Part shown: piece by piece, positions 1 to 64,000 of the stretch
How positions within the stretch are numbered: position 1 is the first letter of the stretch
Layout of the letters: each line of letters opens with the position of its first letter
Assembly: GCF_917563915.1 (NCBI RefSeq)
Contig: NZ_CAKJTI010000002.1
Coordinates: forward strand, 248,001 to 312,000
Source: Bacillus rhizoplanae
GTDB taxonomy: Bacteria; Bacillota; Bacilli; Bacillales; Bacillaceae_G
Length of the DNA stretch: 64,000 nucleotides
Reading direction: 5' to 3'
Notes under the pieces: model-generated
The model's input: only the letters and a program-made list of their open reading frames with translations
Databases searched by the model: none
Told to the model about the DNA's origin: nothing
Made by a program: the position numbers and the translations under genes

Positions 1-1160
1 CAAACGAATTAAAAAGTGGCTATCCACTTATTCTGAAAGAAGCGATTATAAATTTACATGATGTAAATGTAGAAGGTACAATCGTAAAACTTGTAGACGA
101 CAAAAATAAGTTTATCGGTAAAGGATATTACGGTAAGCAAAATAAAGGATATGGCTGGGTTCTAACAGGAAAAGAACAAGAACAAATCGACCAAGCCTTT
201 TTTGAAAAAAAGCTGAAATCAGCATTAAATAAGCGTAAAAACTTCTATGAAGATTCGGATACAACAGCATTTCGAGTGTTCAATGGTGAAGGCGATGGAA
301 TTGGCGGCTTAATCATTGATTATTATGATGGGTATTACGTAATTAGCTGGTATAGTGAAGGAATTTATCAATTTAATAAAGAGATTATCGAGTCTTTGCA
401 GAATGTTACAGAATTTAAAGCGATCTATCAGAAGAAGCGCTTTGATATGAAAGGTCAATATATTGAAGAAGATGATTTCGTAACAGGAGAACGCGGAGAA
501 TTTCCGATTATCGTTAAAGAGAATGGTGTAAACTTTGCAGTCTATTTAAACGACGGGGCAATGGTCGGTGTGTTTTTAGATCAACGCAATGTAAGAAAGC
601 AAATTCGCGACAAGTATGCAGACGGTAAAACAGTCTTGAATATGTTCTCCTATACAGGTGCGTTTTCTGTCTTTGCAGCACTGGGCGGAGCGGCAAAAAC
701 GACAAGTGTTGACCTTGCGAACCGAAGCTTAAGTAAAACGATTGAGCAATTTAGCGTGAACGGTGTTGATTACGAAGCGCAAGATATTATCGTAGAGGAT
801 GTATTTCACTATTTCAAATATGCGGTAAAGAAAGCACTGAAATTTGATATGGTTATTCTAGATCCGCCAAGCTTTGCACGTTCAAAGAAATATACATTTA
901 GTGCTGCTAAAGATTATAAAAACTTACTAAAAGAAGCAATTGCGATTACAGAAAATAACGGTATTATTGTAGCTTCTACAAATTGCAGTGCCTTCGGTAT
1001 GAAAAAGTTTAAAGGTTTTATTGATACAGCATTTAAAGAGATGAATGGCAAGTATAAAGTATTAGAAGAACATTCATTACCAGAGGACTTCCAGACTATT
1101 TCACAGTTTCCAGAAGGAGATTACTTAAAAGTTGTATTCATCAAAAAAATCAAAGGCTAA
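1..1160 (+). CDS. ywbD: YwbD-like class I SAM-dependent 23S rRNA methyltransferase, 5' end missing
   Basis: Partial gene. The frame is open from base 3 and runs 385 codons to TAA at 1158-1160, so the true start lies left of the window; an internal GTG at 276 is not the start because clear protein sequence precedes it. The visible N-terminal part (about residues 1-65) looks like a PUA RNA-binding domain, followed by a Rossmann methyltransferase domain with a SAM-binding segment (VLNMFSYTGAF, about 211-221 of the visible part) and the catalytic-loop motif DPPSF (about 287-291). This is the RlmI/RlmK/YwbD architecture of 23S rRNA base methyltransferases. The convergent neighbour is ywbE, as the Bacillus pair ywbD/ywbE predicts. 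The exact modified base cannot be read from the sequence. Confidence 0.88.
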   Translation, partial: NELKSGYPLILKEAIINLHDVNVEGTIVKLVDDKNKFIGKGYYGKQNKGYGWVLTGKEQEQIDQAFFEKKLKSALNKRKNFYEDSDTTAFRVFNGEGDGIGGLIIDYYDGYYVISWYSEGIYQFNKEIIESLQNVTEFKAIYQKKRFDMKGQYIEEDDFVTGERGEFPIIVKENGVNFAVYLNDGAMVGVFLDQRNVRKQIRDKYADGKTVLNMFSYTGAFSVFAALGGAAKTTSVDLANRSLSKTIEQFSVNGVDYEAQDIIVEDVFHYFKYAVKKALKFDMVILDPPSFARSKKYTFSAAKDYKNLLKEAIAITENNGIIVASTNCSAFGMKKFKGFIDTAFKEMNGKYKVLEEHSLPEDFQTISQFPEGDYLKVVFIKKIKG

Positions 1161-1202
1161 ATGTACAATATATCGACTATTCAACGAAAAGTCACATAAG
1201 AA

Positions 1203-1237
1203 AAGGAGCTCATATTCAAAAATGAGCTCCTTTTTTT
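1203..1237. terminator. Bidirectional rho-independent terminator between ywbD and ywbE
   Basis: Inverted repeat GGAGCTCAT / ATGAGCTCC with an A-run on the left and a T-run on the right. It serves the rightward methyltransferase gene and, read on the other strand, the leftward ywbE. Confidence 0.85.
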
Positions 1238-1430
1238 ATGAAATAATATTTTTCACACGACCAACTTGTCCATCTTGAAGTCGGACTTTAATACCATGTG
1301 GATGTGAAGGAGAATTTGTTAAAATATCCTTCACAATACCTCTTGTTAATTTTCCTGTACGCTGATCTTGCTTTAATACAATATCAACCTCAAGCCCGGG
1401 TGAAATATTTGCTCGCTGTTGTCCGTTCAT
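1236..1430 (-). CDS. ywbE: YwbE family small protein
   Basis: 64-aa protein, MNGQQRANISPGLEVDIVLK at the start, matching the short YwbE family (DUF2196). The family is a compact basic beta-rich protein of unknown function; the VDIVLKQDQRTGKLTRG and VRLQDGQVGRV segments look like an S1/KOW-like fold, which is inference. ATG at 1430-1428 follows directly on the stop codon of the upstream 57-aa gene (no gap), so the two are translationally coupled. The terminator at 1203-1237 touches its stop codon. Confidence 0.85.
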   Translation of the reverse strand: MNGQQRANISPGLEVDIVLKQDQRTGKLTRGIVKDILTNSPSHPHGIKVRLQDGQVGRVKNIIS

Positions 1431-1604
1431 TTATACACCTGTGCGTCTGCGTTGATTGTTTGGTTTCTTCGTTTGTTGATTTTGCAATTTCTTCGTTGCT
1501 TGGCTTTGATTTTTAGCAGTTGATCCATTTTCATTTCCTTGCTTTTTCTTCGCAAGTTGCTGTTGCATCAATTCAGCTAAGCTTACTTTTTTATTTTCTG
1601 ACAT
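1431..1604 (-). CDS. 57-aa basic, glutamine/lysine-rich hypothetical protein upstream of ywbE
   Basis: ATG at 1604-1602, preceded by an AGGAGATTT-type ribosome binding site; TAA at 1433-1431 abuts the ywbE start. The product begins MSENKKVSLAELMQQQLAKK and is then a low-complexity tail of K, Q, N, T ending in RRRTGV. A short predicted helix is followed by a disordered cationic tail, which suggests nucleic-acid or ribosome contact (inference). No family recognised. Its tight coupling to ywbE and the good ribosome site make it a real gene. Confidence 0.7.
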   Translation of the reverse strand: MSENKKVSLAELMQQQLAKKKQGNENGSTAKNQSQATKKLQNQQTKKPNNQRRRTGV

Positions 1605-1708
1605 ATTAAATCTCCTTTTATATACAGTGAATTGTAAACATTCATAGTGAACTCAATCATATCATTGTTGAGGGAAGAAATGAAGTTACAGTATAGAGAA
1701 ATATCTCG

Positions 1709-1737
1709 TTTACCAAATTAAACCATCAAGTTACAAT
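1709..1737 (+). promoter_or_regulatory. Weak sigma-A-type promoter for the two-component system
   Basis: TTTACC at 1709-1714, 17-bp spacer, TACAAT at 1732-1737. Unlike the promoters at 3458 and 5939 it has no GTAAG repeats, so the regulator genes seem to be expressed independently of their own output. Confidence 0.4.
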
Positions 1738-1773
1738 GTAGATATAAATTCTTCTAGAAATTGGGTGATGGGC

Positions 1774-2472
1774 GTGCAACATAATATTTTATTAGTGGAA
1801 GATGATTTATCAATCCGTGAAATGGTGGAAAGCTATTTAACAAAAGAGGGTTTTACTGTAGCGACAGCTTCTGATGGAGAAGAAGGGCTTGCAAAGTTTT
1901 TGAGTGGTGGTCAGTTTGATTTAATCATTCTAGATCTCATGATGCCAAAAGTTGATGGTTTAGAGGTCATGCGGACGATTCGTGAAACAAGTGCGGTTCC
2001 GATTTTAATTATGTCAGCAAAAGACACGGATGTTGATAAAGCATTAGGACTTGGGCTTGGCGCGGATGATTATATTTGTAAGCCGTTTTCTATGATTGAA
2101 TTGTCTGCACGGGTGAAGGCAGGTATTCGTCGTTCGACAAAATATTCTGCTCCGCAAAAGAAAGAAGATGAAATGATTGTAATAGGTGATTTGAAAATTG
2201 ATACGACGAATTTTACCGTTCAAAAAAAGAGCAAAGATCTTAAACTCACTTCTAAAGAATTTGAGCTTTTAAAGCTATTTGCGACAAATCGAAATCGTGT
2301 GTTTACAAAGGCGCAAATTTATAACTTAATTTGGAATGAAGAATATTACGGTGATGAAAATGTCATTAATGTTCATATGAGAAGGCTGCGGGAGAAAATT
2401 GAGGACGATCCATCTCAGCCGCAGTACATTAAGACACTATGGGGCATCGGTTATAAGCTGGAAGTGATATAG
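1774..2472 (+). CDS. OmpR-family response regulator (YcbL-like)
   Basis: 232 aa from GTG 1774, chosen because GGGTGATGG lies at a suitable distance upstream; ATG 1768 in frame is the alternative. The receiver domain has acidic D10 and D11, phospho-acceptor D54 (LIILDLMMP) and the conserved lysine K103 (ICKPFS). The C-terminal part (about 140-230) is a winged helix of the OmpR/PhoB type, ending in TLWGIGYKLEV. It is the first gene of a sensor pair with the kinase one base downstream and an ABC exporter after it, the arrangement of antibiotic- or peptide-stress modules such as B. subtilis YcbLMNO. Likely targets are the GTAAG direct repeats at 3458, 5939 and 52524. Confidence 0.9.
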   Translation: MQHNILLVEDDLSIREMVESYLTKEGFTVATASDGEEGLAKFLSGGQFDLIILDLMMPKVDGLEVMRTIRETSAVPILIMSAKDTDVDKALGLGLGADDYICKPFSMIELSARVKAGIRRSTKYSAPQKKEDEMIVIGDLKIDTTNFTVQKKSKDLKLTSKEFELLKLFATNRNRVFTKAQIYNLIWNEEYYGDENVINVHMRRLREKIEDDPSQPQYIKTLWGIGYKLEVI

Positions 2473-2473
2473 A

Positions 2474-3409
2474 ATGGTTTTATTTTTAACGGCTATTATT
2501 TTTATATTAATTGGTGTTATTTATTTTCAATATCGCACGGGGAAAAATCGAAGTGCAAATTTACGTTATACATATGAAAAGTTGCAGGATATTGTAGAGA
2601 AGCAAACGAGTGAAAACTTATTAGTGGTAACAGATGATAAAGAATTGAAATCATTATTAGTAGCAATTAATTATTTGCTAGATGAAAAGAAAAAAACAAT
2701 TGCGAAGCATTCAAAACTGGAAATATCGATGAGGAAGATGCTTTCTAACATATCACATGATTTAAAGACGCCGCTTACTGTGATTCTCGGTTATGTTGAA
2801 ATTTTAAGTATAGATGAAACGATTAGTGAAGAAGAGCGAAAGATATTACTAGAAAAGGTTCATATGAAAACGTTAGAAGTGTTAGATCTCATTCATAAGT
2901 TTTTCGATCTCGCAAAACTAGAATCCGGTGATAAAGATATTGCAATGACGCGGATTCATATGAATGAAATTTGTCAGGAACACATGTTATCGTTTTATGA
3001 TTTATTAACAACGCAAGGATTTGACGTTCATATCGATATACCAGAAACACCAATATATGCGCACGGAAATACAGAAGTCATCGGAAGAATTATGAATAAC
3101 TTAATTTCAAACGCAATTGCCTATGGGGGAGACGGAAAAACATTAGGGATTACACTGCGAAGTGATGATAAGCTTGTGTACGTTGACATATGGGATAAAG
3201 GAAAAGGAATCTCTGAATCTCATATTGATAAAGTATTTGAACGTATGTACACATTAGAAGATTCACGAAATCGTTTGTATCAAGGCAGTGGACTTGGGCT
3301 TACGATTACAAAGCGCCTTGTAGAAGCGTTAGGGGGAGAAATTCATCTGTCTAGTACGCCATATGAGAAAACAGTGTTTACGGTTATGTTAAGAAGAATC
3401 AATTTTTAG
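2474..3409 (+). CDS. Sensor histidine kinase with a single N-terminal membrane anchor (YcbM-like)
   Basis: 311 aa; ATG one base after the regulator stop. Residues 2-19 form the only membrane segment and there is no extracytoplasmic loop large enough to bind a ligand. Then come a linker, the H box SNISHDLKTPL (phosphorylated H95), the N box with N213 (NLISNAIAYG), G1 DKGKG (241-245) and G2 GSGLGLT (271-277). Kinases of this shape usually sense through a partner transporter, here probably the ABC exporter at 3536-5872; this is inference from family behaviour. A terminator follows immediately. Confidence 0.9.
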   Translation: MVLFLTAIIFILIGVIYFQYRTGKNRSANLRYTYEKLQDIVEKQTSENLLVVTDDKELKSLLVAINYLLDEKKKTIAKHSKLEISMRKMLSNISHDLKTPLTVILGYVEILSIDETISEEERKILLEKVHMKTLEVLDLIHKFFDLAKLESGDKDIAMTRIHMNEICQEHMLSFYDLLTTQGFDVHIDIPETPIYAHGNTEVIGRIMNNLISNAIAYGGDGKTLGITLRSDDKLVYVDIWDKGKGISESHIDKVFERMYTLEDSRNRLYQGSGLGLTITKRLVEALGGEIHLSSTPYEKTVFTVMLRRINF

Positions 3410-3443
3410 CTTGTAGAAAGAGCAATTCTACAAGCTTTTTTTC
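3408..3443 (+). terminator. Terminator of the two-component operon
   Basis: AGCTTGTAGA / TCTACAAGCT stem followed by a T-run; it overlaps the kinase stop codon and separates the regulator genes from the exporter genes. Confidence 0.85.
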
Positions 3444-3445
3444 AA

Positions 3446-3500
3446 CTTAAGAAATTTGTAAGAATGCAGTAAGAAAAAAGAGAACTTCGTTGCTTACAAT
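3446..3500 (+). promoter_or_regulatory. Activator-type promoter with 11-bp-spaced GTAAG repeats upstream of the ABC exporter
   Basis: GTAAG at 3458-3462 and at 3469-3473, start to start 11 bp (one helical turn), then TACAAT at 3495-3500, 26 bp from the start of the second repeat. No TTGACA-like -35 is present where it should be (3472-3477). This is how OmpR/PhoB-type activators bind. CTTAAGAAATTTGTAAG at its left end recurs exactly at 5927-5943. Confidence 0.65.
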
Positions 3501-3535
3501 GCAAATATGGAGCAATTGCGAAAGGGGAATGACCA

Positions 3536-4459
3536 ATGACATATGTATTGAAAACGAATCAATTAACAAAAGTGTTTCATGGTAAAGAAGTTATTTCTAA
3601 TGTGAATATGCATGTGAAGCAGGGTGAAATATATGGATTTTTAGGGCCAAACGGTGCTGGTAAAACAACAATTATGAAAATGATAACGAATTTAATCAAA
3701 CCGACAAGTGGTGAAATTGAGATTTTCGGTGAGAAATTAACAAGTACATCATATGAAGTGTTAAAGCGAATGGGGACGATTATTGAATACCCAATCTTTT
3801 ATGAAAAACTAACAGCGAGAGAGAATTTGTATTTACATTGTGAGTACATGGGCTATTATGACAAGAAAGCAATTGACCGAGCATTAGACCTTGTAAACTT
3901 ACACAATGTGGACGACAAGAAGGTAAAAGACTTTTCACTTGGGATGAAACAGCGATTAGGGATTGCAAGAGCTATTACGACAAAACCAGAGCTATTAATT
4001 TTAGATGAACCAATTAATGGTTTAGATCCAATCGGCATTAAAGAATTACGAGAATTATTTAAAATGCTTTGTAAGGAATATGGGATTACTCTATTAGTTT
4101 CCAGCCACATTTTAGCGGAAATGGAGCAAATGGCAGATACAATTGGTGTCATTCAAAATGGGAAACTTATAAAAGAAGTTTCGATGAAAAGTATTAACGG
4201 TAAGCAAACAGAGTATATTGAGGTTACAGTTCAGGATGTAAACAAAGCAACTTACGTTTTAGAAAATAAACTACGCCTTACAAACTTTAAAGTGATGAAT
4301 GAAACTATGATTCGAATTTATGAAACGACAATAGCACAGCAGGAAATCTCGAAAATGCTCATTATGAATGATGTCGTAATTGAAGGAATTAATAAGAAAC
4401 ATAGTTCACTGGAAGATTATTTCTTAAACCTTATGAATGGAGAGGGAATTCATGCTTAA
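3536..4459 (+). CDS. ABC transporter ATP-binding protein (YcbN/BcrA-like)
   Basis: 307 aa, ATG 3536 after GGGGAATG. Walker A GPNGAGKTT (37-45), signature FSLGMKQR (133-140), Walker B LLILDEP (153-159) and the NGLD D-loop are intact. The C-terminal 80 residues are the extension typical of ABC-2 antibiotic exporters of the BcrA/NatA group. The protein acts at the inner face of the membrane with the two permeases encoded next. Its stop overlaps the first permease start by 8 bases. Substrate unknown; a peptide antibiotic or lantibiotic is the reasonable guess. Confidence 0.9.
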   Translation: MTYVLKTNQLTKVFHGKEVISNVNMHVKQGEIYGFLGPNGAGKTTIMKMITNLIKPTSGEIEIFGEKLTSTSYEVLKRMGTIIEYPIFYEKLTARENLYLHCEYMGYYDKKAIDRALDLVNLHNVDDKKVKDFSLGMKQRLGIARAITTKPELLILDEPINGLDPIGIKELRELFKMLCKEYGITLLVSSHILAEMEQMADTIGVIQNGKLIKEVSMKSINGKQTEYIEVTVQDVNKATYVLENKLRLTNFKVMNETMIRIYETTIAQQEISKMLIMNDVVIEGINKKHSSLEDYFLNLMNGEGIHA

Positions 4460-5147
4460 TCTGATGAGATTAGAATTGATAAAAAGCAAACTGGGTTCTT
4501 CCATTAGAGGAGCATTTATTGCGGCGTTTGTAATTTTTGGTTTTCTTCTACTAGTTGGATATATTTCAAAATCAGAAGGAGAAATTATTTTTACAAATTA
4601 TAATGAATTATTTTCTGTCATAGATACTTTAGTACGGGCAACGTTTATTATTTTTGGAGCGAGTTTACTGGCAAAAATCATCGTTCAAGAATTTACAGAT
4701 AAGACGATAACAGTGCTATTCATGTATCCAGTCAATCGACAAAAACTTATTATCGCTAAGCTACTCATTGTGATTGCATTTACTTTTTTCTCAATGATTA
4801 TTTCGGAAACGATTGTGTTTAGTTTGTTTTATGTTGCTAATGCGTATAATCCAGTGCTTTCGGAAGCATTAACATTACCGATTGTTACACATAATGCAGC
4901 GAAATTAGTGATGAATGCAATCGCAGCAACGGGCATGAGCTTAATCCCGCTTTTCTTTGGAATGAGAAAGTATTCCGTTCGTACGACTATTATCTCTTCT
5001 ATTATAATCGTGTCTCTCGTATGTTCGAATAATGGTGGAACTTCATTAAATGATATTATTATCATTCCGATTATATTAGCTTGTATTGGAGCAGTAATTG
5101 CTTATATGACAGTGCGAAAAGTTGAGCAGGCGGACTTGTTTAAATAA
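4452..5147 (+). CDS. ABC-2 type permease, copy 1
   Basis: 231 aa from ATG 4452, which has AGAGGG just upstream; an ATG at 4437 in frame lies inside that ribosome site and is less likely. Six hydrophobic segments are visible, with the RATFIIFGASLLAK segment and FMYPVNRQKLI loop characteristic of this permease type. It is a paralogue of the next gene (same length, same motifs in the same order), so the pair arose by tandem duplication and probably forms a heterodimeric channel driven by the ATPase. Confidence 0.85.
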   Translation: MLNLMRLELIKSKLGSSIRGAFIAAFVIFGFLLLVGYISKSEGEIIFTNYNELFSVIDTLVRATFIIFGASLLAKIIVQEFTDKTITVLFMYPVNRQKLIIAKLLIVIAFTFFSMIISETIVFSLFYVANAYNPVLSEALTLPIVTHNAAKLVMNAIAATGMSLIPLFFGMRKYSVRTTIISSIIIVSLVCSNNGGTSLNDIIIIPIILACIGAVIAYMTVRKVEQADLFK

Positions 5148-5179
5148 GCGAAGTAGATGAAATAGGAGGCGAGGCCATT

Positions 5180-5872
5180 ATGCTACAGCTCATGAAGCTA
5201 GAAATGAAAAAGTTTAAATTTGGTTGGTATGTAAAAGGTGCGTTGATCGCCAACATCATTATTACAGCCTTATTCATTTCTATGAACTATATCCAGGAAG
5301 TGGAAAAGGATGTAATTATGACGAATTCTGAGGAGGCTTTTTTATTGATAGGGGCAATGGTGCGGGCAACATTTATTGTGTTTGCAGCAGTATTACTTGC
5401 GCAATTAGTTATTGAAGAATATAAAAATAAGACAATAATGCTTATGTTTTCTTATCCGATCAAGCGGAAGAAAATCATTGCCAGTAAATTAGCCATTATA
5501 GCCATACTGACATTTATAACAATTTGGTTATCTAATATAGTTATTACAGGTGCTGTCTTTCTTTTACAAGGATACTTCTCGTTTATATCATACTCTATAA
5601 CATTTACTGAATGGATGCAGCAAGCTATCACCATGATTCCATTTGCAGTCGCTGCTGCAGGTACAAGTTTAATTCCACTATATTTCGGGATGCGTAAGCA
5701 TTCTGTTCCCATCACAATTGTATCATCGTTGCTTGTCGTTTCATTCGCTTGTTCTTATAATCCAGCATTCTCAGTAGTTACCATTATTCCCATTCAGCTC
5801 GTCCTTGCAGCTGTTGGAATTATAATTGCCTACTTAGCAATTCGAGACATTGAGAAAGAGGATGCGATTTAG
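5180..5872 (+). CDS. ABC-2 type permease, copy 2
   Basis: 230 aa, ATG 5180 after AGGAGGCGAGG. Shares with copy 1 the N-terminal MLQLMKLEMKK start, the VRATFIVFAAVLLAQ segment, SYPIKRKKIIASK and a GMRKHSV loop (GMRKYSV in copy 1). Six membrane segments. It is the last gene of the exporter operon; no strong terminator follows, and the next promoter begins about 55 bp later. Confidence 0.85.
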   Translation: MLQLMKLEMKKFKFGWYVKGALIANIIITALFISMNYIQEVEKDVIMTNSEEAFLLIGAMVRATFIVFAAVLLAQLVIEEYKNKTIMLMFSYPIKRKKIIASKLAIIAILTFITIWLSNIVITGAVFLLQGYFSFISYSITFTEWMQQAITMIPFAVAAAGTSLIPLYFGMRKHSVPITIVSSLLVVSFACSYNPAFSVVTIIPIQLVLAAVGIIIAYLAIRDIEKEDAI

Positions 5873-5926
5873 TTTTTATCATTGAAATTGGATTTGGATG
5901 ACTTTAATTTTAATAGGACTCTTTAG

Positions 5927-5981
5927 CTTAAGAAATTTGTAAGGAATAGGTAAGAAAAAAGAGAATTTCATTTCTTATTAT
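5927..5981 (+). promoter_or_regulatory. Second GTAAG-repeat promoter, near-copy of the one at 3446
   Basis: GTAAG at 5939-5943 and 5950-5954 (11 bp apart) and TATTAT at 5976-5981, again 26 bp from the second repeat. The flanks match the exporter promoter (CTTAAGAAATTTGTAAG and GTAAGAAAAAAGAGAA), so the two are duplicates. It drives the 52-aa membrane peptide. Confidence 0.65.
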
Positions 5982-6086
5982 ATAGATATAGAACGGGAGC
6001 GAAATGGGAATGAAATACGAAGTGCTGTTTTGATAGGAATGGCACTAGTATTCAGCATAATAAAAGTTAATTAGGGAGGAATGATT

Positions 6087-6245
6087 ATGGATTTACTGGT
6101 ACTTAATCTAGTAGGTGGGCTTATAGCACTTTTAATAGGAGTAATCTTATATTACAGAAATCCAGAGCAGAAGTTTTCTTTACTTTTAATGGTGATAGGG
6201 ATAGTAGGCGTAAGTATAAATGGGATTAGAATGTTTTTTGAATAG
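6087..6245 (+). CDS. 52-aa membrane peptide under the GTAAG promoter
   Basis: ATG 6087 behind AGGGAGGA, TAG at 6243-6245. The product has two hydrophobic helices, about residues 3-21 (from MDLLVLNLVGGLIALLIGV) and 30-47, joined by a short polar loop YYRNPEQKFS. No family recognised. Its promoter copies that of the ABC exporter, so it should be co-induced; a role as accessory protein, signal dampener or immunity-type peptide in the same membrane stress response is inference. Confidence 0.65.
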   Translation: MDLLVLNLVGGLIALLIGVILYYRNPEQKFSLLLMVIGIVGVSINGIRMFFE

Positions 6246-6262
6246 GTGACGAATTGCAAAAA

Positions 6263-6421
6263 TGTATCCCGCTATTCGAGGGCAGTAATACCCCCACCTC
6301 AAGATTTAGAGAAAAGCAAAGAAGATAGGTGGGGGGATAACTGCTGGCATGTGCCTGAGTGGGCGGGCTTTCCATCAGTGGGGGATGAAGAAAAACTCCG
6401 CTGATGGAAGTTTCACTTTAT
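6263..6421 (+). repeat. bcr1 repeat, copy A
   Basis: About 155-bp element ending in GAAGTTTCACTTTAT, with a 5' hairpin CCCCCACCT / AGGTGGGGG and a 3' hairpin CATCAGTGGGG / CTCCGCTGATG. The left border pentamer is TGTAT instead of TTTAT. Recognised as the B. cereus-group repeat bcr1. It fills the gap between the 52-aa peptide and the Nudix gene. Confidence 0.85.
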
Positions 6422-6463
6422 CATTGAAATTGAACTTGTATAACTCTAATCTACTAGAAAAAA

Positions 6464-6922
6464 TTAATTCTTTATTTTCATAAACTCCAATAGATCTTCA
6501 AAAGCTGCTTGTTGGTCGCTCCATAATTCAGGCAATTCGTCTAAGGGGAAAAATTTTAGCTGTAAGCTTTCATCGTTATAAGTATGTAAATTTCCGTGGA
6601 AGTCTCTACAAATATAAGCTAACTTCACTAAGGCAAGTTGATCTCCGTTAGATAGCGTTTTTTCGTATTCTTTTCCAGAATACACATTAAAGAATTCAAG
6701 TTTTCCTAATTTTAAACCCGTTTCTTCTAACACTTCTCTTCTTACTGTATCTTCAACTGTCTCACCAATTTCCATAAATCCGCCAGGCTGTCCCCATTGT
6801 CCATTATCAGATCGTAATTGCAGAAGTACTTCATTTTTTTCATTAAATATAAAACAGCCTGCGGCCACCATGATTACTTTTTCATGCCCAACCATATTTC
6901 GTAAATAGCTTATATAATCCAT
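6464..6922 (-). CDS. Nudix hydrolase
   Basis: 152 aa from ATG 6922-6920, which has GGAGCTG 6 bp upstream; an in-frame ATG 120 bases earlier would add an unrelated N-terminus and lies in the terminator of dinB, so it is rejected. The Nudix box runs from G48 to about L70 (GGFMEIGETVEDTVRREVLE then ETGL) with all conserved glutamates. Small single-domain enzymes of this type hydrolyse nucleoside diphosphates linked to another moiety; the substrate cannot be told here. Confidence 0.88.
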   Translation of the reverse strand: MDYISYLRNMVGHEKVIMVAAGCFIFNEKNEVLLQLRSDNGQWGQPGGFMEIGETVEDTVRREVLEETGLKLGKLEFFNVYSGKEYEKTLSNGDQLALVKLAYICRDFHGNLHTYNDESLQLKFFPLDELPELWSDQQAAFEDLLEFMKIKN

Positions 6923-7022
6923 ACGTTTCAGCTCCAATATTAATTTACATCTATTATAAATGATTCCAGGGAAGTTCATTTTGTCCTTTTTTAAAAGAAT
7001 AGAATAAAAGGATGGTGTATAT

Positions 7023-7059
7023 AAAAAAACAAGGTTCCTCAAAAAAAGAGGGACCTCAT
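7023..7059 (-). terminator. Terminator of the dinB gene
   Basis: On the minus strand AGGTCCCTC, seven T, GAGGAACCT, then a T-run; one G-T pair in the stem. Confidence 0.75.
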
Positions 7060-7079
7060 TTTCATTTAGAAAGCGAATG

Positions 7080-7583
7080 TTACATCTTCGGAGCTTCCAT
7101 CCCAGCTAGAGCCCACTCTTCTTTTGCAGGGCCGTAAATACCAGGAACCTTTAATCCGGCTTGACGCATGAGTACTGTCATTTGCCCGCGATGGTGGTTT
7201 TGATGGTTGATGACAGTCATTAAAAATATTGAATTTGGCATTGGTTTTCCGAAAAAATCATTTATCGTTGCTAAATCTTTATCTGTCCATTGTGTTTGTA
7301 TTGCCTCAGTAAATGCCTCATTCATTTGACGGTAGCTGTTTGCGATATGCTGAGCTGACGTTGGGACAGGATGATCCTTTGTTTCTCCTCCAAACTTTAA
7401 TCCTGTACCGGATGTAATGACAGGAATAGCAGTGACAATATGCCACGCAATGCGTCCTAACGTCCAGTTGTCCGGTGTAATTTCTTGTGTCAGTGATTTA
7501 TCAGTTAGCATATCTAATACTTTTTGTGTTGATTCTGCTTCGTATTTCCAAGATGTTAAAAAGCCTTCAATTGTTTGGAACAT
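7080..7583 (-). CDS. DinB-family metal-dependent protein
   Basis: 167 aa, four-helix-bundle DinB/YfiT type. The three metal-binding histidines of the family are visible: H48 (IAWHIVTA), H127 and H131 (INHQNHHRG). ATG 7583 has AGGAGG upstream. Members are often thiol-dependent transferases or of unknown role; B. cereus-group genomes carry many copies. Nothing in the context ties this one to DNA damage. Confidence 0.85.
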   Translation of the reverse strand: MFQTIEGFLTSWKYEAESTQKVLDMLTDKSLTQEITPDNWTLGRIAWHIVTAIPVITSGTGLKFGGETKDHPVPTSAQHIANSYRQMNEAFTEAIQTQWTDKDLATINDFFGKPMPNSIFLMTVINHQNHHRGQMTVLMRQAGLKVPGIYGPAKEEWALAGMEAPKM

Positions 7584-7801
7584 AGAAAAAACCTCCTATG
7601 ATTAGATTCAAATGGTAAATTCGTGAAAGTTTTATGGTTTCCTTCTAGTATGAAGAAAAATAAAGGAGTTGCATTGTTATTAGATTACTATGTCAATCCT
7701 TTCTCGCAACATTATAACAGTAAAAAAGAATAACTCAGAACATTTTGTTTCGCATAGCTGTAAGATTTTATATGTGTAGAGTTTAATGGTAAGGAGGAAG
7801 C

Positions 7802-7930
7802 TGGAGTTCTGAGTATATAGTTGCGGGTATTGTGGCATTTGGTATAGGGATATGGAAAAGGAAAGTTGTGTTTTCATTATTAACTGGAGTGATTACACTT
7901 GTTTGTTGGAGAATGCTTGTGGGATGGTAA
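7802..7930 (+). pseudogene. Decayed small membrane-protein ORF lacking a start codon
   Basis: An open frame of 42 codons reads SSEYIVAGIVAFGIGIWKRK and onward through a second hydrophobic helix to a tryptophan-ending C-terminus and TAA 7928-7930. AAGGAGG stands at 7792-7798, where a ribosome site should be, but the codon at 7802 is TGG and no ATG, GTG or TTG precedes the helix in frame. It looks like a two-helix peptide gene that lost its start by point mutation; a chance ORF is the alternative. Confidence 0.35.
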
Positions 7931-8001
7931 TAGTTATAAAGTAGTCTGAATATTATGATTGTAACGTGATAATCCCTATAATATAATAAAAATAATCAAC
8001 A

Positions 8002-8015
8002 TGAATACACATTCA
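8002..8015. promoter_or_regulatory. Candidate FadR operator upstream of lcfA
   Basis: TGAATACACATTCA, a TGAAT/ATTCA palindrome resembling the Bacillus FadR box (TGAATGA-N4-TCATTCA) but shorter. B. subtilis lcfA is a FadR target. Confidence 0.5.
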
Positions 8016-8107
8016 GTTTTCCTTGTTTTAGAGGAAAGCAGACCGTTAGTATAGGAGAATGATACGCTGATGGTAGTTTTATAATGTAGAGAAGGGGGAG
8101 TTTTAAT

Positions 8108-9793
8108 ATGGAAAGGCCCTGGCTAAAAAGTTATCCAAAGGAAATTCCGCATACAATTTCCTACGATATGCAGCCTCTTCATGTGTATTTACAGCAAACA
8201 GCTTCACAATACCCAGATAAGAAAGCGCTTCACTTCCTTGGGAAAGATATTACATTCTCAGAACTAGATCGTAAAGTTAGGCAATTCGCCAACTATCTTC
8301 GTAAACTAGGGATAGAAAAAGGGGATCGAGTTGCCATTATGCTGCCAAACTGCCCGCAAGGTGTTATCGGTTATTATGGAACACTATTAGCTGGCGGTAT
8401 TGTCGTGCAAACGAATCCGCTTTATACAGAAAGAGAGCTTGAATATCAGCTTCATGATTCAGGAGCGAAAGTCATTCTGTGCCTCGATTTAGTGTTTCCG
8501 AAAGTCAGCAATGTACAGTCCTCAACTGATATTGAGCATGTCATCATAACACGCATCGCAGATTTTTTACCATTTCCGAAAAATTTATTATATCCATTTG
8601 TGCAAAAGAAACAAACGAATCTTGTGGTGAATGTAAGAGAAAGTGAGAATATCCACGTTTGGAAGTCCATTGAACGTGCAGAGGATGAAGCAGTAGACGT
8701 TCCATGTGCTCCTGAAGAAGATGTAGCACTTCTACAATATACAGGCGGGACGACAGGATTTCCAAAGGGTGTAATGCTCACACATAAAAATCTTGTATCA
8801 AATACAATTATGGGCATGTATTGGCTGTATAATTGCAGAAAAGGAGAAGAAGTCATTCTTGGCGTACTTCCATTTTTTCATGTATATGGTATGACGGCAG
8901 TAATGAATTTATCAATTATGCAAGCGTATAAGATGGTGCTCGTTCCGAAATTTGATATTAAAATGGTATTAGAGGCAATTAAAAAACATCGTGTGACGTT
9001 ATTTCCTGGAGCCCCGACCATTTATATTGCGCTATTAAACTATCCTGAACTTCATAAATATGATATTTCTTCCATTAGTGCATGTATTAGTGGATCAGCA
9101 CCGCTTCCGGTAGAAGTGCAAGAACAATTTGAAAGTGTAACAGGTGGAAAGCTTGTAGAAGGATACGGCTTAACAGAATCATCCCCGGTTACACATGGTA
9201 ACTTTTTATGGGCAAGGCGAGTGCCGGGAAGTATTGGGGTGCCGTGGCCTGATACGGATGCGCGCATTATTTCGTTAGAGACAGGTGAAGCATTGCCAAT
9301 AGGAGAGGTTGGAGAAATTGTTGTGAAGGGTCCGCAAGTGATGAAGGGTTATTGGAATAAACCAGAGGAAACAGCAGCAGTTTTGCAAGATGGCTGGCTT
9401 TATACGGGTGATGTTGGATATATGGACGAAAACGGCTTTTTTTATGTGAAAGATCGTAAGAAAGATATGATTGTTGCCAGTGGATTTAACGTATATCCAC
9501 GCGAAGTAGAAGAAGTATTGTATGAGCACGAAAAAGTGCAAGAAGTTGTCGTTCTTGGTGTGCCTGATCCGTACCGCGGTGAAACGGTGAAAGCTTTCGT
9601 TGTTATTAAAGATGGTGTAACATGTTCAGAAGAAGAATTAAATGAGTTTGCTCGTAAATATTTAGCAGCATATAAAGTTCCTAAAATATATGAGTTTCGG
9701 AAAGATTTGCCGAAAACAACTGTTGGGAAAATTTTACGTCGTGTACTTGTTGAAGAAGAGCTGCGAAAACAAGAAGATGAGCAGACGGGCTAA
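8108..9793 (+). CDS. lcfA: Long-chain fatty-acid--CoA ligase
   Basis: 561 aa, ATG 8108 behind AGAAGGGGGAG. Adenylate-forming enzyme: P-loop YTGGTTGFPKG (211-221), GYGLTESSP motif, YTGDVG, and C-terminal KTTVGKILRR with the catalytic lysine. It activates long-chain fatty acids to acyl-CoA in the cytoplasm for beta-oxidation. First gene of the lcfA-fadR-fadB-etfB-etfA group, whose order matches B. subtilis. A candidate FadR operator lies at 8002. Confidence 0.95.
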   Translation: MERPWLKSYPKEIPHTISYDMQPLHVYLQQTASQYPDKKALHFLGKDITFSELDRKVRQFANYLRKLGIEKGDRVAIMLPNCPQGVIGYYGTLLAGGIVVQTNPLYTERELEYQLHDSGAKVILCLDLVFPKVSNVQSSTDIEHVIITRIADFLPFPKNLLYPFVQKKQTNLVVNVRESENIHVWKSIERAEDEAVDVPCAPEEDVALLQYTGGTTGFPKGVMLTHKNLVSNTIMGMYWLYNCRKGEEVILGVLPFFHVYGMTAVMNLSIMQAYKMVLVPKFDIKMVLEAIKKHRVTLFPGAPTIYIALLNYPELHKYDISSISACISGSAPLPVEVQEQFESVTGGKLVEGYGLTESSPVTHGNFLWARRVPGSIGVPWPDTDARIISLETGEALPIGEVGEIVVKGPQVMKGYWNKPEETAAVLQDGWLYTGDVGYMDENGFFYVKDRKKDMIVASGFNVYPREVEEVLYEHEKVQEVVVLGVPDPYRGETVKAFVVIKDGVTCSEEELNEFARKYLAAYKVPKIYEFRKDLPKTTVGKILRRVLVEEELRKQEDEQTG

Positions 9794-9809
9794 ACGCCCT
9801 TTCTTTTTT
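9786..9809 (+). terminator. Short hairpin with T-run after lcfA
   Basis: GGGC-TAAAC-GCCC followed by TTTCTTTTTT; the loop contains the lcfA stop codon. The short stem may allow partial readthrough into fadR. Confidence 0.55.
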
Positions 9810-9857
9810 GGATGAGTAGCATTGACAATATTTTAAATAGTCAGTATTATTAAAATG

Positions 9858-9875
9858 TGAATGAATCATCATTCA
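9858..9875. promoter_or_regulatory. FadR operator
   Basis: TGAATGAATCATCATTCA, perfect TGAATGA / TCATTCA arms with a 4-bp centre; agrees with the B. subtilis FadR consensus. It sits 27 bp before the fadR start, implying autorepression and control of fadB and etf. Confidence 0.8.
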
Positions 9876-9901
9876 GTCATCTTCTTGAAGGGGATAGTAC
9901 T

Positions 9902-10489
9902 GTGAAAAAGAATCGACCAAAATATAACCAAATTATTGATGCAGCGGTGATTGTCATCGCAGAAAATGGATATCATCAAGCGCAAGTTTCCAAAATTGCA
10001 AAGCAAGCTGGTGTTGCCGATGGAACTATTTATTTATATTTCAAAAATAAAGAAGATATATTGATATCTCTATTTCAGGAGAAGATGGGAGAATTTATTG
10101 AAACAATTCGGCAAAAAACAGCAGGAATTGAAAGCGCTGTAGAGAAGTTATTTATGTTGGTAGAAACGCACTTCTCTTTACTGTCGAAAAATGATCCTCT
10201 TGCTATTGTTACGCAACTAGAACTTCGTCAATCTAACCAAGAATTACGCATCAAAATTAATGAAGTGCTGAAAGGGTATTTGCAAGTCATGGATGAAATT
10301 TTAAAAACCGGCATACAACAGGGAGAATTTCGCACGGATTTAAATATACGCGTGGCAAGACAAATGATTTTCGGAACAGTAGATGAAGTTGTAACCAACT
10401 GGGTAATGAGCGATCATAAATATGATTTGGTCGCAATTTCAAAAACGGTGCATGAGCTATTAGTAGCAGCTTGTGGTTACCGCAATTAA
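9902..10489 (+). CDS. fadR: TetR-family fatty-acid degradation regulator FadR
   Basis: 195 aa from GTG 9902 (GAAGGGGATAG upstream), giving [20 protein letters not shown], nearly the B. subtilis FadR (YsiA) start; an earlier in-frame ATG would put the operator inside the gene. The TetR helix-turn-helix is residues about 25-50 ([20 protein letters not shown]). The protein represses beta-oxidation genes and is released by long-chain acyl-CoA. Its operator lies just upstream and its neighbours are the target genes. Confidence 0.93.
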
Positions 10490-10505
10490 TGGGGAGGGAG
10501 TACAT

Positions 10506-11279
10506 TTGAATTTCCTATCTTTAACGGTGGAAGATTACGTAGCGATTGTAAAGATCAATCATCCGCCGGCAAATGCGATGTCTTCACAAGTCATTAGTGA
10601 AGTTGGTGAACTTCTTGATGTAGTGGAAACGGACGAAAATGTGCGCGTTGTACTTGTTCATGGAGAAGGTCGCTTTTTTTCAGCGGGAGCGGATATTAAA
10701 GAATTCACTTCTGTTGAAGAAGCGAGAGAGGCGACGAAATTATCACAACATGGGCAAGTCATTTTTGAACGTGTTGAAAAGTTTTCAAAGCCAATTATTG
10801 CGGCTATTCACGGTGCAGCGCTTGGCGGCGGGTTAGAATTTGCAATGTCTTGCCATATGCGTTTTGTAAGTGAAACTGCAAAAATCGGTTTGCCGGAGCT
10901 AACGCTAGGGTTAATCCCGGGTTTTGCGGGGACGCAGCGCTTACCGCGTTATGTGGGGAAAGCAAAAGCTTGTGAAATGATGCTAACAAGCGATCCGATT
11001 TCAGGTGTGGAAGCAGTTGAATATGGACTTGCAAACCGAGCATTCCCTGAAGAAGCATTGCTGGAAGAGACGCTAAAACTAGCGAAAAAGATTGCTGGAA
11101 AAAGCTCAGCATCTACTCGCGCTGTGTTAGAGTTATTGCAAACAACAAAATCCTCTTCTTATTATGAAGGAGTGCAACGCGAGGCACAGTTATTTGGTGA
11201 AGTGTTTACAAGTGGGGATGGAAGAGAAGGCGTTGCTGCTTTCTTAGAAAAACGTAAACCTTCTTTTAGTGGCAGGTAG
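10506..11279 (+). CDS. fadB: Enoyl-CoA hydratase (FadB, YsiB type)
   Basis: 257 aa from TTG 10506, preceded by GGGGAGGGAG; an in-frame GTG at 10473 overlaps fadR and lacks a ribosome site. Crotonase fold: oxyanion-hole segments SAGADIKEF and [15 protein letters not shown], and glutamates in [20 protein letters not shown] match active hydratases. It hydrates enoyl-CoA in beta-oxidation and is probably co-transcribed with fadR. Confidence 0.92.
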
Positions 11280-11357
11280 TTCTATATTTTTTTAATATAA
11301 ATTAACGGAATATTGTAATTAACAAAATTTTTATAAAAAAACAAGGGGGTAAATAGA

Positions 11358-12131
11358 ATGAACATCTACGTACTCATGAAACGAACATTTGATACTGAAG
11401 AAAAAATCGCAATTAAGAACGGTGCAATTTACGATGGCGAAGCGGAATTCATCATCAACCCTTACGATGAATATGCGATTGAAGAAGCAATTCAAGTAAG
11501 AGATGCACAAGGCGGTGAAATTACAGTCGTTACAGTTGGCGGTGAAGATAGTGAAAAAGAACTTCGCACGGCACTAGCGATGGGCTGTGATAAGGCAGTA
11601 TTGATTAATATTGAAGATGATGTTGAAAATGGCGATCAATATACAACAGCAAAAATACTTACTGAATACTTAAAAGAGAAGGATGTCGATTTAATTTTAG
11701 CTGGTAACGTAGCGATTGACGGCGCATCTGGACAAGTTGGACCACGTGTCGCTGAAGCGCTTAATATCCCATATGTAACAACAATTACAAAGCTTGAAAT
11801 TGACGGTACAAACGTAAAAATCGAGCGTGATGTAGAAGGAGATACAGAAGTAATTGAAACGACATTGCCACTTTTAGTAACAGCGCAGCAAGGATTAAAT
11901 GAACCGCGTTATCCATCGCTTCCAGGTATTATGAAAGCGAAGAAAAAGCCGCTGGAAACATTGGAATTAGATGATTTAGATTTAGAGGAAGATGATGTAG
12001 AAGCGAAAACAAAAACAATTGAAATCTATTTACCTCCTAAGAAAGATGCTGGAAAAGTGTTACAAGGCGAACTGCAAGATCAAGTAAAAGAACTTGTATC
12101 GTTGTTGCATACAGAAGCGAAAGTAGTTTAA
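11358..12131 (+). CDS. etfB: Electron transfer flavoprotein beta subunit
   Basis: 257 aa, ATG behind AAGGGGG. The start MNIYVLMKRTFDTEEKI and the adenine-nucleotide-binding segment GNVAIDGASGQVGPRVAEAL identify EtfB. It pairs with EtfA (31 bp downstream) and takes electrons from acyl-CoA dehydrogenases to the respiratory chain. Confidence 0.95.
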   Translation: MNIYVLMKRTFDTEEKIAIKNGAIYDGEAEFIINPYDEYAIEEAIQVRDAQGGEITVVTVGGEDSEKELRTALAMGCDKAVLINIEDDVENGDQYTTAKILTEYLKEKDVDLILAGNVAIDGASGQVGPRVAEALNIPYVTTITKLEIDGTNVKIERDVEGDTEVIETTLPLLVTAQQGLNEPRYPSLPGIMKAKKKPLETLELDDLDLEEDDVEAKTKTIEIYLPPKKDAGKVLQGELQDQVKELVSLLHTEAKVV

Positions 12132-12162
12132 AAAATACTAGGATATCCAGGAGGGAAAACAT

Positions 12163-13140
12163 ATGGCTCGTAAAGTATTAGTAATGGGAGAAGTTCGTGA
12201 CGGATCTTTACGTAACGTTTCATTTGAGGCTGTAGCAGCAGCAAAAACAATTGCAGAGGGCGGTGAAGTCGTCGGTCTTTTACTAGGTGAAAGCGTCGCT
12301 TCATTTGCGAAAGAACTGATTCATTACGGTGCAGATCGCGTTGTGACAGTTGAAAGCGATAAGTTAAGCTCATATACATCTGATGGATATGCACAAGCAT
12401 TTCTAGCGGTGTATGAAGAAGAAAAGCCAGAAGGAATTGTCTTTGGACATACGGCGCTTGGGAAAGATTTATCACCAAAACTTGCAGCGAAATTACATGC
12501 AGGTCTTGTCTCTGACGTAACAGCGTTAGAAGTGGCTGGTGGAAACGTTGTGTTCACACGCCCGATTTACTCTGGTAAAGCATTTGAGAAAAAGATTGTA
12601 ACAGACGGTGTATTATTTGCGACAATTCGTCCAAATAACATTGCGCCGCTTGAGAAAGATGAAGCACGTGAAGGCGATGTTTCTTCTGTGACAGTCGACG
12701 TAAAAGATTTGCGTACAGTTATCAAAGAAGTTGTTCGTAAAACAGCAGAAGGTGTAGACCTTTCTGAAGCAAAAGTTATTATCGCAGGCGGACGCGGTGT
12801 GAAGAGTGAAGAAGGTTTCAAGCCGTTAAAAGAATTGGCAGATGTGCTTGGCGGAGCAGTTGGCGCTTCTCGCGGAGCATGTGATGCAGAATACTGCGAT
12901 TATTCACTGCAAATTGGACAAACAGGTAAGGTTGTAACGCCAGATTTATATATTGCATGTGGTATTTCTGGTGCGATTCAACATTTAGCTGGTATGTCTA
13001 ACTCAAAGATTATTGTAGCAATTAATAAAGATCCTGAAGCGAACATTTTTAAAGTAGCTGACTATGGCATCGTTGGCGACTTATTTGAAGTGTTACCGCT
13101 TCTAACAGAAGAATTCAAAAAGTTAAAAGTACATTCTTGA
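12163..13140 (+). CDS. etfA: Electron transfer flavoprotein alpha subunit
   Basis: 325 aa, ATG behind GGAGGG. The C-terminal FAD domain is intact: GGRGVKSEEGFKPLKELA, GASRGACDAEY, QIGQTGKVVTPDLYIACGIS and IQHLAGM. Forms the ETF heterodimer with EtfB. It ends the fad/etf operon; a terminator follows. Confidence 0.95.
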   Translation: MARKVLVMGEVRDGSLRNVSFEAVAAAKTIAEGGEVVGLLLGESVASFAKELIHYGADRVVTVESDKLSSYTSDGYAQAFLAVYEEEKPEGIVFGHTALGKDLSPKLAAKLHAGLVSDVTALEVAGGNVVFTRPIYSGKAFEKKIVTDGVLFATIRPNNIAPLEKDEAREGDVSSVTVDVKDLRTVIKEVVRKTAEGVDLSEAKVIIAGGRGVKSEEGFKPLKELADVLGGAVGASRGACDAEYCDYSLQIGQTGKVVTPDLYIACGISGAIQHLAGMSNSKIIVAINKDPEANIFKVADYGIVGDLFEVLPLLTEEFKKLKVHS

Positions 13141-13198
13141 GTCTTACGTTACGCATAATGGGTTCCCATTAAGTAATTACCCCTATATAAATAAAGGA

Positions 13199-13230
13199 AG
13201 GCGAGAGGTCCCCTGCCTCTCGCTTTTTCG
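13199..13230 (+). terminator. Terminator of the fad/etf operon
   Basis: GCGAGAGG-tcccctg-CCTCTCGC then TTTTT. Confidence 0.85.
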
Positions 13231-13272
13231 TATGAAAAGCGATACTTTCTTATAGTATAAAGGCATGATTAT

Positions 13273-13301
13273 TTGATACAATACTTAACGATACATATTA
13301 T
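13273..13301 (+). promoter_or_regulatory. Sigma-A promoter of trxA
   Basis: TTGATA at 13273-13278, 17-bp spacer, TATTAT at 13296-13301. A separate promoter fits the essential, constitutive role of trxA. Confidence 0.65.
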
Positions 13302-13362
13302 TCGCCACGTATATAAGATAATGATATACTTTGGTTAGAAAGTTCATAAAGGAGGAAATAAA

Positions 13363-13677
13363 ATGGCAATTGTAAACGCAACTGACCAAACTTTCGCAGC
13401 TGAAACAAGCGAAGGTGTTGTATTAGTAGATTTCTGGGCACCTTGGTGTGGCCCTTGTAAAATGATCGCTCCTGTATTAGAAGAAATCGATGCAGAATTA
13501 GGCGATAAAGTAAAGGTAGTAAAAGTAGATGTTGATGAAAACCAAGAAACAGCTCGTAAATTCGAAGTAATGAGCATTCCATCTCTTTTCGTAGTAAAAG
13601 ATGGTCAAGTGGTTGATCAAGCATTAGGTTACAAGCCGAAAGAAGCGTTAGTTGAATTAGTATCTAAACACTTCTAA
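13363..13677 (+). CDS. trxA: Thioredoxin
   Basis: 104 aa, ATG behind AAAGGAGGA. Active site WCGPC at residues 28-32 (FWAPWCGPCK) and the cis-proline loop MSIPS; the length is that of TrxA. Cytoplasmic disulfide reductase. It follows etfA as in B. subtilis but has its own promoter and terminator. Confidence 0.97.
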   Translation: MAIVNATDQTFAAETSEGVVLVDFWAPWCGPCKMIAPVLEEIDAELGDKVKVVKVDVDENQETARKFEVMSIPSLFVVKDGQVVDQALGYKPKEALVELVSKHF

Positions 13678-13683
13678 TTGATA

Positions 13684-13716
13684 AAAAGTCCAGCATACGA
13701 TGCTGGACTTTTTATT
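13684..13716 (+). terminator. trxA terminator
   Basis: AGTCCAGCAT-acg-ATGCTGGACT flanked by A-run and T-run. Confidence 0.9.
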
Positions 13717-13765
13717 TTGGTTATAATTCCCTTGTATCGATATGACAACGAATACAAAAATATTG

Positions 13766-13794
13766 TTGACACTCGTCTCTCCTACTTTTATAAT
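13766..13794 (+). promoter_or_regulatory. Consensus sigma-A promoter of the lipoprotein gene
   Basis: TTGACA at 13766-13771, 17-bp spacer, TATAAT at 13789-13794: both hexamers perfect, so strong unless repressed. A Fur-like box follows at 13809. Confidence 0.85.
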
Positions 13795-13808
13795 CAATTT
13801 ATCAAGAA

Positions 13809-13823
13809 TGAAAATCAATATCA
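13809..13823. promoter_or_regulatory. Candidate Fur box over the transcript start
   Basis: TGAAAATCAATATCA matches the 7-1-7 Fur box (TGATAAT-N-ATTATCA) at 12 of 14 positions and lies just past the expected transcription start, where Fur would block the very strong promoter. Confidence 0.5.
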
Positions 13824-13847
13824 GTAGGGTGTAGGGGGACGTAATCC

Positions 13848-15020
13848 ATGGCGTTAAAGTTAAAAGTATTATCTGCAGCAGCAGTAGCATCTTTACTTTT
13901 TGCAGGTTGTGCGAAAGAGGAACCGAAAAAGTCTGAAGCACAAGAGAAAAAGACAGAACAAACTGCAAAAAAAGAAGAAACAAAACAACAAGAAGTAGAT
14001 TTTGTACAAGCTTACAAAGATGGAGTAGCTGAGCTTGAAAAAGCGAAAGACGGCAAAGAGGTTGACTTTGATAAAGTAACAAAGTTATACAAAGAAAAAT
14101 TACAACCTCTTGTTCAACAACGCGATGGTGAATTTAGCGAGCAAATTGATCCAACTATTACAGCTGCATTAGAAGCAGGTAAAAATAAAGAAATGGAACC
14201 AATGGTTGTAAAGCAACTATTTGATAAATTAATGCAAAAAGAATTCTTCCAATCTATGCGCCATGATTTTAAAGAAGTAGATGAAAAATGGGGCAACAAA
14301 GATGATGTGAAAGAAGAAATGGAAGAAGCACTTGCGTTTTATAAAGGTTTAGAAGGTACAGTTGTAAAGCGTGATACGGCATACGGTACACAAATGGCCT
14401 CTACAATTAAAGGCGGCTTTGATGAAATGAATGCAGCAATTGATAAAGGCGACAAACTTGCATTTTCTCTTGGCAAGCAAGTTGTAGATAAAACGTTAAT
14501 GAAAACATTCTACTTTGCAACAGGAGCTACGCCAAACGGCTATGCTACAAAAATGGTAGAAGAAGCAAAGAAAGATGAGAAAAATGCAAAAGTTGAGCAA
14601 GCTGAAGGCTGGGCATTTTACCAAGCTATCTATCCATATTTGAAAAAAGCAGCTCCTGAAGAAGCAGACTTTATTTTGAAGCAATTTGATTTAAAAACAG
14701 ATGTGAAAACAGTTGATCCAAAAGCTGTAAATCAAGCGTTTGTACGTGGATTTGCAAAAGTTGCATTAGGTGAGTATAAAGAAAGCCAAGAAAACTTCGG
14801 AAAAGATAAAGGTCCTGTTACAGCATTAGAAGGTGCTCTATTCATTAACATGATTGAAAATGATTTAAAAACAGTACTTGGCGAGCAGCAAACAGCAGAT
14901 TTAACAAAAACAGCACAATCTTATTTAGACGCAGTAAAAGCGAAGAACAAAGAAGAGGCAGACAAGTTATTACCACAAATTGAATCCACATTAAATAAAG
15001 TGGTTGAAACAGCGAAATAA
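13848..15020 (+). CDS. Helical surface lipoprotein, probably iron-linked
   Basis: 390 aa, ATG 13848 behind GGGGGAC. A lipoprotein signal ends in LFAGC (C21 lipidated), followed by a charged E/K/Q linker (about 22-50) and about 340 residues of helical sequence without membrane spans. Its helix pattern (AYKDGVAEL, then a D/E-rich segment, then paired helices) resembles the exported domain of the protein at 19219, which sits beside the FTR1 iron permease, and both have Fur-type boxes. I infer an iron- or haem-handling partner of the FTR1 system. No named family recognised; an unrelated stress lipoprotein is possible. Confidence 0.6.
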   Translation: MALKLKVLSAAAVASLLFAGCAKEEPKKSEAQEKKTEQTAKKEETKQQEVDFVQAYKDGVAELEKAKDGKEVDFDKVTKLYKEKLQPLVQQRDGEFSEQIDPTITAALEAGKNKEMEPMVVKQLFDKLMQKEFFQSMRHDFKEVDEKWGNKDDVKEEMEEALAFYKGLEGTVVKRDTAYGTQMASTIKGGFDEMNAAIDKGDKLAFSLGKQVVDKTLMKTFYFATGATPNGYATKMVEEAKKDEKNAKVEQAEGWAFYQAIYPYLKKAAPEEADFILKQFDLKTDVKTVDPKAVNQAFVRGFAKVALGEYKESQENFGKDKGPVTALEGALFINMIENDLKTVLGEQQTADLTKTAQSYLDAVKAKNKEEADKLLPQIESTLNKVVETAK

Positions 15021-15044
15021 AATTAAAACGTCTATATTCTTTGG

Positions 15045-15077
15045 AAGAAACCTTGTCTTGACAAGGTTTCTTCTTTT
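15045..15077 (+). terminator. Terminator of the lipoprotein gene
   Basis: AGAAACCTTGTC-tt-GACAAGGTTTCT then TCTTTT. Confidence 0.85.
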
Positions 15078-15106
15078 GCATAGGGTTGTAGAAGGTGGTG
15101 AAAGAA

Positions 15107-16054
15107 ATGAAAGTATTAATTACTGGCGGAGCGGGTTTTATCGGAAGTCATCTTGCGTTGAAATTATTAGAGCAAGGTAAACAAGTTGTGCTTCTTGATA
15201 AATTTCATTCTTACTATGCAAAGTCTAGAAAGCTTTTTCAATTAGAGCGAGTGCAGAAAGCTGGAAAGATTCCATTTTATGAATGTGATATTTTGCAAAA
15301 AGATGATGTGAAAGCTGTTATGCAGCAAGAAAATGTCGATGCGGTCATTCATTTAGCGGGCTTTCCAGGTGTAAGACCATCGCTTGAAATACCAGGTGCT
15401 TACGTTGATATTAATATAAAAGGGACAAGCAACGTCTTAACATGTGCCGGAGAAGAAAATGTGAAACATGTTATTTTTGCATCATCATCTTCTGTATACG
15501 GGGAGCAGGCGGGGATGCCTCTGCAAGAAAACATGGCAAACGGCCGCGTTCTTTCACCGTATGCTGCATCAAAATACGGAGCAGAATCTCTTTGTCATGC
15601 GTATCAATATATGTACGGATTCCAAATGAATATTTTACGGTTCTTTACTGTATACGGACCGTGGGGACGTCCCGATATGGCAATTGCAAGCTTCATTCGA
15701 AAGCTATTAAAAGAGGAAGAAATTGTTGTGTACGGAACAGGAACAGGGCGTGATTATACGTACATCGATGATATTACAGAAGGAATCTCTCTTACATTGC
15801 AATCCAATCACAGTGATGTATATAATCTTGGGTCCAATGCTCCCGTGTTAATGACAGAATTACTGGCACAGTTAGAAAAGCATTTCCCGCTTATGCGTGT
15901 AAGGAAAGAAGCACACCGGAAAGGTGATGTAACATCAACTTGGGCGGATATTTCAAAAGCGAAAGAACAGCTTGGGTACATGCCGCGTATATCTTTTGCA
16001 GAAGGGTTGGAGCGAACCATTGCTTGGGCGAAAGAATATCCGAATATTGTTTAA
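15107..16054 (+). CDS. NAD-dependent sugar epimerase/dehydratase
   Basis: 315 aa from ATG 15107 (AAGGTGGTG 6 bp upstream). Extended SDR: dinucleotide-binding GGAGFIGS (7-14), SSSSVYG (126-132) and the catalytic pair Y152/K156 in YAASK. It acts on a nucleotide sugar, probably a UDP-hexose or uronate, in the cytoplasm. First gene of a run of five envelope-glycan genes (15107-19155 plus 20946); it overlaps the next gene by 8 bp. Closest in character to UDP-glucuronate or UDP-glucose 4-epimerases; the substrate is unresolved. Confidence 0.85.
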   Translation: MKVLITGGAGFIGSHLALKLLEQGKQVVLLDKFHSYYAKSRKLFQLERVQKAGKIPFYECDILQKDDVKAVMQQENVDAVIHLAGFPGVRPSLEIPGAYVDINIKGTSNVLTCAGEENVKHVIFASSSSVYGEQAGMPLQENMANGRVLSPYAASKYGAESLCHAYQYMYGFQMNILRFFTVYGPWGRPDMAIASFIRKLLKEEEIVVYGTGTGRDYTYIDDITEGISLTLQSNHSDVYNLGSNAPVLMTELLAQLEKHFPLMRVRKEAHRKGDVTSTWADISKAKEQLGYMPRISFAEGLERTIAWAKEYPNIV

Positions 16055-16949
16055 TGTTTTCGGTGTTTTCTTGCTATGCATCTTTTTTCTTTTGTCATGG
16101 CGGTCGTTTGAAGCATCTTCATTATTGAAACATCTTCAAACCTTATGGGAACAACCATACATGGTTATGTTTCTCATTATGATGTACGGTATTGCTTTTT
16201 TGTTACGTGCATACGCATGGAAACTATACCTTCATCATCGTATTACAATAAAAGAAGCGTTATATGGACTGTTGTATAGTTTGTTCATTAACCATGTTTC
16301 TCCGCTAAAAGTTGGAGATGCTGTTCGCATTGCTGTGATTACAAAAGAGAAGAAAGTAACATTAGGAGAAGCAACGCAATCTGTCATCGTTCTTCGTATA
16401 TTAGACTTACTTATTCTTGGTATGTTTGGAGCAGTGGGTATGTTTCTATTATGGAGAAATATCTTACTCAATGTTCCGGTCATTCTTACTTGTATATGTA
16501 TAGGAAGCGTGATGGGATTGCTTATCTACAAGAAAGCGCCACAATTTGTAGATAAGCAGTGGAAGCAATTGAAAGGGGCGCTATTTACAGCAAAAGGCGG
16601 AATCATTCTGCTCCTTATTGCGCTGAGCTGGATTTGTGAAGCATTTGTCATTTATGAAATTGCTAAGCCGCTCTCATTTGTGCAAGCAGTTTGGGTAAAT
16701 AGTGTGACCATTGCTGGACAAGTGTTTCAACTAACGCCAGGCGGGATCGGTACGTATGAGACCGTTATGACATTTGCATTGCAAGCAGTAGGAGCTGGGC
16801 AATCTGATGCATATCAATGGTCGTTAATGAGTCATGGTTTTAAATTTATATTTTCTTATGGTGTGGGCGTAATGCTATTATTCGTGTATCCTATGGAATT
16901 ACGCTCATTTTTCAGTCAGAAGGGAGAAGGTATCCGTTGGAAGAAGTAA
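16047..16949 (+). CDS. Flippase-like membrane protein (UPF0104/AglD-type)
   Basis: About 300 aa from TTG 16047, the first plausible start; earlier in-frame starts lie deep in the epimerase gene and the ribosome site is weak, so the start is uncertain. Eight or so membrane helices with the family motifs LKVGDAVRIAVI (about 90-101) and LTPGGIGTYE. This family (COG0392, including the MprF flippase domain) is implicated in moving lipid-linked sugars or aminoacyl lipids across the membrane. Overlaps both neighbours, so it belongs to their operon. Confidence 0.75.
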   Translation: MFNVFGVFLLCIFFLLSWRSFEASSLLKHLQTLWEQPYMVMFLIMMYGIAFLLRAYAWKLYLHHRITIKEALYGLLYSLFINHVSPLKVGDAVRIAVITKEKKVTLGEATQSVIVLRILDLLILGMFGAVGMFLLWRNILLNVPVILTCICIGSVMGLLIYKKAPQFVDKQWKQLKGALFTAKGGIILLLIALSWICEAFVIYEIAKPLSFVQAVWVNSVTIAGQVFQLTPGGIGTYETVMTFALQAVGAGQSDAYQWSLMSHGFKFIFSYGVGVMLLFVYPMELRSFFSQKGEGIRWKK

Positions 16950-18412
16950 AGAAAGCGTCGAAATTTGAAAAAGTAGCGGCGCGCTGTTGGAATCTACTAA
17001 ATGAAGGGAAACCATTTACACCGATTTTTGTATTCGGTACATTTTTGTTGTTTTCTATTTCACAGTTTGGGAATCCAAATTTTGTGTCTGCTTTTTTTAG
17101 TAGCTTTTTATTCATTGTTCCGCTACTCGTTTTATATTATTTGTTTGATTTTCCATTGTTTTTGCGAAATTATTTATGGTTGCCGTTCGTTGCCTATTTA
17201 ATCGTATTTAAAACGGTGCATGTACCGTTATTATTATTTGCATTAGGATTATATTTTTTCTTTACGATCCTATTTTGGGGAACGTTATATTATCATTTGC
17301 GTATTGGAACGTCTTGGTTAAACTTTACACGTTTTTGGAAACTCGTGCTAAAGAACAGTGATTCTACAAGCGGAAATGCACAGGAGCAAATGCCGAAGTT
17401 TTTACTGTTGTTATCACTTTGGTATTATTACTACCATTTCTTCCAAGAAGGTGGTACGCTCGGTGCAGTAGATTGGAAAACACTGCTTATGTTTTATGGT
17501 GCTCTTGCACTATACACAATCATCTTACATCGTAATTTATTTGACTGGCAGCCAAAAGCAATTTCAACTTATACGAATAATATGCCGGAAAATAAAGAGG
17601 CACTGAATGAAAAAGTAGTTGTAATTGTTATTGATGGTATGCGTAAAGATCGCTTTGAAACAGCACATACACCGTATTTAGATTCTCTTCGAAAAAAAGG
17701 GACGGAGTTTTTAAATATGGAAACGGTATATCCAGCTCGAACCGTTGTATGTTTCTCTTCTATGTTTACAGGAACATATTCATTTGAGCACGGCATTAAA
17801 TCGAACATGGTTTGGAAGCACGGTGTGAATGTAGAAAGTATTTTTGATTCCCTTCGAAAAGTAGACAAAACAGGGAAAATGCTAGCCGTTGCGCATTTAG
17901 TTGACGCGTTTGGTGAAGATGTGGAAACATTTACAGCTGTTATGAAAAATGATGTTGTGGATGGGAAGATTATGGAGAAAGCGAAACAAATAATGGATGA
18001 ACAAGACCCAGATCTCTTTATTGTACAGCTCATTTCAACAGATCAAACGGGACATAGTCGTGGTGTGTTATATGATGAGTATTTACAAAAAATTCATGAG
18101 GCAGACCAGCATGTAAAACATTTTATCGAGCACTTAGAGAAAACAGGAAAAACAGAGAATACGACGTTTATCATTTGTGCTGATCATGGACAGGCAGATG
18201 GGATTGGTGGTCATGGCCATTTAGATGAAGGAGAACGATTCGTACCATTTTTTATGTACGGCCCTCATATTAAACAAGGTGTTAAGGTAGAAGAAAGGAA
18301 AAGTCTTGTCTCTATGGCGCCGACACTTGCTTATTTACTAGGTGCACCGTATCCATCTCATAGCCGTGGTCCTGTGTTAGTGGAAGCGTTAAAGGAGCAG
18401 GAAAAGAAATGA
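16937..18412 (+). CDS. Membrane-anchored alkaline-phosphatase-superfamily phosphodiesterase
   Basis: 491 aa from TTG 16937 (GGGAGAAGG upstream). Residues 1-200 hold about six membrane helices; the rest is a type I phosphodiesterase/nucleotide pyrophosphatase domain. Metal and nucleophile residues read D233 (VIDGMRKDRF), T269 (PARTVVCF), D369 and H373 (STDQTGH), D416 and H417 (ADHG), H428 (GHGH). Likely hydrolyses or transfers phosphodiester-linked groups at the outer surface, for example on a lipid-linked glycan; inferred from the glycan neighbours. Stop overlaps the next start (ATGA). Confidence 0.8.
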   Translation: MEEVKKASKFEKVAARCWNLLNEGKPFTPIFVFGTFLLFSISQFGNPNFVSAFFSSFLFIVPLLVLYYLFDFPLFLRNYLWLPFVAYLIVFKTVHVPLLLFALGLYFFFTILFWGTLYYHLRIGTSWLNFTRFWKLVLKNSDSTSGNAQEQMPKFLLLLSLWYYYYHFFQEGGTLGAVDWKTLLMFYGALALYTIILHRNLFDWQPKAISTYTNNMPENKEALNEKVVVIVIDGMRKDRFETAHTPYLDSLRKKGTEFLNMETVYPARTVVCFSSMFTGTYSFEHGIKSNMVWKHGVNVESIFDSLRKVDKTGKMLAVAHLVDAFGEDVETFTAVMKNDVVDGKIMEKAKQIMDEQDPDLFIVQLISTDQTGHSRGVLYDEYLQKIHEADQHVKHFIEHLEKTGKTENTTFIICADHGQADGIGGHGHLDEGERFVPFFMYGPHIKQGVKVEERKSLVSMAPTLAYLLGAPYPSHSRGPVLVEALKEQEKK

Positions 18413-19155
18413 AAGTAATTGTGTTTATACCAGCCCTAAATGAAGAAGACTCCATTGCACATGTTATTCGAAAAGTGCCGCGTCATTTTCATCCGAGTGT
18501 AACGGTAGAGGTTCTTGTGATTGATGACGGTTCAACAGACAGAACGGTGGAAGTTGCAAAAGAAGCTGGGGCGGATCATATCGTTTCATTTTCAAAAAAT
18601 GGTGGTCTTGGTGCAGCCGTTCGAGCAGGACTAAAGAAGAGCTATCACCTTGGGGCAGATATTAGTGTAATGATTGATGCAGATGATGAATATCCAGCAG
18701 ATGAAATTCCAAATGTATTGCAGCCAATTTTGGAAGGGAAAGCTGATTATACAATGGGGTCTCGTTTTCGCGGAACCATTAGCGGCATGAAGCTGTACAG
18801 ACGCCTTGGAAACTATTGTTTTACAATGCTGCAATGTATATTGCTACGTAAATGGATTCGTGACGGACAATCAGGGATGCGTGCTTTTTCGAGACAAGCG
18901 ATGGAACACGGAGAAATTATTCATGATTACAATTATGCACAAGTAATTACATTAAATTTAGTACGAAAAGGCTTTCGAGTTCTGGAAGTACCCATTACGT
19001 ATAAAGTGCGTGAAACAGGGGATTCTTTCATTTCATTTCGTAAATATATGACGAATGTTCTTCCTGCAATTTGGAAAGAGATGAAACGTCCGGTGGAGAA
19101 AGTTACGATTGATTATGATGCGCATGTAGTAGTAGAAGATAAGAAATGCTCGTAG
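18409..19155 (+). CDS. Family 2 glycosyltransferase (polyprenyl-phosphate type)
   Basis: 248 aa. GT-A fold with IPALNEED (7-14), VIDDGSTDRT (37-46) and the metal-binding DADDE (90-94); resembles dolichyl/undecaprenyl-phosphate sugar transferases but has no C-terminal membrane helices. It probably charges undecaprenyl phosphate with a sugar that the flippase-like protein moves and the GT-C enzyme at 20946 uses. ATG overlaps the preceding TGA. Its stop codon forms the loop of the hairpin at 19138-19170. Confidence 0.85.
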   Translation: MKVIVFIPALNEEDSIAHVIRKVPRHFHPSVTVEVLVIDDGSTDRTVEVAKEAGADHIVSFSKNGGLGAAVRAGLKKSYHLGADISVMIDADDEYPADEIPNVLQPILEGKADYTMGSRFRGTISGMKLYRRLGNYCFTMLQCILLRKWIRDGQSGMRAFSRQAMEHGEIIHDYNYAQVITLNLVRKGFRVLEVPITYKVRETGDSFISFRKYMTNVLPAIWKEMKRPVEKVTIDYDAHVVVEDKKCS

Positions 19156-19170
19156 CGAGCATTTCTTATC
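19138..19170 (+). terminator. Perfect 15-bp hairpin with the GT2 stop codon as its loop
   Basis: Arms 19138-19152 and 19156-19170 are exact complements (GATAAGAAATGCTCG and its reverse) and the 3-base loop is TAG, the stop of the glycosyltransferase. No long T-run follows (CTTATCTTGAC), so it may be a weak terminator, a processing site or a 3'-end stabiliser. Confidence 0.6.
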
Positions 19171-19200
19171 TTGACAATGAAAGTGATAATTATTATCATT
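19171..19200 (+). promoter_or_regulatory. Promoter with overlapping perfect Fur box for the FTR1 operon
   Basis: TTGACA at 19171-19176 with TATCAT at 19195-19200 (18-bp spacer). TGATAATTATTATCA at 19184-19198 is an exact 7-1-7 Fur box covering spacer and -10, so iron-bound Fur should repress. Confidence 0.85.
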
Positions 19201-19218
19201 TTTTTAGGAGGAGCGTTT

Positions 19219-19974
19219 ATGAAAAAAATAATTACTTCATTATGTGTTAGTATTTTTTTAATATTCTCGATACATACGAGTGCATTTGCTTATTCGTACG
19301 GAAATCCGAACGAAGAAAAGGTTGCAGAGGCGTATAAGCAAATGGTCGCAAAGCTAGATGAAAATCCAGCAAACTTTACAGAAGCAAAGAAAGCATATGA
19401 AAATGTGCAAGAAGAAATTGATCAGCACATGGGAAAAGAACCTTCTAAAGCAATTATGAAAGACTTTGATAAGAAAAATAAAGAAGCTATTATTACAGAT
19501 ATGCAAAAAATTCTTGCCCTTAATATTAATCGTCGTTTAACGAATGTCGATGAACAATTTAATGACTATGATACAAGTAAACGTCTATTAGCAAAAGCAT
19601 TTGCAACATATGATGCATTATCGCCAGTTATTGCAGAACATAATAAAGAATTAGATGCAAAATTAAAAGATGAGTTTAACAAGGCGTTGGAATCACTTGG
19701 AAACCCTGGATTATTTGGAGTAGGACAAAAGGAACCAAATCATGATGCTTTCAAGGAAAGTAAAGATGTCATTTTAACAAGTTTGCAAAAAGAATTGAAA
19801 ATTAAAGATTTTAGAGTTGGTCATTTTGATGTTAGTGGAAAAGAAGAAGCTTCAGCGAACAAAGGCCAAACAGAGTGGACAGATTTAAGCAGCTTAAAAA
19901 ACTGGGCTCCAATTGCGATAATTGTACTTGTACTTGTTGGAGTCATTGTATATGCAGTAAGAAAACGCAAGTAA
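19219..19974 (+). CDS. Exported membrane-anchored partner of the FTR1 iron permease
   Basis: 251 aa from ATG 19219 (AGGAGGAGCG upstream); an ATG at 19177 lies inside the promoter and is rejected. Signal peptide 1-25 (cleaved near TSAFA-YSYG), about 190 residues of charged helices, then a C-terminal membrane anchor (WAPIAIIVLVLVGVIVYAV) with RKRK inside. The order, spacing (18 bp) and Fur box tie it to the FTR1 permease; probably the extracytoplasmic iron-delivering component, as in FTR1 proteins with a fused N-terminal helical domain. Resembles the lipoprotein at 13848. Confidence 0.75.
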   Translation: MKKIITSLCVSIFLIFSIHTSAFAYSYGNPNEEKVAEAYKQMVAKLDENPANFTEAKKAYENVQEEIDQHMGKEPSKAIMKDFDKKNKEAIITDMQKILALNINRRLTNVDEQFNDYDTSKRLLAKAFATYDALSPVIAEHNKELDAKLKDEFNKALESLGNPGLFGVGQKEPNHDAFKESKDVILTSLQKELKIKDFRVGHFDVSGKEEASANKGQTEWTDLSSLKNWAPIAIIVLVLVGVIVYAVRKRK

Positions 19975-19992
19975 AGATGAGGAGGAAGAGCG

Positions 19993-20898
19993 ATGCAACT
20001 GCAGGCATTTCTCATTACATTTCGTGAAGTATTAGAAGCATTGCTCATTGTTGGAATTATTACTACGTATTTAAAACGTACGGATAATAAGCAATTTGTG
20101 AAATATGTTTGGATAGGAGCAGGCCTTGCGGTTGTAGCAAGTTATATTGTCGCTCTTGTCTTCCAAGTTGTGTTTACTGGCTTTGCCGCAATGGGAAGTG
20201 AGATGTATTTAAAGATATCGATTATGTTCATTTCCGTTATTTTGCTTACACAAATGGTATTTTGGATGGCAGAACATAGCAAAAATATAAAAGGCAATGT
20301 GGAAAGTAAAATGAGTCATTATATTACGACTGGAAACGTAATTGGAATGGTCGTACACTCCTTTCTTGTTGTGCTGCGAGAAGGCGTTGAAACAGTGTTC
20401 TTCTTTGCAGCGATTACAGGTGGAAATATTGAAGCGGCAATGCAAGGCTGGGGAGCAATTTCAGGAGTTCTTGTTGCAGCTCTTGTCGCCTACTTATTCT
20501 TTAAAGGAACGATGCGTATTTCACTAAAAGTATTCTTTAAAGTAACGGGAGTATTTATTGTCTTCATCGCAGCCGGGCTTCTTGTGCAAGGTATTTCCAT
20601 GCTGCAAGATTTAAAAATAATTGGTAGCGTAATGCCGCACGTATACGATATTACGTGGCTACTTCCGGAGCATCCGATTGATTATGCTCACTACTTGCGT
20701 GATCATGGTACTGCACCAATTTTTTCCGGTGATATCGGTGTTTTCTTAAAGGCATTTTTAGGATATTCTTCAATGCCATCGCTTGAAGAGGTGCTTGCAT
20801 ATATCGGTTATTTTGTTGTCATTTATATGTTAATTGTCTTTAAAAAACCTGCGAAAAAAAAGGAAACAGTAGTCGAAGTAAATAAATCAGTAAGCTAA
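19993..20898 (+). CDS. FTR1-family iron permease
   Basis: 301 aa, ATG behind GAGGAAGAG, seven predicted membrane helices. The two REXXE iron-binding motifs of the FTR1/EfeU family are present: REVLE (11-15) and REGVE (129-133). Imports ferric or oxidised ferrous iron across the membrane. Co-transcribed with the preceding exported protein under a perfect Fur box. No EfeB-type peroxidase is next to it. Confidence 0.92.
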   Translation: MQLQAFLITFREVLEALLIVGIITTYLKRTDNKQFVKYVWIGAGLAVVASYIVALVFQVVFTGFAAMGSEMYLKISIMFISVILLTQMVFWMAEHSKNIKGNVESKMSHYITTGNVIGMVVHSFLVVLREGVETVFFFAAITGGNIEAAMQGWGAISGVLVAALVAYLFFKGTMRISLKVFFKVTGVFIVFIAAGLLVQGISMLQDLKIIGSVMPHVYDITWLLPEHPIDYAHYLRDHGTAPIFSGDIGVFLKAFLGYSSMPSLEEVLAYIGYFVVIYMLIVFKKPAKKKETVVEVNKSVS

Positions 20899-20929
20899 AA
20901 GTACAAGGAAGATTCCTTGTACTTTTTTT
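20898..20929 (+). terminator. Terminator of the FTR1 operon
   Basis: AAAGTACAAGGAA-ga-TTCCTTGTACTTT then T-run. Confidence 0.88.
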
Positions 20930-20945
20930 ACAGAAAGGAAATCAG

Positions 20946-22355
20946 ATGAAACAAGTATTACGTATATGGGCAATCATTCTTTTTTCTAGTGCGATTCTCA
21001 TTCGTTTTTTTTATGCAAGCCCGTTTGCTGCAACGTGGGATGAAGTAGATTTTTCGCTTGCGTTAAAGCAATATGACATATTAACGATGCAGCCTCATTT
21101 CCCGGGTTATCCTTTTTTTATTTTAGGGGGAATGACGACACATCTTTTTATAGAAAATCCTGTGCAATCGTTAGGGATTTTTAATGCAATTATGGCACTT
21201 ACCGCTGCTTTTCCGATGTATTGGATTGCACGCCGTTATGTAAGTAAAACGAGTGCTCTTATTGTTGTAGCTGTATTGCAAACGAGCGGTTATTTTTCCA
21301 TTTTAGTGACGCAGCCGATGTCAGAGGGAGCGGCGATAGCTGTACTGTGGTGGTATATGTGGAGCGTAGATCGAGCATTTCGGACAAATGAATTTCGTGC
21401 TCAGTTTTTGCCGGTAATCTTATTTGCTCTATTAATGGGAATCCGTTTATCGTATGCGCCGTTTGGGATAGCTCTTATTTTATTAGTATGGCAGCAGTGG
21501 CATGAAGAAAAATGGCGGTTTATTATTATATGCTGCACAGCTGTTCTTTCGCAGCTCGTATGGGTCGGGGCGCTTATTTGGAATATCGGCGGCTTAGCGG
21601 GATTATGGAAAATTTCTTTCGGATTTGTAAAAGGGCATTTTACAGAATGGGGCGGTGCGGTTACAGAAACAAGTGAACCGATTATATCACGTCTGTTTCG
21701 TTTACTTTCCGAGAATATTGTATTTGCAGGGATTGGTGTTCATTCATATGTTCTTGTAGGTTTCTTTCTTTTCTTTTTGTTTCTTTTTGTTTTACAATGG
21801 AAGAACATACGTTGCTATCCGAAATTATTTATAGCGCTTGGCAGTGTATATTTTCTTTGGAATTTACTTGGACAAAATATCGATAAGCCACGTCATTCTT
21901 ATCCAATTGTAGCAATAGTACTTTTCGTACTGGCTATTTCATGGTTACAAAAACATAGCGGAATCTTACTGCTGTTATTTGCAACACTTCAACTTGTTGT
22001 CAGCATACCGCTTATGCAGGAACAAAAAGAAGCTGTGCCCGCAACGTACCAGCTAGCGTCATATTTAGAAGAAAAACAGCAGCCGTTTATCGTATATACA
22101 TGGGAAGAGACACGCGTTATGGAATACTTACATGTACCATATGAACATAAACGTTTTTACACATATGACTATTTTTTACAAGATAAAAAATATCATAAGA
22201 ATGATACAATATACGTTACGAATCACCTTATTGAAGGATTTCAAAAACAAGGGATTGATATAAAAGGACAGGTGGAAGAAGTTGCCGCCTTTCATTCTAA
22301 TCCGTTATTTGATCCTGTTTATTCTAAAATAGTGTTATATAAGTGGAAAAAGTAA
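20946..22355 (+). CDS. GT-C-type membrane glycosyltransferase (mannosyltransferase-like)
   Basis: 469 aa, ATG behind AGAAAGGAA, 10 or more membrane helices and a C-terminal soluble part (about 375-469). An acidic first outer loop, WDEVDF (D32, E33, D35), is the catalytic signature of polyprenyl-phosphate-sugar-using GT-C enzymes. It would transfer a sugar from undecaprenyl phosphate onto a surface acceptor, using the product of the GT2 at 18409. Separated from that operon by the iron genes and their terminator, but reads the same way. Acceptor unknown. Confidence 0.78.
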   Translation: MKQVLRIWAIILFSSAILIRFFYASPFAATWDEVDFSLALKQYDILTMQPHFPGYPFFILGGMTTHLFIENPVQSLGIFNAIMALTAAFPMYWIARRYVSKTSALIVVAVLQTSGYFSILVTQPMSEGAAIAVLWWYMWSVDRAFRTNEFRAQFLPVILFALLMGIRLSYAPFGIALILLVWQQWHEEKWRFIIICCTAVLSQLVWVGALIWNIGGLAGLWKISFGFVKGHFTEWGGAVTETSEPIISRLFRLLSENIVFAGIGVHSYVLVGFFLFFLFLFVLQWKNIRCYPKLFIALGSVYFLWNLLGQNIDKPRHSYPIVAIVLFVLAISWLQKHSGILLLLFATLQLVVSIPLMQEQKEAVPATYQLASYLEEKQQPFIVYTWEETRVMEYLHVPYEHKRFYTYDYFLQDKKYHKNDTIYVTNHLIEGFQKQGIDIKGQVEEVAAFHSNPLFDPVYSKIVLYKWKK

Positions 22356-22370
22356 GAGAGGAGAAAGCGA

Positions 22371-24152
22371 GTGCACGAGTATTTAAAAGAAAAACTAGCG
22401 ATTTTACCGGATCAACCGGGCTGTTATTTAATGAAAGATAAGCAAGGAACAGTTATATATGTTGGGAAGGCAAAGGTGTTAAAAAATCGTGTGCGCTCGT
22501 ACTTCACTGGTTCACACGATGGGAAAACACTACGCCTTGTCGGAGAAATTGTTGACTTTGAGTATATTGTGACCTCCTCGAATCTGGAGGCTCTTATTTT
22601 AGAATTAAATTTAATTAAAAAATATGATCCAAAATATAATATCCAATTAAAAGATGATAAAACATACCCATTTATTAAAATTACAGCTGAAAAACAGCCG
22701 CGTTTGCTTATTACGAGAAATGTGAAAAAGGATAAAGGGAAATATTTTGGCCCGTATCCAAATTCGCAGTCAGCTCATGAAACAAAAAAATTGTTAGATC
22801 GTATGTATCCGCTTCGGAAATGTACAAATATACCAGATAAAGTTTGTTTATATTATCATATGGGACAATGTTTAGCTCCTTGTGTGAAAGAAGTAACGGA
22901 TGAACAAAATAAAGAAATTGTAGAGGGGATTATTAAGTTTTTAAATGGTGGACATAAAGAAATTCGTTCAGAATTGGAAGCGAAAATGTATGAAGCGTCG
23001 GAAAAATTAGAGTTCGAACGAGCGAAAGAATTGCGAGATCAAATTGCTCATATGGATGCGATTATGGAAAAGCAGAAGATGATTATGAGCGATCTAGTTG
23101 ACCGTGATATTTTTGGTTATGCGGTAGATAAAGGCTGGATGTGTGTGCAAGTTTTCTTTGTTCGAAAAGGAAAGCTAATCGAGCGAGATGTTTCGATGTT
23201 TCCCATTTATGATGATCCAGAAGAAGGTTTCCTGACATTTATCGGGCAATTTTATGAACAAAATAATCACTTTAAGCCGAAAGAAATTGTTGTACCAAGC
23301 AGCATTGATAATGAATTGATCGAAAAATTTTTAGAAGTAGAAGCGACGCAGCCAAAACGCGGTAAGAAAAAAGAACTCGTTGATTTAGCGAGTAAGAATG
23401 CTAAAATTGCGCTGAATGAAAAATTTTATTTAATTGAACGTGACGAAGAACGTTCAATTAAGGCTGTAGAAAACTTAGGAGAACATCTTGGAATTGAAAC
23501 ACCGCACAGAATTGAAGCATTTGATAACTCTAACATTCAAGGGATAAATCCGGTTTCCGCCATGATTGTCTTTATTGATGGAAAACCTGGGAAAAAAGAG
23601 TATCGAAAATATAAAATTAAAACGGTGCAAGGACCGGATGATTATGAATCGATGCGCGAAGTTGTGCGCCGCCGTTATACACGTGCTTTAAAAGAAAATT
23701 TGCCTCTTCCCGATTTAATTGTAATCGATGGCGGAAAAGGTCATTTAGCTGCAGTATGTGATGTGTTAGAAAATGAACTCGGTCTTTCTATTCCAACAGC
23801 AGGACTTGTTAAAGATGATAAGCACCGTACGTCACATTTAATTATCGGTGAACCTCCTGAACCTGTTATGTTAGAGCGTAATAGTCAAGAGTTTTACTTA
23901 TTGCAGCGTATTCAAGATGAGGTGCACCGCTTTGCAATTACGTTCCATCGTCAAATTCATGGGAAATCTGTCATTCAATCGGCATTGGATGATATACCAG
24001 GAGTCGGAGAAAAACGGAAGAAAACACTTTTAAAACATTTTGGTTCTCTCAAGAAAATGAAAGAAGCGTCTGTTACAGACATTATAGAAGCAGGAATGCC
24101 GCAAAAAATAGCAGAGACGATTCATTCGTATTTAACGGGGAAGACATTGTAG
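22371..24152 (+). CDS. uvrC: Excinuclease ABC subunit C
   Basis: 593 aa from GTG 22371 (GAGGAGAAAG upstream). N-terminal GIY-YIG nuclease ([19 protein letters not shown], about 17-35), UVR motif around 200-235, central RNase H-like endonuclease domain ([19 protein letters not shown]) and C-terminal helix-hairpin-helix ([12 protein letters not shown]). Makes both incisions in nucleotide excision repair. Position before yslB and sdhCAB is conserved in Bacillus. Confidence 0.97.
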
Positions 24153-24230
24153 TTTACAGTGTCTTTTCTTTTTTGTTATAATTTCAGAAGATTTAAAATA
24201 ATAAAAACGAATGTTTATACATAAATAAAA

Positions 24231-24264
24231 AAGTCAACTGGACATTTTTATGTCTAGTTGACTT
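24231..24264. terminator. Bidirectional terminator between uvrC and yslB
   Basis: AAGTCAACTGGACAT / ATGTCTAGTTGACTT with A- and T-rich flanks. Confidence 0.85.
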
Positions 24265-24276
24265 ATAAAATAAGCA

Positions 24277-24726
24277 TTACACTTCGACAGGATCTTTTAC
24301 ATCCCATTTTACGAGAAACATAATAGAGTCAGAACGCTTCTTTTGTTCTTCGTAGGATTCAGCAACTACACCACGCTGTTTTTGAATTTGCTCTGCAATA
24401 AACCCAGCTTCTAATTGGTAAGAAGAGTGTCTATTTTGTTGTTGGCGTTCCTTAATAAGAGCACCTGTTAGTTTAAATTCCATTTCACGGCGTTTATGTT
24501 CAATGATGGTTAAGTCACCCCATCCAGCTTTTACGAAAAATTGAATCACTTCATCAATTGTTTCTAAAGGATATTTTCGTGCTAAGTTTCTGCCAGCCCA
24601 ATATAGAATAGCATCTAATTCTTTCCCTATTAAGTCTGGGAGTAATTCTTCACGCAGCAATTCGTAGGCAAAAGCACTCATTGAAATATTTTGTAAAGAT
24701 TCGCTCTCGATTTTTTTTGTACTCAC
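24277..24726 (-). CDS. yslB: YslB family protein (DUF2507)
   Basis: 149 aa from GTG 24726-24724 (AGTGGGG upstream, better placed than the GTG at 24738). Matches B. subtilis YslB throughout: AYELLREELLPDLIG, YWAGRNLARKYPLE, FQLEAGFIAEQIQ-like SYQLEAGFIAEQIQ and the C-terminal VKWDVKDPVEV. The family has a V4R-like fold; its function is unknown. Opposite to uvrC and divergent from sdhCAB, the usual Bacillus order. Confidence 0.88.
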   Translation of the reverse strand: MSTKKIESESLQNISMSAFAYELLREELLPDLIGKELDAILYWAGRNLARKYPLETIDEVIQFFVKAGWGDLTIIEHKRREMEFKLTGALIKERQQQNRHSSYQLEAGFIAEQIQKQRGVVAESYEEQKKRSDSIMFLVKWDVKDPVEV

Positions 24727-24863
24727 AATATTCCCCACTTTCTATACTGCCAATATTATATACCATTTTATATATATAAACCCAGCTATTTCTTGGCAAA
24801 AAATCTGAATTAGAGAATGAAAAAAGAATATAAAAATTATATACAGATTATGTATACGTTTTC

Positions 24864-24893
24864 TTGACGCTTCGACAAAAATAGGAGTAAAAT
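24864..24893 (+). promoter_or_regulatory. Sigma-A promoter of sdhCAB
   Basis: TTGACG at 24864-24869, 18-bp spacer, TAAAAT at 24888-24893; about 135 bp of leader precede sdhC. Confidence 0.6.
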
Positions 24894-25027
24894 GAACTTG
24901 GTATCAAATTATGCTGAAATATTGCGAATAATTTTTTCAGTTTTTCTTATAGCAATAGTGGAAAAATGCTATTGTTATAAAGTAACGTGACAAACAGTAG
25001 TCAAACATTCGAGGGGGTAATGGGGAC

Positions 25028-25654
25028 ATGAAAGGCCGCGAGTATACGTTTCGCAAGTGGCATTCATTAATGGGTGTCATTCCAATTGGTGTCTTTGTGA
25101 CACAACACTTAGTAGTAAACCACTTTGCAACACAAGGGGCAGAGGCTTTCAATAGCGCTGCTCATTTTATGGAAATGCTTCCATTTCGGTATGCATTGGA
25201 AATCTTCGTGATTTTCTTGCCGTTGTTGTATCATGCTGTGTACGGTTTATATATCGCTTTTACAGCAACGAACAATACAACATCTTATAGCTATTTCCGT
25301 AACTGGATGTTCGCTCTGCAACGATTCACAGGAGTGTTTACGCTAATTTTCTTAGCTTGGCACGTTTGGCAAACGCGCCTTCAAGCTGCAATGGGACAAA
25401 CGGTAGACTATGATATGATGGCAAATATTTTAAGCAATCCGTTTATGTTTGGTTTCTATTTAGTAGGGGTTGTATCGGCTATTTTCCACTTTGCAAATGG
25501 ATTATGGACATTCTGTATTAGCTGGGGTATCACGGTATCACCACGTTCGCAGCGTATTTCTACGTATGTAACATTAGCAATTTTCTTAGCGTTATCTTAC
25601 GTAGGGGTGAGCGCATTACTTGCGTTCATTAATCCGAATCTAGCAAACATGTAA
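25028..25654 (+). CDS. sdhC: Succinate dehydrogenase cytochrome b558 subunit
   Basis: 208 aa, ATG behind GAGGGGGTAATGGGG. Five membrane helices with axial histidines for two haems (H13, H28, H70, H113, H155 region), of the Bacillus five-helix di-haem type. Anchors SdhAB and passes electrons to menaquinone. First gene of sdhCAB. Confidence 0.95.
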   Translation: MKGREYTFRKWHSLMGVIPIGVFVTQHLVVNHFATQGAEAFNSAAHFMEMLPFRYALEIFVIFLPLLYHAVYGLYIAFTATNNTTSYSYFRNWMFALQRFTGVFTLIFLAWHVWQTRLQAAMGQTVDYDMMANILSNPFMFGFYLVGVVSAIFHFANGLWTFCISWGITVSPRSQRISTYVTLAIFLALSYVGVSALLAFINPNLANM

Positions 25655-25667
25655 GGAGTGGGAGAGC

Positions 25668-27461
25668 ATGAAAGGGAAACTTATTGTAGTTGGCGGTGGA
25701 TTAGCCGGCTTAATGGCAACGATTAAAGCAGCGGAAGCAGGCGTGAATGTAGAACTATTCTCTTTAGTACCGGTGAAACGTTCTCACTCTGTATGTGCAC
25801 AAGGCGGCATTAACGGTGCTGTAAATACAAAAGGTGAAGGGGATTCTCCGTGGATCCACTTTGACGATACAATTTATGGAGGGGACTTCTTAGCGAACCA
25901 ACCTCCTGTAAAAGCGATGTGCGATGCAGCGCCTGGTATTATTCATTTAATGGATCGCATGGGTGTTATGTTTAACCGTACGGAAGAAGGTTTACTAGAT
26001 TTCCGTCGCTTTGGTGGAACACAGCATCACCGCACAGCATTTGCTGGTGCGACAACAGGACAACAATTATTATATGCATTAGATGAGCAAGTGCGCCGTC
26101 ATGAAGTAGCAGGTCTTGTTACGAAATATGAGGGTTGGGATTTCTTACGCGCTGTTGTGGATGACGAAGGCGTATGCCGCGGAATCGTAGCGCAAGACTT
26201 ACAATCTATGGAGATTAAAAGTTTTCCAGCAGATGCTGTAATTATGGCAACAGGGGGCCCTGGTATCATATTTGGAAAATCTACTAACTCCATTATTAAT
26301 ACAGGTACAGCAGCATCTGCTGTGTATCAGCAAGGTGCATATTATGCAAATGGTGAGTTTATTCAAATTCACCCAACAGCAATTCCGGGTGATGATAAAT
26401 TACGTCTAATGAGTGAATCTGCACGTGGTGAAGGTGGCCGCGTTTGGACATATAAAGACGGTAAACCATGGTATTTCCTTGAAGAGAAATATCCAGCATA
26501 CGGAAACCTTGTACCTCGTGATATTGCAACGCGTGAAATTTTTGATGTGTGCGTTGAGCAAAAGCTTGGTATTAATGGTGAAAACATGGTATATCTTGAT
26601 CTTTCTCATAAAGATCCGAAAGAGCTTGATATTAAACTAGGTGGTATTATTGAAATCTATGAAAAATTCATGGGTGATGATCCACGTAAAGTACCGATGA
26701 AAATCTTCCCTGCTGTTCACTATTCAATGGGCGGTCTATGGGTTGATTATAAACAAATGACAAATATTCCAGGATTATTTGCAGCAGGTGAGTGTGATTA
26801 CTCTATGCACGGTGGTAACCGACTAGGTGCTAACTCATTATTATCAGCGATTTACGGCGGTATGGTAGCGGGACCAAATGCAATTGAATATATGAAAGGT
26901 CTTTCAAAATCATCAGATGCTGTTTCATCTGCTTTATATGAGCAAAATGAATTAATCGAAACGGAAAAATTTAACAATATTTTAACGTTAGATGGTAATG
27001 AAAATGCCTATGTTCTTCATAAAGAGCTTGGAGAATGGATGACAGATAACGTAACAGTAGTTCGTGAAAATAAAAAATTATTAGAAACAGATGCGAAAAT
27101 CCAAGAGTTAATGGAGCGTTATAAACGCATTAACATTAACGATACAGCGAAATGGAGTAACCAAGGTGCTTCGTTTACACGTCAACTGGCAAATATGTTT
27201 GAATTAGCTCGTGTTATTACAATTGGTGCATATAACCGTAATGAAAGTCGCGGTGCACATTATAAACCAGAATTCCCAGATCGTGATGATGAGAACTTCT
27301 TAAAAACAACAATGGCGAAGTTTGAGGGAGCAGGAAATGCACCAGCATTCCATTACGCAGACGTTGATATTTCATTAATCGAACCACGTAAGCGTGATTA
27401 TTCTTCAAAACATGAAGTAGCTGCTAAGGGAGAAGAGAAGGGGGATAAACAGCATGTCTGA
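25668..27461 (+). CDS. sdhA: Succinate dehydrogenase flavoprotein subunit
   Basis: 597 aa, ATG behind AAGGAGTGGGAG. FAD-binding VGGGLAGLM (8-16), histidine for covalent flavin in SHSVCAQGG (about 37-45), substrate loop QHHRTAFAG and HGGNRLGANSLL. Oxidises succinate in the TCA cycle. Overlaps sdhB by 8 bp. Confidence 0.97.
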   Translation: MKGKLIVVGGGLAGLMATIKAAEAGVNVELFSLVPVKRSHSVCAQGGINGAVNTKGEGDSPWIHFDDTIYGGDFLANQPPVKAMCDAAPGIIHLMDRMGVMFNRTEEGLLDFRRFGGTQHHRTAFAGATTGQQLLYALDEQVRRHEVAGLVTKYEGWDFLRAVVDDEGVCRGIVAQDLQSMEIKSFPADAVIMATGGPGIIFGKSTNSIINTGTAASAVYQQGAYYANGEFIQIHPTAIPGDDKLRLMSESARGEGGRVWTYKDGKPWYFLEEKYPAYGNLVPRDIATREIFDVCVEQKLGINGENMVYLDLSHKDPKELDIKLGGIIEIYEKFMGDDPRKVPMKIFPAVHYSMGGLWVDYKQMTNIPGLFAAGECDYSMHGGNRLGANSLLSAIYGGMVAGPNAIEYMKGLSKSSDAVSSALYEQNELIETEKFNNILTLDGNENAYVLHKELGEWMTDNVTVVRENKKLLETDAKIQELMERYKRININDTAKWSNQGASFTRQLANMFELARVITIGAYNRNESRGAHYKPEFPDRDDENFLKTTMAKFEGAGNAPAFHYADVDISLIEPRKRDYSSKHEVAAKGEEKGDKQHV

Positions 27462-28215
27462 GAAAACAATCCGCCTTATTATTACAAGACAAGATGGTCC
27501 GAACTCACAGGAGTATGATCAAGAATTTGAAATTCCATATCGCCCAAATATGAATATCATTTCGGCATTAATGGAAATTCGCCGTAACCCTGTTGATGCA
27601 AAAGGGAATCATACAACACCTATTGCTTGGGATATGAACTGTTTAGAAGAAGTGTGCGGAGCATGTTCTATGGTGATCAACGGAAAACCACGTCAATCAT
27701 GTACAGCACTTATTGATCAACTTGAACAACCAATTCGCTTAAAACCGATGAAAACATTCCCGGTTGTTCGCGACCTGCAAGTGGATCGCAGCCGTATGTT
27801 TAATGCGTTAAAGCGCGTTAAAGCATGGATTCCGATTGATGGTACGTATGACTTAGGTCCAGGTCCAAGAATGCCAGAGAAAAAGCGTCAGTGGGCATAT
27901 GAATTATCAAAATGTATGACTTGTGGTGTATGTTTAGAATCATGTCCAAACGTAAATAGCAAATCTGACTTTATCGGTCCGGCACCGCTTTCACAAGCAC
28001 GTTTATTTAATGCACATCCAACAGGTGAAATGCATAAAGCGGACCGTTTACGTGCAATCATGGGTGATGGAGGACTTGCAAACTGCGGTAACTCACAAAA
28101 CTGCGTACAATCTTGTCCAAAAGGAATTCCATTAACGACATCGATTGCGGCTTTAAACCGTGATACAACGATTCAATCATTTAAAGACTTCTTTGGTAGT
28201 GACAATAACTATTAA
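27454..28215 (+). CDS. sdhB: Succinate dehydrogenase iron-sulfur subunit
   Basis: 253 aa. N-terminal [2Fe-2S] ferredoxin domain (CLEEVCGACSMVINGKPRQSC) and C-terminal cluster motifs CMTCGVCLESCP and CGNSQNCVQSCPKG for the remaining clusters. Completes the sdhCAB complex; a terminator follows. Confidence 0.97.
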   Translation: MSEKTIRLIITRQDGPNSQEYDQEFEIPYRPNMNIISALMEIRRNPVDAKGNHTTPIAWDMNCLEEVCGACSMVINGKPRQSCTALIDQLEQPIRLKPMKTFPVVRDLQVDRSRMFNALKRVKAWIPIDGTYDLGPGPRMPEKKRQWAYELSKCMTCGVCLESCPNVNSKSDFIGPAPLSQARLFNAHPTGEMHKADRLRAIMGDGGLANCGNSQNCVQSCPKGIPLTTSIAALNRDTTIQSFKDFFGSDNNY

Positions 28216-28223
28216 TCTAATCT

Positions 28224-28254
28224 ATATTGCCTCTTCAGTTTGAAGAGGCAATAT
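28224..28254 (+). terminator. sdhCAB terminator
   Basis: ATATTGCCTCTTCA-gtt-TGAAGAGGCAATAT then TTATAT. Confidence 0.85.
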
Positions 28255-28402
28255 TTATATCATTCTTATTTAAGTTACTTAATTATATGTTTACATCTGA
28301 GTATACTTATTCTTACTTTAATAGATCGTAATTTTATAGGTTTTTAATTCAGAAAAATCAAATAATATAAAATGAGAGAAATTTTAAAGGAGATGAATAG
28401 TT

Positions 28403-28855
28403 GTGAAGAAGATTCATTATATTGAACACTTTGAGCAATGGGAAAGTACATTTTCATTCTACATCCCTATAAAGGTTCGTTTTCGTGAAACAGATATGTT
28501 TGGACATATGAATAACGGTGTTGCGTTTACTTATTTTGAAGAAGCTCGTATTGAGTTTTTTAAAGAGCTTGGCTTTATGCAAGAGTGGGTACATGAAGCA
28601 TCGGAAACAATGATTGTAGTGGCGGACTTACAATGTAATTTTTTGAAGCAAGTGTTCTTTGATGAGAACTTGAAAGTGTATGTAAAAGCTGAGAACGTCG
28701 GAAATTCTTCTTTGGATTTGCATTATATGGTAAGGAACGAAGCGGGAGAGATTTGTTTGATGGGGCGAGGGGCACTGGTGCAAGCTTCTAAAAAAACAGG
28801 AAAAGGAGTACCTTGGCCAGCGGAATGGAAACAACGGTTATTAGACAAAAAATAA
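28403..28855 (+). CDS. ysmA: Hot-dog-fold acyl-CoA thioesterase
   Basis: 150 aa from GTG 28403 (AAAGGAGATG upstream). 4-hydroxybenzoyl-CoA thioesterase family: catalytic aspartate in RFRETDMFGHMNNGVAFTYF (D and H conserved). Position after sdhB and before gerE is that of B. subtilis ysmA. Acyl chain preference unknown. Confidence 0.85.
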   Translation: MKKIHYIEHFEQWESTFSFYIPIKVRFRETDMFGHMNNGVAFTYFEEARIEFFKELGFMQEWVHEASETMIVVADLQCNFLKQVFFDENLKVYVKAENVGNSSLDLHYMVRNEAGEICLMGRGALVQASKKTGKGVPWPAEWKQRLLDKK

Positions 28856-28881
28856 GAGGGCGCGTCGCCCTCTTATTTTTT
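28847..28881. terminator. Bidirectional terminator between ysmA and the VanY-type gene
   Basis: AATAAGAGGGCG-cgt-CGCCCTCTTATT with A6 and T6 flanks; overlaps both stop codons. Confidence 0.9.
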
Positions 28882-29679
28882 GTCTCCCATTGCTTCTTCT
28901 AATGTCAGATGATGCTCGTATAAATATGTAGCCTGCGGATTGCCGACAAAACGAAGATGCCACGGTTCATAATCATATCCTGTAATGTCTGTTTTATCTT
29001 CTGGATAGCGAATGACAAATCCGAATTCGTGAGCATGCTCTGCTACCCACTTTCCTTCAGGTGTTTCTCCAAATATCGGCTCCAATTGAAATTTTGCTGA
29101 TTTAGAGCTAATATCCATGGCAAGTCCAGTTTGATGTTCGCTTGTCCCTGGAATGGCGCTTAATGCATCAGCAGCCTTTTTTCCTTGACGATTTACATAT
29201 GTATTATGCAATGACTCTTGTCGTTTGTAAGAGCGAAATCCAGATACTGCAGTAAGTTCAATCCCTTGCTGTTTTGCAGCTTTAAACATTTCTTCTAGGG
29301 CATCCGCTGCCGGTTTACGAAGTAATGTTTTTTCTTTATCTTCCAGACTGAGAAATGGAACATTTGGTTTTGTTAAATCGCGTGGTGTGTAGGAATCTGG
29401 GAGTTTGCGATGTTTGTTTACTAAAACGAGTAATGAATCAGTGTTATTTACAAGTGCGTATTGTTCATCGGTTTTTTTAGCTGTTGCACTTGCTTTTGGA
29501 AATGGAGGAATCTCCTCTTTTGGATGTTTAGCCTGCTTATTTGTTTCAACTGCTTCTGCTTGATTATGTATATTTCCTGTAAAAGCTTTGGAACCAAAAT
29601 TTATTAAAGAAATAACAATGAGCATCATAATTGAAATTAAAATTGTTCTTTTTATAGTTGTTTTTTTCATAATTTTCAA
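28873..29679 (-). CDS. VanY-type D-alanyl-D-alanine carboxypeptidase
   Basis: 268 aa. N-terminal membrane anchor or signal (about 8-27), a charged linker, then a zinc peptidase of the VanY/LAS family: SGFRSYKRQ, SEHQTGLAMDIS (SxHxxGxAxD) and EPWHLRF (ExxH), with H, D and H as zinc ligands. Trims D-Ala from peptidoglycan stem peptides outside the cell. The start is TTG 29679 (GGA 10 bp upstream) or ATG 29670. Inserted, relative to B. subtilis, between ysmA and gerE. Confidence 0.9.
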   Translation of the reverse strand: MKIMKKTTIKRTILISIMMLIVISLINFGSKAFTGNIHNQAEAVETNKQAKHPKEEIPPFPKASATAKKTDEQYALVNNTDSLLVLVNKHRKLPDSYTPRDLTKPNVPFLSLEDKEKTLLRKPAADALEEMFKAAKQQGIELTAVSGFRSYKRQESLHNTYVNRQGKKAADALSAIPGTSEHQTGLAMDISSKSAKFQLEPIFGETPEGKWVAEHAHEFGFVIRYPEDKTDITGYDYEPWHLRFVGNPQATYLYEHHLTLEEAMGDKK

Positions 29680-29948
29680 CCAGTTTATTCCTTTCTAAAA
29701 TACTAGTACTTTATTATCTTTTTATATTATAAGTCTATCGTATATGAAAAGAAATAAAGGAGTTCCGATGTAACGAAATTGAAAAAAATTTGTAAAAAAT
29801 AGTCGTTTTTTATGTTTTTTTAAAATTAACATATTTACAATCTTTCATAATTTTTCTTTTTATGTAATATATATTCATAGGACGATGTAACGATTATCTT
29901 GTGATATGTAGCTTGTTATTGTATCGAACAATCTAGGAGGGAACAATA

Positions 29949-30192
29949 ATGGATTTGGCATCAATCATTGGAATTATCCTTGCGATAATTGCTGTTGTAG
30001 TAGGAATGGTTTTGAAAGGAGCTGCACTTAATGCGCTGTTAATTTTATGAAAGTATTGCTCCAAAATAAACAATTACTTCCGGAAAAATTTAGTGCAATT
30101 GGCTACGGAGAATATCGTCCTGTCGCACCGAATGATACACCGGAAGGAAGAGCGAAAAATAGACGAGTAGAAATATTTATTTTACCTCTTAT
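29949..30192 (+). pseudogene. Collapsed motP-motS operon: MotP N-terminus joined to MotS C-terminus
   Basis: ATG 29949 (CTAGGAGGG upstream) opens the start of a MotA/MotP stator protein, MDLASIIGIILAIIAVVVGM then VLKGAALNALL, and stops at TGA 30048-30050 after 33 codons. Overlapping it in another frame from about 30035 comes AVNFMKVLLQNKQLLPEKFS and IGYGEYRPVAPNDTPEGRAK NRRVEIFIL (shown with a break), the C-terminal OmpA-like end of MotB/MotS. The two genes are normally adjacent in this order, so one deletion of about 1.4 kb removed the rest of motP and most of motS. The sodium-type stator is therefore absent from this locus. Confidence 0.85.
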
Positions 30193-30195
30193 AAA

Positions 30196-30232
30196 AAATA
30201 AAGGGTGGCGTAGTGCCGTCCTTTATTCTTTT
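30196..30232. terminator. Terminator between the mot remnant and the acid phosphatase gene
   Basis: AAATAAAGGGTGGCG-tagtg-CCGTCCTTTATT-type stem with A- and T-rich flanks, usable on both strands; the MotS frame now reads through it to 30301. Confidence 0.65.
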
Positions 30233-31038
30233 ACTTCGAATAATTTTAAGTTGTCCCTGCGAATTTTATCTTTTTCTGCATCTGATTTTTTTAAGTCATA
30301 GTTATATAAAGCGCCTTCCCAATCGCCGTACATTGGATTTGGGAAAATAATGAATTTCTCGCCAAATTGATCTTTCGTTTCTTCTACTGCTTTATTACGA
30401 TCTTGTACGGATTTTGCATCAAATCCACTGAAATCTGATAAATTGTCACCAAATAATAAGACGATATCATGCGTTGTTGAAACGAGTTCTCTACGCTTTT
30501 CTTTTCCTTCTTCTTTCGGTTCTTGTAGTAAAATGTGCTCTGTCTTTGCTTGCGGGGCACCAATGCGTTCTAAATTTTTAACGGTTGCATCGAGTTGGTT
30601 TGTTTTACGATTTGAAATGTAGTAAATGTCCACACCTTTTGATTCTGCATATTTTAAGAAATCAAGTGCACCAGGAAGAGCTGCTGCATCTGCTTGATTA
30701 ACCCATTCATCCCATTTATAAGGATAGCCTTTTCCTGTTTTTATTGTCATTGCTTGGTATGGACTATTATCTAAAACGGTTTCGTCTAAGTCTAGTACAA
30801 CAGCTGGTTTCTTGCTTGTCCCTTTTGCAAGAGCAGCATCTAGCTTAAGTGTGCCGATGTTGTAGCCTTGATGGTATAATGCTTTTGCTTCACCAGCTGT
30901 TTGATACCATAAATTAGCCATTATTTGTTGATCTGTTAATTTGACTGTTGCTTCTTTTGCTGTAACCTCGTAAGTTGTCAAGGATGTTGATAATAATACA
31001 ACAGATAGTAGAGTTGCAAACTTTCGTTTGTTTTGCAT
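30223..31038 (-). CDS. Secreted HAD acid phosphatase, lipoprotein e(P4) family
   Basis: 271 aa, ATG behind AGGAGGATAC. Signal peptide about 1-27 without a lipobox cysteine, so the mature enzyme is probably secreted rather than lipidated. DLDETVLDNS (D83 and D85 catalytic) and FGDNLSDF give the class C acid phosphatase / 5'-nucleotidase fold; release of phosphate from nucleotides (including NMN-type substrates) is the family role. A PlcR-box-like palindrome lies upstream at 31106. Confidence 0.9.
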   Translation of the reverse strand: MQNKRKFATLLSVVLLSTSLTTYEVTAKEATVKLTDQQIMANLWYQTAGEAKALYHQGYNIGTLKLDAALAKGTSKKPAVVLDLDETVLDNSPYQAMTIKTGKGYPYKWDEWVNQADAAALPGALDFLKYAESKGVDIYYISNRKTNQLDATVKNLERIGAPQAKTEHILLQEPKEEGKEKRRELVSTTHDIVLLFGDNLSDFSGFDAKSVQDRNKAVEETKDQFGEKFIIFPNPMYGDWEGALYNYDLKKSDAEKDKIRRDNLKLFEVKE

Positions 31039-31105
31039 ATGTATCCTCCTAGGTGTGTATGTGGAATATATTCAAGGGACTTCAAATATATTTTTCTGTT
31101 ACAAT

Positions 31106-31121
31106 TATGAGTCTATACATA
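31106..31121. promoter_or_regulatory. PlcR-box-like palindrome
   Basis: TATGAGTCTATACATA agrees with the PlcR box TATGNAN4TNCATA except at position 6 (G for A). It lies 68 bp before the acid phosphatase start, between divergent genes. PlcR controls secreted enzymes in this group, but one mismatch leaves this unproved. Confidence 0.3.
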
Positions 31122-31230
31122 GTATGTATAATGTTTTTTACTTTATATGATGAAGGAAAATAGTATATAATAAAGGATACGTTATTTTTAAATAGATGAG
31201 AGAGAATGAACATAAAGGAGGGGGATACAA

Positions 31231-31662
31231 GTGGGGATTAGTAGTCGTTTTACAGTAGCTGTTCATATGTTAACATTGCTAGAAGTCGATAAAAAATCTC
31301 GATGTACATCTGAATGGATTGCTGGCAGTGTCAATACAAACCCAGTCGTTATTCGCCGAATTACAGGAATGTTAAAAAAAGCGGGATTAGTTGATGTACA
31401 AGCTGGAAAAGGTGGTACTTCCTTAGCTCGTGATTTAAATGAAGTTACGTTACTTGATGTATATAAAGCGGTTGAAGTTGTAGAAGAAGGGCATTTATTT
31501 TCTTTTCACGATAATCCAAATGTGGAATGCCCAGTTGGAGCTAATATTCAAACTGTGTTAGAAATTATATTGTTGCAAGCGCAAGACGCGATGGAAAATG
31601 TCCTTGCAAATGTAAAGGTAAAACAGCTCGTTACAAATTTAGAAGAGAAGATACAACAATAA
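31231..31662 (+). CDS. ywnA: Rrf2-family transcriptional regulator (YwnA-like)
   Basis: 143 aa from GTG 31231 (AAAGGAGGGGG upstream). Winged helix with SEWIAGSVNTNPVVIRRITG as the recognition part, then the Rrf2 dimerisation helix. Lacks the three clustered cysteines that hold an iron-sulfur cluster in IscR or NsrR, as in the YwnA subgroup. The facing gene is a YwnB-like oxidoreductase, the B. subtilis pairing, so it may control that gene. Confidence 0.8.
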   Translation: MGISSRFTVAVHMLTLLEVDKKSRCTSEWIAGSVNTNPVVIRRITGMLKKAGLVDVQAGKGGTSLARDLNEVTLLDVYKAVEVVEEGHLFSFHDNPNVECPVGANIQTVLEIILLQAQDAMENVLANVKVKQLVTNLEEKIQQ

Positions 31663-31705
31663 AAGAACCTAGCCTTGTATTGATGGAAGGCTAGGTTCTT
31701 TTTTA
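31663..31705 (+). terminator. Terminator of the Rrf2 gene
   Basis: AGAACCTAGCCTT / AAGGCTAGGTTCT then six T; the T-run merges into the left TTTAT of bcr1 copy B. Confidence 0.88.
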
Positions 31706-31794
31706 TCCCACTATTCGTGGGCCAGTAAGGTCCTCTCAAGATTCAGAGAGAAGAAAAGAAGAGAGGAGGATAACTGCTGGAAGTTTCACTTTAT
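31702..31794 (+). repeat. bcr1 repeat, copy B (internally deleted)
   Basis: TTTAT at both ends and the 5' hairpin kept, but with a covaried stem (TCCTCTC / GAGAGGA), while the GATTGGTTCAACTAACC segment and 3' hairpin are missing. The right TTTAT abuts the stop codon of the leftward YwnB-like gene. Confidence 0.8.
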
Positions 31795-32429
31795 TAGGCG
31801 TTACGTACTGTAAAACGTTGACGAGAAAATTGTGGGTTTTCTACTTCGTCTAATAAAGCAACAGCGTAGTTTGGAATTGTAATTCGGCTCTCACCGTTTT
31901 CGTCTGTTAATAGTTGATCTGTTCCTGTGACATATTTGCCTGTACGCTCACCAGGTTCAATCATCGCAGCAGGACTTAAATTCGTCCAGTTGAAATCGGA
32001 TTGTTTATACACCTGTAATGCATCGCGGTGTGCTAATGCGATTGGTTTCCACTCTGCTGGGAAGTCTGGTGTATCAACAACTTGTAAACCAGGTGCTACT
32101 TCTAAGCTACCTGCACCCCCAACTGCTACAAGACGAGAAACGCCAGCTTGTTTTGCTGCTTGTAATAAAGAGTGTGTTGCTTCTACAAGTTTCTCATCCT
32201 CACCATGTTTAGGACCAAATGCACTAATTAAAACATCATGATTTACTGCTTCTTTTGCAATACTGTCTGCATTGAAAATATCACCTGTTACAACATGTAA
32301 ATTTTCATGTGCTGTTTCTACGCGAGATGCATCGCGAACAATCGCTGTTACCTCGTGTCCACGTGTTAAAGCTTCTTCAATAATTTGTTTTCCGATATTA
32401 CCAGTTGCGCCTACTACTGCAAGTTTCAT
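31794..32429 (-). CDS. ywnB: NAD(P)H-binding oxidoreductase (YwnB-like)
   Basis: 211 aa from ATG 32429-32427 (AAGGAGA 7 bp upstream; an ATG two codons earlier lies too close). Atypical SDR/NmrA type: GATGNIGKQI at the N-terminus, no YxxxK pair in the usual place. Resembles flavin reductase or stress-related NAD(P)-binding proteins of the YwnB group. Converges on its probable regulator YwnA. Its stop codon touches the bcr1 copy. Confidence 0.8.
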   Translation of the reverse strand: MKLAVVGATGNIGKQIIEEALTRGHEVTAIVRDASRVETAHENLHVVTGDIFNADSIAKEAVNHDVLISAFGPKHGEDEKLVEATHSLLQAAKQAGVSRLVAVGGAGSLEVAPGLQVVDTPDFPAEWKPIALAHRDALQVYKQSDFNWTNLSPAAMIEPGERTGKYVTGTDQLLTDENGESRITIPNYAVALLDEVENPQFSRQRFTVRNA

Positions 32430-32552
32430 AATCATTCTCCTTTTCTACTTTGTTTTATATAAAAATGTATTTACTTTCAATTTAGTTGTAATACGTTTGG
32501 TTACAACTTCATGTAACCATTATAGTTACAACCTTAATTCTTTGTCAACATA

Positions 32553-32592
32553 AAAAACAAGTTGCTTTTTATATGGAGTAAAAGCAACTTGC
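32553..32592 (-). terminator. Terminator of the EmrE-type efflux gene
   Basis: On the minus strand CAAGTTGCTTTT / AAAAGCAACTTG followed by six T. Confidence 0.85.
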
Positions 32593-32603
32593 AGAAAAGA
32601 AAA

Positions 32604-33569
32604 TTATGCTGTTTTCTTTTGTTTTGTAACAGGGACAGAGCGGTTTAAAATGCTGTTTGCTATCATTCCAAGTATGATAATGATCATCCCAATTAAAGAT
32701 AATCCAACAGGCCAAGAACCGTTTAAAAATAGAATTTCACCGAGAACAGTAAATATCATTGTTCCTGCTTGTGTCGCCTCTACCGCTCCTAACAAGGCAA
32801 AATTGTTTTTTGCAAGGTCAGTAGCAAAGAAGAATGTCATTGTGGCAATAACGCCAGAACATAGTGCCAATAAGAAACCTTGCATGATTTGTCCAGATGT
32901 TGGTATGCCAGTTGTAGACCATCCGTAAATTGCCAATATAATACTGACGGGAAGACTGCCGATTGCCATACCTAACACACGTTGAAATGTATCTAAGCGT
33001 CCCTCGACAACCTCCATCATTTTTCTGTTACCGAAAGGATATAAGAATGCAGCGATAACTACAGGTAGGAAACCGGATAAAAATTGAGAAACAGTAATAT
33101 GCCCAGCTTCTGTTGCTTGCATGCAAATGACACCTACTAAAATAAATAAGGAAATGAGCAAGCTTCGTATTGGGATTTTACCGCGAACTCGTTTTGTTCC
33201 TGATTTCGTTTCAACTGTAATAAAAAATAGCGGAGACAATAATAAGCCAGCTAGGACTGTTATTTGCCATGTACCTGCAACGAGCCATGCAGGACTAAAT
33301 ACAGCGGCGAAGCTTAATAAGGAATAAAATCCAACGCCGGCTAATGTGCCGAAACTAATCCATGCCAAAGGGTGTCTTCGCATTTCTGTCCATAATGAAC
33401 GAAGGTTTTTGCGAAATAAGACGATAAAGAATAAAATAGGTAAAGCAAATAAAAATCGGAAAGAAGCGGTCCAAGCCCAGCTTGTGCCCGATACGTTCAT
33501 AGTCCGGTTTATAATAAATGTAGCGGAAAAAAAGGCAGATGACAAAATGCCTAATAAAATAGCGCGCAT
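32604..33569 (-). CDS. Ten-helix DMT-superfamily efflux transporter
   Basis: 321 aa with ten membrane helices in two homologous halves, of the EmrE-domain 'multidrug resistance efflux transporter' group (PF13536). Probably exports small cations or metabolites by proton exchange. Divergent from the XRE-cupin regulator, which is its likely controller; the 92-bp shared spacer carries repeated TACTATACTATAC-type sequence. Confidence 0.8.
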   Translation of the reverse strand: MRAILLGILSSAFFSATFIINRTMNVSGTSWAWTASFRFLFALPILFFIVLFRKNLRSLWTEMRRHPLAWISFGTLAGVGFYSLLSFAAVFSPAWLVAGTWQITVLAGLLLSPLFFITVETKSGTKRVRGKIPIRSLLISLFILVGVICMQATEAGHITVSQFLSGFLPVVIAAFLYPFGNRKMMEVVEGRLDTFQRVLGMAIGSLPVSIILAIYGWSTTGIPTSGQIMQGFLLALCSGVIATMTFFFATDLAKNNFALLGAVEATQAGTMIFTVLGEILFLNGSWPVGLSLIGMIIIILGMIANSILNRSVPVTKQKKTA

Positions 33570-33661
33570 TACGTTCGCTCCTTTTTATAAGAATGCATAC
33601 TATACTATACTTTATTAACGAAAAAGTAAACTATATTTTATTAGGTGGTGTGAATATACAT

Positions 33662-34237
33662 ATGCGAGAACAAGAAGATATACAGACGAAAGAAGTTATT
33701 CAGCAAGTTGGTCAGTTGTTGAGACAAATACGAAATGAACAAAAATTAAGTTTAGAAGAATTAGCGAAAAAAACTGGTGTTAGTAAATTAACATTAGGAA
33801 AAATTGAAAGGGGGGAAACAAACCCTACATTAGGCGTGATTTGGAAGATTACAAAGGGATTATCCATTCCGTTGTCACGGCTTATGGTTGTAGGAGATAC
33901 AATAAATGTTTCACGCTGTGGAGAAGGGTTTACTGTAGAGGAAGAAAATCCAACGTGGCGATTAGAGACTATATTTCGCTATGCAAAAGAAACAGGGGTG
34001 GAAATGCATCGTGCCTGTTTGCAGCCGAATAGCATATATGAAACAGATCCTCATCATGAAGGAGCCATTGAATTTGTAACAGTAATGAAAGGGAAAGTTT
34101 CCATTCAAGTTGAACAAGAAGTATATAAATTAAACGAATTTGATTCTATTCAATTTGAAGCAAATCGAAAGCATAGCTATGAAAATAAGGGAAATGAAGT
34201 GGCAGTTTTACATTTAACAATGAAATATTCATCGTAA
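33662..34237 (+). CDS. XRE-cupin transcriptional regulator
   Basis: 191 aa from ATG 33662 (AGGTGGTG about 11 bp upstream). Helix-turn-helix (SLEELAKKTGVSKLTLGKIERG, shown across a 22-residue span at about residues 30-51: key residues SLEELAKKTG and KLTLGKIERG), then a C-terminal cupin domain with H in DPHHEGAIEF. Such proteins sense a small ligand. The divergent transporter gene is the likely target. The last codons lie at the possible left edge of the TnpB element. Confidence 0.82.
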   Translation: MREQEDIQTKEVIQQVGQLLRQIRNEQKLSLEELAKKTGVSKLTLGKIERGETNPTLGVIWKITKGLSIPLSRLMVVGDTINVSRCGEGFTVEEENPTWRLETIFRYAKETGVEMHRACLQPNSIYETDPHHEGAIEFVTVMKGKVSIQVEQEVYKLNEFDSIQFEANRKHSYENKGNEVAVLHLTMKYSS

Positions 34238-34436
34238 AATAATAAAAAGGCACCGATGGCTTATCGGAAAATGGGCAAGAAAACCCCACCTTCAAAACAC
34301 GCAGGGCATAGCCCGGTTTAAGGTGGGAATGAATTGCCCCAGCATTCGTAAAAAATTTTTGGTATCGATACGAATGTATGTTCTTTTTTGCTGTTTTGTA
34401 GTATCATGAAGGTGAGAAGAGAGGGAGGTGAAAATC

Positions 34437-35888
34437 ATGACAAAAGAAAAAGAATATGCAACCTATCAAGTTTGGATTAAGAAAGGTCATAAGTTATACT
34501 CTTACTTCCTAGAAATGTGTCAAAACGCAAAAAATCTCTACAATACAACAAACTTCTATATTCGCCAAGTGTATACGGCCTTACGTACGGATCAACCATT
34601 ACAGCCCCTTCAACAAGAAGTGCTTCGTACATTACAAGCGCATATTGAAATCATGAATGAAAATCAACTTCATGCGTATCAAAAACGTGTACAAAAACAA
34701 AAAGAAAAACCTGCTAAAGAACAGAAAGATATAAAATGTAACTTGTTTACATTCCCGACAAAAGAAAAATCATTCCTATCGTATCATTTCTTAGATTGCT
34801 TGTTTAAAGCAATGAAACAACAAGATTATATAAATTTGCCAGCGCAAACGAATCAAGCGATCATGAAAAAACTCTATCAAAACTGGAAATCATTCTTCGC
34901 TTCCATCAAGGCATACCAAAAACATCCTTCCACTTTTACTGGCAGACCTCGCATTCCAAAGTATATCAAATCTTCTATGACAGAAGTTGTATTCACCAAT
35001 CAAGTATGTAAACTTCAAGAGAAGTACATTCGTTTTCCAAAAACAAGTATAAAGTTAAATGTTGGTAAATTGTTTGGGTGGATTGGCAATCTCAAAGAGG
35101 TACGTGTTTCTCCTACTTACGGAAAGTTTAAAGTAGAAATTGTGACAGAAAAATCTGAGCCAGCATCTGAGTATGTAGACAACCATCGCTACATGAGTAT
35201 TGATTTAGGAATCAATAACATTGCAACTATCATAACGAATACAGGGGCTACTCCTGTGTTAGTAAAGGGCAATGTGATCAAAAGCATCAATCAATACTAC
35301 AACAAACAAAAGGCTCATTTACTGGGGATTCTTCGTCATGGAAAAGAACCAAAAGAAGGACCACATACATCAAAGCGTTTAGAGAGGCTTCATGAGAAAC
35401 GGTTTCTCAAAATAAAAGATTTCTTTCACAAAATCAGTTACCACATTGTTCATTTCGCTGTTCAATATGAGATTTCTATGATTGTGATTGGGAAAAATAC
35501 ATCATGGAAACAAAACAGTGATATGGGAAAACGACAGAATCAATCCTTTTGCCATATCCCACATAATCTACTCATTGGAATGATCAAGTACAAGGCGGAT
35601 CGGCAGGGAATTACGATACAAGTTGCGGAAGAATCGTATACAAGTAAAGCATCCTTTTTAGACAATGATGATATCCCAACATTTGGTGAAGAAGACATTC
35701 CTGTATTTAGTGGTAAACGAATCACGCGTGGCTTGTATCGAACGAAAGAAAACAAATTATTAAACGCAGATGTGAATGGTTCCTATAACATCTTAAAAAA
35801 AGCAGTTCCAAAGGCGTTTGTCGATGGAATAGAGGGGTTGTGCCATCAGGCAGCTGTGTCAACTCCACTCGTGTTAAGCATCTTTTGA
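34437..35888 (+). CDS. tnpB: TnpB RNA-guided nuclease with rearranged RuvC site and no zinc finger
   Basis: 483 aa from ATG 34437 (GGGAGGTG upstream). N-terminal WED/REC-like half rich in K, Q and aromatic residues; RuvC-I aspartate D256 in SIDLGINN; RuvC-III aspartate D445 in NADVNGSYN. Where most TnpBs have the RuvC-II glutamate this protein has MIVIGKNTSWKQ (351-354 IGKN), and the glutamate seems to move to E398/E399 in VAEESYTSKASF. The CxxC pairs of the usual zinc finger are absent; DNDDIP occupies that region. Full length without frameshift, so possibly active. Family knowledge: TnpB cuts DNA guided by an RNA from the element's right end. Confidence 0.88.
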   Translation: MTKEKEYATYQVWIKKGHKLYSYFLEMCQNAKNLYNTTNFYIRQVYTALRTDQPLQPLQQEVLRTLQAHIEIMNENQLHAYQKRVQKQKEKPAKEQKDIKCNLFTFPTKEKSFLSYHFLDCLFKAMKQQDYINLPAQTNQAIMKKLYQNWKSFFASIKAYQKHPSTFTGRPRIPKYIKSSMTEVVFTNQVCKLQEKYIRFPKTSIKLNVGKLFGWIGNLKEVRVSPTYGKFKVEIVTEKSEPASEYVDNHRYMSIDLGINNIATIITNTGATPVLVKGNVIKSINQYYNKQKAHLLGILRHGKEPKEGPHTSKRLERLHEKRFLKIKDFFHKISYHIVHFAVQYEISMIVIGKNTSWKQNSDMGKRQNQSFCHIPHNLLIGMIKYKADRQGITIQVAEESYTSKASFLDNDDIPTFGEEDIPVFSGKRITRGLYRTKENKLLNADVNGSYNILKKAVPKAFVDGIEGLCHQAAVSTPLVLSIF

Positions 35889-35946
35889 AGGTGATACACG
35901 AGAAACCCCCACTTCAAGATCCTAAGGAGATAAGTGGCGGGAGTTT
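35780..35946 (+). ncRNA. Candidate omega RNA (reRNA) scaffold of the TnpB element
   Basis: In TnpB elements the guide RNA spans the 3' part of tnpB and the right-end hairpin, with the guide taken from the flanking DNA. Here the 3' end of tnpB runs into a stable hairpin (AACCCCCACTT, loop with CAAGATCCTAAGGAGAT, AAGTGGCGGGAGTT). The 5' limit is a guess. The guide would be the pspC 3' end just beyond 35946-35950. Confidence 0.4.
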
Positions 35947-36135
35947 TCATTCATAAGATTGTGGCATAATTAACATAAGAATAAAATAAGCTAAAAAGCC
36001 TGTTCCGAAAAATAAAATTGCAATCAGCCAAAGAATACGGATCATATTTGTGTCCACACCGAAGTATTCCCCTAAGCCACCACAAACACCGATAAACACT
36101 TTATCTGTTGAAGATTTACATAATTTTTTATCCAT
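35947..36135 (-). CDS. PspC-domain small membrane protein
   Basis: 62 aa, ATG behind GGGGAGGAT. KVFIGVCGGLGEYFGVD followed by one or two membrane helices is the PspC domain. Stand-alone PspC proteins take part in envelope stress responses. The stop lies at the right end of the TnpB element; the coding region seems complete (ending MPQSYE). Confidence 0.88.
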   Translation of the reverse strand: MDKKLCKSSTDKVFIGVCGGLGEYFGVDTNMIRILWLIAILFFGTGFLAYFILMLIMPQSYE

Positions 36136-36265
36136 GATGAAATCCTCCCCTTTTCGCGATTCAACATTTTCCTATGTAGTAGTGAATATCTATGTTTTTA
36201 TCCTATATGAAAAGAAATATAGGAACTATCGAATTATATTACGTTTTTTGGGGAAAGATTACAGT

Positions 36266-36419
36266 TTTATCTCGCATTAACGGGCAGTAAGCCCCCCTAC
36301 CTCAAGATTGAGAGAAGGGAAGAAGATAAGTGGGGGATAACTGCCTGTAAAATCTCGATTGGTTCAACTAACCATCAGTGGAGGATGAAAAACCCCCACT
36401 GATGGAAGTTTCACTTTAT
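36266..36419 (+). repeat. bcr1 repeat, copy C
   Basis: Full-length: TTTAT at 36266-36270 and 36415-36419, 5' hairpin CCCCCTACCT / AAGTGGGGG, GATTGGTTCAACTAACC, 3' hairpin CCATCAGTGG / CCACTGATGG. Lies between the pspC start and the kimA end. Confidence 0.9.
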
Positions 36420-36478
36420 ATGATTACTGTTTTTTATTATTTCGTGTGTTTGCATGGGAAATATAAACATAAATAATA

Positions 36479-36520
36479 AACCAAAAGCAATGATCTATTT
36501 TTAATCATTGCTTTTGGCCT
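36479..36520 (-). terminator. Terminator of the kimA-like gene
   Basis: CCAAAAGCAATGAT / ATCATTGCTTTTGG stem; on the minus strand the trailing sequence is T-rich but broken (TTTATTATTT). Confidence 0.65.
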
Positions 36521-36540
36521 TCTATAAGGATAAAGCATCT

Positions 36541-38364
36541 TTATTTCTTAAATCGATACGGGACAGTTGAAACAATAACATTCTTTTTATACAAAAGATA
36601 TATCCTTAGTAAAACACTCGATTGGTTATGCAAAAAGTTATGCCAATTTTTTTTCGTAATAAATTGCGGAATGAGAACGGTAACTGCATAATGTTCCTCT
36701 TGTGCTTTATCTTGAATTGTAGTTACTAATTTTTTTATGGGTCTCATCAAGCTTCGATAAGAAGAAACTATTGTAACAAGACGAATGTTGGGTTTCCACG
36801 CCTTCCATTTCTCCTGCATTTTAATCTCGCTTTCTTTGTCGAAGGCCACGTAAACAGCGATAACAGTATCTCCAATAGATTCAGCGTAATTGAGCGATTG
36901 TTCCACTACCTTTGTAATTCCAGCAATAGGTACGATGACGACGTTTCCCTCGATTTTTTGAGGTGATTCATTAGGGTTTATACGTAGTTGTTCACCTACT
37001 GCGTCATAATGTTTATAAATGCGATGGAAGATAAACACAATAATGGGTAAAAATATAAAAATAGCCCAAACTTGCATAAATTTTGTAACAAAGAAAATGA
37101 GCAGTACGGTTAAGGAAATAAGTGCTCCTAATAAGTTAGTGAGTAATTTTGGTAACCACCCTTCTGGTTTTTCCCGAATCCATTTTATAATCATACCTGT
37201 TTGTGACAAGGTGAAAGGGAGAAATACACCCACTGCGTACAATGGAATTAAATGTTCGGTTTTCCCTTGAAACGTAACAATTAAAATAATGGAAGCAAAA
37301 CTGAGTGTGATAATACCGTTTGAATACCCTAAGCGATCACCACGCATCAAATACATGCGAGGCATATATTTATCTGACGCTAAGTTGTAAGCTAATAACG
37401 GAAATGCTGAGAATCCGGTATTGGCAGCTAACACTAAAATAAGAGCAGTTGCTCCTTGAATAAAGTAGTAAACAAAGTTTCTTCCAAATACATTGGAAGC
37501 GATTTGAGAAACAACAGTTTCAGCATGTTTAGGAGCAATGCCGTACCAATATGCTAAAAAGGTAATGCCAGTGAATAAAACGGCAAGAATTGCTCCCATC
37601 ATGACTAATGTATTGGCAGCATTTTTAGCAGCTGGTTCTTTAAAGTTTGGAATGGCGTTGGAAATTGCTTCAACACCTGTTAATGCAGAACACCCGGATG
37701 AGAATGCCTTTAATAAGAAGAATAATGTAATTCCAGGTACTGCCGTACCAATAGGTATGTGCAAAGTGGCCGGTGCTTGTCCAGATGTAATTTTAAATAC
37801 CCCAACAATAATTAAAATAACGAGCGCTAGCACAAAGAGATAGACAGGATAAGCTAATACAGAGGCAGATTCCGTTACTCCTCTAAGGTTGAGAATTGTA
37901 ATAAGAATAACGAGTATAACAGCGATGGGAATGGTGTACCGATGTAAAGTCGGAAACGCAGATGTAATGGCATCCGTTCCTGCTGATACACTTACTGCTA
38001 CGGTAAGGATATAATCTACCAACAATGACCCACCGGCGATGAGGCCTGCATTTACGCCTAGATTTGTTTTAGAAACTACATAAGCTCCGCCCCCGTGTGG
38101 GTAAGAATAGATAATCTGTCGGTATGATAAAATAAGTGCTGCCAATAGAACTAAAACACCGACAGCGATAGGAATGGAGTACCAAAATGCAACTGCTCCA
38201 ATTGTTGCAAGAACAATTAATATTTGTTCTGTTCCATACGCAACAGAGGAAAGCGCATCAGAAGACAGGATAGCCAGCGCTTTTAATTTATTTAACTTCT
38301 GCTCTCCTAATGCTGTTGATTTTAAAGGTCGCCCAATTAAAAATCTTTTGACTGTTGAAAACAT
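36541..38364 (-). CDS. kimA: KimA-type potassium importer (YdaO), APC superfamily
   Basis: 607 aa with about 12 membrane helices in residues 25-440 and a C-terminal cytoplasmic domain of about 150 residues (VVIVPIAGITKVVEQ onward). Matches B. subtilis KimA/YdaO along its whole length, from KALAILSSDALSSVAYGTEQ to LIPQFITKKNWHNFLHNQ. High-affinity K+/H+ symporter, inhibited by c-di-AMP in B. subtilis. No ydaO-type c-di-AMP riboswitch could be seen in the 290 bp upstream. Confidence 0.9.
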   Translation of the reverse strand: MFSTVKRFLIGRPLKSTALGEQKLNKLKALAILSSDALSSVAYGTEQILIVLATIGAVAFWYSIPIAVGVLVLLAALILSYRQIIYSYPHGGGAYVVSKTNLGVNAGLIAGGSLLVDYILTVAVSVSAGTDAITSAFPTLHRYTIPIAVILVILITILNLRGVTESASVLAYPVYLFVLALVILIIVGVFKITSGQAPATLHIPIGTAVPGITLFFLLKAFSSGCSALTGVEAISNAIPNFKEPAAKNAANTLVMMGAILAVLFTGITFLAYWYGIAPKHAETVVSQIASNVFGRNFVYYFIQGATALILVLAANTGFSAFPLLAYNLASDKYMPRMYLMRGDRLGYSNGIITLSFASIILIVTFQGKTEHLIPLYAVGVFLPFTLSQTGMIIKWIREKPEGWLPKLLTNLLGALISLTVLLIFFVTKFMQVWAIFIFLPIIVFIFHRIYKHYDAVGEQLRINPNESPQKIEGNVVIVPIAGITKVVEQSLNYAESIGDTVIAVYVAFDKESEIKMQEKWKAWKPNIRLVTIVSSYRSLMRPIKKLVTTIQDKAQEEHYAVTVLIPQFITKKNWHNFLHNQSSVLLRIYLLYKKNVIVSTVPYRFKK

Positions 38365-38585
38365 ATTTACACCACCAATATGTAGAATTTCCAGGGACAG
38401 ATACTATGTAGTATGAGCGTCTTGTAGCTAAATATTTAGTAAGGAAAGAGGTAATAAGTGGGTAATTTTTATTTAATGAAACATTGTGTAGAACAGAGAA
38501 AAACAAAAATGAAATCCAAACAACTTTTTTATAATTAATATATGGAATTTCTCTTTGTTTTTATTCACCACCACTTGCCTCTATT

Positions 38586-38594
38586 CATACAATA
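38586..38594 (+). promoter_or_regulatory. Candidate sigma-K -10 element upstream of gerE
   Basis: CATACAATA matches the sigma-K -10 pattern CATANNNTA, 68 bp before the gerE start; an AC-containing -35 (CACCACC) lies about 16 bp upstream. B. subtilis gerE is a sigma-K gene. Confidence 0.4.
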
Positions 38595-38661
38595 TCATGA
38601 CTAAATAAACACCCAACTTACACATATACAGCTCTGGCTTAAGCAAGGAGGGTTATACCAA

Positions 38662-38886
38662 TTGAAGGAAAAAGAATATCAATCCAAACCGTTGCTCACA
38701 AAAAGAGAAAGAGAAGTGTTTGAGTTACTTGTTCAAGATAAAACAACAAAAGAAATTGCAAGTGAACTTTTTATTAGTGAAAAAACCGTACGTAACCATA
38801 TCTCAAATGCAATGCAAAAGCTAGGGGTTAAGGGACGTTCACAAGCGGTTGTTGAGCTCCTTCGTATGGGAGAGCTTGAATTATAG
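38662..38886 (+). CDS. gerE: Late mother-cell sporulation regulator GerE
   Basis: 74 aa from TTG 38662 (AAGGAGGG upstream). Entire protein is a LuxR-type helix-turn-helix: [20 protein letters not shown] then [20 protein letters not shown]. Length and sequence match B. subtilis GerE, which with sigma-K controls spore-coat genes in the mother cell. Marks the organism as a spore former. Confidence 0.96.
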
Positions 38887-38891
38887 GGATG

Positions 38892-38930
38892 AAGCCGGCT
38901 TTTATATAAGGAAAAGCCGGTTATTTTTGT
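38892..38930 (+). terminator. gerE terminator
   Basis: AAGCCGGCTTTT / AAAAGCCGGTT then ATTTTTG. Confidence 0.8.
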
Positions 38931-39083
38931 ATCTTGCAAATTACTAGAAAAAGGAGGAGAATAAAAAGGTCTAACATGTACATAAAGTAAACCTTCTATT
39001 AGTCTATGTATGTTGTACTGATGATGAGTGCACAATTTTGGAATGTACGCTTAGATTATGAAAGAGAAAACGGGGCGATTGTT

Positions 39084-39878
39084 TTGAATAGAGCGATTGG
39101 TGTAATTGATTCAGGTGTTGGTGGATTAACAGTAGCGAAAGAGTTAATTCGGCAATTACCGAAAGAGCGAATTATATATTTAGGAGATACAGCACGTTGC
39201 CCGTACGGTCCGCGATCGCGTGAAGAAGTAAGACAATTCACATGGGAAATGACAGAGTATTTATTGGCGCAGGATATTAAAATGCTTGTCATTGCTTGTA
39301 ATACTGCAGCAGCAGTTGTACTTGAAGAAATGCAAAAGAAATTGTCTATCCCAGTGGTAGGGGTAATCCACCCCGGTGCGCGCACTGCACTTAAAATGAC
39401 AAATACGTACCATGTTGGTGTAATAGGCACGATTGGAACAGTGAAAAGTGGTGCGTACGAAGAGGCGCTAAAATCGATTAACAACCGCGTATTTGTAGAG
39501 AGTTTAGCTTGCCCACCGTTCGTTGAGCTTGTAGAAAGCGGGAATTTTGAGAGTGAAATGGCGTATGAAGTGGTGAGAGAAACGCTGCAACCACTGAAGC
39601 AAACTGAAATCGATACGCTGATTTTAGGATGTACGCATTATCCGATTTTGGGGCCGGTTATTAAACGGGTCATGGGCGATTCTGTGCAATTGATTAGTTC
39701 AGGTGATGAAACAGCTCGTGAAGTGAGCACCATTTTATATCATAGTAAGATGCTGCATGATAGAGAAGAGCAAAGTGATCACCTTTTTTTAACAACAGGA
39801 GAAATTGATGTGTTTAAAGAAATTGCTTCCAAATGGTTTGGGCAACCAATTGAAAATGTGAAGCATATTGTTTTATAA
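39084..39878 (+). CDS. racE: Glutamate racemase
   Basis: 264 aa from TTG 39084, so that the product starts [20 protein letters not shown] as in other Bacillus RacE; upstream in-frame ATG codons lack a ribosome site. Catalytic cysteines lie in [10 protein letters not shown] and LGCTHYP; substrate loop [11 protein letters not shown]. Provides D-glutamate for peptidoglycan. Follows gerE as in B. subtilis, but no ysmB lies between. Confidence 0.94.
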
Positions 39879-39922
39879 AGAGGCTGTCTCTGTAGCTATC
39901 AAGTTAAGAAAATATATATATA

Positions 39923-39978
39923 TAAAGGCCATTCTTATTCAGTGTGTATCTGAAAATCAAAAGAATGGTCTTTGATTT
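39923..39978 (+). terminator. Probable racE terminator
   Basis: AAAGGCCATTCTT / AAGAATGGTCTTT arms (one G-T pair) around a 28-base loop, then TGATTTTA. Confidence 0.65.
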
Positions 39979-40061
39979 TACTGAATTGTACCCTGAATAG
40001 TAGCCGCTTTGAGGGGGAAATCATTATTTGGACTGTAGTGTAGTTCAAGGGTGAATGAAAG

Positions 40062-40145
40062 TTACTGCTCATAAGAGCCCAATTGGTTCAACTAACCATA
40101 AGTGGGGGATGAAGAAAACCCCCACTTATGGAAGTTTCACTTTAT
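40062..40145 (+). repeat. bcr1 repeat, copy D (3' half only)
   Basis: TTACTGCTC-ATAAGAGCCC, AATTGGTTCAACTAACC, a 3' hairpin CCATAAGTGGGGG / CCCCCACTTATGG and TTTAT at 40141-40145. The C-to-A change in one arm is matched by G-to-T in the other. Its right end supplies the last codons and TGA stop of the leftward ylnF gene. Confidence 0.85.
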
Positions 40146-40586
40146 AAGTTGTGAAAGTACAGCTGTTAGTTTTTGTTTGATTTGTTTTGCAAATGCTGGA
40201 TCTTTACCTGAAGTAGATATACTTACAATATACTCGTTATTTCGAATAATTGCGGGCGTGTGAAAAGATGATTGCGTGACATCACTTACGATATTAACCC
40301 ACTGAAAATCATGCGCTGCTTGCTTGACCATCATATTTACATCGTGATGATTTGTTGCAGCATAAATGAGATGAGCATCTTTTATATCTTCCTCTGTAAA
40401 TGCTTTTTGCTTCCATGTAATATAGGAGAGCTTCTTCATTTCTTCGCAAATGTCTGGGCTCACAACAGTGACAATGGCTCCTGTATCTTTTAATCCAACC
40501 GCTTTTCGGCATGCAATTTTGCCACCGCCGATGATGACAACGGTTTTTCCTTGTAGATTAAATATAAGAGGATATAGGTTGCACAT
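40137..40586 (-). CDS. ylnF: Precorrin-2 dehydrogenase (siroheme synthase NAD-binding component)
   Basis: 149 aa. NAD-binding VVIIGGGKIACRKAVGL at residues 16-32 and the Met8/CysG-N fold; the short Bacillus YlnF form without a C-terminal methylase. Oxidises precorrin-2 to sirohydrochlorin. Start overlaps the end of sirB by 29 bases. The stop codon lies inside a bcr1 copy. Confidence 0.88.
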   Translation of the reverse strand: MCNLYPLIFNLQGKTVVIIGGGKIACRKAVGLKDTGAIVTVVSPDICEEMKKLSYITWKQKAFTEEDIKDAHLIYAATNHHDVNMMVKQAAHDFQWVNIVSDVTQSSFHTPAIIRNNEYIVSISTSGKDPAFAKQIKQKLTAVLSQLIK

Positions 40587-41289
40587 CTACATATTCCTCC
40601 ATTCGTTCTAATAATGCGGACTTCATATAGGGATCAAATTGAAGACAGTTACATGTTGTAACGTTCGTATATGTGTGTGCATGGCGCTCAATTTTCCGAA
40701 GTAGTAATCCAGTAAAGAGAAGGTATGGCATGACATATACATGTTGAGCTGATGATGCTATACCATTGAGTTCTTCGGTAAAAGAAGGTGCTCCTTTTGT
40801 TAAAAAAGAGCAGGAAACGGGCATGCCAATTTTTCGCTCAACTGCTGCTCCGAGTTGCTGCAATTCATGTATAGGCTGAGAATCACTACTGCCTCGACCG
40901 ACGAGTAGAATTTCGCTACCTTGTGTGGGCATCGCTTCATGTATTCTTTTGATTACAAGTTCAATCATGAGCGGGTGTGTACTAAAAGGTGGTACAACTG
41001 AAAATGTAATATGCGGATAGCGCTTTTGTATTTGCTCAATTTCAAAAGGAATGTCACGTTTATAATGAGCAGCTGCAAATAATAGAACAGGGACAAGTAA
41101 AACTTCAGTTGCTCCGTCTAGAATCGCTTCTGTAATCGCATCCTGGACATTTGGTGTTATGAGTTCAAGAAAGCCAATTTTTTGGATATTTTCACTCCGC
41201 TTCTTTATAACGGACTGGACAAAGTGAATGAATTGTTCATTTCCTTCTTGTAATCGGCTACCGTGCCCAATATAAACAATCCCTTTCAT
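40558..41289 (-). CDS. sirB: Sirohydrochlorin ferrochelatase (CbiX/SirB family)
   Basis: 243 aa. Two CbiX-type half domains: IGHGSRLQEGN with catalytic H9, VPVLLFAAAHYKRDIP with H75 region, and a degenerate second half. Inserts iron into sirohydrochlorin to make siroheme for nitrite reductase. ATGA overlap with the preceding gene. Confidence 0.87.
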   Translation of the reverse strand: MKGIVYIGHGSRLQEGNEQFIHFVQSVIKKRSENIQKIGFLELITPNVQDAITEAILDGATEVLLVPVLLFAAAHYKRDIPFEIEQIQKRYPHITFSVVPPFSTHPLMIELVIKRIHEAMPTQGSEILLVGRGSSDSQPIHELQQLGAAVERKIGMPVSCSFLTKGAPSFTEELNGIASSAQHVYVMPYLLFTGLLLRKIERHAHTYTNVTTCNCLQFDPYMKSALLERMEEYVDVQPISSYI

Positions 41290-42710
41290 TGTGCCGCCAC
41301 TTCTTTCTCATTAAAAATAGCTTGTAATTCATAATCAATGTTCTGTAATCCGACTTTATTTGCATACTGCAAAGTGAGTTCATCTGTATACGAGAATGGT
41401 AAATTGAAAATATCGATGAAACCAAGGCGTTTGACCTCTGCTATAAATGTATCAATTGCGGCACGCCCTTCAAATACAATGCTATCCCATGTAAATTCAG
41501 AGAGCATACGTGTATGAATTTCATCAAAACGATGATCTATTTTATATTCATGTGTCATTATATAAGAACCGGGGCCAATTTTTTCTTGAATAACGGCAAT
41601 TCGATTGATGTTTCGCCCTAAATATACAGTTGATTCTGTAGAAAGTTTTGCTGGTTCACTGAAGAGTCCATATTGCATGAGTGCCTCTTGAGCGCCGTTA
41701 TTCATATACTGCAGTTCCCCCTGCAAGGAACGAATATCTTTACGATGCTGTGCACATGATTGCAACAAAATTGCTACGCTTTCGGCTGAACAAAAAACAA
41801 GACGTTCAGCGTCAAATATTTCACGGAGCTGTTCATGTGTTAATGTGTATTCTTGTTTTTTGAAAGTTGGAATTTGATATGTTTCTGCTCCGGCTTCTTG
41901 TAATTTTTGCTCTGCTTTACTTGTTTTATTTGATGAAGAGGCAAGCAAAATTTTTTTTCCGTGTAATGGCTTATGTTCTTTCCAAGCAATTTGCTTTCGC
42001 AAGGATACGACATCCCCAACAATTGTCATTGAAGGATTTGAAATATGTTCCTTTTTGATGCTATCAACAATTGTGGATAGAGTACCTGTAACGACTCGCT
42101 GTCTTCCTGTTGTACCCCATTCAATGACTGCTACTGGTGTATCTTTTTTCTTTCCTGTTTGTAATAAGTTTTCACAAATGATTGGTAAATTTTTGATGCC
42201 CATGTAAAAGGCAACAGTATCACTATTTAAGAGTGAATTGTAGTTTACATGATCCTGAATCGGTCCCTTTGTATGACCAGTTAGTAATGTCACGCTATTA
42301 CTATAGTCACGATGGGTGAGAGGGATGCCGGCATACGCACTAGCGGCAATGCTAGATGTAATACCTGGTACAATCTCATATGGAATGTTTTCTGCTGCTA
42401 AAGCGGTTGCTTCTTCACCGACGCGGCCAAAGATAGAGGGGTCTCCGCCTTTTAAACGGACAACGGTCTTACCTTCTTTGGCACATTGAAGTAAATGAGC
42501 GTTAATCATTTCTTGGCGCATAATATGATTTGTTGGCATTTTTCCGCAATAGACAAGTTCACATGTTGGCTTTGTATAGCGAAGTAAATTTTGATTTAAT
42601 AAGCGGTCATATAAAACAATATCTGCTTTTTGTAAACATTCTATCGCTTTTTTTGTAATAAGCCCTTCATCACCAGGTCCTGCACCGACTAAATATACGT
42701 ATCCGTTCAT
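41286..42710 (-). CDS. Uroporphyrinogen-III C-methyltransferase fused to uroporphyrinogen-III synthase
   Basis: 474 aa in two domains. Residues 1-240: SUMT with VGAGPGDEGLITKKA, LKGGDPSIFGRVGEEA and YAGIPLTHRDYS; residues about 250-465: HemD-like uroporphyrinogen-III synthase (ILLASSSNKTSKAEQ, IVFEGRAAIDTFI). Converts uroporphyrinogen III to precorrin-2. The fusion, as in B. subtilis NasF-type proteins, lets the nir operon make siroheme from hydroxymethylbilane; HemD activity of this diverged half is unproved. Confidence 0.88.
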   Translation of the reverse strand: MNGYVYLVGAGPGDEGLITKKAIECLQKADIVLYDRLLNQNLLRYTKPTCELVYCGKMPTNHIMRQEMINAHLLQCAKEGKTVVRLKGGDPSIFGRVGEEATALAAENIPYEIVPGITSSIAASAYAGIPLTHRDYSNSVTLLTGHTKGPIQDHVNYNSLLNSDTVAFYMGIKNLPIICENLLQTGKKKDTPVAVIEWGTTGRQRVVTGTLSTIVDSIKKEHISNPSMTIVGDVVSLRKQIAWKEHKPLHGKKILLASSSNKTSKAEQKLQEAGAETYQIPTFKKQEYTLTHEQLREIFDAERLVFCSAESVAILLQSCAQHRKDIRSLQGELQYMNNGAQEALMQYGLFSEPAKLSTESTVYLGRNINRIAVIQEKIGPGSYIMTHEYKIDHRFDEIHTRMLSEFTWDSIVFEGRAAIDTFIAEVKRLGFIDIFNLPFSYTDELTLQYANKVGLQNIDYELQAIFNEKEVAAQ

Positions 42711-42737
42711 CTCTACACCTCATCTATTTTTACTTGA

Positions 42738-42762
42738 AAGGAAGCCAAGAAGAGGCTTCCTT
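42738..42762 (-). other. Intercistronic hairpin between nirD and the SUMT gene
   Basis: AAGGAAGCC / GGCTTCCTT, 9-bp stem, without a T-run on the minus strand. More likely a processing or stability element that balances nirBD against the siroheme genes than a full terminator. Confidence 0.45.
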
Positions 42763-42769
42763 GTGTAAG

Positions 42770-43087
42770 TTACATGTATATATAAATATCACCATCAATA
42801 ACTTGTACTTCATACGTTTGAATACAACCATCATCGGGTTTTTGTACTTCACCTGTTAGTAATGAAATTTTCCAATCGTGCAGCGGACAAAAGACAAATT
42901 CACCGGAAACAATTCCTTCCGCTAAAGGTCCATTTTTATGAGGGCACCGATTTTCTACAGCACGAATGTTGCCGTTTGCAAGGCGAAATAAGGCAATAGA
43001 CATGTCCTTTATTCGCACTTCCTTACCGATTTGTACGGGAAGATCTATAGCACGCATAATTTTTATTTTTTCTTTCGTTTGTAACAT
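42770..43087 (-). CDS. nirD: Nitrite reductase small subunit, Rieske-type
   Basis: 105 aa. Rieske motif C48-x-H50 (CPHKNG) and C67-x2-H70 (CPLHDW) is complete, unlike many NirD proteins that lost it, so it probably carries a [2Fe-2S] cluster. Partner of NirB, 13 bp downstream of it. Confidence 0.92.
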   Translation of the reverse strand: MLQTKEKIKIMRAIDLPVQIGKEVRIKDMSIALFRLANGNIRAVENRCPHKNGPLAEGIVSGEFVFCPLHDWKISLLTGEVQKPDDGCIQTYEVQVIDGDIYIYM

Positions 43088-43099
43088 ATGAATCGCTCC

Positions 43100-45505
43100 T
43101 TACTTTACAATCTCTACTTCATACATCGTTTTTAATGATTGAGTTTCTAGCGCTTGTCCCCAAGCTTCTTCATATGTGCTACGTGCTTTTTGAAAACGTT
43201 CATTTAGCATAGCGACCATACTTTCATCTTGCAGCACTTCTTTTATGTGATGTAAGCCCATCCGTTCTACCCAAGGAGCTGTACGTTCACCGTAAATACC
43301 AGTTTCACGATAGTGTTGTACGTAAGCTATGGCAATGCGAAGTACATCTTCCTCCGAAGGGACAATCATTACAAAATCAGCTTCACGTACTTCCGTACCG
43401 CCATTACCACCGATGTAAAGTTGGAAGCCATTTTCAACACAAACGACGCCGAAGTCTTTCGTTAATGCTTCTGCACAGTTACGTGGGCAACCTGTTACAC
43501 CCATTTTCATTTTATGTGGTGTGTCCACCATTTCTAATGACTGTTCAAGTAACATGCCGAGTCCTAATGAATCTTTTGTACCGAAGCGACAGAAGCGAGA
43601 TCCGACGCATGATTTTACATTGCGAAGGGATTTTGAGTAGGCATAGCCAGAGTTCATGCCAAGGTCGGCCCACACTTTTGGTAAATCTTCTTTTTTAACA
43701 CCATATAAACCGATACGGCTTGCACCTGTTATTTTCACGAGTGGAACGTCGTATTTCTTCGCGACTTCTGCAATTTTCATTAAATCCTCTGCTGTTGTAA
43801 CGCCGCCGTACATGCGTGGAATAACAGAAAATGTCCCGTCATGTTGAATATTTCCATTCATTCTTTCGTTAACGAAGCGGGATGCTTTATCATCGGCATA
43901 CTCTTCCGGGCAGGCCATGCGTAAATAGTAATTTAATGCAGGGCGGCATTTTGAACAGCCTTCTTCGTGCGCGAATTCAAGGACATTTCGCACTTCTTTC
44001 GGTGATTTTAGACCTTTCTCATGAATTGCTGCTACAACTTCATCGCGAGATAATGTTGTACACCCGCACATACCTGCAGCCTGAGCAGAAGCATCAAAAC
44101 TATCTCCAAGTGTATGAGATAATATTTGTTCAACAACTGGGCGACATTTCCCGCAGGATCCTGCAGCTTTTGTACATCCTTTTACTTCTTCAAATGTCGT
44201 TAAGTCTTGTTCTAAAATAGCGTGAACAATGGCTCCTTTTGTGACACCGTTGCACCCGCAAACAGTTTCATCAGCACTCATACTTGCAATATCAAGTCCG
44301 CTATCTTCACCAGCTTTGTGAAGAAGAGAAGCTGGTGTATATTCTTGTATATCTTCTTCTTTTTTTAACATGCTGAAGAGGCGTGTGCCGTCAGCTGTAT
44401 CACCATATAAAACAACACCAACGACCTTATTGTCGCGGATTAGTACTTTTTTATAGGAACGTGTACATTCGTCAAATATGGAGATTGCTTTCGTGACATC
44501 ATCTTCATAAATTTGACCTGCAGAGAATAAATCGCATCCCGCAACTTTCAGTTGTGTACCAACGAAGCTGCCTGTATATCCATCTGTTTGTGTATTTGTA
44601 ATCTGTTTTGCTAATACAGCACCTTGCTCATAGAGTGGTGCAACAAGACCATAGGCAATTCCTTTATGTTCTGCACATTCACCGATCGCATAGATTGATT
44701 GATCATTTGTTTGCATATAGTCATTGACTACAATGCCGCGGTTCACAAGTAAACCAGCGTCTTTTGCTAACTGTGTATTTGGCCGTATACCAACCGCCAT
44801 GACGATTAAATCACAATTTACAATATCGCCATCTGCAAATTGAATGCCCTCAACGTGGTCTGTACCAAGAATTTTTACCGTTTTCTTTTCCATAAGGAAC
44901 TTCATACCTTGTGATTCTAAGTCTTCACGCAGTAATGAAGCTGCCTTAGCATCGAGTTGTTGCTCCATTAAGTGTGGCATTAAATGAACAACATGCACGT
45001 CCATCCCTAAGTCAATAAGCCCTCGTGCGGCTTCTAAACCAAGTAATCCACCGCCAATGACAACTGCTTTTTTATATTGCTTAGCCGTATCCATCATAAA
45101 TTGTGTATCTTCGATTGTGCGAAATCCTGTTACACCAGGGAGATTTGAACCTTCCACAGGTAAGATAAAAGCACTGGAGCCTGTTGCGATAATGAGCTTG
45201 TCGTACATAATAAGACGATTCTTTTCTGTAACAATGACTTGTTCTTCCCGATCAATATGAAGTACTTTTTCATTTGTATACAACGTAATATCATTTTCTT
45301 CGTACCAACTGTATTCGTTCATAATGATATCTTGCATATTTGTTTTTCCTTGTAGGACGTGGGAGAGCATAATACGATTGTAGTTCGGGTGCGGTTCATC
45401 TCCAAAAATGGTAATGTCGTATAACGTATTGTTTTGTTTTAAAATTTCTTCGATGCAGCGTATTCCAGCCATACCATTCCCAATCATGACTAAACGTGTT
45501 TTCAT
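43100..45505 (-). CDS. nirB: NAD(P)H nitrite reductase large subunit
   Basis: 801 aa from ATG 45505-45503 (GAAGGGA 7 bp upstream; two earlier in-frame starts fit less well). FAD domain GNGMAGIRC at the N-terminus, NADH domain VVIGGGLLGLEAARG, BFD-type [2Fe-2S] motifs (CGCNGVTKGA, AAGSCGKCRP), and a C-terminal sulfite/nitrite reductase domain with cluster/siroheme cysteines (CVGSRFCRFG, TGCPRNCAEA). Reduces nitrite to ammonium in the cytoplasm. First gene of nirBD-SUMT-sirB-ylnF. Confidence 0.95.
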   Translation of the reverse strand: MKTRLVMIGNGMAGIRCIEEILKQNNTLYDITIFGDEPHPNYNRIMLSHVLQGKTNMQDIIMNEYSWYEENDITLYTNEKVLHIDREEQVIVTEKNRLIMYDKLIIATGSSAFILPVEGSNLPGVTGFRTIEDTQFMMDTAKQYKKAVVIGGGLLGLEAARGLIDLGMDVHVVHLMPHLMEQQLDAKAASLLREDLESQGMKFLMEKKTVKILGTDHVEGIQFADGDIVNCDLIVMAVGIRPNTQLAKDAGLLVNRGIVVNDYMQTNDQSIYAIGECAEHKGIAYGLVAPLYEQGAVLAKQITNTQTDGYTGSFVGTQLKVAGCDLFSAGQIYEDDVTKAISIFDECTRSYKKVLIRDNKVVGVVLYGDTADGTRLFSMLKKEEDIQEYTPASLLHKAGEDSGLDIASMSADETVCGCNGVTKGAIVHAILEQDLTTFEEVKGCTKAAGSCGKCRPVVEQILSHTLGDSFDASAQAAGMCGCTTLSRDEVVAAIHEKGLKSPKEVRNVLEFAHEEGCSKCRPALNYYLRMACPEEYADDKASRFVNERMNGNIQHDGTFSVIPRMYGGVTTAEDLMKIAEVAKKYDVPLVKITGASRIGLYGVKKEDLPKVWADLGMNSGYAYSKSLRNVKSCVGSRFCRFGTKDSLGLGMLLEQSLEMVDTPHKMKMGVTGCPRNCAEALTKDFGVVCVENGFQLYIGGNGGTEVREADFVMIVPSEEDVLRIAIAYVQHYRETGIYGERTAPWVERMGLHHIKEVLQDESMVAMLNERFQKARSTYEEAWGQALETQSLKTMYEVEIVK

Positions 45506-45555
45506 ATTCATGTCCCTTCTTATATGTGAAATGTTTAACAAACTTTTATACTTGT

Positions 45556-45561
45556 ATTATA
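45556..45561 (-). promoter_or_regulatory. nir operon -10 element
   Basis: TATAAT on the minus strand; puts the transcript start near 45549 and the palindrome at 45584-45599 near -42. A second dyad, AAACTTTTATA / TATAAAAGTTT (45539-45568), surrounds it. Confidence 0.6.
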
Positions 45562-45583
45562 AAAGTTTTAGAAAATAAGGAGA

Positions 45584-45599
45584 TGTGATATTTATCACA
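45584..45599. promoter_or_regulatory. FNR/Rex-type operator of the nir operon
   Basis: TGTGATATTTATCACA, a perfect TGTGA-N6-TCACA palindrome centred about 42 bp before the predicted transcript start: the class II activating position for FNR. With its flank (TTGTGATAAATATCACAT on the minus strand) it also fits a Rex site, so redox control is likely but the protein is not settled. Confidence 0.75.
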
Positions 45600-45669
45600 A
45601 CTTTGGAGGATTCATAAATTGTTCAAATTTGTATGTAATTTGCAGAAATCTCCTTTTACATTTAATAAT

Positions 45670-45820
45670 TTTATCTTGCTAGTCGTAGGTAGTAAGACCC
45701 CACTTCAAGATTCAGAGAGAAGCAAAGAAGATAGGTGGGGGAACTGCCCGTAAAAGCCCGATTGGTTCAACTAACCATCAGTGGGGGATAAAACCCCCAC
45801 TGATGGAAGTTTCACTTTAT
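45670..45820 (+). repeat. bcr1 repeat, copy E
   Basis: Full-length: TTTAT at 45670-45674 and 45816-45820, 5' hairpin CCCCACTT / AGGTGGGG, GATTGGTTCAACTAACC, 3' hairpin CCATCAGTGGGGG / CCCCCACTGATGG. Lies between the nir promoter and gerM. Confidence 0.9.
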
Positions 45821-46015
45821 CGCGAAATAATAATACGGAGACGTTAGTAAAGAGACTGAAAATATTCCAATAGAGGTAAGGAGTAAGTTTTTGATCATGA
45901 TATAAAACTTTGTGCAGGTATTTTTTAGAAGAGATAAGTTGTCATCGCTTGTTCTAAAGTGAGGGTCGGGCTCGTATACATGTAGTACAAACTTAGATTT
46001 TTAGGAGGAAAGCGT
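45821..46015. other. gerM upstream region
   Basis: With copy E and the nir control region this completes a 510-bp gene-free stretch (45506-46015). Beyond a ribosome site (AGGAGG at 46002-46007) I see no clear promoter, hairpin or ORF. Confidence 0.4.
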
Positions 46016-47053
46016 ATGCCTAAATCGACTTTCAAATGGCTTGTTTTTGCTACATTAAGTACAGTTTTATTAGCAGGATGCGGTTTGTTTGGTAAGGAAA
46101 AAGGAACAGAGCAAATTGATCCGCCTAAGAAAGTTACCTATACAGACGGTGAGAAGAAAGAAACAGCGAAGCAAGGGGAAACGGTAAAACAAGATTTATA
46201 TCTCGTAGATAAAAATGGTTATGTTGTGCCGCAAACGGTGCAGTTACCTGCTCCGAAAAATAATGCGGTCATTAAGCAATCATTACAATATTTAGTGAAA
46301 GATGGACCAGTAACAAATTTATTGCCAAATGGATTTCAAGCTGTACTTCCCGCAGATACTGAAATGACAGTTGATGTGAAAAACGGGACAGCAGTTGTTG
46401 ATTTTTCTAAAGAACTGAAAAATTATAAAAAAGAAGAAGAACGCCGCATTGTAGAAGCAGTTACTTGGACATTAACGCAGTTTAAAGAAGTGAAGAATGT
46501 GAAGTTTCGTATGAATGGGCAAGATTTAGCGAAGATGCCTGTTGGCGGTATACCAATTGGTGATGGTTTAAGCCGAGCGAATGGCATTAACTTTGATGAT
46601 GAGCAAGTTGCTGATATTACAAACACAAAGCCAGTTACGCTGTATTTCTTAGCACAAAATAATAAACAAAATTATTATGTACCAGTAACGCGCCGCGTTG
46701 CAGAAGGAAAAGAAAATGAAGTCGCGACAATTGTAAATGAACTTGTAAAAGGACCAGCGCACCAATCAGCGTTAACATACGACTTTAATCCAGATGTGAA
46801 GCTAATCAATGAGCCGAAACTTGAAAAAGGAACGGTGACGCTAAACTTTAATGAAAATATTTATGGGAATAAAGGTAAAAGTATGATTTCTGACTATGTA
46901 CTCCAGTCTCTTGTATTGACTTTAACGGAAAAACAAGGAGTAGAAAATGTGTTAATTCAAGTGAATGGAAAAGCGAATCTTGTTACAGAAAAAGGCGATA
47001 AATTAATAAAACCAGTCGCTCGTCCACAAAACGTGAACACAGGTAGTTTTTAA
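46016..47053 (+). CDS. gerM: Spore germination lipoprotein GerM
   Basis: 345 aa. Lipoprotein signal with LLAGC (C22), then two GerMN domains (about 75-185 and 205-320), each with the pattern of a short GerMN domain ([10 protein letters not shown] and [15 protein letters not shown] starts). In B. subtilis GerM contributes to engulfment, sporulation and germination. Its place before rph is conserved. Ends at a strong terminator. Confidence 0.93.
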
Positions 47054-47082
47054 ACAGAAATAATTTGATATACTTAATTTAT

Positions 47083-47113
47083 GAAAAGAAGGGGAATCCC
47101 CCTTCTTTTATTG
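47083..47113 (+). terminator. gerM terminator
   Basis: AAAAGAAGGGG / CCCCTTCTTTT with a short loop, then ATTG. Confidence 0.8.
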
Positions 47114-47178
47114 TCATACATAACATAATTTTTAAATGGGCTATACTAACATGTAGCAGTTACAAGGGGGTTATTTTT

Positions 47179-47916
47179 ATGCGAGTAGATGGTAGACAAG
47201 CATCAGAGCTACGCCGTATACATATTCATACGAATTATTTAAAACATCCAGAAGGATCAGTACTAATTGAAGTTGGTGATACGAAAGTTATTTGTACAGC
47301 AACGATTGAAGAAAGGGTTCCTCCGTTTATGAGAGGCGAAGGAAAAGGATGGGTTACAGCTGAGTATTCCATGATTCCTCGTGCAACAGAGCAGCGTACA
47401 ATTCGTGAATCGAGTAAAGGGAAAGTAACGGGACGCACAATGGAAATTCAACGTTTAATAGGACGAGCATTACGTGCTGTTGTTGATTTAGAAGCGCTCG
47501 GTGAAAAGACGGTTTGGATTGACTGTGATGTCATCCAAGCTGACGGCGGAACGAGAACTGCTTCTATTACCGGTGCTTATGTTGCGATGGTATTAGCGTT
47601 TGAGAAGCTTGTAGCAGCAGGGAAAGTATCAAAAATTCCAGTGAAGGATTACTTGGCAGCAACGTCTGTTGGAATCGTTGATGAGCATGGTGTTGTGTTA
47701 GATTTAAATTATGCAGAAGATTCTAAGGCGAATGTCGATATGAATGTCATTATGACAGGAAAAGGGCATTTTGTTGAAGTGCAAGGTACAGGAGAAGAAG
47801 CGACATTTAGCCGCGGTGAATTGAATGAATTGCTTGATGCAGCGGAACATGGAATTTTACAGCTTATTGAAATGCAAAAAGAAGCGTTAGGCGATATTGT
47901 AACTCATATGGAATAG
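47179..47916 (+). CDS. rph: Ribonuclease PH
   Basis: 245 aa from ATG 47179 (AAGGGGG upstream); a much earlier in-frame ATG at 47065 runs through the terminator and is rejected. Starts [20 protein letters not shown] and has the phosphorolytic motifs [12 protein letters not shown] and [18 protein letters not shown] 3'-5' exonuclease that trims tRNA precursors. Next gene 10 bp downstream. Confidence 0.96.
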
Positions 47917-47926
47917 AGGTAAAAAT

Positions 47927-48538
47927 ATGAAACAAGTTGTAGTAGCGACAAAGAATGCAGGGAAAGTACGTGAATTTGCGGAGCTATTTGAAAAGTTTGA
48001 TTTAGAAGTAAAATCACTTTATGATTTTCCTCATATTGAAGAAGTAGAAGAAACTGGTGAAACGTTTGAAGAGAATGCCATTTTAAAAGCGGAACATCTG
48101 TGTAAACAGCTAGATGAAATTGTTATTGCGGATGATTCAGGTTTAATTGTAGATGCCCTGCAGGGGAAACCAGGGGTTCGCTCGGCTCGTTATGCAGGAG
48201 AGGAAAAGGATGATCAAGCTAACATTCAAAAGGTTCTAGAAGAATTAAAGGATATTTCAATGGAGAAACGGACAGCACGTTTTTATTGCGCATTAGCCGT
48301 TGCGTTTCCACAAGAAGATAAAAAACCATTGATTGTAAACGGAACGTGTGAAGGGAAGATTTTAGAACAACAGCGCGGGGAAAATGGCTTTGGTTATGAT
48401 CCAATCTTTTATGTAGAAGAATACAAAAGCGCAATGGCAGAATTGTCATCCGATGAGAAAAATAAAATTAGTCATCGCGGGCGTGCTCTTCGTAAATTAG
48501 AAGAAAAAATTCCAGTATGGTTTTTAGGAGAAGAATAA
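47927..48538 (+). CDS. rdgB: XTP/dITP diphosphatase (RdgB/HAM1)
   Basis: 203 aa, starts [17 protein letters not shown] with the SHR-type C-terminal motif [12 protein letters not shown] and the active-site [10 protein letters not shown] and GFGYDPIF. Removes inosine and xanthosine triphosphates from nucleotide pools. Operon with rph and ysnB as in B. subtilis. Confidence 0.95.
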
Positions 48539-48554
48539 TAAGGGAGCGAAACCG

Positions 48555-49061
48555 ATGAAGGCGTTAATTGTGAGCGACAGTCACGGTTCTGTGAAAGAGC
48601 TAAAGCAATTAAAAGAGCGGTATGAGGGAAACGTAGATGTGATGATTCATTGCGGTGATTCTGAATTAACATCTCATCATTCCGAACTAGAAGGGTTTCA
48701 TGTGGTGAAAGGAAATTGTGATTTTGCTGGTGATTTTCCAAATGACATCATCACAGATGTGCAAAGCACACGTTTTCTTGTAACGCATGGCCATTTATAC
48801 AATATTAAAATGACGCTGCAAACACTTTTATATCGTGCGAAAGAAGCTGAGGCAAATATTGTTTGCTTCGGTCATTCGCATATATTAGGAGTAGAAATCA
48901 TAGACGATATATTGTTTATCAATCCAGGAAGTATTCTCTTGCCGCGCTCGCGAAGAGAAAAAACATTTGCTTTATTAGAAATACAAGAAAGCGAAATAGA
49001 GATTCGTTTTCTTACGTTAGACGGTGCAATTGTAGCCCAAAAAACGTTTCAAATAGAGTGA
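48555..49061 (+). CDS. ysnB: MJ0936/YfcE-family metallophosphoesterase
   Basis: 168 aa, ATG behind AAGGGAGCG. Calcineurin-like motifs: SDSHGS, IHCGDSE, KGNCD, THGH and FGHSH. Single-domain bacterial phosphodiesterases of this group act on cyclic nucleotides or phosphodiesters in vitro; the physiological substrate is unknown. Last gene of rph-rdgB-ysnB. Confidence 0.9.
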   Translation: MKALIVSDSHGSVKELKQLKERYEGNVDVMIHCGDSELTSHHSELEGFHVVKGNCDFAGDFPNDIITDVQSTRFLVTHGHLYNIKMTLQTLLYRAKEAEANIVCFGHSHILGVEIIDDILFINPGSILLPRSRREKTFALLEIQESEIEIRFLTLDGAIVAQKTFQIE

Positions 49062-49085
49062 AGAATTTTTCTTCACTCTATTTGA
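49051..49085 (+). terminator. Terminator of rph-rdgB-ysnB
   Basis: AAATAGAGTGAAG / CTTCACTCTATTT around a T-rich loop; the stem includes the ysnB stop. Confidence 0.8.
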
Positions 49086-49093
49086 AAAAAATG

Positions 49094-49122
49094 TTGACTT
49101 TAGTTATTGGTAATAATATAAT
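49094..49122 (+). promoter_or_regulatory. tRNA operon promoter
   Basis: TTGACT, 17-bp spacer, TATAAT (49117-49122), 40 bp before tRNA-Gly. Confidence 0.8.
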
Positions 49123-49162
49123 AAAGACTGTCGATGAGACATTAGAAAAAATTTCATATCAT

Positions 49163-49236
49163 GCGGGTGTAGTTTAGTGGTAAAACAAGAGCCTTCCAAG
49201 CTCTGGTCGAGAGTTCGATTCTCTTCACCCGCTCCA
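49163..49236 (+). tRNA. tRNA-Gly (anticodon TCC)
   Basis: Acceptor arms GCGGGTG / CACCCGC, D-arm with TAGTTTAGTGGT, anticodon loop CTTCCAA (TCC), T-arm GTTCGATTC and an encoded CCA end (49234-49236). Confidence 0.95.
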
Positions 49237-49237
49237 T

Positions 49238-49311
<74 letters not shown>

Positions 49312-49313
49312 CT

Positions 49314-49352
49314 AAAAAAACCTTGTTATCTTTTGATAACAAGGTTTTTTAT
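49314..49352 (+). terminator. tRNA operon terminator
   Basis: AACCTTGTTATC-tttt-GATAACAAGGTT with A7 before and T6 after. Confidence 0.9.
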
Positions 49353-49435
49353 TTGTTTTAAACGCATTCTTTTTTGCGTGAGACAGTAGAATGGTAATAA
49401 TACGAGTATAGGGATGGTTAAAAGGGGGATTTGAA

Positions 49436-50005
49436 ATGAACCGATTTATAATGCTTTTAGGCTTTATAGCGTTTTTTACTCTTTTGACAGCTTGCTCGTC
49501 TAAACCATCTTTAGAACTTGTAAATTCAAAAGTTGATATAATTACCGATAAAAATAAGGTTGGTGCCATAGGTATAACAGAAGGTGATAAGAAAGGGCAG
49601 GAGCTTGTACCAACGACATTATATTATGAGTTTAAAATTAAAAATAATGGGAAGCAAAAAATTGGAGGGATTGGTGATAAAGGTTTACAAGTGAAAATTG
49701 AGCCTAATGATAAATTAGTGGATACCTCCAAAGAAATAGTAGGTTTTAATATTTTTGACCCCTCTGCATATGAAGGAACGGGTGTAGGTTTTGGAAGTTC
49801 CTTTGACGGAGAAATCAAACCTGATAAAAATGGGGAATATATTTTAACTTTCGATTTAGGTGTAAGCGAAGAAAACTCTCAAGTTCCACTAAGAGTTCCA
49901 CCAAAAGAAACATTGAAAAAACTTGAGAATTATGCTTTATATGCTTCTCTATTAGTGATGTTAGATGGTAAAGAAATAGCTCGATTTGACTTAAATAAGA
50001 AATAG
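49436..50005 (+). CDS. Hypothetical lipoprotein
   Basis: 189 aa, ATG behind AAAGGGGGA. Signal peptide with lipobox LLTAC (C20), then about 165 residues of beta-rich sequence with repeated polar segments (LYYEFKIKNNGKQKIGG), like the immunoglobulin-like DUF folds seen in Bacillus lipoproteins. No family named with confidence. Lies just past the tRNA pair, at the start of an accessory stretch. Confidence 0.65.
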   Translation: MNRFIMLLGFIAFFTLLTACSSKPSLELVNSKVDIITDKNKVGAIGITEGDKKGQELVPTTLYYEFKIKNNGKQKIGGIGDKGLQVKIEPNDKLVDTSKEIVGFNIFDPSAYEGTGVGFGSSFDGEIKPDKNGEYILTFDLGVSEENSQVPLRVPPKETLKKLENYALYASLLVMLDGKEIARFDLNKK

Positions 50006-50035
50006 TAATTGTGTTATTTAATATAATAAAAAAGT

Positions 50036-50068
50036 AAAAGCATAGGTGATAAAACCGATGCTTTTTTT
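50036..50068 (+). terminator. Terminator of the lipoprotein gene
   Basis: AAAAGCAT-a-GGT / ACC-g-ATGCTTTTT with one mismatch and a T-run. Confidence 0.75.
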
Positions 50069-50326
50069 AGTGTTAAATGATTGTTATTTTATTTGTTTTT
50101 ATAACTCCCTTAGAAGAGAACTTGTTATAAAGAATGCTTTCCTTTTTTATGATGCTACAGTAATTTTTAATAAATTTCTCATTTAGATTTAATTAGATTT
50201 TCAGACGAATTTCATTAAAAGATATTAAAGTAGGGACTAGGTCTTGTGATAATCATTAAATGAATAAACGAGAATCATGAAATGGTTTGAGACATTGATT
50301 ATCGGCTTAAATGCAATAAAAAGGAG
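50069..50326. other. Upstream region of the interrupted membrane-protein gene
   Basis: Part of a 321-bp gap (50006-50326). AT-rich; apart from the terminator on its left and AAGGAG at 50321-50326 I see no ORF, repeat or clear operator. Confidence 0.35.
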
Positions 50327-51571
50327 ATGAGTTCATTGGCAAAAAATTTATCCTTTTCTGATGAAGTCGCTGCCGCCCCGTCACTAGACCGGCAGATGTT
50401 GAATAAGGTTCCAGAAGTCACGATCTTCTTCTGGATAATCAAAGTTTTATGCACAACTGTCGGTGAAACATTTGCTGATTTCCTAAATTTCAACCTTGGA
50501 TTTGGTTTAACTTTCACTACCATAATTATGGGAATAGCGTTTTTCGTTGTATTGTATCTTCAATTCAGAGCAACTAAATATGTTCCAGGCATTTATTGGC
50601 TAACTGTTGTTCTTATAAGCGTATTTGGAACGTTGGTAACTGATAATTTGACAGACAGTATGGGAGTACCTCTTGAGTTTAGTACGGTAGTTTTCTCCGT
50701 GCTGCTAGGTTTAACTTTTCTTTTTTGGTATCTCAGTGAAAAAACACTCTCGATACACTCGATTTATACAAGGAAAAGAGAAGTTTTCTATTGGCTGACC
50801 ATTCTTTTCACATTTGCACTTGGAACAGCAGTCGGAGATTTATATTCCGAACAACTCGGTCTTGGTTATCTTTACACAGGAATAATAGTCGTTATTATAA
50901 TTGGTTGTGTATTTTTGGCATGGAAATTTTTGAAACTTGATGGGGTATTAGCGTTTTGGATTGCGTATATTCTTACTCGTCCACTCGGAGCGTCATTAGG
51001 AGATTACCTATCTCAACCAAAAATGAATGGCGGGTTAGGTTTGGGGACAACAGTTACTAGTGTAATTTTTCTTATAGCTATTTTAGCGATAATCGTTTTT
51101 CTTGCTGTTACAAAAATTGATACAAAGGCAAAAAGTGATACAGCAGAAACAAACCAAGCAAATGGAAACAAGAAAAATGTTTTGACACAAACCATTGTGG
51201 CACTGTGCATTTTCTTAGTTGTTGGCATAGGCGGTTATGTTTGGCTCAGTAATAATATAGCACCGCAAACCGATTCTGCACAAACTACATTAGTTGGATA
51301 ATTAACAGATTTTGTTAAAATTGAAAGTGATATGCTAAACCATGTAAACTCAAATGACTTTACTTCGGCGAAAAAAGAGGCTGACGATTTGGAACATGAA
51401 AGGGACGCGTCGGAGTCTAAACTTAGGAAAATAGATGGCACAACATGGACTAAAGTTGATGGAACTATTGACGTTGTATTAGCAGCAGTTCGTTCATCGA
51501 ACCCTGATGCCAACAAGTGCAAATCTGCACTTAACAATTCGCTTAGTGTCATAAACGGAGCAAATAAATAA
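50327..51571 (+). pseudogene. COG4705-type repeat membrane protein interrupted by an in-frame stop
   Basis: The first part (50327-51301; true start ATG 50327 or, better spaced, TTG 50336) encodes about 321-324 aa with four repeats of two or three helices carrying GE/GD-type motifs (TTVGETFADFL, LGTAVGDLYSEQLG, PLGASLGDYLSQP). It stops at TAA 51299-51301, but the same frame stays open for 90 more codons (LTDFVKIESDMLNHVNSNDF onward) to TAA at 51569. That tail is a helical outer domain, so the TAA looks like a CAA-to-TAA change. The truncated membrane part may still work. COG4705 proteins have no settled function. Confidence 0.65.
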
Positions 51572-51592
51572 AAATTTTAGGAATCGCAAATC

Positions 51593-51818
51593 TGAACTGC
51601 ACCCCAATTGTTAGACACAATGAACAATTGGAGATGCAGTTTTTTTTATGACCAAATATTCTTTGGAAACGAAATTAGATGCTATCCATGCCTATCTTAA
51701 CGGTGTAGAATCCTTTCATGGATACTCCATGAAAGGATGGCTATTTTTATGTTTTCAATGAATTTTACAGAAAAACTGTAGTTATTAGAAAAAGAATTAA
51801 AAGCAAAATTAGTTTAGG
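51593..51818 (+). mobile_element. Remnant of an IS3-family (IS150-type) insertion sequence
   Basis: Begins with TGAACTGCACCCCAATTG, the typical left terminal repeat of such elements, followed by ATG 51648 and MTKYSLETKLDAIHAYLNGV ESF, the OrfA start. After 23 codons the match is lost at a perfect hairpin (51711-51737) and the rest of the transposase is missing; a short K/E/L-rich tail (TEKL, LLEKELKAKLV) at 51770-51816 may be another scrap of OrfA. No right end seen. Confidence 0.65.
51711..51740. repeat. Perfect 12-bp hairpin inside the IS3 remnant
   Basis: TCCTTTCATGGA-tac-TCCATGAAAGGA, arms 51711-51722 and 51726-51737, followed by a short T-rich stretch. It marks the point where the transposase reading frame is lost. 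Confidence 0.7.
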
Positions 51819-52433
51819 TTAATTGTTAATAAACTTCTCAAATACAAAGCCAAAATCTTTTACATTATATTGTTTCTTTGTATCAACAAGCCAATTGAAC
51901 GCAATTTGATTAATTTCTTTAAACTGTGCTGCTACATCTACTTCGGCATTTCTTACGTTGCCTAATGTAGAGGATGCCATTTCCAGGCTCTTATGTGCGT
52001 ATTGCGTTGCGATATCATTTTCATGAGTGATTTCTGCGATCTTCAGAAGCGCCTTATATAAATCTTTTACTTCTTCAATATGTTTTTTATGTATGTCGAT
52101 GGAGTAATGCTCTCCGCCCATATTAAATTTAATCTCAATATCTAAGTCTACTGTCCCTGCTGTTTCAAGCAGAACGTTAGAAATTTTATGAGTGTTGTAA
52201 TTATAACGGCGAAGTGTACGTTTCTTACTTACCGCACTTGTTCCGTCAACATGAATAAGAGCTGTATTTGTAAAGCAATACTCATCTGTTTTTGATTTGA
52301 TTAAAAAATAAATTTTTTCGTTTTCTTCATGCATGACATAATCATCAGCATCTACTTTATCATAATCAGCAGGGGTAATAACGGACCCAATATCACTTAA
52401 ACCAAGCATATCAGCTGCTACTTTTTTAAACAT
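51819..52433 (-). CDS. PH-domain protein (YvbH-like)
   Basis: 204 aa, ATG behind AAAGGGCG. Residues about 1-125 are a bacterial PH domain (MFKKVAADMLGLSDIGSVIT, YFLIKSKTDEYCFTNTALIH, RRYNYNTHKISNV), and about 130-204 the helical YvbH oligomerisation region. Cytoplasmic; function unknown. It reads toward the IS3 remnant. Confidence 0.8.
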   Translation of the reverse strand: MFKKVAADMLGLSDIGSVITPADYDKVDADDYVMHEENEKIYFLIKSKTDEYCFTNTALIHVDGTSAVSKKRTLRRYNYNTHKISNVLLETAGTVDLDIEIKFNMGGEHYSIDIHKKHIEEVKDLYKALLKIAEITHENDIATQYAHKSLEMASSTLGNVRNAEVDVAAQFKEINQIAFNWLVDTKKQYNVKDFGFVFEKFINN

Positions 52434-52523
52434 TGTATATCGCCCTTTCGTTTTGAAATTTCTGAATCATTTCGAGTTTATTATAACATGAGAGAAGTGT
52501 TTTTTGAGAAATCTTACAATTAT

Positions 52524-52576
52524 GTAAGGTATATGTAAGAAAATTCGATGGTAACTATTTCTAAAAATTTTATAAT
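52524..52576 (+). promoter_or_regulatory. Third GTAAG-repeat promoter
   Basis: GTAAG at 52524-52528 and 52535-52539 (11 bp apart), then TATAAT at 52571-52576. Here the -10 lies 36 bp from the second repeat, 10 bp (one turn) further than in the two promoters at 3446 and 5927, so the face of the helix is kept. An inverted CTTAC stands at 52513-52517. Confidence 0.55.
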
Positions 52577-52610
52577 AAAGGCAACATAGACGAAGCGAGG
52601 GGAAGAAATA

Positions 52611-52712
52611 GTGAAAGGTTTAGCTATAACAGCCTTATCAATTGCTTTTGGAGTTGTTGCCTATGATAAATTGATGGATATGATTAATGTGATAAAACAA
52701 TTAATTGCATAA
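52611..52712 (+). CDS. 33-aa small protein under the GTAAG promoter
   Basis: GTG 52611 with GAGGGGAAG upstream; TAA 52710-52712. Product starts MKGLAITALSIAFGVVAYDK and is one amphipathic-to-hydrophobic helix followed by a polar helix. No family recognised. Good ribosome site, own promoter and close follow-on gene support it. Confidence 0.55.
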   Translation: MKGLAITALSIAFGVVAYDKLMDMINVIKQLIA

Positions 52713-52735
52713 ATAAAGATTTAAGGGGATAAGGG

Positions 52736-52984
52736 ATGGAATGGTTACTTGGTATTATTGGAATTTGTAGTGTTGTTTTATTATTTATGTTTCCAATTGG
52801 ATTATTAAGTTCAAGCATAAGTGTATTTTTTATGTGTTTGATCATCAGTACGATAATGATTATTATAGTATTAATGAAACGTAGTAAGTCTATTTTCTTT
52901 TTTAGCATTATTGTGATGACAATTATTGTTCTTCAAATGATAACCCTCTTTATATACCCTATTATTATAAAAGCTTTCCATTAA
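52736..52984 (+). CDS. 82-aa integral membrane protein
   Basis: ATG behind AAGGGGATAAGGG, 23 bp after the 33-aa gene. Three hydrophobic helices (about 3-22, 26-45, 50-75) with KRSK between the second and third; almost no soluble part. No family recognised. Probably co-transcribed with the 33-aa gene from the GTAAG promoter and so part of the envelope-stress regulon. Confidence 0.65.
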   Translation: MEWLLGIIGICSVVLLFMFPIGLLSSSISVFFMCLIISTIMIIIVLMKRSKSIFFFSIIVMTIIVLQMITLFIYPIIIKAFH

Positions 52985-53018
52985 AACTCTTCGCGCCGGT
53001 AGCTGAGAGTTTTTTATT
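52983..53018 (+). terminator. Terminator after the 82-aa gene
   Basis: AAACTCT / AGAGTTT arms with a GC-rich loop, then T-run. Confidence 0.65.
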
Positions 53019-53209
53019 TTCTCTTGTAGAATCCTCATTTGCTATAAAAGTTTTATTTTCGTATTTCTAGGCAATATATTCGATTTTTATATAGCAAAAA
53101 TCGGTATTTTCTCAGTAAAAACGAACAGATTCCAAAGATTGTGTTCTGAACTATCATTTGTTATATTAACTTTGAAGTGTATTGAAAATCTAAAAAAAGA
53201 GGCGAGCGT

Positions 53210-54214
53210 ATGGATAAAAAAGAAAGTACGGTCGTATTATTTCCGCAGTTGTCAGCGCGATTTATCGACGAAGGATTTATTGCATTGCGTGAACGTCGGT
53301 TTGAAGAAGCGTTAACATGCTTCGAAATGTTGCGCCAGTACGGGGCACAGACAGAACAATCAGAATTGGCTTCAGTTATTTGTTTACTAGAATTAAAGGA
53401 AACGAAAGAAGCGAAAGAGCGATGCGAGGAATTGCTTGAAACAGGGGGACTCTTATTTCAAGATATTCTCGAGACATATGTTACGATTTTAGTGCAAACA
53501 AATGATTATGAAGGCATTATTGAAACGGTACATTCCGTTTTACAAACGAAAGAAATAACAGAAGAGCAAAAAGAGAAATTAGCACAACTTGCATTGTTTG
53601 CAAAGAGCATGCTAGATGGTGAAGAAGTAGTAGAAATAGACAATGATGTATTTTTTGATGAATCTGCGTTTGCAGACGATTTGCTTACAGGTGATTATGG
53701 AAAGCAATTGCGGGCGATAAATGGGCTTGCGAATAGAAATGTCGAAAGCGCGTTGCCGGCGCTGCGTACATTTTTACTAGATGAAACGAAACACCCGTAT
53801 ATTAAAACTTCTATCTTATACATATTAATGGAAAATCGAATACAAGAAAGCATAGATGTGGAGAAATTCGGTGAGACAATAACGGTCATACCGGCTAATT
53901 TATCTTATAATCCATATGATACAGAAGAAGTGTTACATATATTGTCTGATCGCTTAGAGCATGATAATCCAACGATGTATGAGGCGATTGTTGCATATTG
54001 GAAAGAAATGCAAACAAGCATCTTTCCGTTTCCTTTCTTAATAGAGAAAGACAAGTTATGGGCAGCTGTTTTAGAGAGAGTTGGAAGAAAACGATTTGGA
54101 ATGCCGATTCATGAGGATGAGCTTCTTCGAGAGTATGATATTACACTTGAAGAATATCATGTTGCATATCAGTGGTTTTTACGTATTGAGAAAGAAGGAT
54201 TTATGCCAGTATAA
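53210..54214 (+). CDS. ysoA: TPR-type protein YsoA
   Basis: 334 aa, ATG behind AGAGGCGAG. N-terminal tetratricopeptide-like helices (FIALRERRFEEALTCFEMLR, LKETKEAKERCEELLE), a HEAT-like middle (about 160-215) and an all-helical C-terminus. Position directly upstream of tig is that of B. subtilis ysoA. Cytoplasmic, function unknown. Confidence 0.85.
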   Translation: MDKKESTVVLFPQLSARFIDEGFIALRERRFEEALTCFEMLRQYGAQTEQSELASVICLLELKETKEAKERCEELLETGGLLFQDILETYVTILVQTNDYEGIIETVHSVLQTKEITEEQKEKLAQLALFAKSMLDGEEVVEIDNDVFFDESAFADDLLTGDYGKQLRAINGLANRNVESALPALRTFLLDETKHPYIKTSILYILMENRIQESIDVEKFGETITVIPANLSYNPYDTEEVLHILSDRLEHDNPTMYEAIVAYWKEMQTSIFPFPFLIEKDKLWAAVLERVGRKRFGMPIHEDELLREYDITLEEYHVAYQWFLRIEKEGFMPV

Positions 54215-54542
54215 TGAAAAAGAATGTTTCGGTTATTGAAACGAGAGTATTCTATGTTATAATGTAAGGGTTGCAAAAGGCTGAAATCTGCCTTTTTATA
54301 AGAGAATAGAAACAAATATTCTCTTACTTATATGTTTCATATTATTCTCGAACAAAATATACCGTATTTGTCTTTTTGGCAAATAGTAGATTGAGAATGA
54401 TACGTCCGAAGTTTTCATAACGGATGGAAAAGCTGAATACATCAGCTTTTCAGAGTGTTTGTTGTTTCTTTATTAGAAATGATAAATGCCTCGATCTTTA
54501 AAGGTATGTGCATACATTATTATAGTTGGAGGGAAAGAATAA
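54215..54542. other. Leader region of tig
   Basis: 328 bp without a gene. Two small hairpins are visible: AAAGGC-tgaaatct-GCCTTT at about 54278-54296 with T-run (probable ysoA terminator) and AAAAGCTGA-ataca-TCAGCTTTT at about 54427-54451. A ribosome site GGAGGG (54528-54534) precedes tig. No known riboswitch or T-box features. Confidence 0.5.
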
Positions 54543-55826
54543 ATGGCTGCAAAATGGGAAAAATTAGAAGGTAACGTTGGCGTTTTAACAATCGAAGTTG
54601 ATGCGAAAGAAGTAAACAACTCTTTAGACGATGCGTTCAAAAAAGTTGTAAAAACAATTAATGTACCGGGCTTCCGTAAAGGAAAAATGCCTCGTCCTCT
54701 ATTCGAACAACGCTTCGGTGTAGAATCTTTATACCAAGATGCTTTAGATATCATCTTACCAAAAGCATACGGAGAAGCAATTGATGAAACTGGTATCTTC
54801 CCAGTTGCTCACCCTGAAATCGACATCGAGAAATTCGAAAAAGGGGAAAACTTAATTTTCACTGCAAAAGTTACTGTAAAACCTGAAGTGAAATTAGGCG
54901 AGTACAAAGGCTTAACAGTAGAAAAAGTTGATACTACTGTAGCTGATGAAGATGTAGAGAATGAATTAAAATCTTTACAAGAGCGTCAAGCTGAGCTTGT
55001 AGTTAAAGAAGATGGCACTGTAGAAAACGGTGATACAGCTGTAATCGACTTCGAAGGTTTCGTTGATGGCGAAGCATTCGAAGGTGGAAAAGGCGAGAAC
55101 TACTCTTTAGCAATCGGTTCTAGTACATTCATCCCAGGATTTGAAGAGCAATTAGTTGGTCTAAAAGCTGGCGAACAAAAAGAAGTGGAAGTATCATTCC
55201 CAGAAGAATACCATGCAGCAGAACTAGCTGGTAAACCAGCAACATTTAAAGTGACAGTTCATGAAATTAAGGTGAAAGAACTTCCTGCTTTAGATGATGA
55301 GTTCGCGAAAGATGCAAACGAAGAAGTAGCAACTCTTGACGAGTTAAAAGCAAAACTTCGTGAAAACTTAGAAGAGAACAAAAAACAAGAAGCTGATAAC
55401 AAACTTCGTGACGAAGTAGTAGAAAAAGCTGCTGCAAATGCAGAAATTGACATTCCAGAAGCAATGATCGAAACTGAGTTAGATCGCATGGTTCGCGAAT
55501 TCGAGCAACGCTTAAGCTACCAAGGCATGAACTTAGAGCTTTACTACCAATTCACAGGTACTGATGAAGCAAAATTAAAAGAACAAATGCAAGAAGACGC
55601 AGCAAAACGCGTAACAACTAACCTTGTTCTTGAAGCAATCATCAAAGCTGAAAACATTGAAGTAACAGAAGAAGAAGTAAATGCAGAAGTTGAAAAAATG
55701 GCTGAAATGTACAACATGCCAGTAGACGCTGTGAAACAAGCTCTTGGTAACGTTGAGGGTGTAAAAGAAGACCTTCAAGTTCGTAAAGCAGTAGATTTCT
55801 TAGTAGATAACAGCAAGACTGCATAA
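54543..55826 (+). CDS. tig: Trigger factor
   Basis: 427 aa. N-terminal ribosome-binding domain with the signature [16 protein letters not shown] (about 44-60), central FKBP-type prolyl isomerase domain ([20 protein letters not shown], about 162-245) and C-terminal chaperone arms. Cotranslational folding of nascent chains. Located upstream of clpX, as in most bacteria. Confidence 0.97.
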
Positions 55827-55831
55827 TAAAA

Positions 55832-55866
55832 TAACAAGGCGCGACATTGCTCGTGCCTTGTTTTAT
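55832..55866 (+). terminator. tig terminator
   Basis: AACAAGGC-gcgacattgctcgt-GCCTTGTT then TTAT. Confidence 0.75.
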
Positions 55867-56091
55867 AAATATATATATATTTGTAAATCATTTTTATTAT
55901 GAAGAAGGAAAAGATTCTTCGAAAGTCGAATATACATATTTCAAAAGTTTCAAAATTTTTTCAATTGTACATAACTAACCGTATTATTTGTATTTCTCGC
56001 CACGTAGTGACATAATATGTATTTACATACGATACATTTATCGTGTACATACGAAGGCAAGGTATTAGCACTTTGTAAGGGGTGTGAAAAT

Positions 56092-57357
56092 ATGTTTAAA
56101 TTTAATGATGAAAAAGGGCAATTAAAATGTTCTTTCTGTGGTAAAACACAAACGCAAGTTCGAAAGCTTGTTGCAGGTCCTGGTGTTTACATTTGTGATG
56201 AATGTATAGAACTTTGCACAGAAATCGTGCAAGAGGAGCTTGCAAAAGATGAAGAAGTAGAATTCAAAGATGTACCGAAACCAGTAGAGATTCGTGAAAT
56301 TTTGGATGAATATGTAATCGGACAAGATCAAGCGAAAAAGGCTTTAGCGGTAGCGGTATATAACCATTACAAGCGCATTAATTCTAACAGCAAAATTGAT
56401 GATGTAGAATTAGCGAAAAGTAATATTGCTTTAATTGGACCAACTGGTAGCGGTAAAACGTTACTGGCACAAACGTTAGCACGTATTTTAAATGTTCCAT
56501 TTGCAATTGCTGACGCAACATCTTTAACAGAAGCTGGATACGTTGGGGAAGATGTAGAAAACATCCTACTAAAACTTATTCAAGCAGCTGATTATGATGT
56601 AGAGAAAGCGGAAAAAGGGATCATTTACATTGACGAGATTGATAAAGTGGCACGTAAGTCAGAAAATCCGTCAATTACACGTGACGTATCTGGTGAGGGT
56701 GTGCAACAGGCACTTCTTAAAATTTTAGAAGGTACTGTAGCAAGCGTTCCTCCGCAGGGTGGTCGTAAGCATCCACATCAAGAGTTTATTCAAATTGATA
56801 CAACAAACATTTTATTCATTTGTGGCGGTGCATTTGATGGCATTGAACCAATTATTAAACGCCGTCTTGGTGAAAAAGTGATTGGTTTCGGTTCTGAGAA
56901 GAAAAATGCTGATGTAACAGAAAAGCATGTTTTATCGCATGTATTGCCAGAAGATTTATTAAAATTTGGATTAATTCCAGAATTTATTGGTCGTCTTCCG
57001 GTTATTGCGAATTTAGAGCCGCTTGATGAAGGTGCACTTGTTGATATCTTAACAAAACCAAAAAATGCGCTTGTGAAACAGTTCCAAAAGTTATTGGAAC
57101 TTGATGATGTTGAATTAGAGTTTGAAGAGGGTGCCCTTGTTGAAATTGCGAAAAAAGCAATTGAACGTAAAACGGGTGCGCGTGGACTTCGTTCAATCAT
57201 TGAAGGTCTTATGCTTGATGTGATGTTCGAACTCCCATCTCGTAAGGATATTGAGAAATGTGTGATTTCAAAAGAAACAGTAGCAGAGAATGCCACGCCA
57301 AAATTAGTGCTTCAAGATGGTACTGTACTTGAACAAGATACAAAAACATCTGCATAA
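56092..57357 (+). CDS. clpX: ATP-dependent Clp protease ATP-binding subunit ClpX
   Basis: 421 aa from ATG 56092 (AAGGGGTGTG upstream), giving [20 protein letters not shown]; the in-frame upstream extension lacks a ribosome site. Four-cysteine zinc-binding domain (C12, C15, C34, C37), Walker A GPTGSGKT, Walker [10 protein letters not shown], pore loop [12 protein letters not shown]+ unfoldase for ClpP. The TAA stop is shared with the left ATAAA border of bcr1 copy F. Confidence 0.97.
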
Positions 57358-57506
57358 AGTGAAACCTTAATCAGTGGGGATTTCATCCCTGCTGATTATG
57401 AGTGGAACGAATCGGATATATACCAGTAATTGATCCCCACCTAACTTTTTTGCTTTTTGCTGAATTTCGAGGTGGGGATATTGCTGTCCGTGAATAGCAG
57501 CATAAA
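57354..57506 (-). repeat. bcr1 repeat, copy F (inverted)
   Basis: ATAAA at 57354-57358 and 57502-57506. Read on the minus strand it has 5' hairpin CCCCACCT / AGGTGGGG, a worn GATTCGTTCCACTCATAATC segment, 3' hairpin and TTTCACTTTAT end. It begins within the clpX stop codon. Confidence 0.82.
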
Positions 57507-57510
57507 CGAT

Positions 57511-57545
57511 AAGAAACAGCAATTGTATAATTGCTGTTTCTTATT
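57511..57545 (+). terminator. Strong terminator before lonB
   Basis: AAGAAACAGCAATT-gtata-ATTGCTGTTTCTT then ATTATG; probably ends clpX transcripts beyond the bcr1 copy. Confidence 0.8.
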
Positions 57546-57607
57546 ATGTTTAGCGTGTTTCCTCCCAGGGGATACTGATAAGTAAAACATAGCGGGAGGA
57601 AATGAGT

Positions 57608-59278
57608 ATGAGCTGGACAAATATTTTTTTAATCGTTCAACTTGTCTTTGGTGTAATTGTCGGATTATATTTTTGGCATTTACTCAAAAACCAGCGAACA
57701 CAAAAAGTTTCAATTGATAGAGAATCAAAGAAAGAGCTAGAGCAACTTCGAAAAATGCGGGAAATTTCTTTAACAGAACCCCTTGCTGAAAAAGTTCGTC
57801 CGGCGTCTTTTGCTGATATTGTTGGACAAGAAGACGGTATTAAATCATTAAAAGCTGCGCTATGTGGCCCAAATCCGCAACATGTCATTATATATGGACC
57901 GCCAGGAGTTGGGAAAACAGCAGCGGCTCGACTCGTATTAGAAGAAGCAAAGAAAAACTCGAAATCTCCATTTCGAATGACTGCAACATTTATTGAGCTG
58001 GATGCCACAACGGCTCGGTTTGATGAGCGGGGGATTGCTGATCCGTTAATTGGTTCTGTTCATGATCCGATTTATCAAGGTGCTGGAGCGATGGGACAAG
58101 CAGGTATTCCGCAACCGAAAAAAGGAGCGGTCACAGATGCGCATGGAGGTATTTTATTTATTGATGAGATTGGGGAGTTGCATCCAATTCAAATGAATAA
58201 AATGTTAAAAGTGTTGGAGGATCGTAAAGTATTTTTGGAAAGTGCATATTATAGTGAAGAGAATTCTCTCATTCCAACGTATATTCACGATATTTTCCAA
58301 AAGGGATTACCAGCTGATTTTCGCCTTGTTGGCGCAACAACACGTTCTCCAGATGAAATTCCTCCGGCTATTCGGTCACGCTGTTTAGAAGTCTTTTTTC
58401 GTGAACTAGATACAGGAGAAATCGAAGCAGTAGCTAAAAATGCTGCTGAAAAGGTGGATATGGAGCTAGGTGAACAGGGTATAGAAATGATTGGAATGTA
58501 CGCACGGAATGGAAGAGAAGCCATTAATCTTGTGCAAATTTCTGCTGGAATGGCAATTAATGAAGGGCGATCTTTTATAAAGGATGAGGATATTGAATGG
58601 GTCATTCATTCAAGTCAACTGACGCCGAAATACGAAAAGCGGGTATATCCAATTCCGAAAATTGGTCTTGTAAATGGCCTGGCTGTATATGGGCCAAATA
58701 CAGGAGCACTACTCGAAATAGAAGTAACAGCAATTCCAGCAAAAGAGAATGGATCCGTTGTGGTAACAGGGATTGTTGAAGAAGAAAGTATCGGTAATCA
58801 AACGAAATCAATTCGCCGTAAAAGTATGGCAAAAGGTTCTGTTGATAATGTTGTAACTGTCCTTCGTTCGCTGGATTTGTTACCAGAAGGATATGATATA
58901 CATATTAACTTTCCAGGCGGTATTCCAATTGATGGACCATCTGCCGGCATTGCGATTGCAACAGGCGTATATTCTGCTGTTCATCGCATGTATATCAATA
59001 ATGAAGTAGCGATGACTGGAGAAATTAGTATTCACGGAGAAGTAAAACCAGTTGGTGGCGTTTATGCGAAAGTAAAAGCAGCGAAAAAAGCTGGGTCAAA
59101 GAAAGTGCTAATCCCAGCAGAAAATATGCAGCCTTTTCTTTACACAATCAAAGGTATTGAAATCGTTCCTGTGAGAAAATTAAAAGAAGTATTTGCATTA
59201 GCATTTGTAAAAGAGAAAATTGAGCCAAAAGGCGATACATTGCTTTCCTTAGATGAAGGTGACGTGCAATCGATGTAA
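57608..59278 (+). CDS. lonB: Forespore ATP-dependent protease LonB
   Basis: 556 aa from ATG 57608 (MSWTNIF; GGGAGG 8 bp upstream), preferred to ATG 57602. Residues about 3-24 form a membrane anchor, absent from LonA. Walker A GPPGVGKT, Walker B FIDEIGE, and a Lon protease domain with catalytic S445 (GPSAGIA) and K488. Works in the forespore in B. subtilis, where transcription is by sigma-F; the promoter here was not identified. Followed by a decayed bcr1 copy. Confidence 0.95.
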   Translation: MSWTNIFLIVQLVFGVIVGLYFWHLLKNQRTQKVSIDRESKKELEQLRKMREISLTEPLAEKVRPASFADIVGQEDGIKSLKAALCGPNPQHVIIYGPPGVGKTAAARLVLEEAKKNSKSPFRMTATFIELDATTARFDERGIADPLIGSVHDPIYQGAGAMGQAGIPQPKKGAVTDAHGGILFIDEIGELHPIQMNKMLKVLEDRKVFLESAYYSEENSLIPTYIHDIFQKGLPADFRLVGATTRSPDEIPPAIRSRCLEVFFRELDTGEIEAVAKNAAEKVDMELGEQGIEMIGMYARNGREAINLVQISAGMAINEGRSFIKDEDIEWVIHSSQLTPKYEKRVYPIPKIGLVNGLAVYGPNTGALLEIEVTAIPAKENGSVVVTGIVEEESIGNQTKSIRRKSMAKGSVDNVVTVLRSLDLLPEGYDIHINFPGGIPIDGPSAGIAIATGVYSAVHRMYINNEVAMTGEISIHGEVKPVGGVYAKVKAAKKAGSKKVLIPAENMQPFLYTIKGIEIVPVRKLKEVFALAFVKEKIEPKGDTLLSLDEGDVQSM

Positions 59279-59346
59279 AGGGTTAGATGAACCAATCGGG
59301 CTCATATGGGAGAGACGCTAACTTTACTGCCTGTTAGAGCAGGATA
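59276..59346 (-). repeat. bcr1 repeat, copy G (decayed, internally deleted)
   Basis: On the minus strand keeps GGCAGTAAA from the left part and GAGCCCGATTGGTTCATCTAACCC from the middle (split here: GAGCCCGATTGG, TTCATCTAACCC), ending TTTAC at the lonB stop codon. Both hairpins are lost. Confidence 0.6.
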
Positions 59347-59351
59347 TCCTA

Positions 59352-59397
59352 GACTTCGTTTAAGTTGTTATATGCTTAAGCGAAGTCCCTTTTTCTT
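59352..59397 (+). terminator. lonB terminator
   Basis: GACTTCG-t-TTAAG / CTTAA-g-CGAAGTC then CCTTTTTC. Confidence 0.8.
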
Positions 59398-59486
59398 TAA
59401 CGAGTAATAGAGTATCGAGTCTCTGAGATTGCATAAGGCTTTATTGTAATATAAAATAGGGAAACAAAGATATTTATGGAGGTGCT

Positions 59487-61817
59487 ATGTCTAATATGAA
59501 TGCGAACGAAAGAATCGTGCCCCTCCTACCATTAAGAGGCGTTCTCGTATATCCGACGATGGTTCTGCATCTTGATGTAGGACGTGATAAATCGATACAA
59601 GCGCTCGAGCAGGCAGCTGTAGATGAAAATATAATTTTTTTAGCGATGCAAAAAGACGTGAATATCGATGATCCGAAAGAAGATGATATTTATAAAGTAG
59701 GTACGTTAGCAAAAATAAAGCAAATGCTCAAATTGCCAAACGGGACGATGCGTATCCTTGTGGAAGGTTTACATAGAGTAGAAATGACAGAGTTCATCGA
59801 AGAAGATGATGTAATTACAGCTAATGTCTGTACGTTAATGGAAGAAGAAGAGGGCGATTTAGAAGAAAAAGCACTCATGCGTACATTAATTGAGTATTTT
59901 GAGCAATATATTAAGCTGTCTAAGAAGGTTTCAGATGAAACTTTTGCAACAGTTGTTGATGTTGATGAACCAGGTCGATTAGCTGATCTCGTATCATCTC
60001 ATTTGCCTCTCAAAATGAAGCAAAAGCAACAGATTTTAGAAATCACTGCGGTGAAAGAACGATTACATACACTTATTTCTTTTATTCAAGATGAAAAAGA
60101 GTTATTGAGCTTAGAAAAGAAAATTGGTCAGCAAGTGAAGCGTTCTATGGAGCGTACACAAAAAGAGTACTTCTTACGTGAGCAAATGAAAGCTATTCAA
60201 AAAGAACTTGGCGATAAAGAAGGAAAAGGCGGCGAAGTAGAAGAGCTTCGTGAAAAGATTGAAGAATCGGGAATGCCAGAAGAAACGCAGCAGGCAGCTT
60301 TAAAAGAGCTAGATCGTTATGAGAAATTGCCGGCAAGTTCAGCAGAGAGCGGTGTGATTCGCAATTATATTGATTGGTTATTATCTCTTCCTTGGACTGT
60401 GGCAACAGAAGATCGTATAGATCTTATGCGCGCTGAAAAAATTTTAAATGAAGAGCATTATGGACTTGAAAAAGTAAAAGAGCGAGTACTTGAATATTTA
60501 GCAGTGCAAAAGCTGACGAATTCATTAAAGGGACCTATTCTTTGTTTAGTCGGTCCTCCAGGGGTTGGGAAAACATCGTTAGCTAAATCGATTGCGACAT
60601 CATTAAATCGTAATTTTGTTCGTGTCTCACTTGGCGGTGTCCGTGATGAATCTGAGATTCGTGGCCATCGTCGTACGTATGTCGGTGCGATGCCGGGTCG
60701 TATTATTCAAGGAATGAAAAAAGCAAAGACAATCAATCCGGTCTTTTTATTAGATGAGATTGATAAAATGTCGAATGATTTTCGAGGAGATCCTTCAGCA
60801 GCATTATTAGAGGTATTAGATCCAGAACAAAATCATAACTTTAGTGATCATTACATCGAAGAGCCATACGATTTATCGAAAGTTATGTTTATTGCAACAG
60901 CTAATACGCTGGCAAGCATTCCAGGTCCTCTTCTTGATCGTATGGAGATTATTTCAATTGCTGGTTATACAGAACTTGAAAAAGTACATATTGCCCGTGA
61001 ACATTTGCTTCCGAAACAATTGCAGGAACATGGTTTGAAAAAAGGGAATTTACAAGTGCGTGATGAAGCGCTTCTTGAAATTATCCGTTACTATACACGT
61101 GAAGCGGGTGTTCGTACGTTAGAGCGTCAGCTTGCGAAGCTTTGCCGAAAAGCAGCGAAGATTGTTGTAACAGAAGAGCGTAAGCGCGTTGTTGTAACGG
61201 AAAAGAATATTACAGAGTTGCTTGGAAAGCGTGTATACCGTTATGGTCAAGCTGAAACGAAAGATCAAGTAGGTATGGCAACAGGTTTGGCATATACAGC
61301 AGCTGGAGGAGATACGCTTGCAATTGAGGTATCTGTATCTCCAGGAAAAGGGAAATTAATTTTAACAGGAAAACTTGGAGATGTGATGAAAGAATCTGCA
61401 CAAGCGGCATTTAGTTATATTCGTTCACGTGCAGAAGAATTGTATATTGATCCTGATTTCCATGAAAAACATGATATTCATATTCATGTTCCTGAAGGTG
61501 CTGTGCCAAAAGATGGGCCATCTGCGGGGATTACGATAGCAACAGCTCTTATTTCAGCATTAACAGGAATTCCTGTTAGTAAAGAAGTAGGGATGACGGG
61601 TGAAATTACACTTCGTGGTCGTGTATTACCGATTGGTGGATTGAAAGAGAAAACGTTAAGTGCGCATCGTGCAGGTTTAACGAAAATTATTTTACCAGCA
61701 GAAAATGAAAAAGATTTGGAAGATATTCCAGAAAGCGTAAAGGAAAACCTTACGTTTGTGCTGGCCTCTCATTTAGATGAGGTACTAGAGCACGCATTAG
61801 TAGGAGTGAAAAAATGA
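59487..61817 (+). CDS. lonA: ATP-dependent Lon protease
   Basis: 776 aa, ATG 59487 behind ATGGAGGTG. N-terminal substrate-binding domain ([20 protein letters not shown]), AAA+ module with Walker A GPPGVGKT and FLLDEIDK, and protease domain with catalytic S679 (DGPSAGIT) and K722 (GGLKEK), the same numbers as in E. coli Lon. Cytoplasmic quality-control protease. Overlaps engB by 4 bases. Confidence 0.98.
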
Positions 61818-62410
61818 AAGTAACAAAAGCGGAGATTGTCATTAGCGCAGTTAAACCAGAACAATACCCTGAGGGTGATTTACCAGAAATCGCATTAGCC
61901 GGTCGTTCCAATGTTGGAAAGTCATCCTTTATTAATAAAATTTTAAATCGAAAAAAATTAGTACGTATTTCTTCTAAACCAGGAAAAACGCAAACACTAA
62001 ACTTTTTCATTATTAATGATATGATGCATTTCGTGGATGTACCAGGTTATGGATATGCGAAAGTATCGAAGTCAGAACGAGCAGCATGGGGCAAGATGAT
62101 TGAAACGTATTTCACAACGAGAAAGCAGCTAGATGCAGCTGTTCTTGTTATTGATTTACGTCACAAGCCGACAAGTGACGATGTGATGATGTATAATTTC
62201 TTAAAGCATTATGAAATTCCAACAATCATTATTGCAACAAAAGCCGATAAAATTCCAAAAGGAAAATGGCAAAAGCACTTAAAAGTTGTGAAAGAAACGC
62301 TTGATGTAGAACCAGAAGATGAAGTTGTATTATTCTCTTCAGAAACAGGTCTTGGGAAAGAAGAAGCGTGGAAAGCGATTCATAAGTTTACAAATACAAA
62401 AAACGTGTGA
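61814..62410 (+). CDS. engB: Ribosome biogenesis GTPase EngB/YsxC
   Basis: 198 aa. G1 GRSNVGKS (30-37), G3 DVPGYG, G4 TKADK and G5 SSETG. Needed for 50S subunit assembly. Coupled to lonA through ATGA; the lonA-ysxC-hemA order is that of B. subtilis. Confidence 0.97.
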
Positions 62411-62430
62411 CATTCGTCACACGTTTTTTA
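62397..62430. terminator. Bidirectional terminator between engB and ohr
   Basis: AAAACGTGTGAC-attc-GTCACACGTTTT with A- and T-runs; contains the engB stop. Confidence 0.9.
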
Positions 62431-62434
62431 TGTA

Positions 62435-62851
62435 TTATAGTACGTTTAATGTCACTTTCATATTTCCTCTTGTTGCTTTAGAGTATGGACATACCCCGTG
62501 TGCAGCTTCTACTAATTGTGTTGCTTCTTCGTGAGATACACCAGCTACACGTACATCTAATGTCGTAGCTAACCTAAATCCACCATCTGTATCTTTGCCA
62601 ATTGATACGTGAGCCGTTACTTCCGTACTTTCTATTTTTACGCGTTTCGTACGAATGACAAGCTGTAATGCACTATCAAAGCAAGCTGCATAACCTGCTG
62701 CAAATAATTGTTCAGGGTTTGTTGCTTCCCCGCCCATACCGCCTAATGCTTTGGGCATTTTTACATCAAGGTTTAATACACCATCTTCAGAGATTACTTT
62801 TCCGTTTCGTCCACCTATTGCTTTTACAGTAGCAGTATATAATGTTTCCAT
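62435..62851 (-). CDS. ohr: Organic hydroperoxide resistance protein (Ohr/OsmC family)
   Basis: 138 aa. Active-site cysteines C57 (AACFDSAL) and C121 (GVCPYSKA), with the Ohr start METLYTATVKAIGGRNGKV. Thiol peroxidase reducing organic hydroperoxides. Two bases after the ohrR stop, so co-transcribed; in B. subtilis ohrA and ohrR are separate units. Confidence 0.95.
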   Translation of the reverse strand: METLYTATVKAIGGRNGKVISEDGVLNLDVKMPKALGGMGGEATNPEQLFAAGYAACFDSALQLVIRTKRVKIESTEVTAHVSIGKDTDGGFRLATTLDVRVAGVSHEEATQLVEAAHGVCPYSKATRGNMKVTLNVL

Positions 62852-62853
62852 GT

Positions 62854-63306
62854 TTATTCCTCTTTTCTATCATTTATTGTTTTCATTGTTTCAATTAATT
62901 TGTTTAATTGAATTAATAAAGTTGTATAATCTTCAGTTGTAATTCCTAAATGTGATGCCATTGTTTGTGGCAATGAACATGCTTTTTTCTTTAAAGCAGA
63001 TCCTTGCCCTGTTAGTTCAATACATACTTTTCGTTCATCTTTCTTTGAACGAACACGCTTAACAAGTTGTAACCCTTCCATTCTTTTTAACATAGGCGTT
63101 AATGTTCCGGAATCTAAAAATAATCGTTCACCAATTTCTTTTACTGTTATTCCGTCTTGTTCCCACAATACTAACAAAGTAATGTACTGCGGATACGTAA
63201 TGCCCATTTCTTCTAAATAAGGACGATAAAAACGTGTGACTTCTCTAGAACAAGCGTAAATAGAAAAACAAAGTTGATTATCTAGATGTAAAGGATTCTC
63301 GTGCAT
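62854..63306 (-). CDS. ohrR: MarR-family organic-peroxide sensor OhrR
   Basis: 150 aa from ATG 63306-63304 (GGAGGGG upstream). Matches B. subtilis OhrR: LDNQLCFSIYACSREVTR with the peroxide-sensing N-terminal cysteine C13 and a second cysteine C19 six residues on (serine in B. subtilis, which is a 1-Cys type). Winged helix around SGTLTPMLKRME. Derepresses ohr when the cysteine is oxidised; it should repress its own operon through the operator at 63324. Confidence 0.93.
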   Translation of the reverse strand: MHENPLHLDNQLCFSIYACSREVTRFYRPYLEEMGITYPQYITLLVLWEQDGITVKEIGERLFLDSGTLTPMLKRMEGLQLVKRVRSKKDERKVCIELTGQGSALKKKACSLPQTMASHLGITTEDYTTLLIQLNKLIETMKTINDRKEE

Positions 63307-63323
63307 GAGTATCCCCTCCTTTT

Positions 63324-63351
63324 TAAATTGTTCACAATTTAATTTTGTAAA
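63324..63351. promoter_or_regulatory. Candidate OhrR operator
   Basis: On the minus strand TACAAAATTAAATTGTG then AACAATTTAAA, close to the B. subtilis ohrA operator pattern (TACAATT-AAATTGTA repeats). It lies between the predicted transcript start and the ohrR ribosome site. Confidence 0.55.
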
Positions 63352-63354
63352 ATT

Positions 63355-63383
63355 AATATAAAATAAAACCAATAAGATGTCAA
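63355..63383 (-). promoter_or_regulatory. Sigma-A promoter of ohrR-ohr
   Basis: On the minus strand TTGACA (63383-63378), 17-bp spacer, TATATT (63360-63355). Confidence 0.65.
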
Positions 63384-63736
63384 ACAAAAAGAAAATCAAT
63401 CATTTGGAATGATCATACATATTTTCTTTCAATTGAAAGAAGCTAGTAAAAGATATTCTTTCAGCATGTATGGAATAGTTTCCATTACTTGATTCCGACA
63501 ATTTTTTTTGATAACGTACAGATAGAGTTATTATTTTATAATTATTTTAAAGTGAAATATCTCTTCTCTAGATGAGGGAGGATTTTTTACTGTCCTTTTG
63601 AACGGAAAATAGGATTTTTGTATTCTTCACCGATGGTTAGTTGTATACATCGGCTTTTATGAAAAGTTTTTCTCACCTTTTTTCCTTTCATTCTTTACTT
63701 ATTCCAGTGAATGTCTTACTGTCAGTTAAGGAAGGG
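63384..63736. other. Intergenic stretch before bcr1 copy H
   Basis: About 350 AT-rich bp between the divergent ohrR promoter and bcr1. No ORF of note, terminator or operator recognised. Confidence 0.4.
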
Positions 63737-63889
63737 ATAAAGTGAAACTTCTCTTTTAGGAGTGTTTTTCTCCTAAAAGGGTTAGTTGAACCAATCGGGC
63801 TTTTACGGGCAGTTATCCCCTACCTATCTTCCTCGTTTCTCTCTAAATCTTGAGGTGGTGGGGCTTACTGCCCGTTAATGCGGGATAAA
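63737..63889 (-). repeat. bcr1 repeat, copy H (inverted)
   Basis: ATAAA at 63737-63741 and 63885-63889. On the minus strand: CCCGCATTAACGGGCAG, 5' hairpin, ATAACTGCCCG, GATTGGTTCAACTAACC, a 3' hairpin with a wholly different stem (CTTTTAGGAG / CTCCTAAAAG), then GAAGTTTCACTTTAT. Confidence 0.9.
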
Positions 63890-63985
63890 ATGAGACGATG
63901 TTCACATGATTGTCAGATTTAAAAGAGGAAAGTTGTATTATGATAGTAGATAAGATGAAAAATCGGTTGAAGGGGGACATGCTGC

Positions 63986-64000
63986 GTGCATATTCTTGTT
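63986..64000 (+). CDS. hemA: Glutamyl-tRNA reductase, first five codons
   Basis: GTG 63986 (AAGGGGGAC upstream) opens MHILV, the start of B. subtilis HemA, and the gene order lonA-engB-hemA supports it. HemA makes glutamate-1-semialdehyde for haem and siroheme. The rest is outside the window. Confidence 0.8.

Follow-up and report, generated by a model that had tools for sequence, protein, structure and literature searches.

The window, the 64,000-nucleotide stretch of DNA analysed here, carries a complete transposable element whose TnpB is probably an RNA-guided nuclease that cuts the empty donor site with a RuvC site formed by D256, E399 and D445. The relocated RuvC-II acid of this protein is very likely E399 and not E398, as judged from aligned relatives. 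The observed basis comprises the sequence itself, the residue swap, the ends of the element, the conservation of the RNA fold and purifying selection among the relatives. Kinship and conservation suggest that the window enzyme is most likely active as the RNA-guided nuclease of a selfish element.

The tnpB gene and its catalytic residues

The frame at 34437–35888 on the plus strand runs uninterrupted from an ATG start through 483 residues with GGGAGGTG upstream, which agrees with the intact gene of the preliminary description. The product matches Pfam OrfB_IS605 (6.4e-15) and Cas12f1-like_TNB (4.2e-07). It scores 144 bits against NCBIfam guided_TnpB (NF040570), above the curated cut-off of 100, and shares the TnpB fold of that family. 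The features of the gene and its key codons are as follows.

34423..34430, plus strand: ribosome-binding site GGGAGGTG for the ATG at 34437, read directly
34437..35888, plus strand: tnpB, predicted RNA-guided nuclease with a rearranged RuvC-II (Ealt), 483 aa; open ORF, Pfam and NCBIfam
35202..35204, plus strand: codon of D256, RuvC-I aspartate; D in 47 of 47 aligned rows
35490..35492, plus strand: codon of G352, canonical RuvC-II glutamate position; glycine in all 35 Ealt rows and glutamate in all 12 Ecan rows
35631..35633, plus strand: codon of E399, candidate for the relocated RuvC-II glutamate (Ealt); present in all 35 G352 rows and in 0 of 12 E352 rows
35769..35771, plus strand: codon of D445, RuvC-III aspartate (NADVN); D in 45 of 47 rows, H in L039, gap in L101

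D256 is located within SIDLG and D445 within NADVN, both in place as previously described. The stretch IVIGKN occupies residues 349 to 354 and puts G352 at the usual glutamate position, confirming that the RuvC-II glutamate is missing there. The cysteine-free segment was also found: E398 and E399 lie in VAEESYTSKASF, and no cysteine occurs from 399 to 445. E399 is separated by six residues from position 406, which is a cysteine in all 12 canonical rows and is occupied by Ser406, at the first finger Cys position, in the window protein. Residues 400 to 425 have a pLDDT below 50 in the predicted structure.

The preliminary description left the missing acid at E398 or E399, and the two residues part company in the alignment. 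E399 is retained because position 399 is glutamate in all 35 Ealt rows while position 398 varies, and because the published Ealt spacing (E, six residues, first Cys), as given in the cited passages of PMC10711439, lands on E399. It is very unlikely that E398, alone or jointly with E399, supplies the acid: among the 35 Ealt rows, position 398 holds E 26 times and D 3 times, but also N 5 times and G once. The suggestion of different metal use has been dropped, since nothing in the analysis points to it.

The same arrangement is already in print as Ealt, or RuvC-II-rearranged, TnpB, in line with the earlier remark that rearranged lineages are known. According to the passages of PMC10711439 cited here, canonical and alternative glutamates separate cleanly across ~800 sequences, and the alternative-glutamate TnpBs divide into D-Phi-G and DPG clades. 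The window protein resembles the D-Phi-G TnpBs in its RuvC-I DLG and in a glutamate six residues before the first finger-Cys position. In contrast, the window protein and 34 of the 35 Ealt rows lack a CxxC finger, which the pattern search described in those passages required. The rearranged clades are named RII-r3 and RII-r5 in the relevant sections of PMC10278001, where one RII-r5 ortholog cuts dsDNA and is the sole rearranged one named active; the window TnpB is like both clades in its displaced RuvC-II glutamate and its right-end omega RNA. Its RuvC-III NADVN is the NADXN form, which the same sections ascribe to Derived TnpBs.

The relocated RuvC glutamate and the TnpB-like fold are shared with Fanzor1 and Fanzor2 (SpuFz1; mimivirus Fanzor2, PDB 9b0l), and E399 stands at the Fanzor Ealt spacing. 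In SpuFz1, two Mg ions are held by E541, D383, N385 and D606, as stated in an excerpt of PMC10432273. Unlike Fanzors, the window TnpB is prokaryotic, carries DLG instead of DPG, has no finger and belongs to an IS1341-type element. Membership among Fanzors or pro-Fanzors was rejected, as residues 256–258 read DLG rather than DPG and no Cys is present from 399 to 445 to form a CxxC finger. Three other candidates were set aside. For RAGATH-18/IS607 TnpB, PMC11061315 gives D194-E290-D371 in ISFba1, which is read here as the canonical arrangement. Type V-F Cas12f is similar at the profile level only and no CRISPR array adjoins the gene; no direct repeats of at least 20 bp within 150 bp were detected in 32500–38000. 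ISAam1 was dropped as a proven active clade member, the Anoxybacillus plasmid protein being 405 aa.

Relatives and the two glutamate positions

An exact-peptide-pattern scan of genome contigs found 29 loci in Bacillota and archaea. Viral contigs contributed 9 loci, and tblastn against plasmids returned 138 records, 4 of which span at least 80% of the query. When the window protein is aligned with 19 of the 29 loci from genomes, D256, G352, E399 and D445 are invariant; the omitted 10 were fragments, frame-broken or near-duplicates. For a broader comparison, 317 ORFs no shorter than 280 aa, taken from 159 loci and from the window, were reduced to 109 that match an in-house TnpB profile and to 47 after thinning at 85% identity. 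G352 occurs together with E399 in 35 of these 47 rows and E352 with P, K or S at 399 in the other 12, with both or neither in 0; the sample is skewed toward the clade of the query, since most loci were found using the query, and the 12 canonical rows stem from weaker matches and a Pfam search of 12 genomes. Judged by its residues, the window protein is an Ealt TnpB (G352 with E399, reciprocal in 47/47 rows), and the G352/E399 pattern is clade-wide, not peculiar to the window gene.

The full D256-E399-D445 set is kept in 33/35 Ealt rows, the exceptions being L039, with H in place of D445, and the truncated L101, with a gap there. The stretch from 399 to 445 is free of Cys in 16 of the 35 and contains a CxxC in one; the 34 without it include the shortened L101. 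In a maximum-likelihood tree, the 33 finger-less Ealt rows are grouped with a support of 100/100, and a single change between the two glutamate positions suffices, which means that the 47 rows cannot be counted as separate events. Two Ealt rows, L049 (with CxxC) and L101 (truncated after CPV), combine the alternative glutamate with finger Cys on a separate long branch, indicating that relocation need not accompany finger loss.

Purifying selection acts among the intact relatives of tnpB. Nei-Gojobori dN/dS was calculated on 12 sequences, of which 18 of 66 pairs fell under the saturation cut-off, and the ratio was 0.059–0.107 in 15 of these 18. The other three ratios are 0.161 (window and L005), 0.263 (L001-L002) and 0.253 (L004-L006). 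All of these values are rough because synonymous distances exceed 1 in all but two of the 18 pairs.

L039 (G005:C3:322902-324323) is full-length with D445 replaced by H (NAHVNG), and the same genome has an intact relative; its sequence makes L039 a possible natural nuclease-dead TnpB. The clade seems to have expanded in two genomes (G226 and G230), where 29 and 37 places match the window protein, many with 420-aa open frames; the copies read, L085 and L086, are both Ealt. L064, a Ligilactobacillus salivarius plasmid TnpB adjoining an IS607 transposase, combines DPG with the alternative glutamate, as do the similar L070 and L072 from viral contigs, and the stretches read in all three lack CxxC. 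By this residue pattern, the three constitute a Fanzor-like fingerprint outside cyanobacteria, which a CxxC-requiring pattern would miss.

Ends of the element and the right-end RNA

The boundaries of the element were set by copies carrying different flanks, and tnpB stands alone between defined ends with subterminal hairpins. This is the IS1341 organization, which, according to the cited part of PMC9956272, consists of tnpB alone between ends and occurs in B. cereus. The absence of tnpA noted earlier holds, since the only other ORF of at least 60 aa wholly inside the ends is a 71-aa antisense frame.

34260..34264, plus strand: target/TAM CTTAT directly left of the element; 13 distinct insertion sites compared
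34265..35950, plus strand: whole element, IS1341-type (tnpB only), IS200/IS605-like, 1686 bp; aligned copies with differing flanks and the L002 and L010 joins
34273..34339, plus strand: left-end subterminal hairpin, GGGCAA..TTGCCC around CCCACCTT..AAGGTGGG; DNA fold z -2.73
35808..35950, plus strand: scaffold of the right-end omega RNA, partly inside the 3´ end of tnpB; RNAalifold on 12 and 15 sequences, 5´ limit inferred from the fold
35951..35970, plus strand: putative guide in host DNA, TCATAAGATTGTGGCATAAT; begins where conservation between copies stops

TAT forms the last three bases left of the element at 13/13 sites, with C at position -4 in 11 of them and T in the other 2, which suggests a YTAT TAM; 14 sites were listed and L006 was excluded, as it shares its site with L004. 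The window and 14/14 relatives read all end in TTCAT on the right, and the window has a right-end hairpin with a DNA fold z of -2.11. The left-end fold reaches -2.73 in the window and -4.87 in L001. With a z of -0.32, the left end of L008 folds no better than its own shuffles, which speaks against a left-end hairpin universal among the copies.

The flanks were joined for 11 of the 13 relatives with listed boundaries (L006 and L009 excluded), using an ORF threshold of at least 120 aa. The L002 join restores a 200-aa frame across the junction at offset 0, with 127 aa at -2 and +1, and the L010 join a 172-aa frame at offset 0; these two joins were checked with Pfam, which reads both frames across the junction (Peripla_BP_2 in L002). 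The L001 join gives 156 aa at offset 0, and the L004 join 134 aa at offset 0 and longer frames at all four other offsets. Frames appear only at -1 and +2 for L008 (122 and 121 aa) and L012 (139 and 138 aa), and no junction-crossing ORF of at least 120 aa was obtained for L003, L005, L007, L011 and L014.

Across relatives, copies of the element lie in or beside different genes. In the window, an XRE-cupin regulator gene ends 27 bp before the insertion, which lies at the point where a PspC gene on the opposite strand has its stop codon. The PspC protein is unchanged with or without the insertion, and both neighbouring ORFs are left whole. Promoter and terminator scans gave about as many hits as shuffled sequences (5 against 7.7 and 2 against 1.7, respectively).

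The right-end RNA was analysed on 12 of 15 right ends aligned over 186 columns, excluding the diverged L009 as well as L002 and L013, which nearly duplicate L001 and L003; L014, whose ORF is frame-broken, is included in both the 12- and the 15-sequence sets. For the 12 sequences, RNAalifold predicts 30 pairs, and compensatory double changes occur in 14 of these. Under this structure, 98.6% of the cells pair, against 38–50% with sliding partners, and none of 500 shuffles reaches the observed paired cells, double-change pairs, double-change cells or covariation score; these statistics are favoured because the alignment used for them also served to predict the structure. The pair-type count was reached by 26/500 shuffles. 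Run on all 15 right ends, L009 among them, RNAalifold predicts 23 pairs, of which 10 show a double change; the stem at columns 82-87/132-137 of the 12-sequence alignment is then lost from the prediction. The window RNA alone folds at a z of -2.78. Overlap between the RNA and the 3´ end of the ORF occurs in the window and in the Brevibacillus copies. The RNA is clear of the ORF in L007, L008, L010, L011 and L012, where the reading frame ends ~100 bases sooner. Rfam gave no match near the element at gathering scores, and weak sub-threshold ones are regarded as chance.

One of the closest comparisons is the TnpB of Brevibacillus invocatus (L001, L002 and L004), which is 58–60% identical and alike in ends, TAM and RNA, including the overlap of the omega RNA with the ORF. 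It differs in occurring as three copies in one genome, and no Y1 TnpA was found in that genome. ISDra2 TnpB (PDB 8exa, 8h1j) has a canonical glutamate and a zinc finger. Its TAM is TTGAT, compared with the putative YTAT here.

Proposed mechanism and alternative readings

In the proposed mechanism, TnpB would bind the right-end RNA, presumably released from the 3´-terminal part of the tnpB mRNA, with the host DNA adjoining the right end serving as guide. A TnpA from elsewhere would mobilize the element in trans and excise it. The re-formed site (YTAT and guide) would then be cut by the RuvC site of D256, E399 and D445, in which E399 would substitute for the usual RuvC-II glutamate as in Fanzors, and repair would copy the element back and thereby retain it. 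Y1 TnpA is present in 4 of 7 genomes with close relatives and none was seen in the other 3, an IS607 transposase accompanies L061 and L064, and an IS200/IS605 TnpA accompanies L062. The guide has no second match in the 64-kb window with up to 3 mismatches allowed. Flank and lon DNA did not reveal a natural empty site in 199 genomes of one order, 2 of one genus and 16 and 19 of two families, nor in the largest set (396 genomes of the order, 383 scored), the best gene-length match being 76% identical. No 10-kb near-match of window DNA was found among plasmids.

An RNA-guided repressor resembling TldR, with a rearranged, nuclease-dead TnpB, is an unlikely alternative to the nuclease. The canonical RuvC-II glutamate is absent, the relative L039 has lost D445, and RuvC inactivation gives rise to TldRs, as stated in the cited part of PMC13418256. 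The loss of RuvC catalytic residues that marks TldRs was not found in the window protein, which retains the whole Ealt-site triad of D256, E399 and D445, as does nearly every Ealt row. The ends are intact, the guide corresponds to the element's own insertion site, and copies are scattered among genes, all of which argues against a repressor. That the gene is a decaying, non-functional relic is very improbable: L013 and L014 are frame-broken, their reading frames being interrupted by 19 and 6 stops, but the window gene has no stop, contains all motifs and has a folded right-end RNA, and dN/dS is mostly 0.06–0.11 among intact relatives.

It is also very improbable that the gene is a domesticated chromosomal TnpB, retained in a host role once transposition was lost. 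The element lacks tnpA, and the shared flanks of L004 and L006 in Brevibacillus suggest that some copies were inherited in place. The ends, TAM and guide RNA are nevertheless intact, both neighbouring ORFs are whole after the insertion, and the near-identical L001 and L002 occupy two sites of one genome. The role outlasting transposition that had been suggested earlier is not needed and found no support. Flanks are shared between two Brevibacillus genomes each for L004/L006 and L003/L013; of the latter pair, L013 is frame-broken and L003 intact, which points to copies inherited in place and to decay.

With the RNA-guided nuclease as the preferred reading, E399 is named as the expected third catalytic acid of a widespread finger-less TnpB clade, and the assignment is accompanied by a matching guide RNA, boundaries and a putative TAM. 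Whether finger-less Ealt enzymes cut DNA is now directly testable with a compact protein. A tentative and rather doubtful extension is that glutamate relocation and zinc-finger loss form one package in the finger-less clade: E399 ends a strand that leads into the flexible loop of residues 400–425 at the place of the finger, and non-target-strand loading or single-strand trans-cleavage may differ from canonical TnpB, which would make the clade a distinct mechanistic subclass of RNA-guided nuclease.

Downstream of the element, an interspersed repeat of ~158 bp with a TTTAT-like sequence at each end was observed at ~36256-36427. Fifteen copies with differing flanks occur in 13 genomes of the same order at 76–85% aligned identity, and the repeat resembles bcr1 of the B. 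cereus group.
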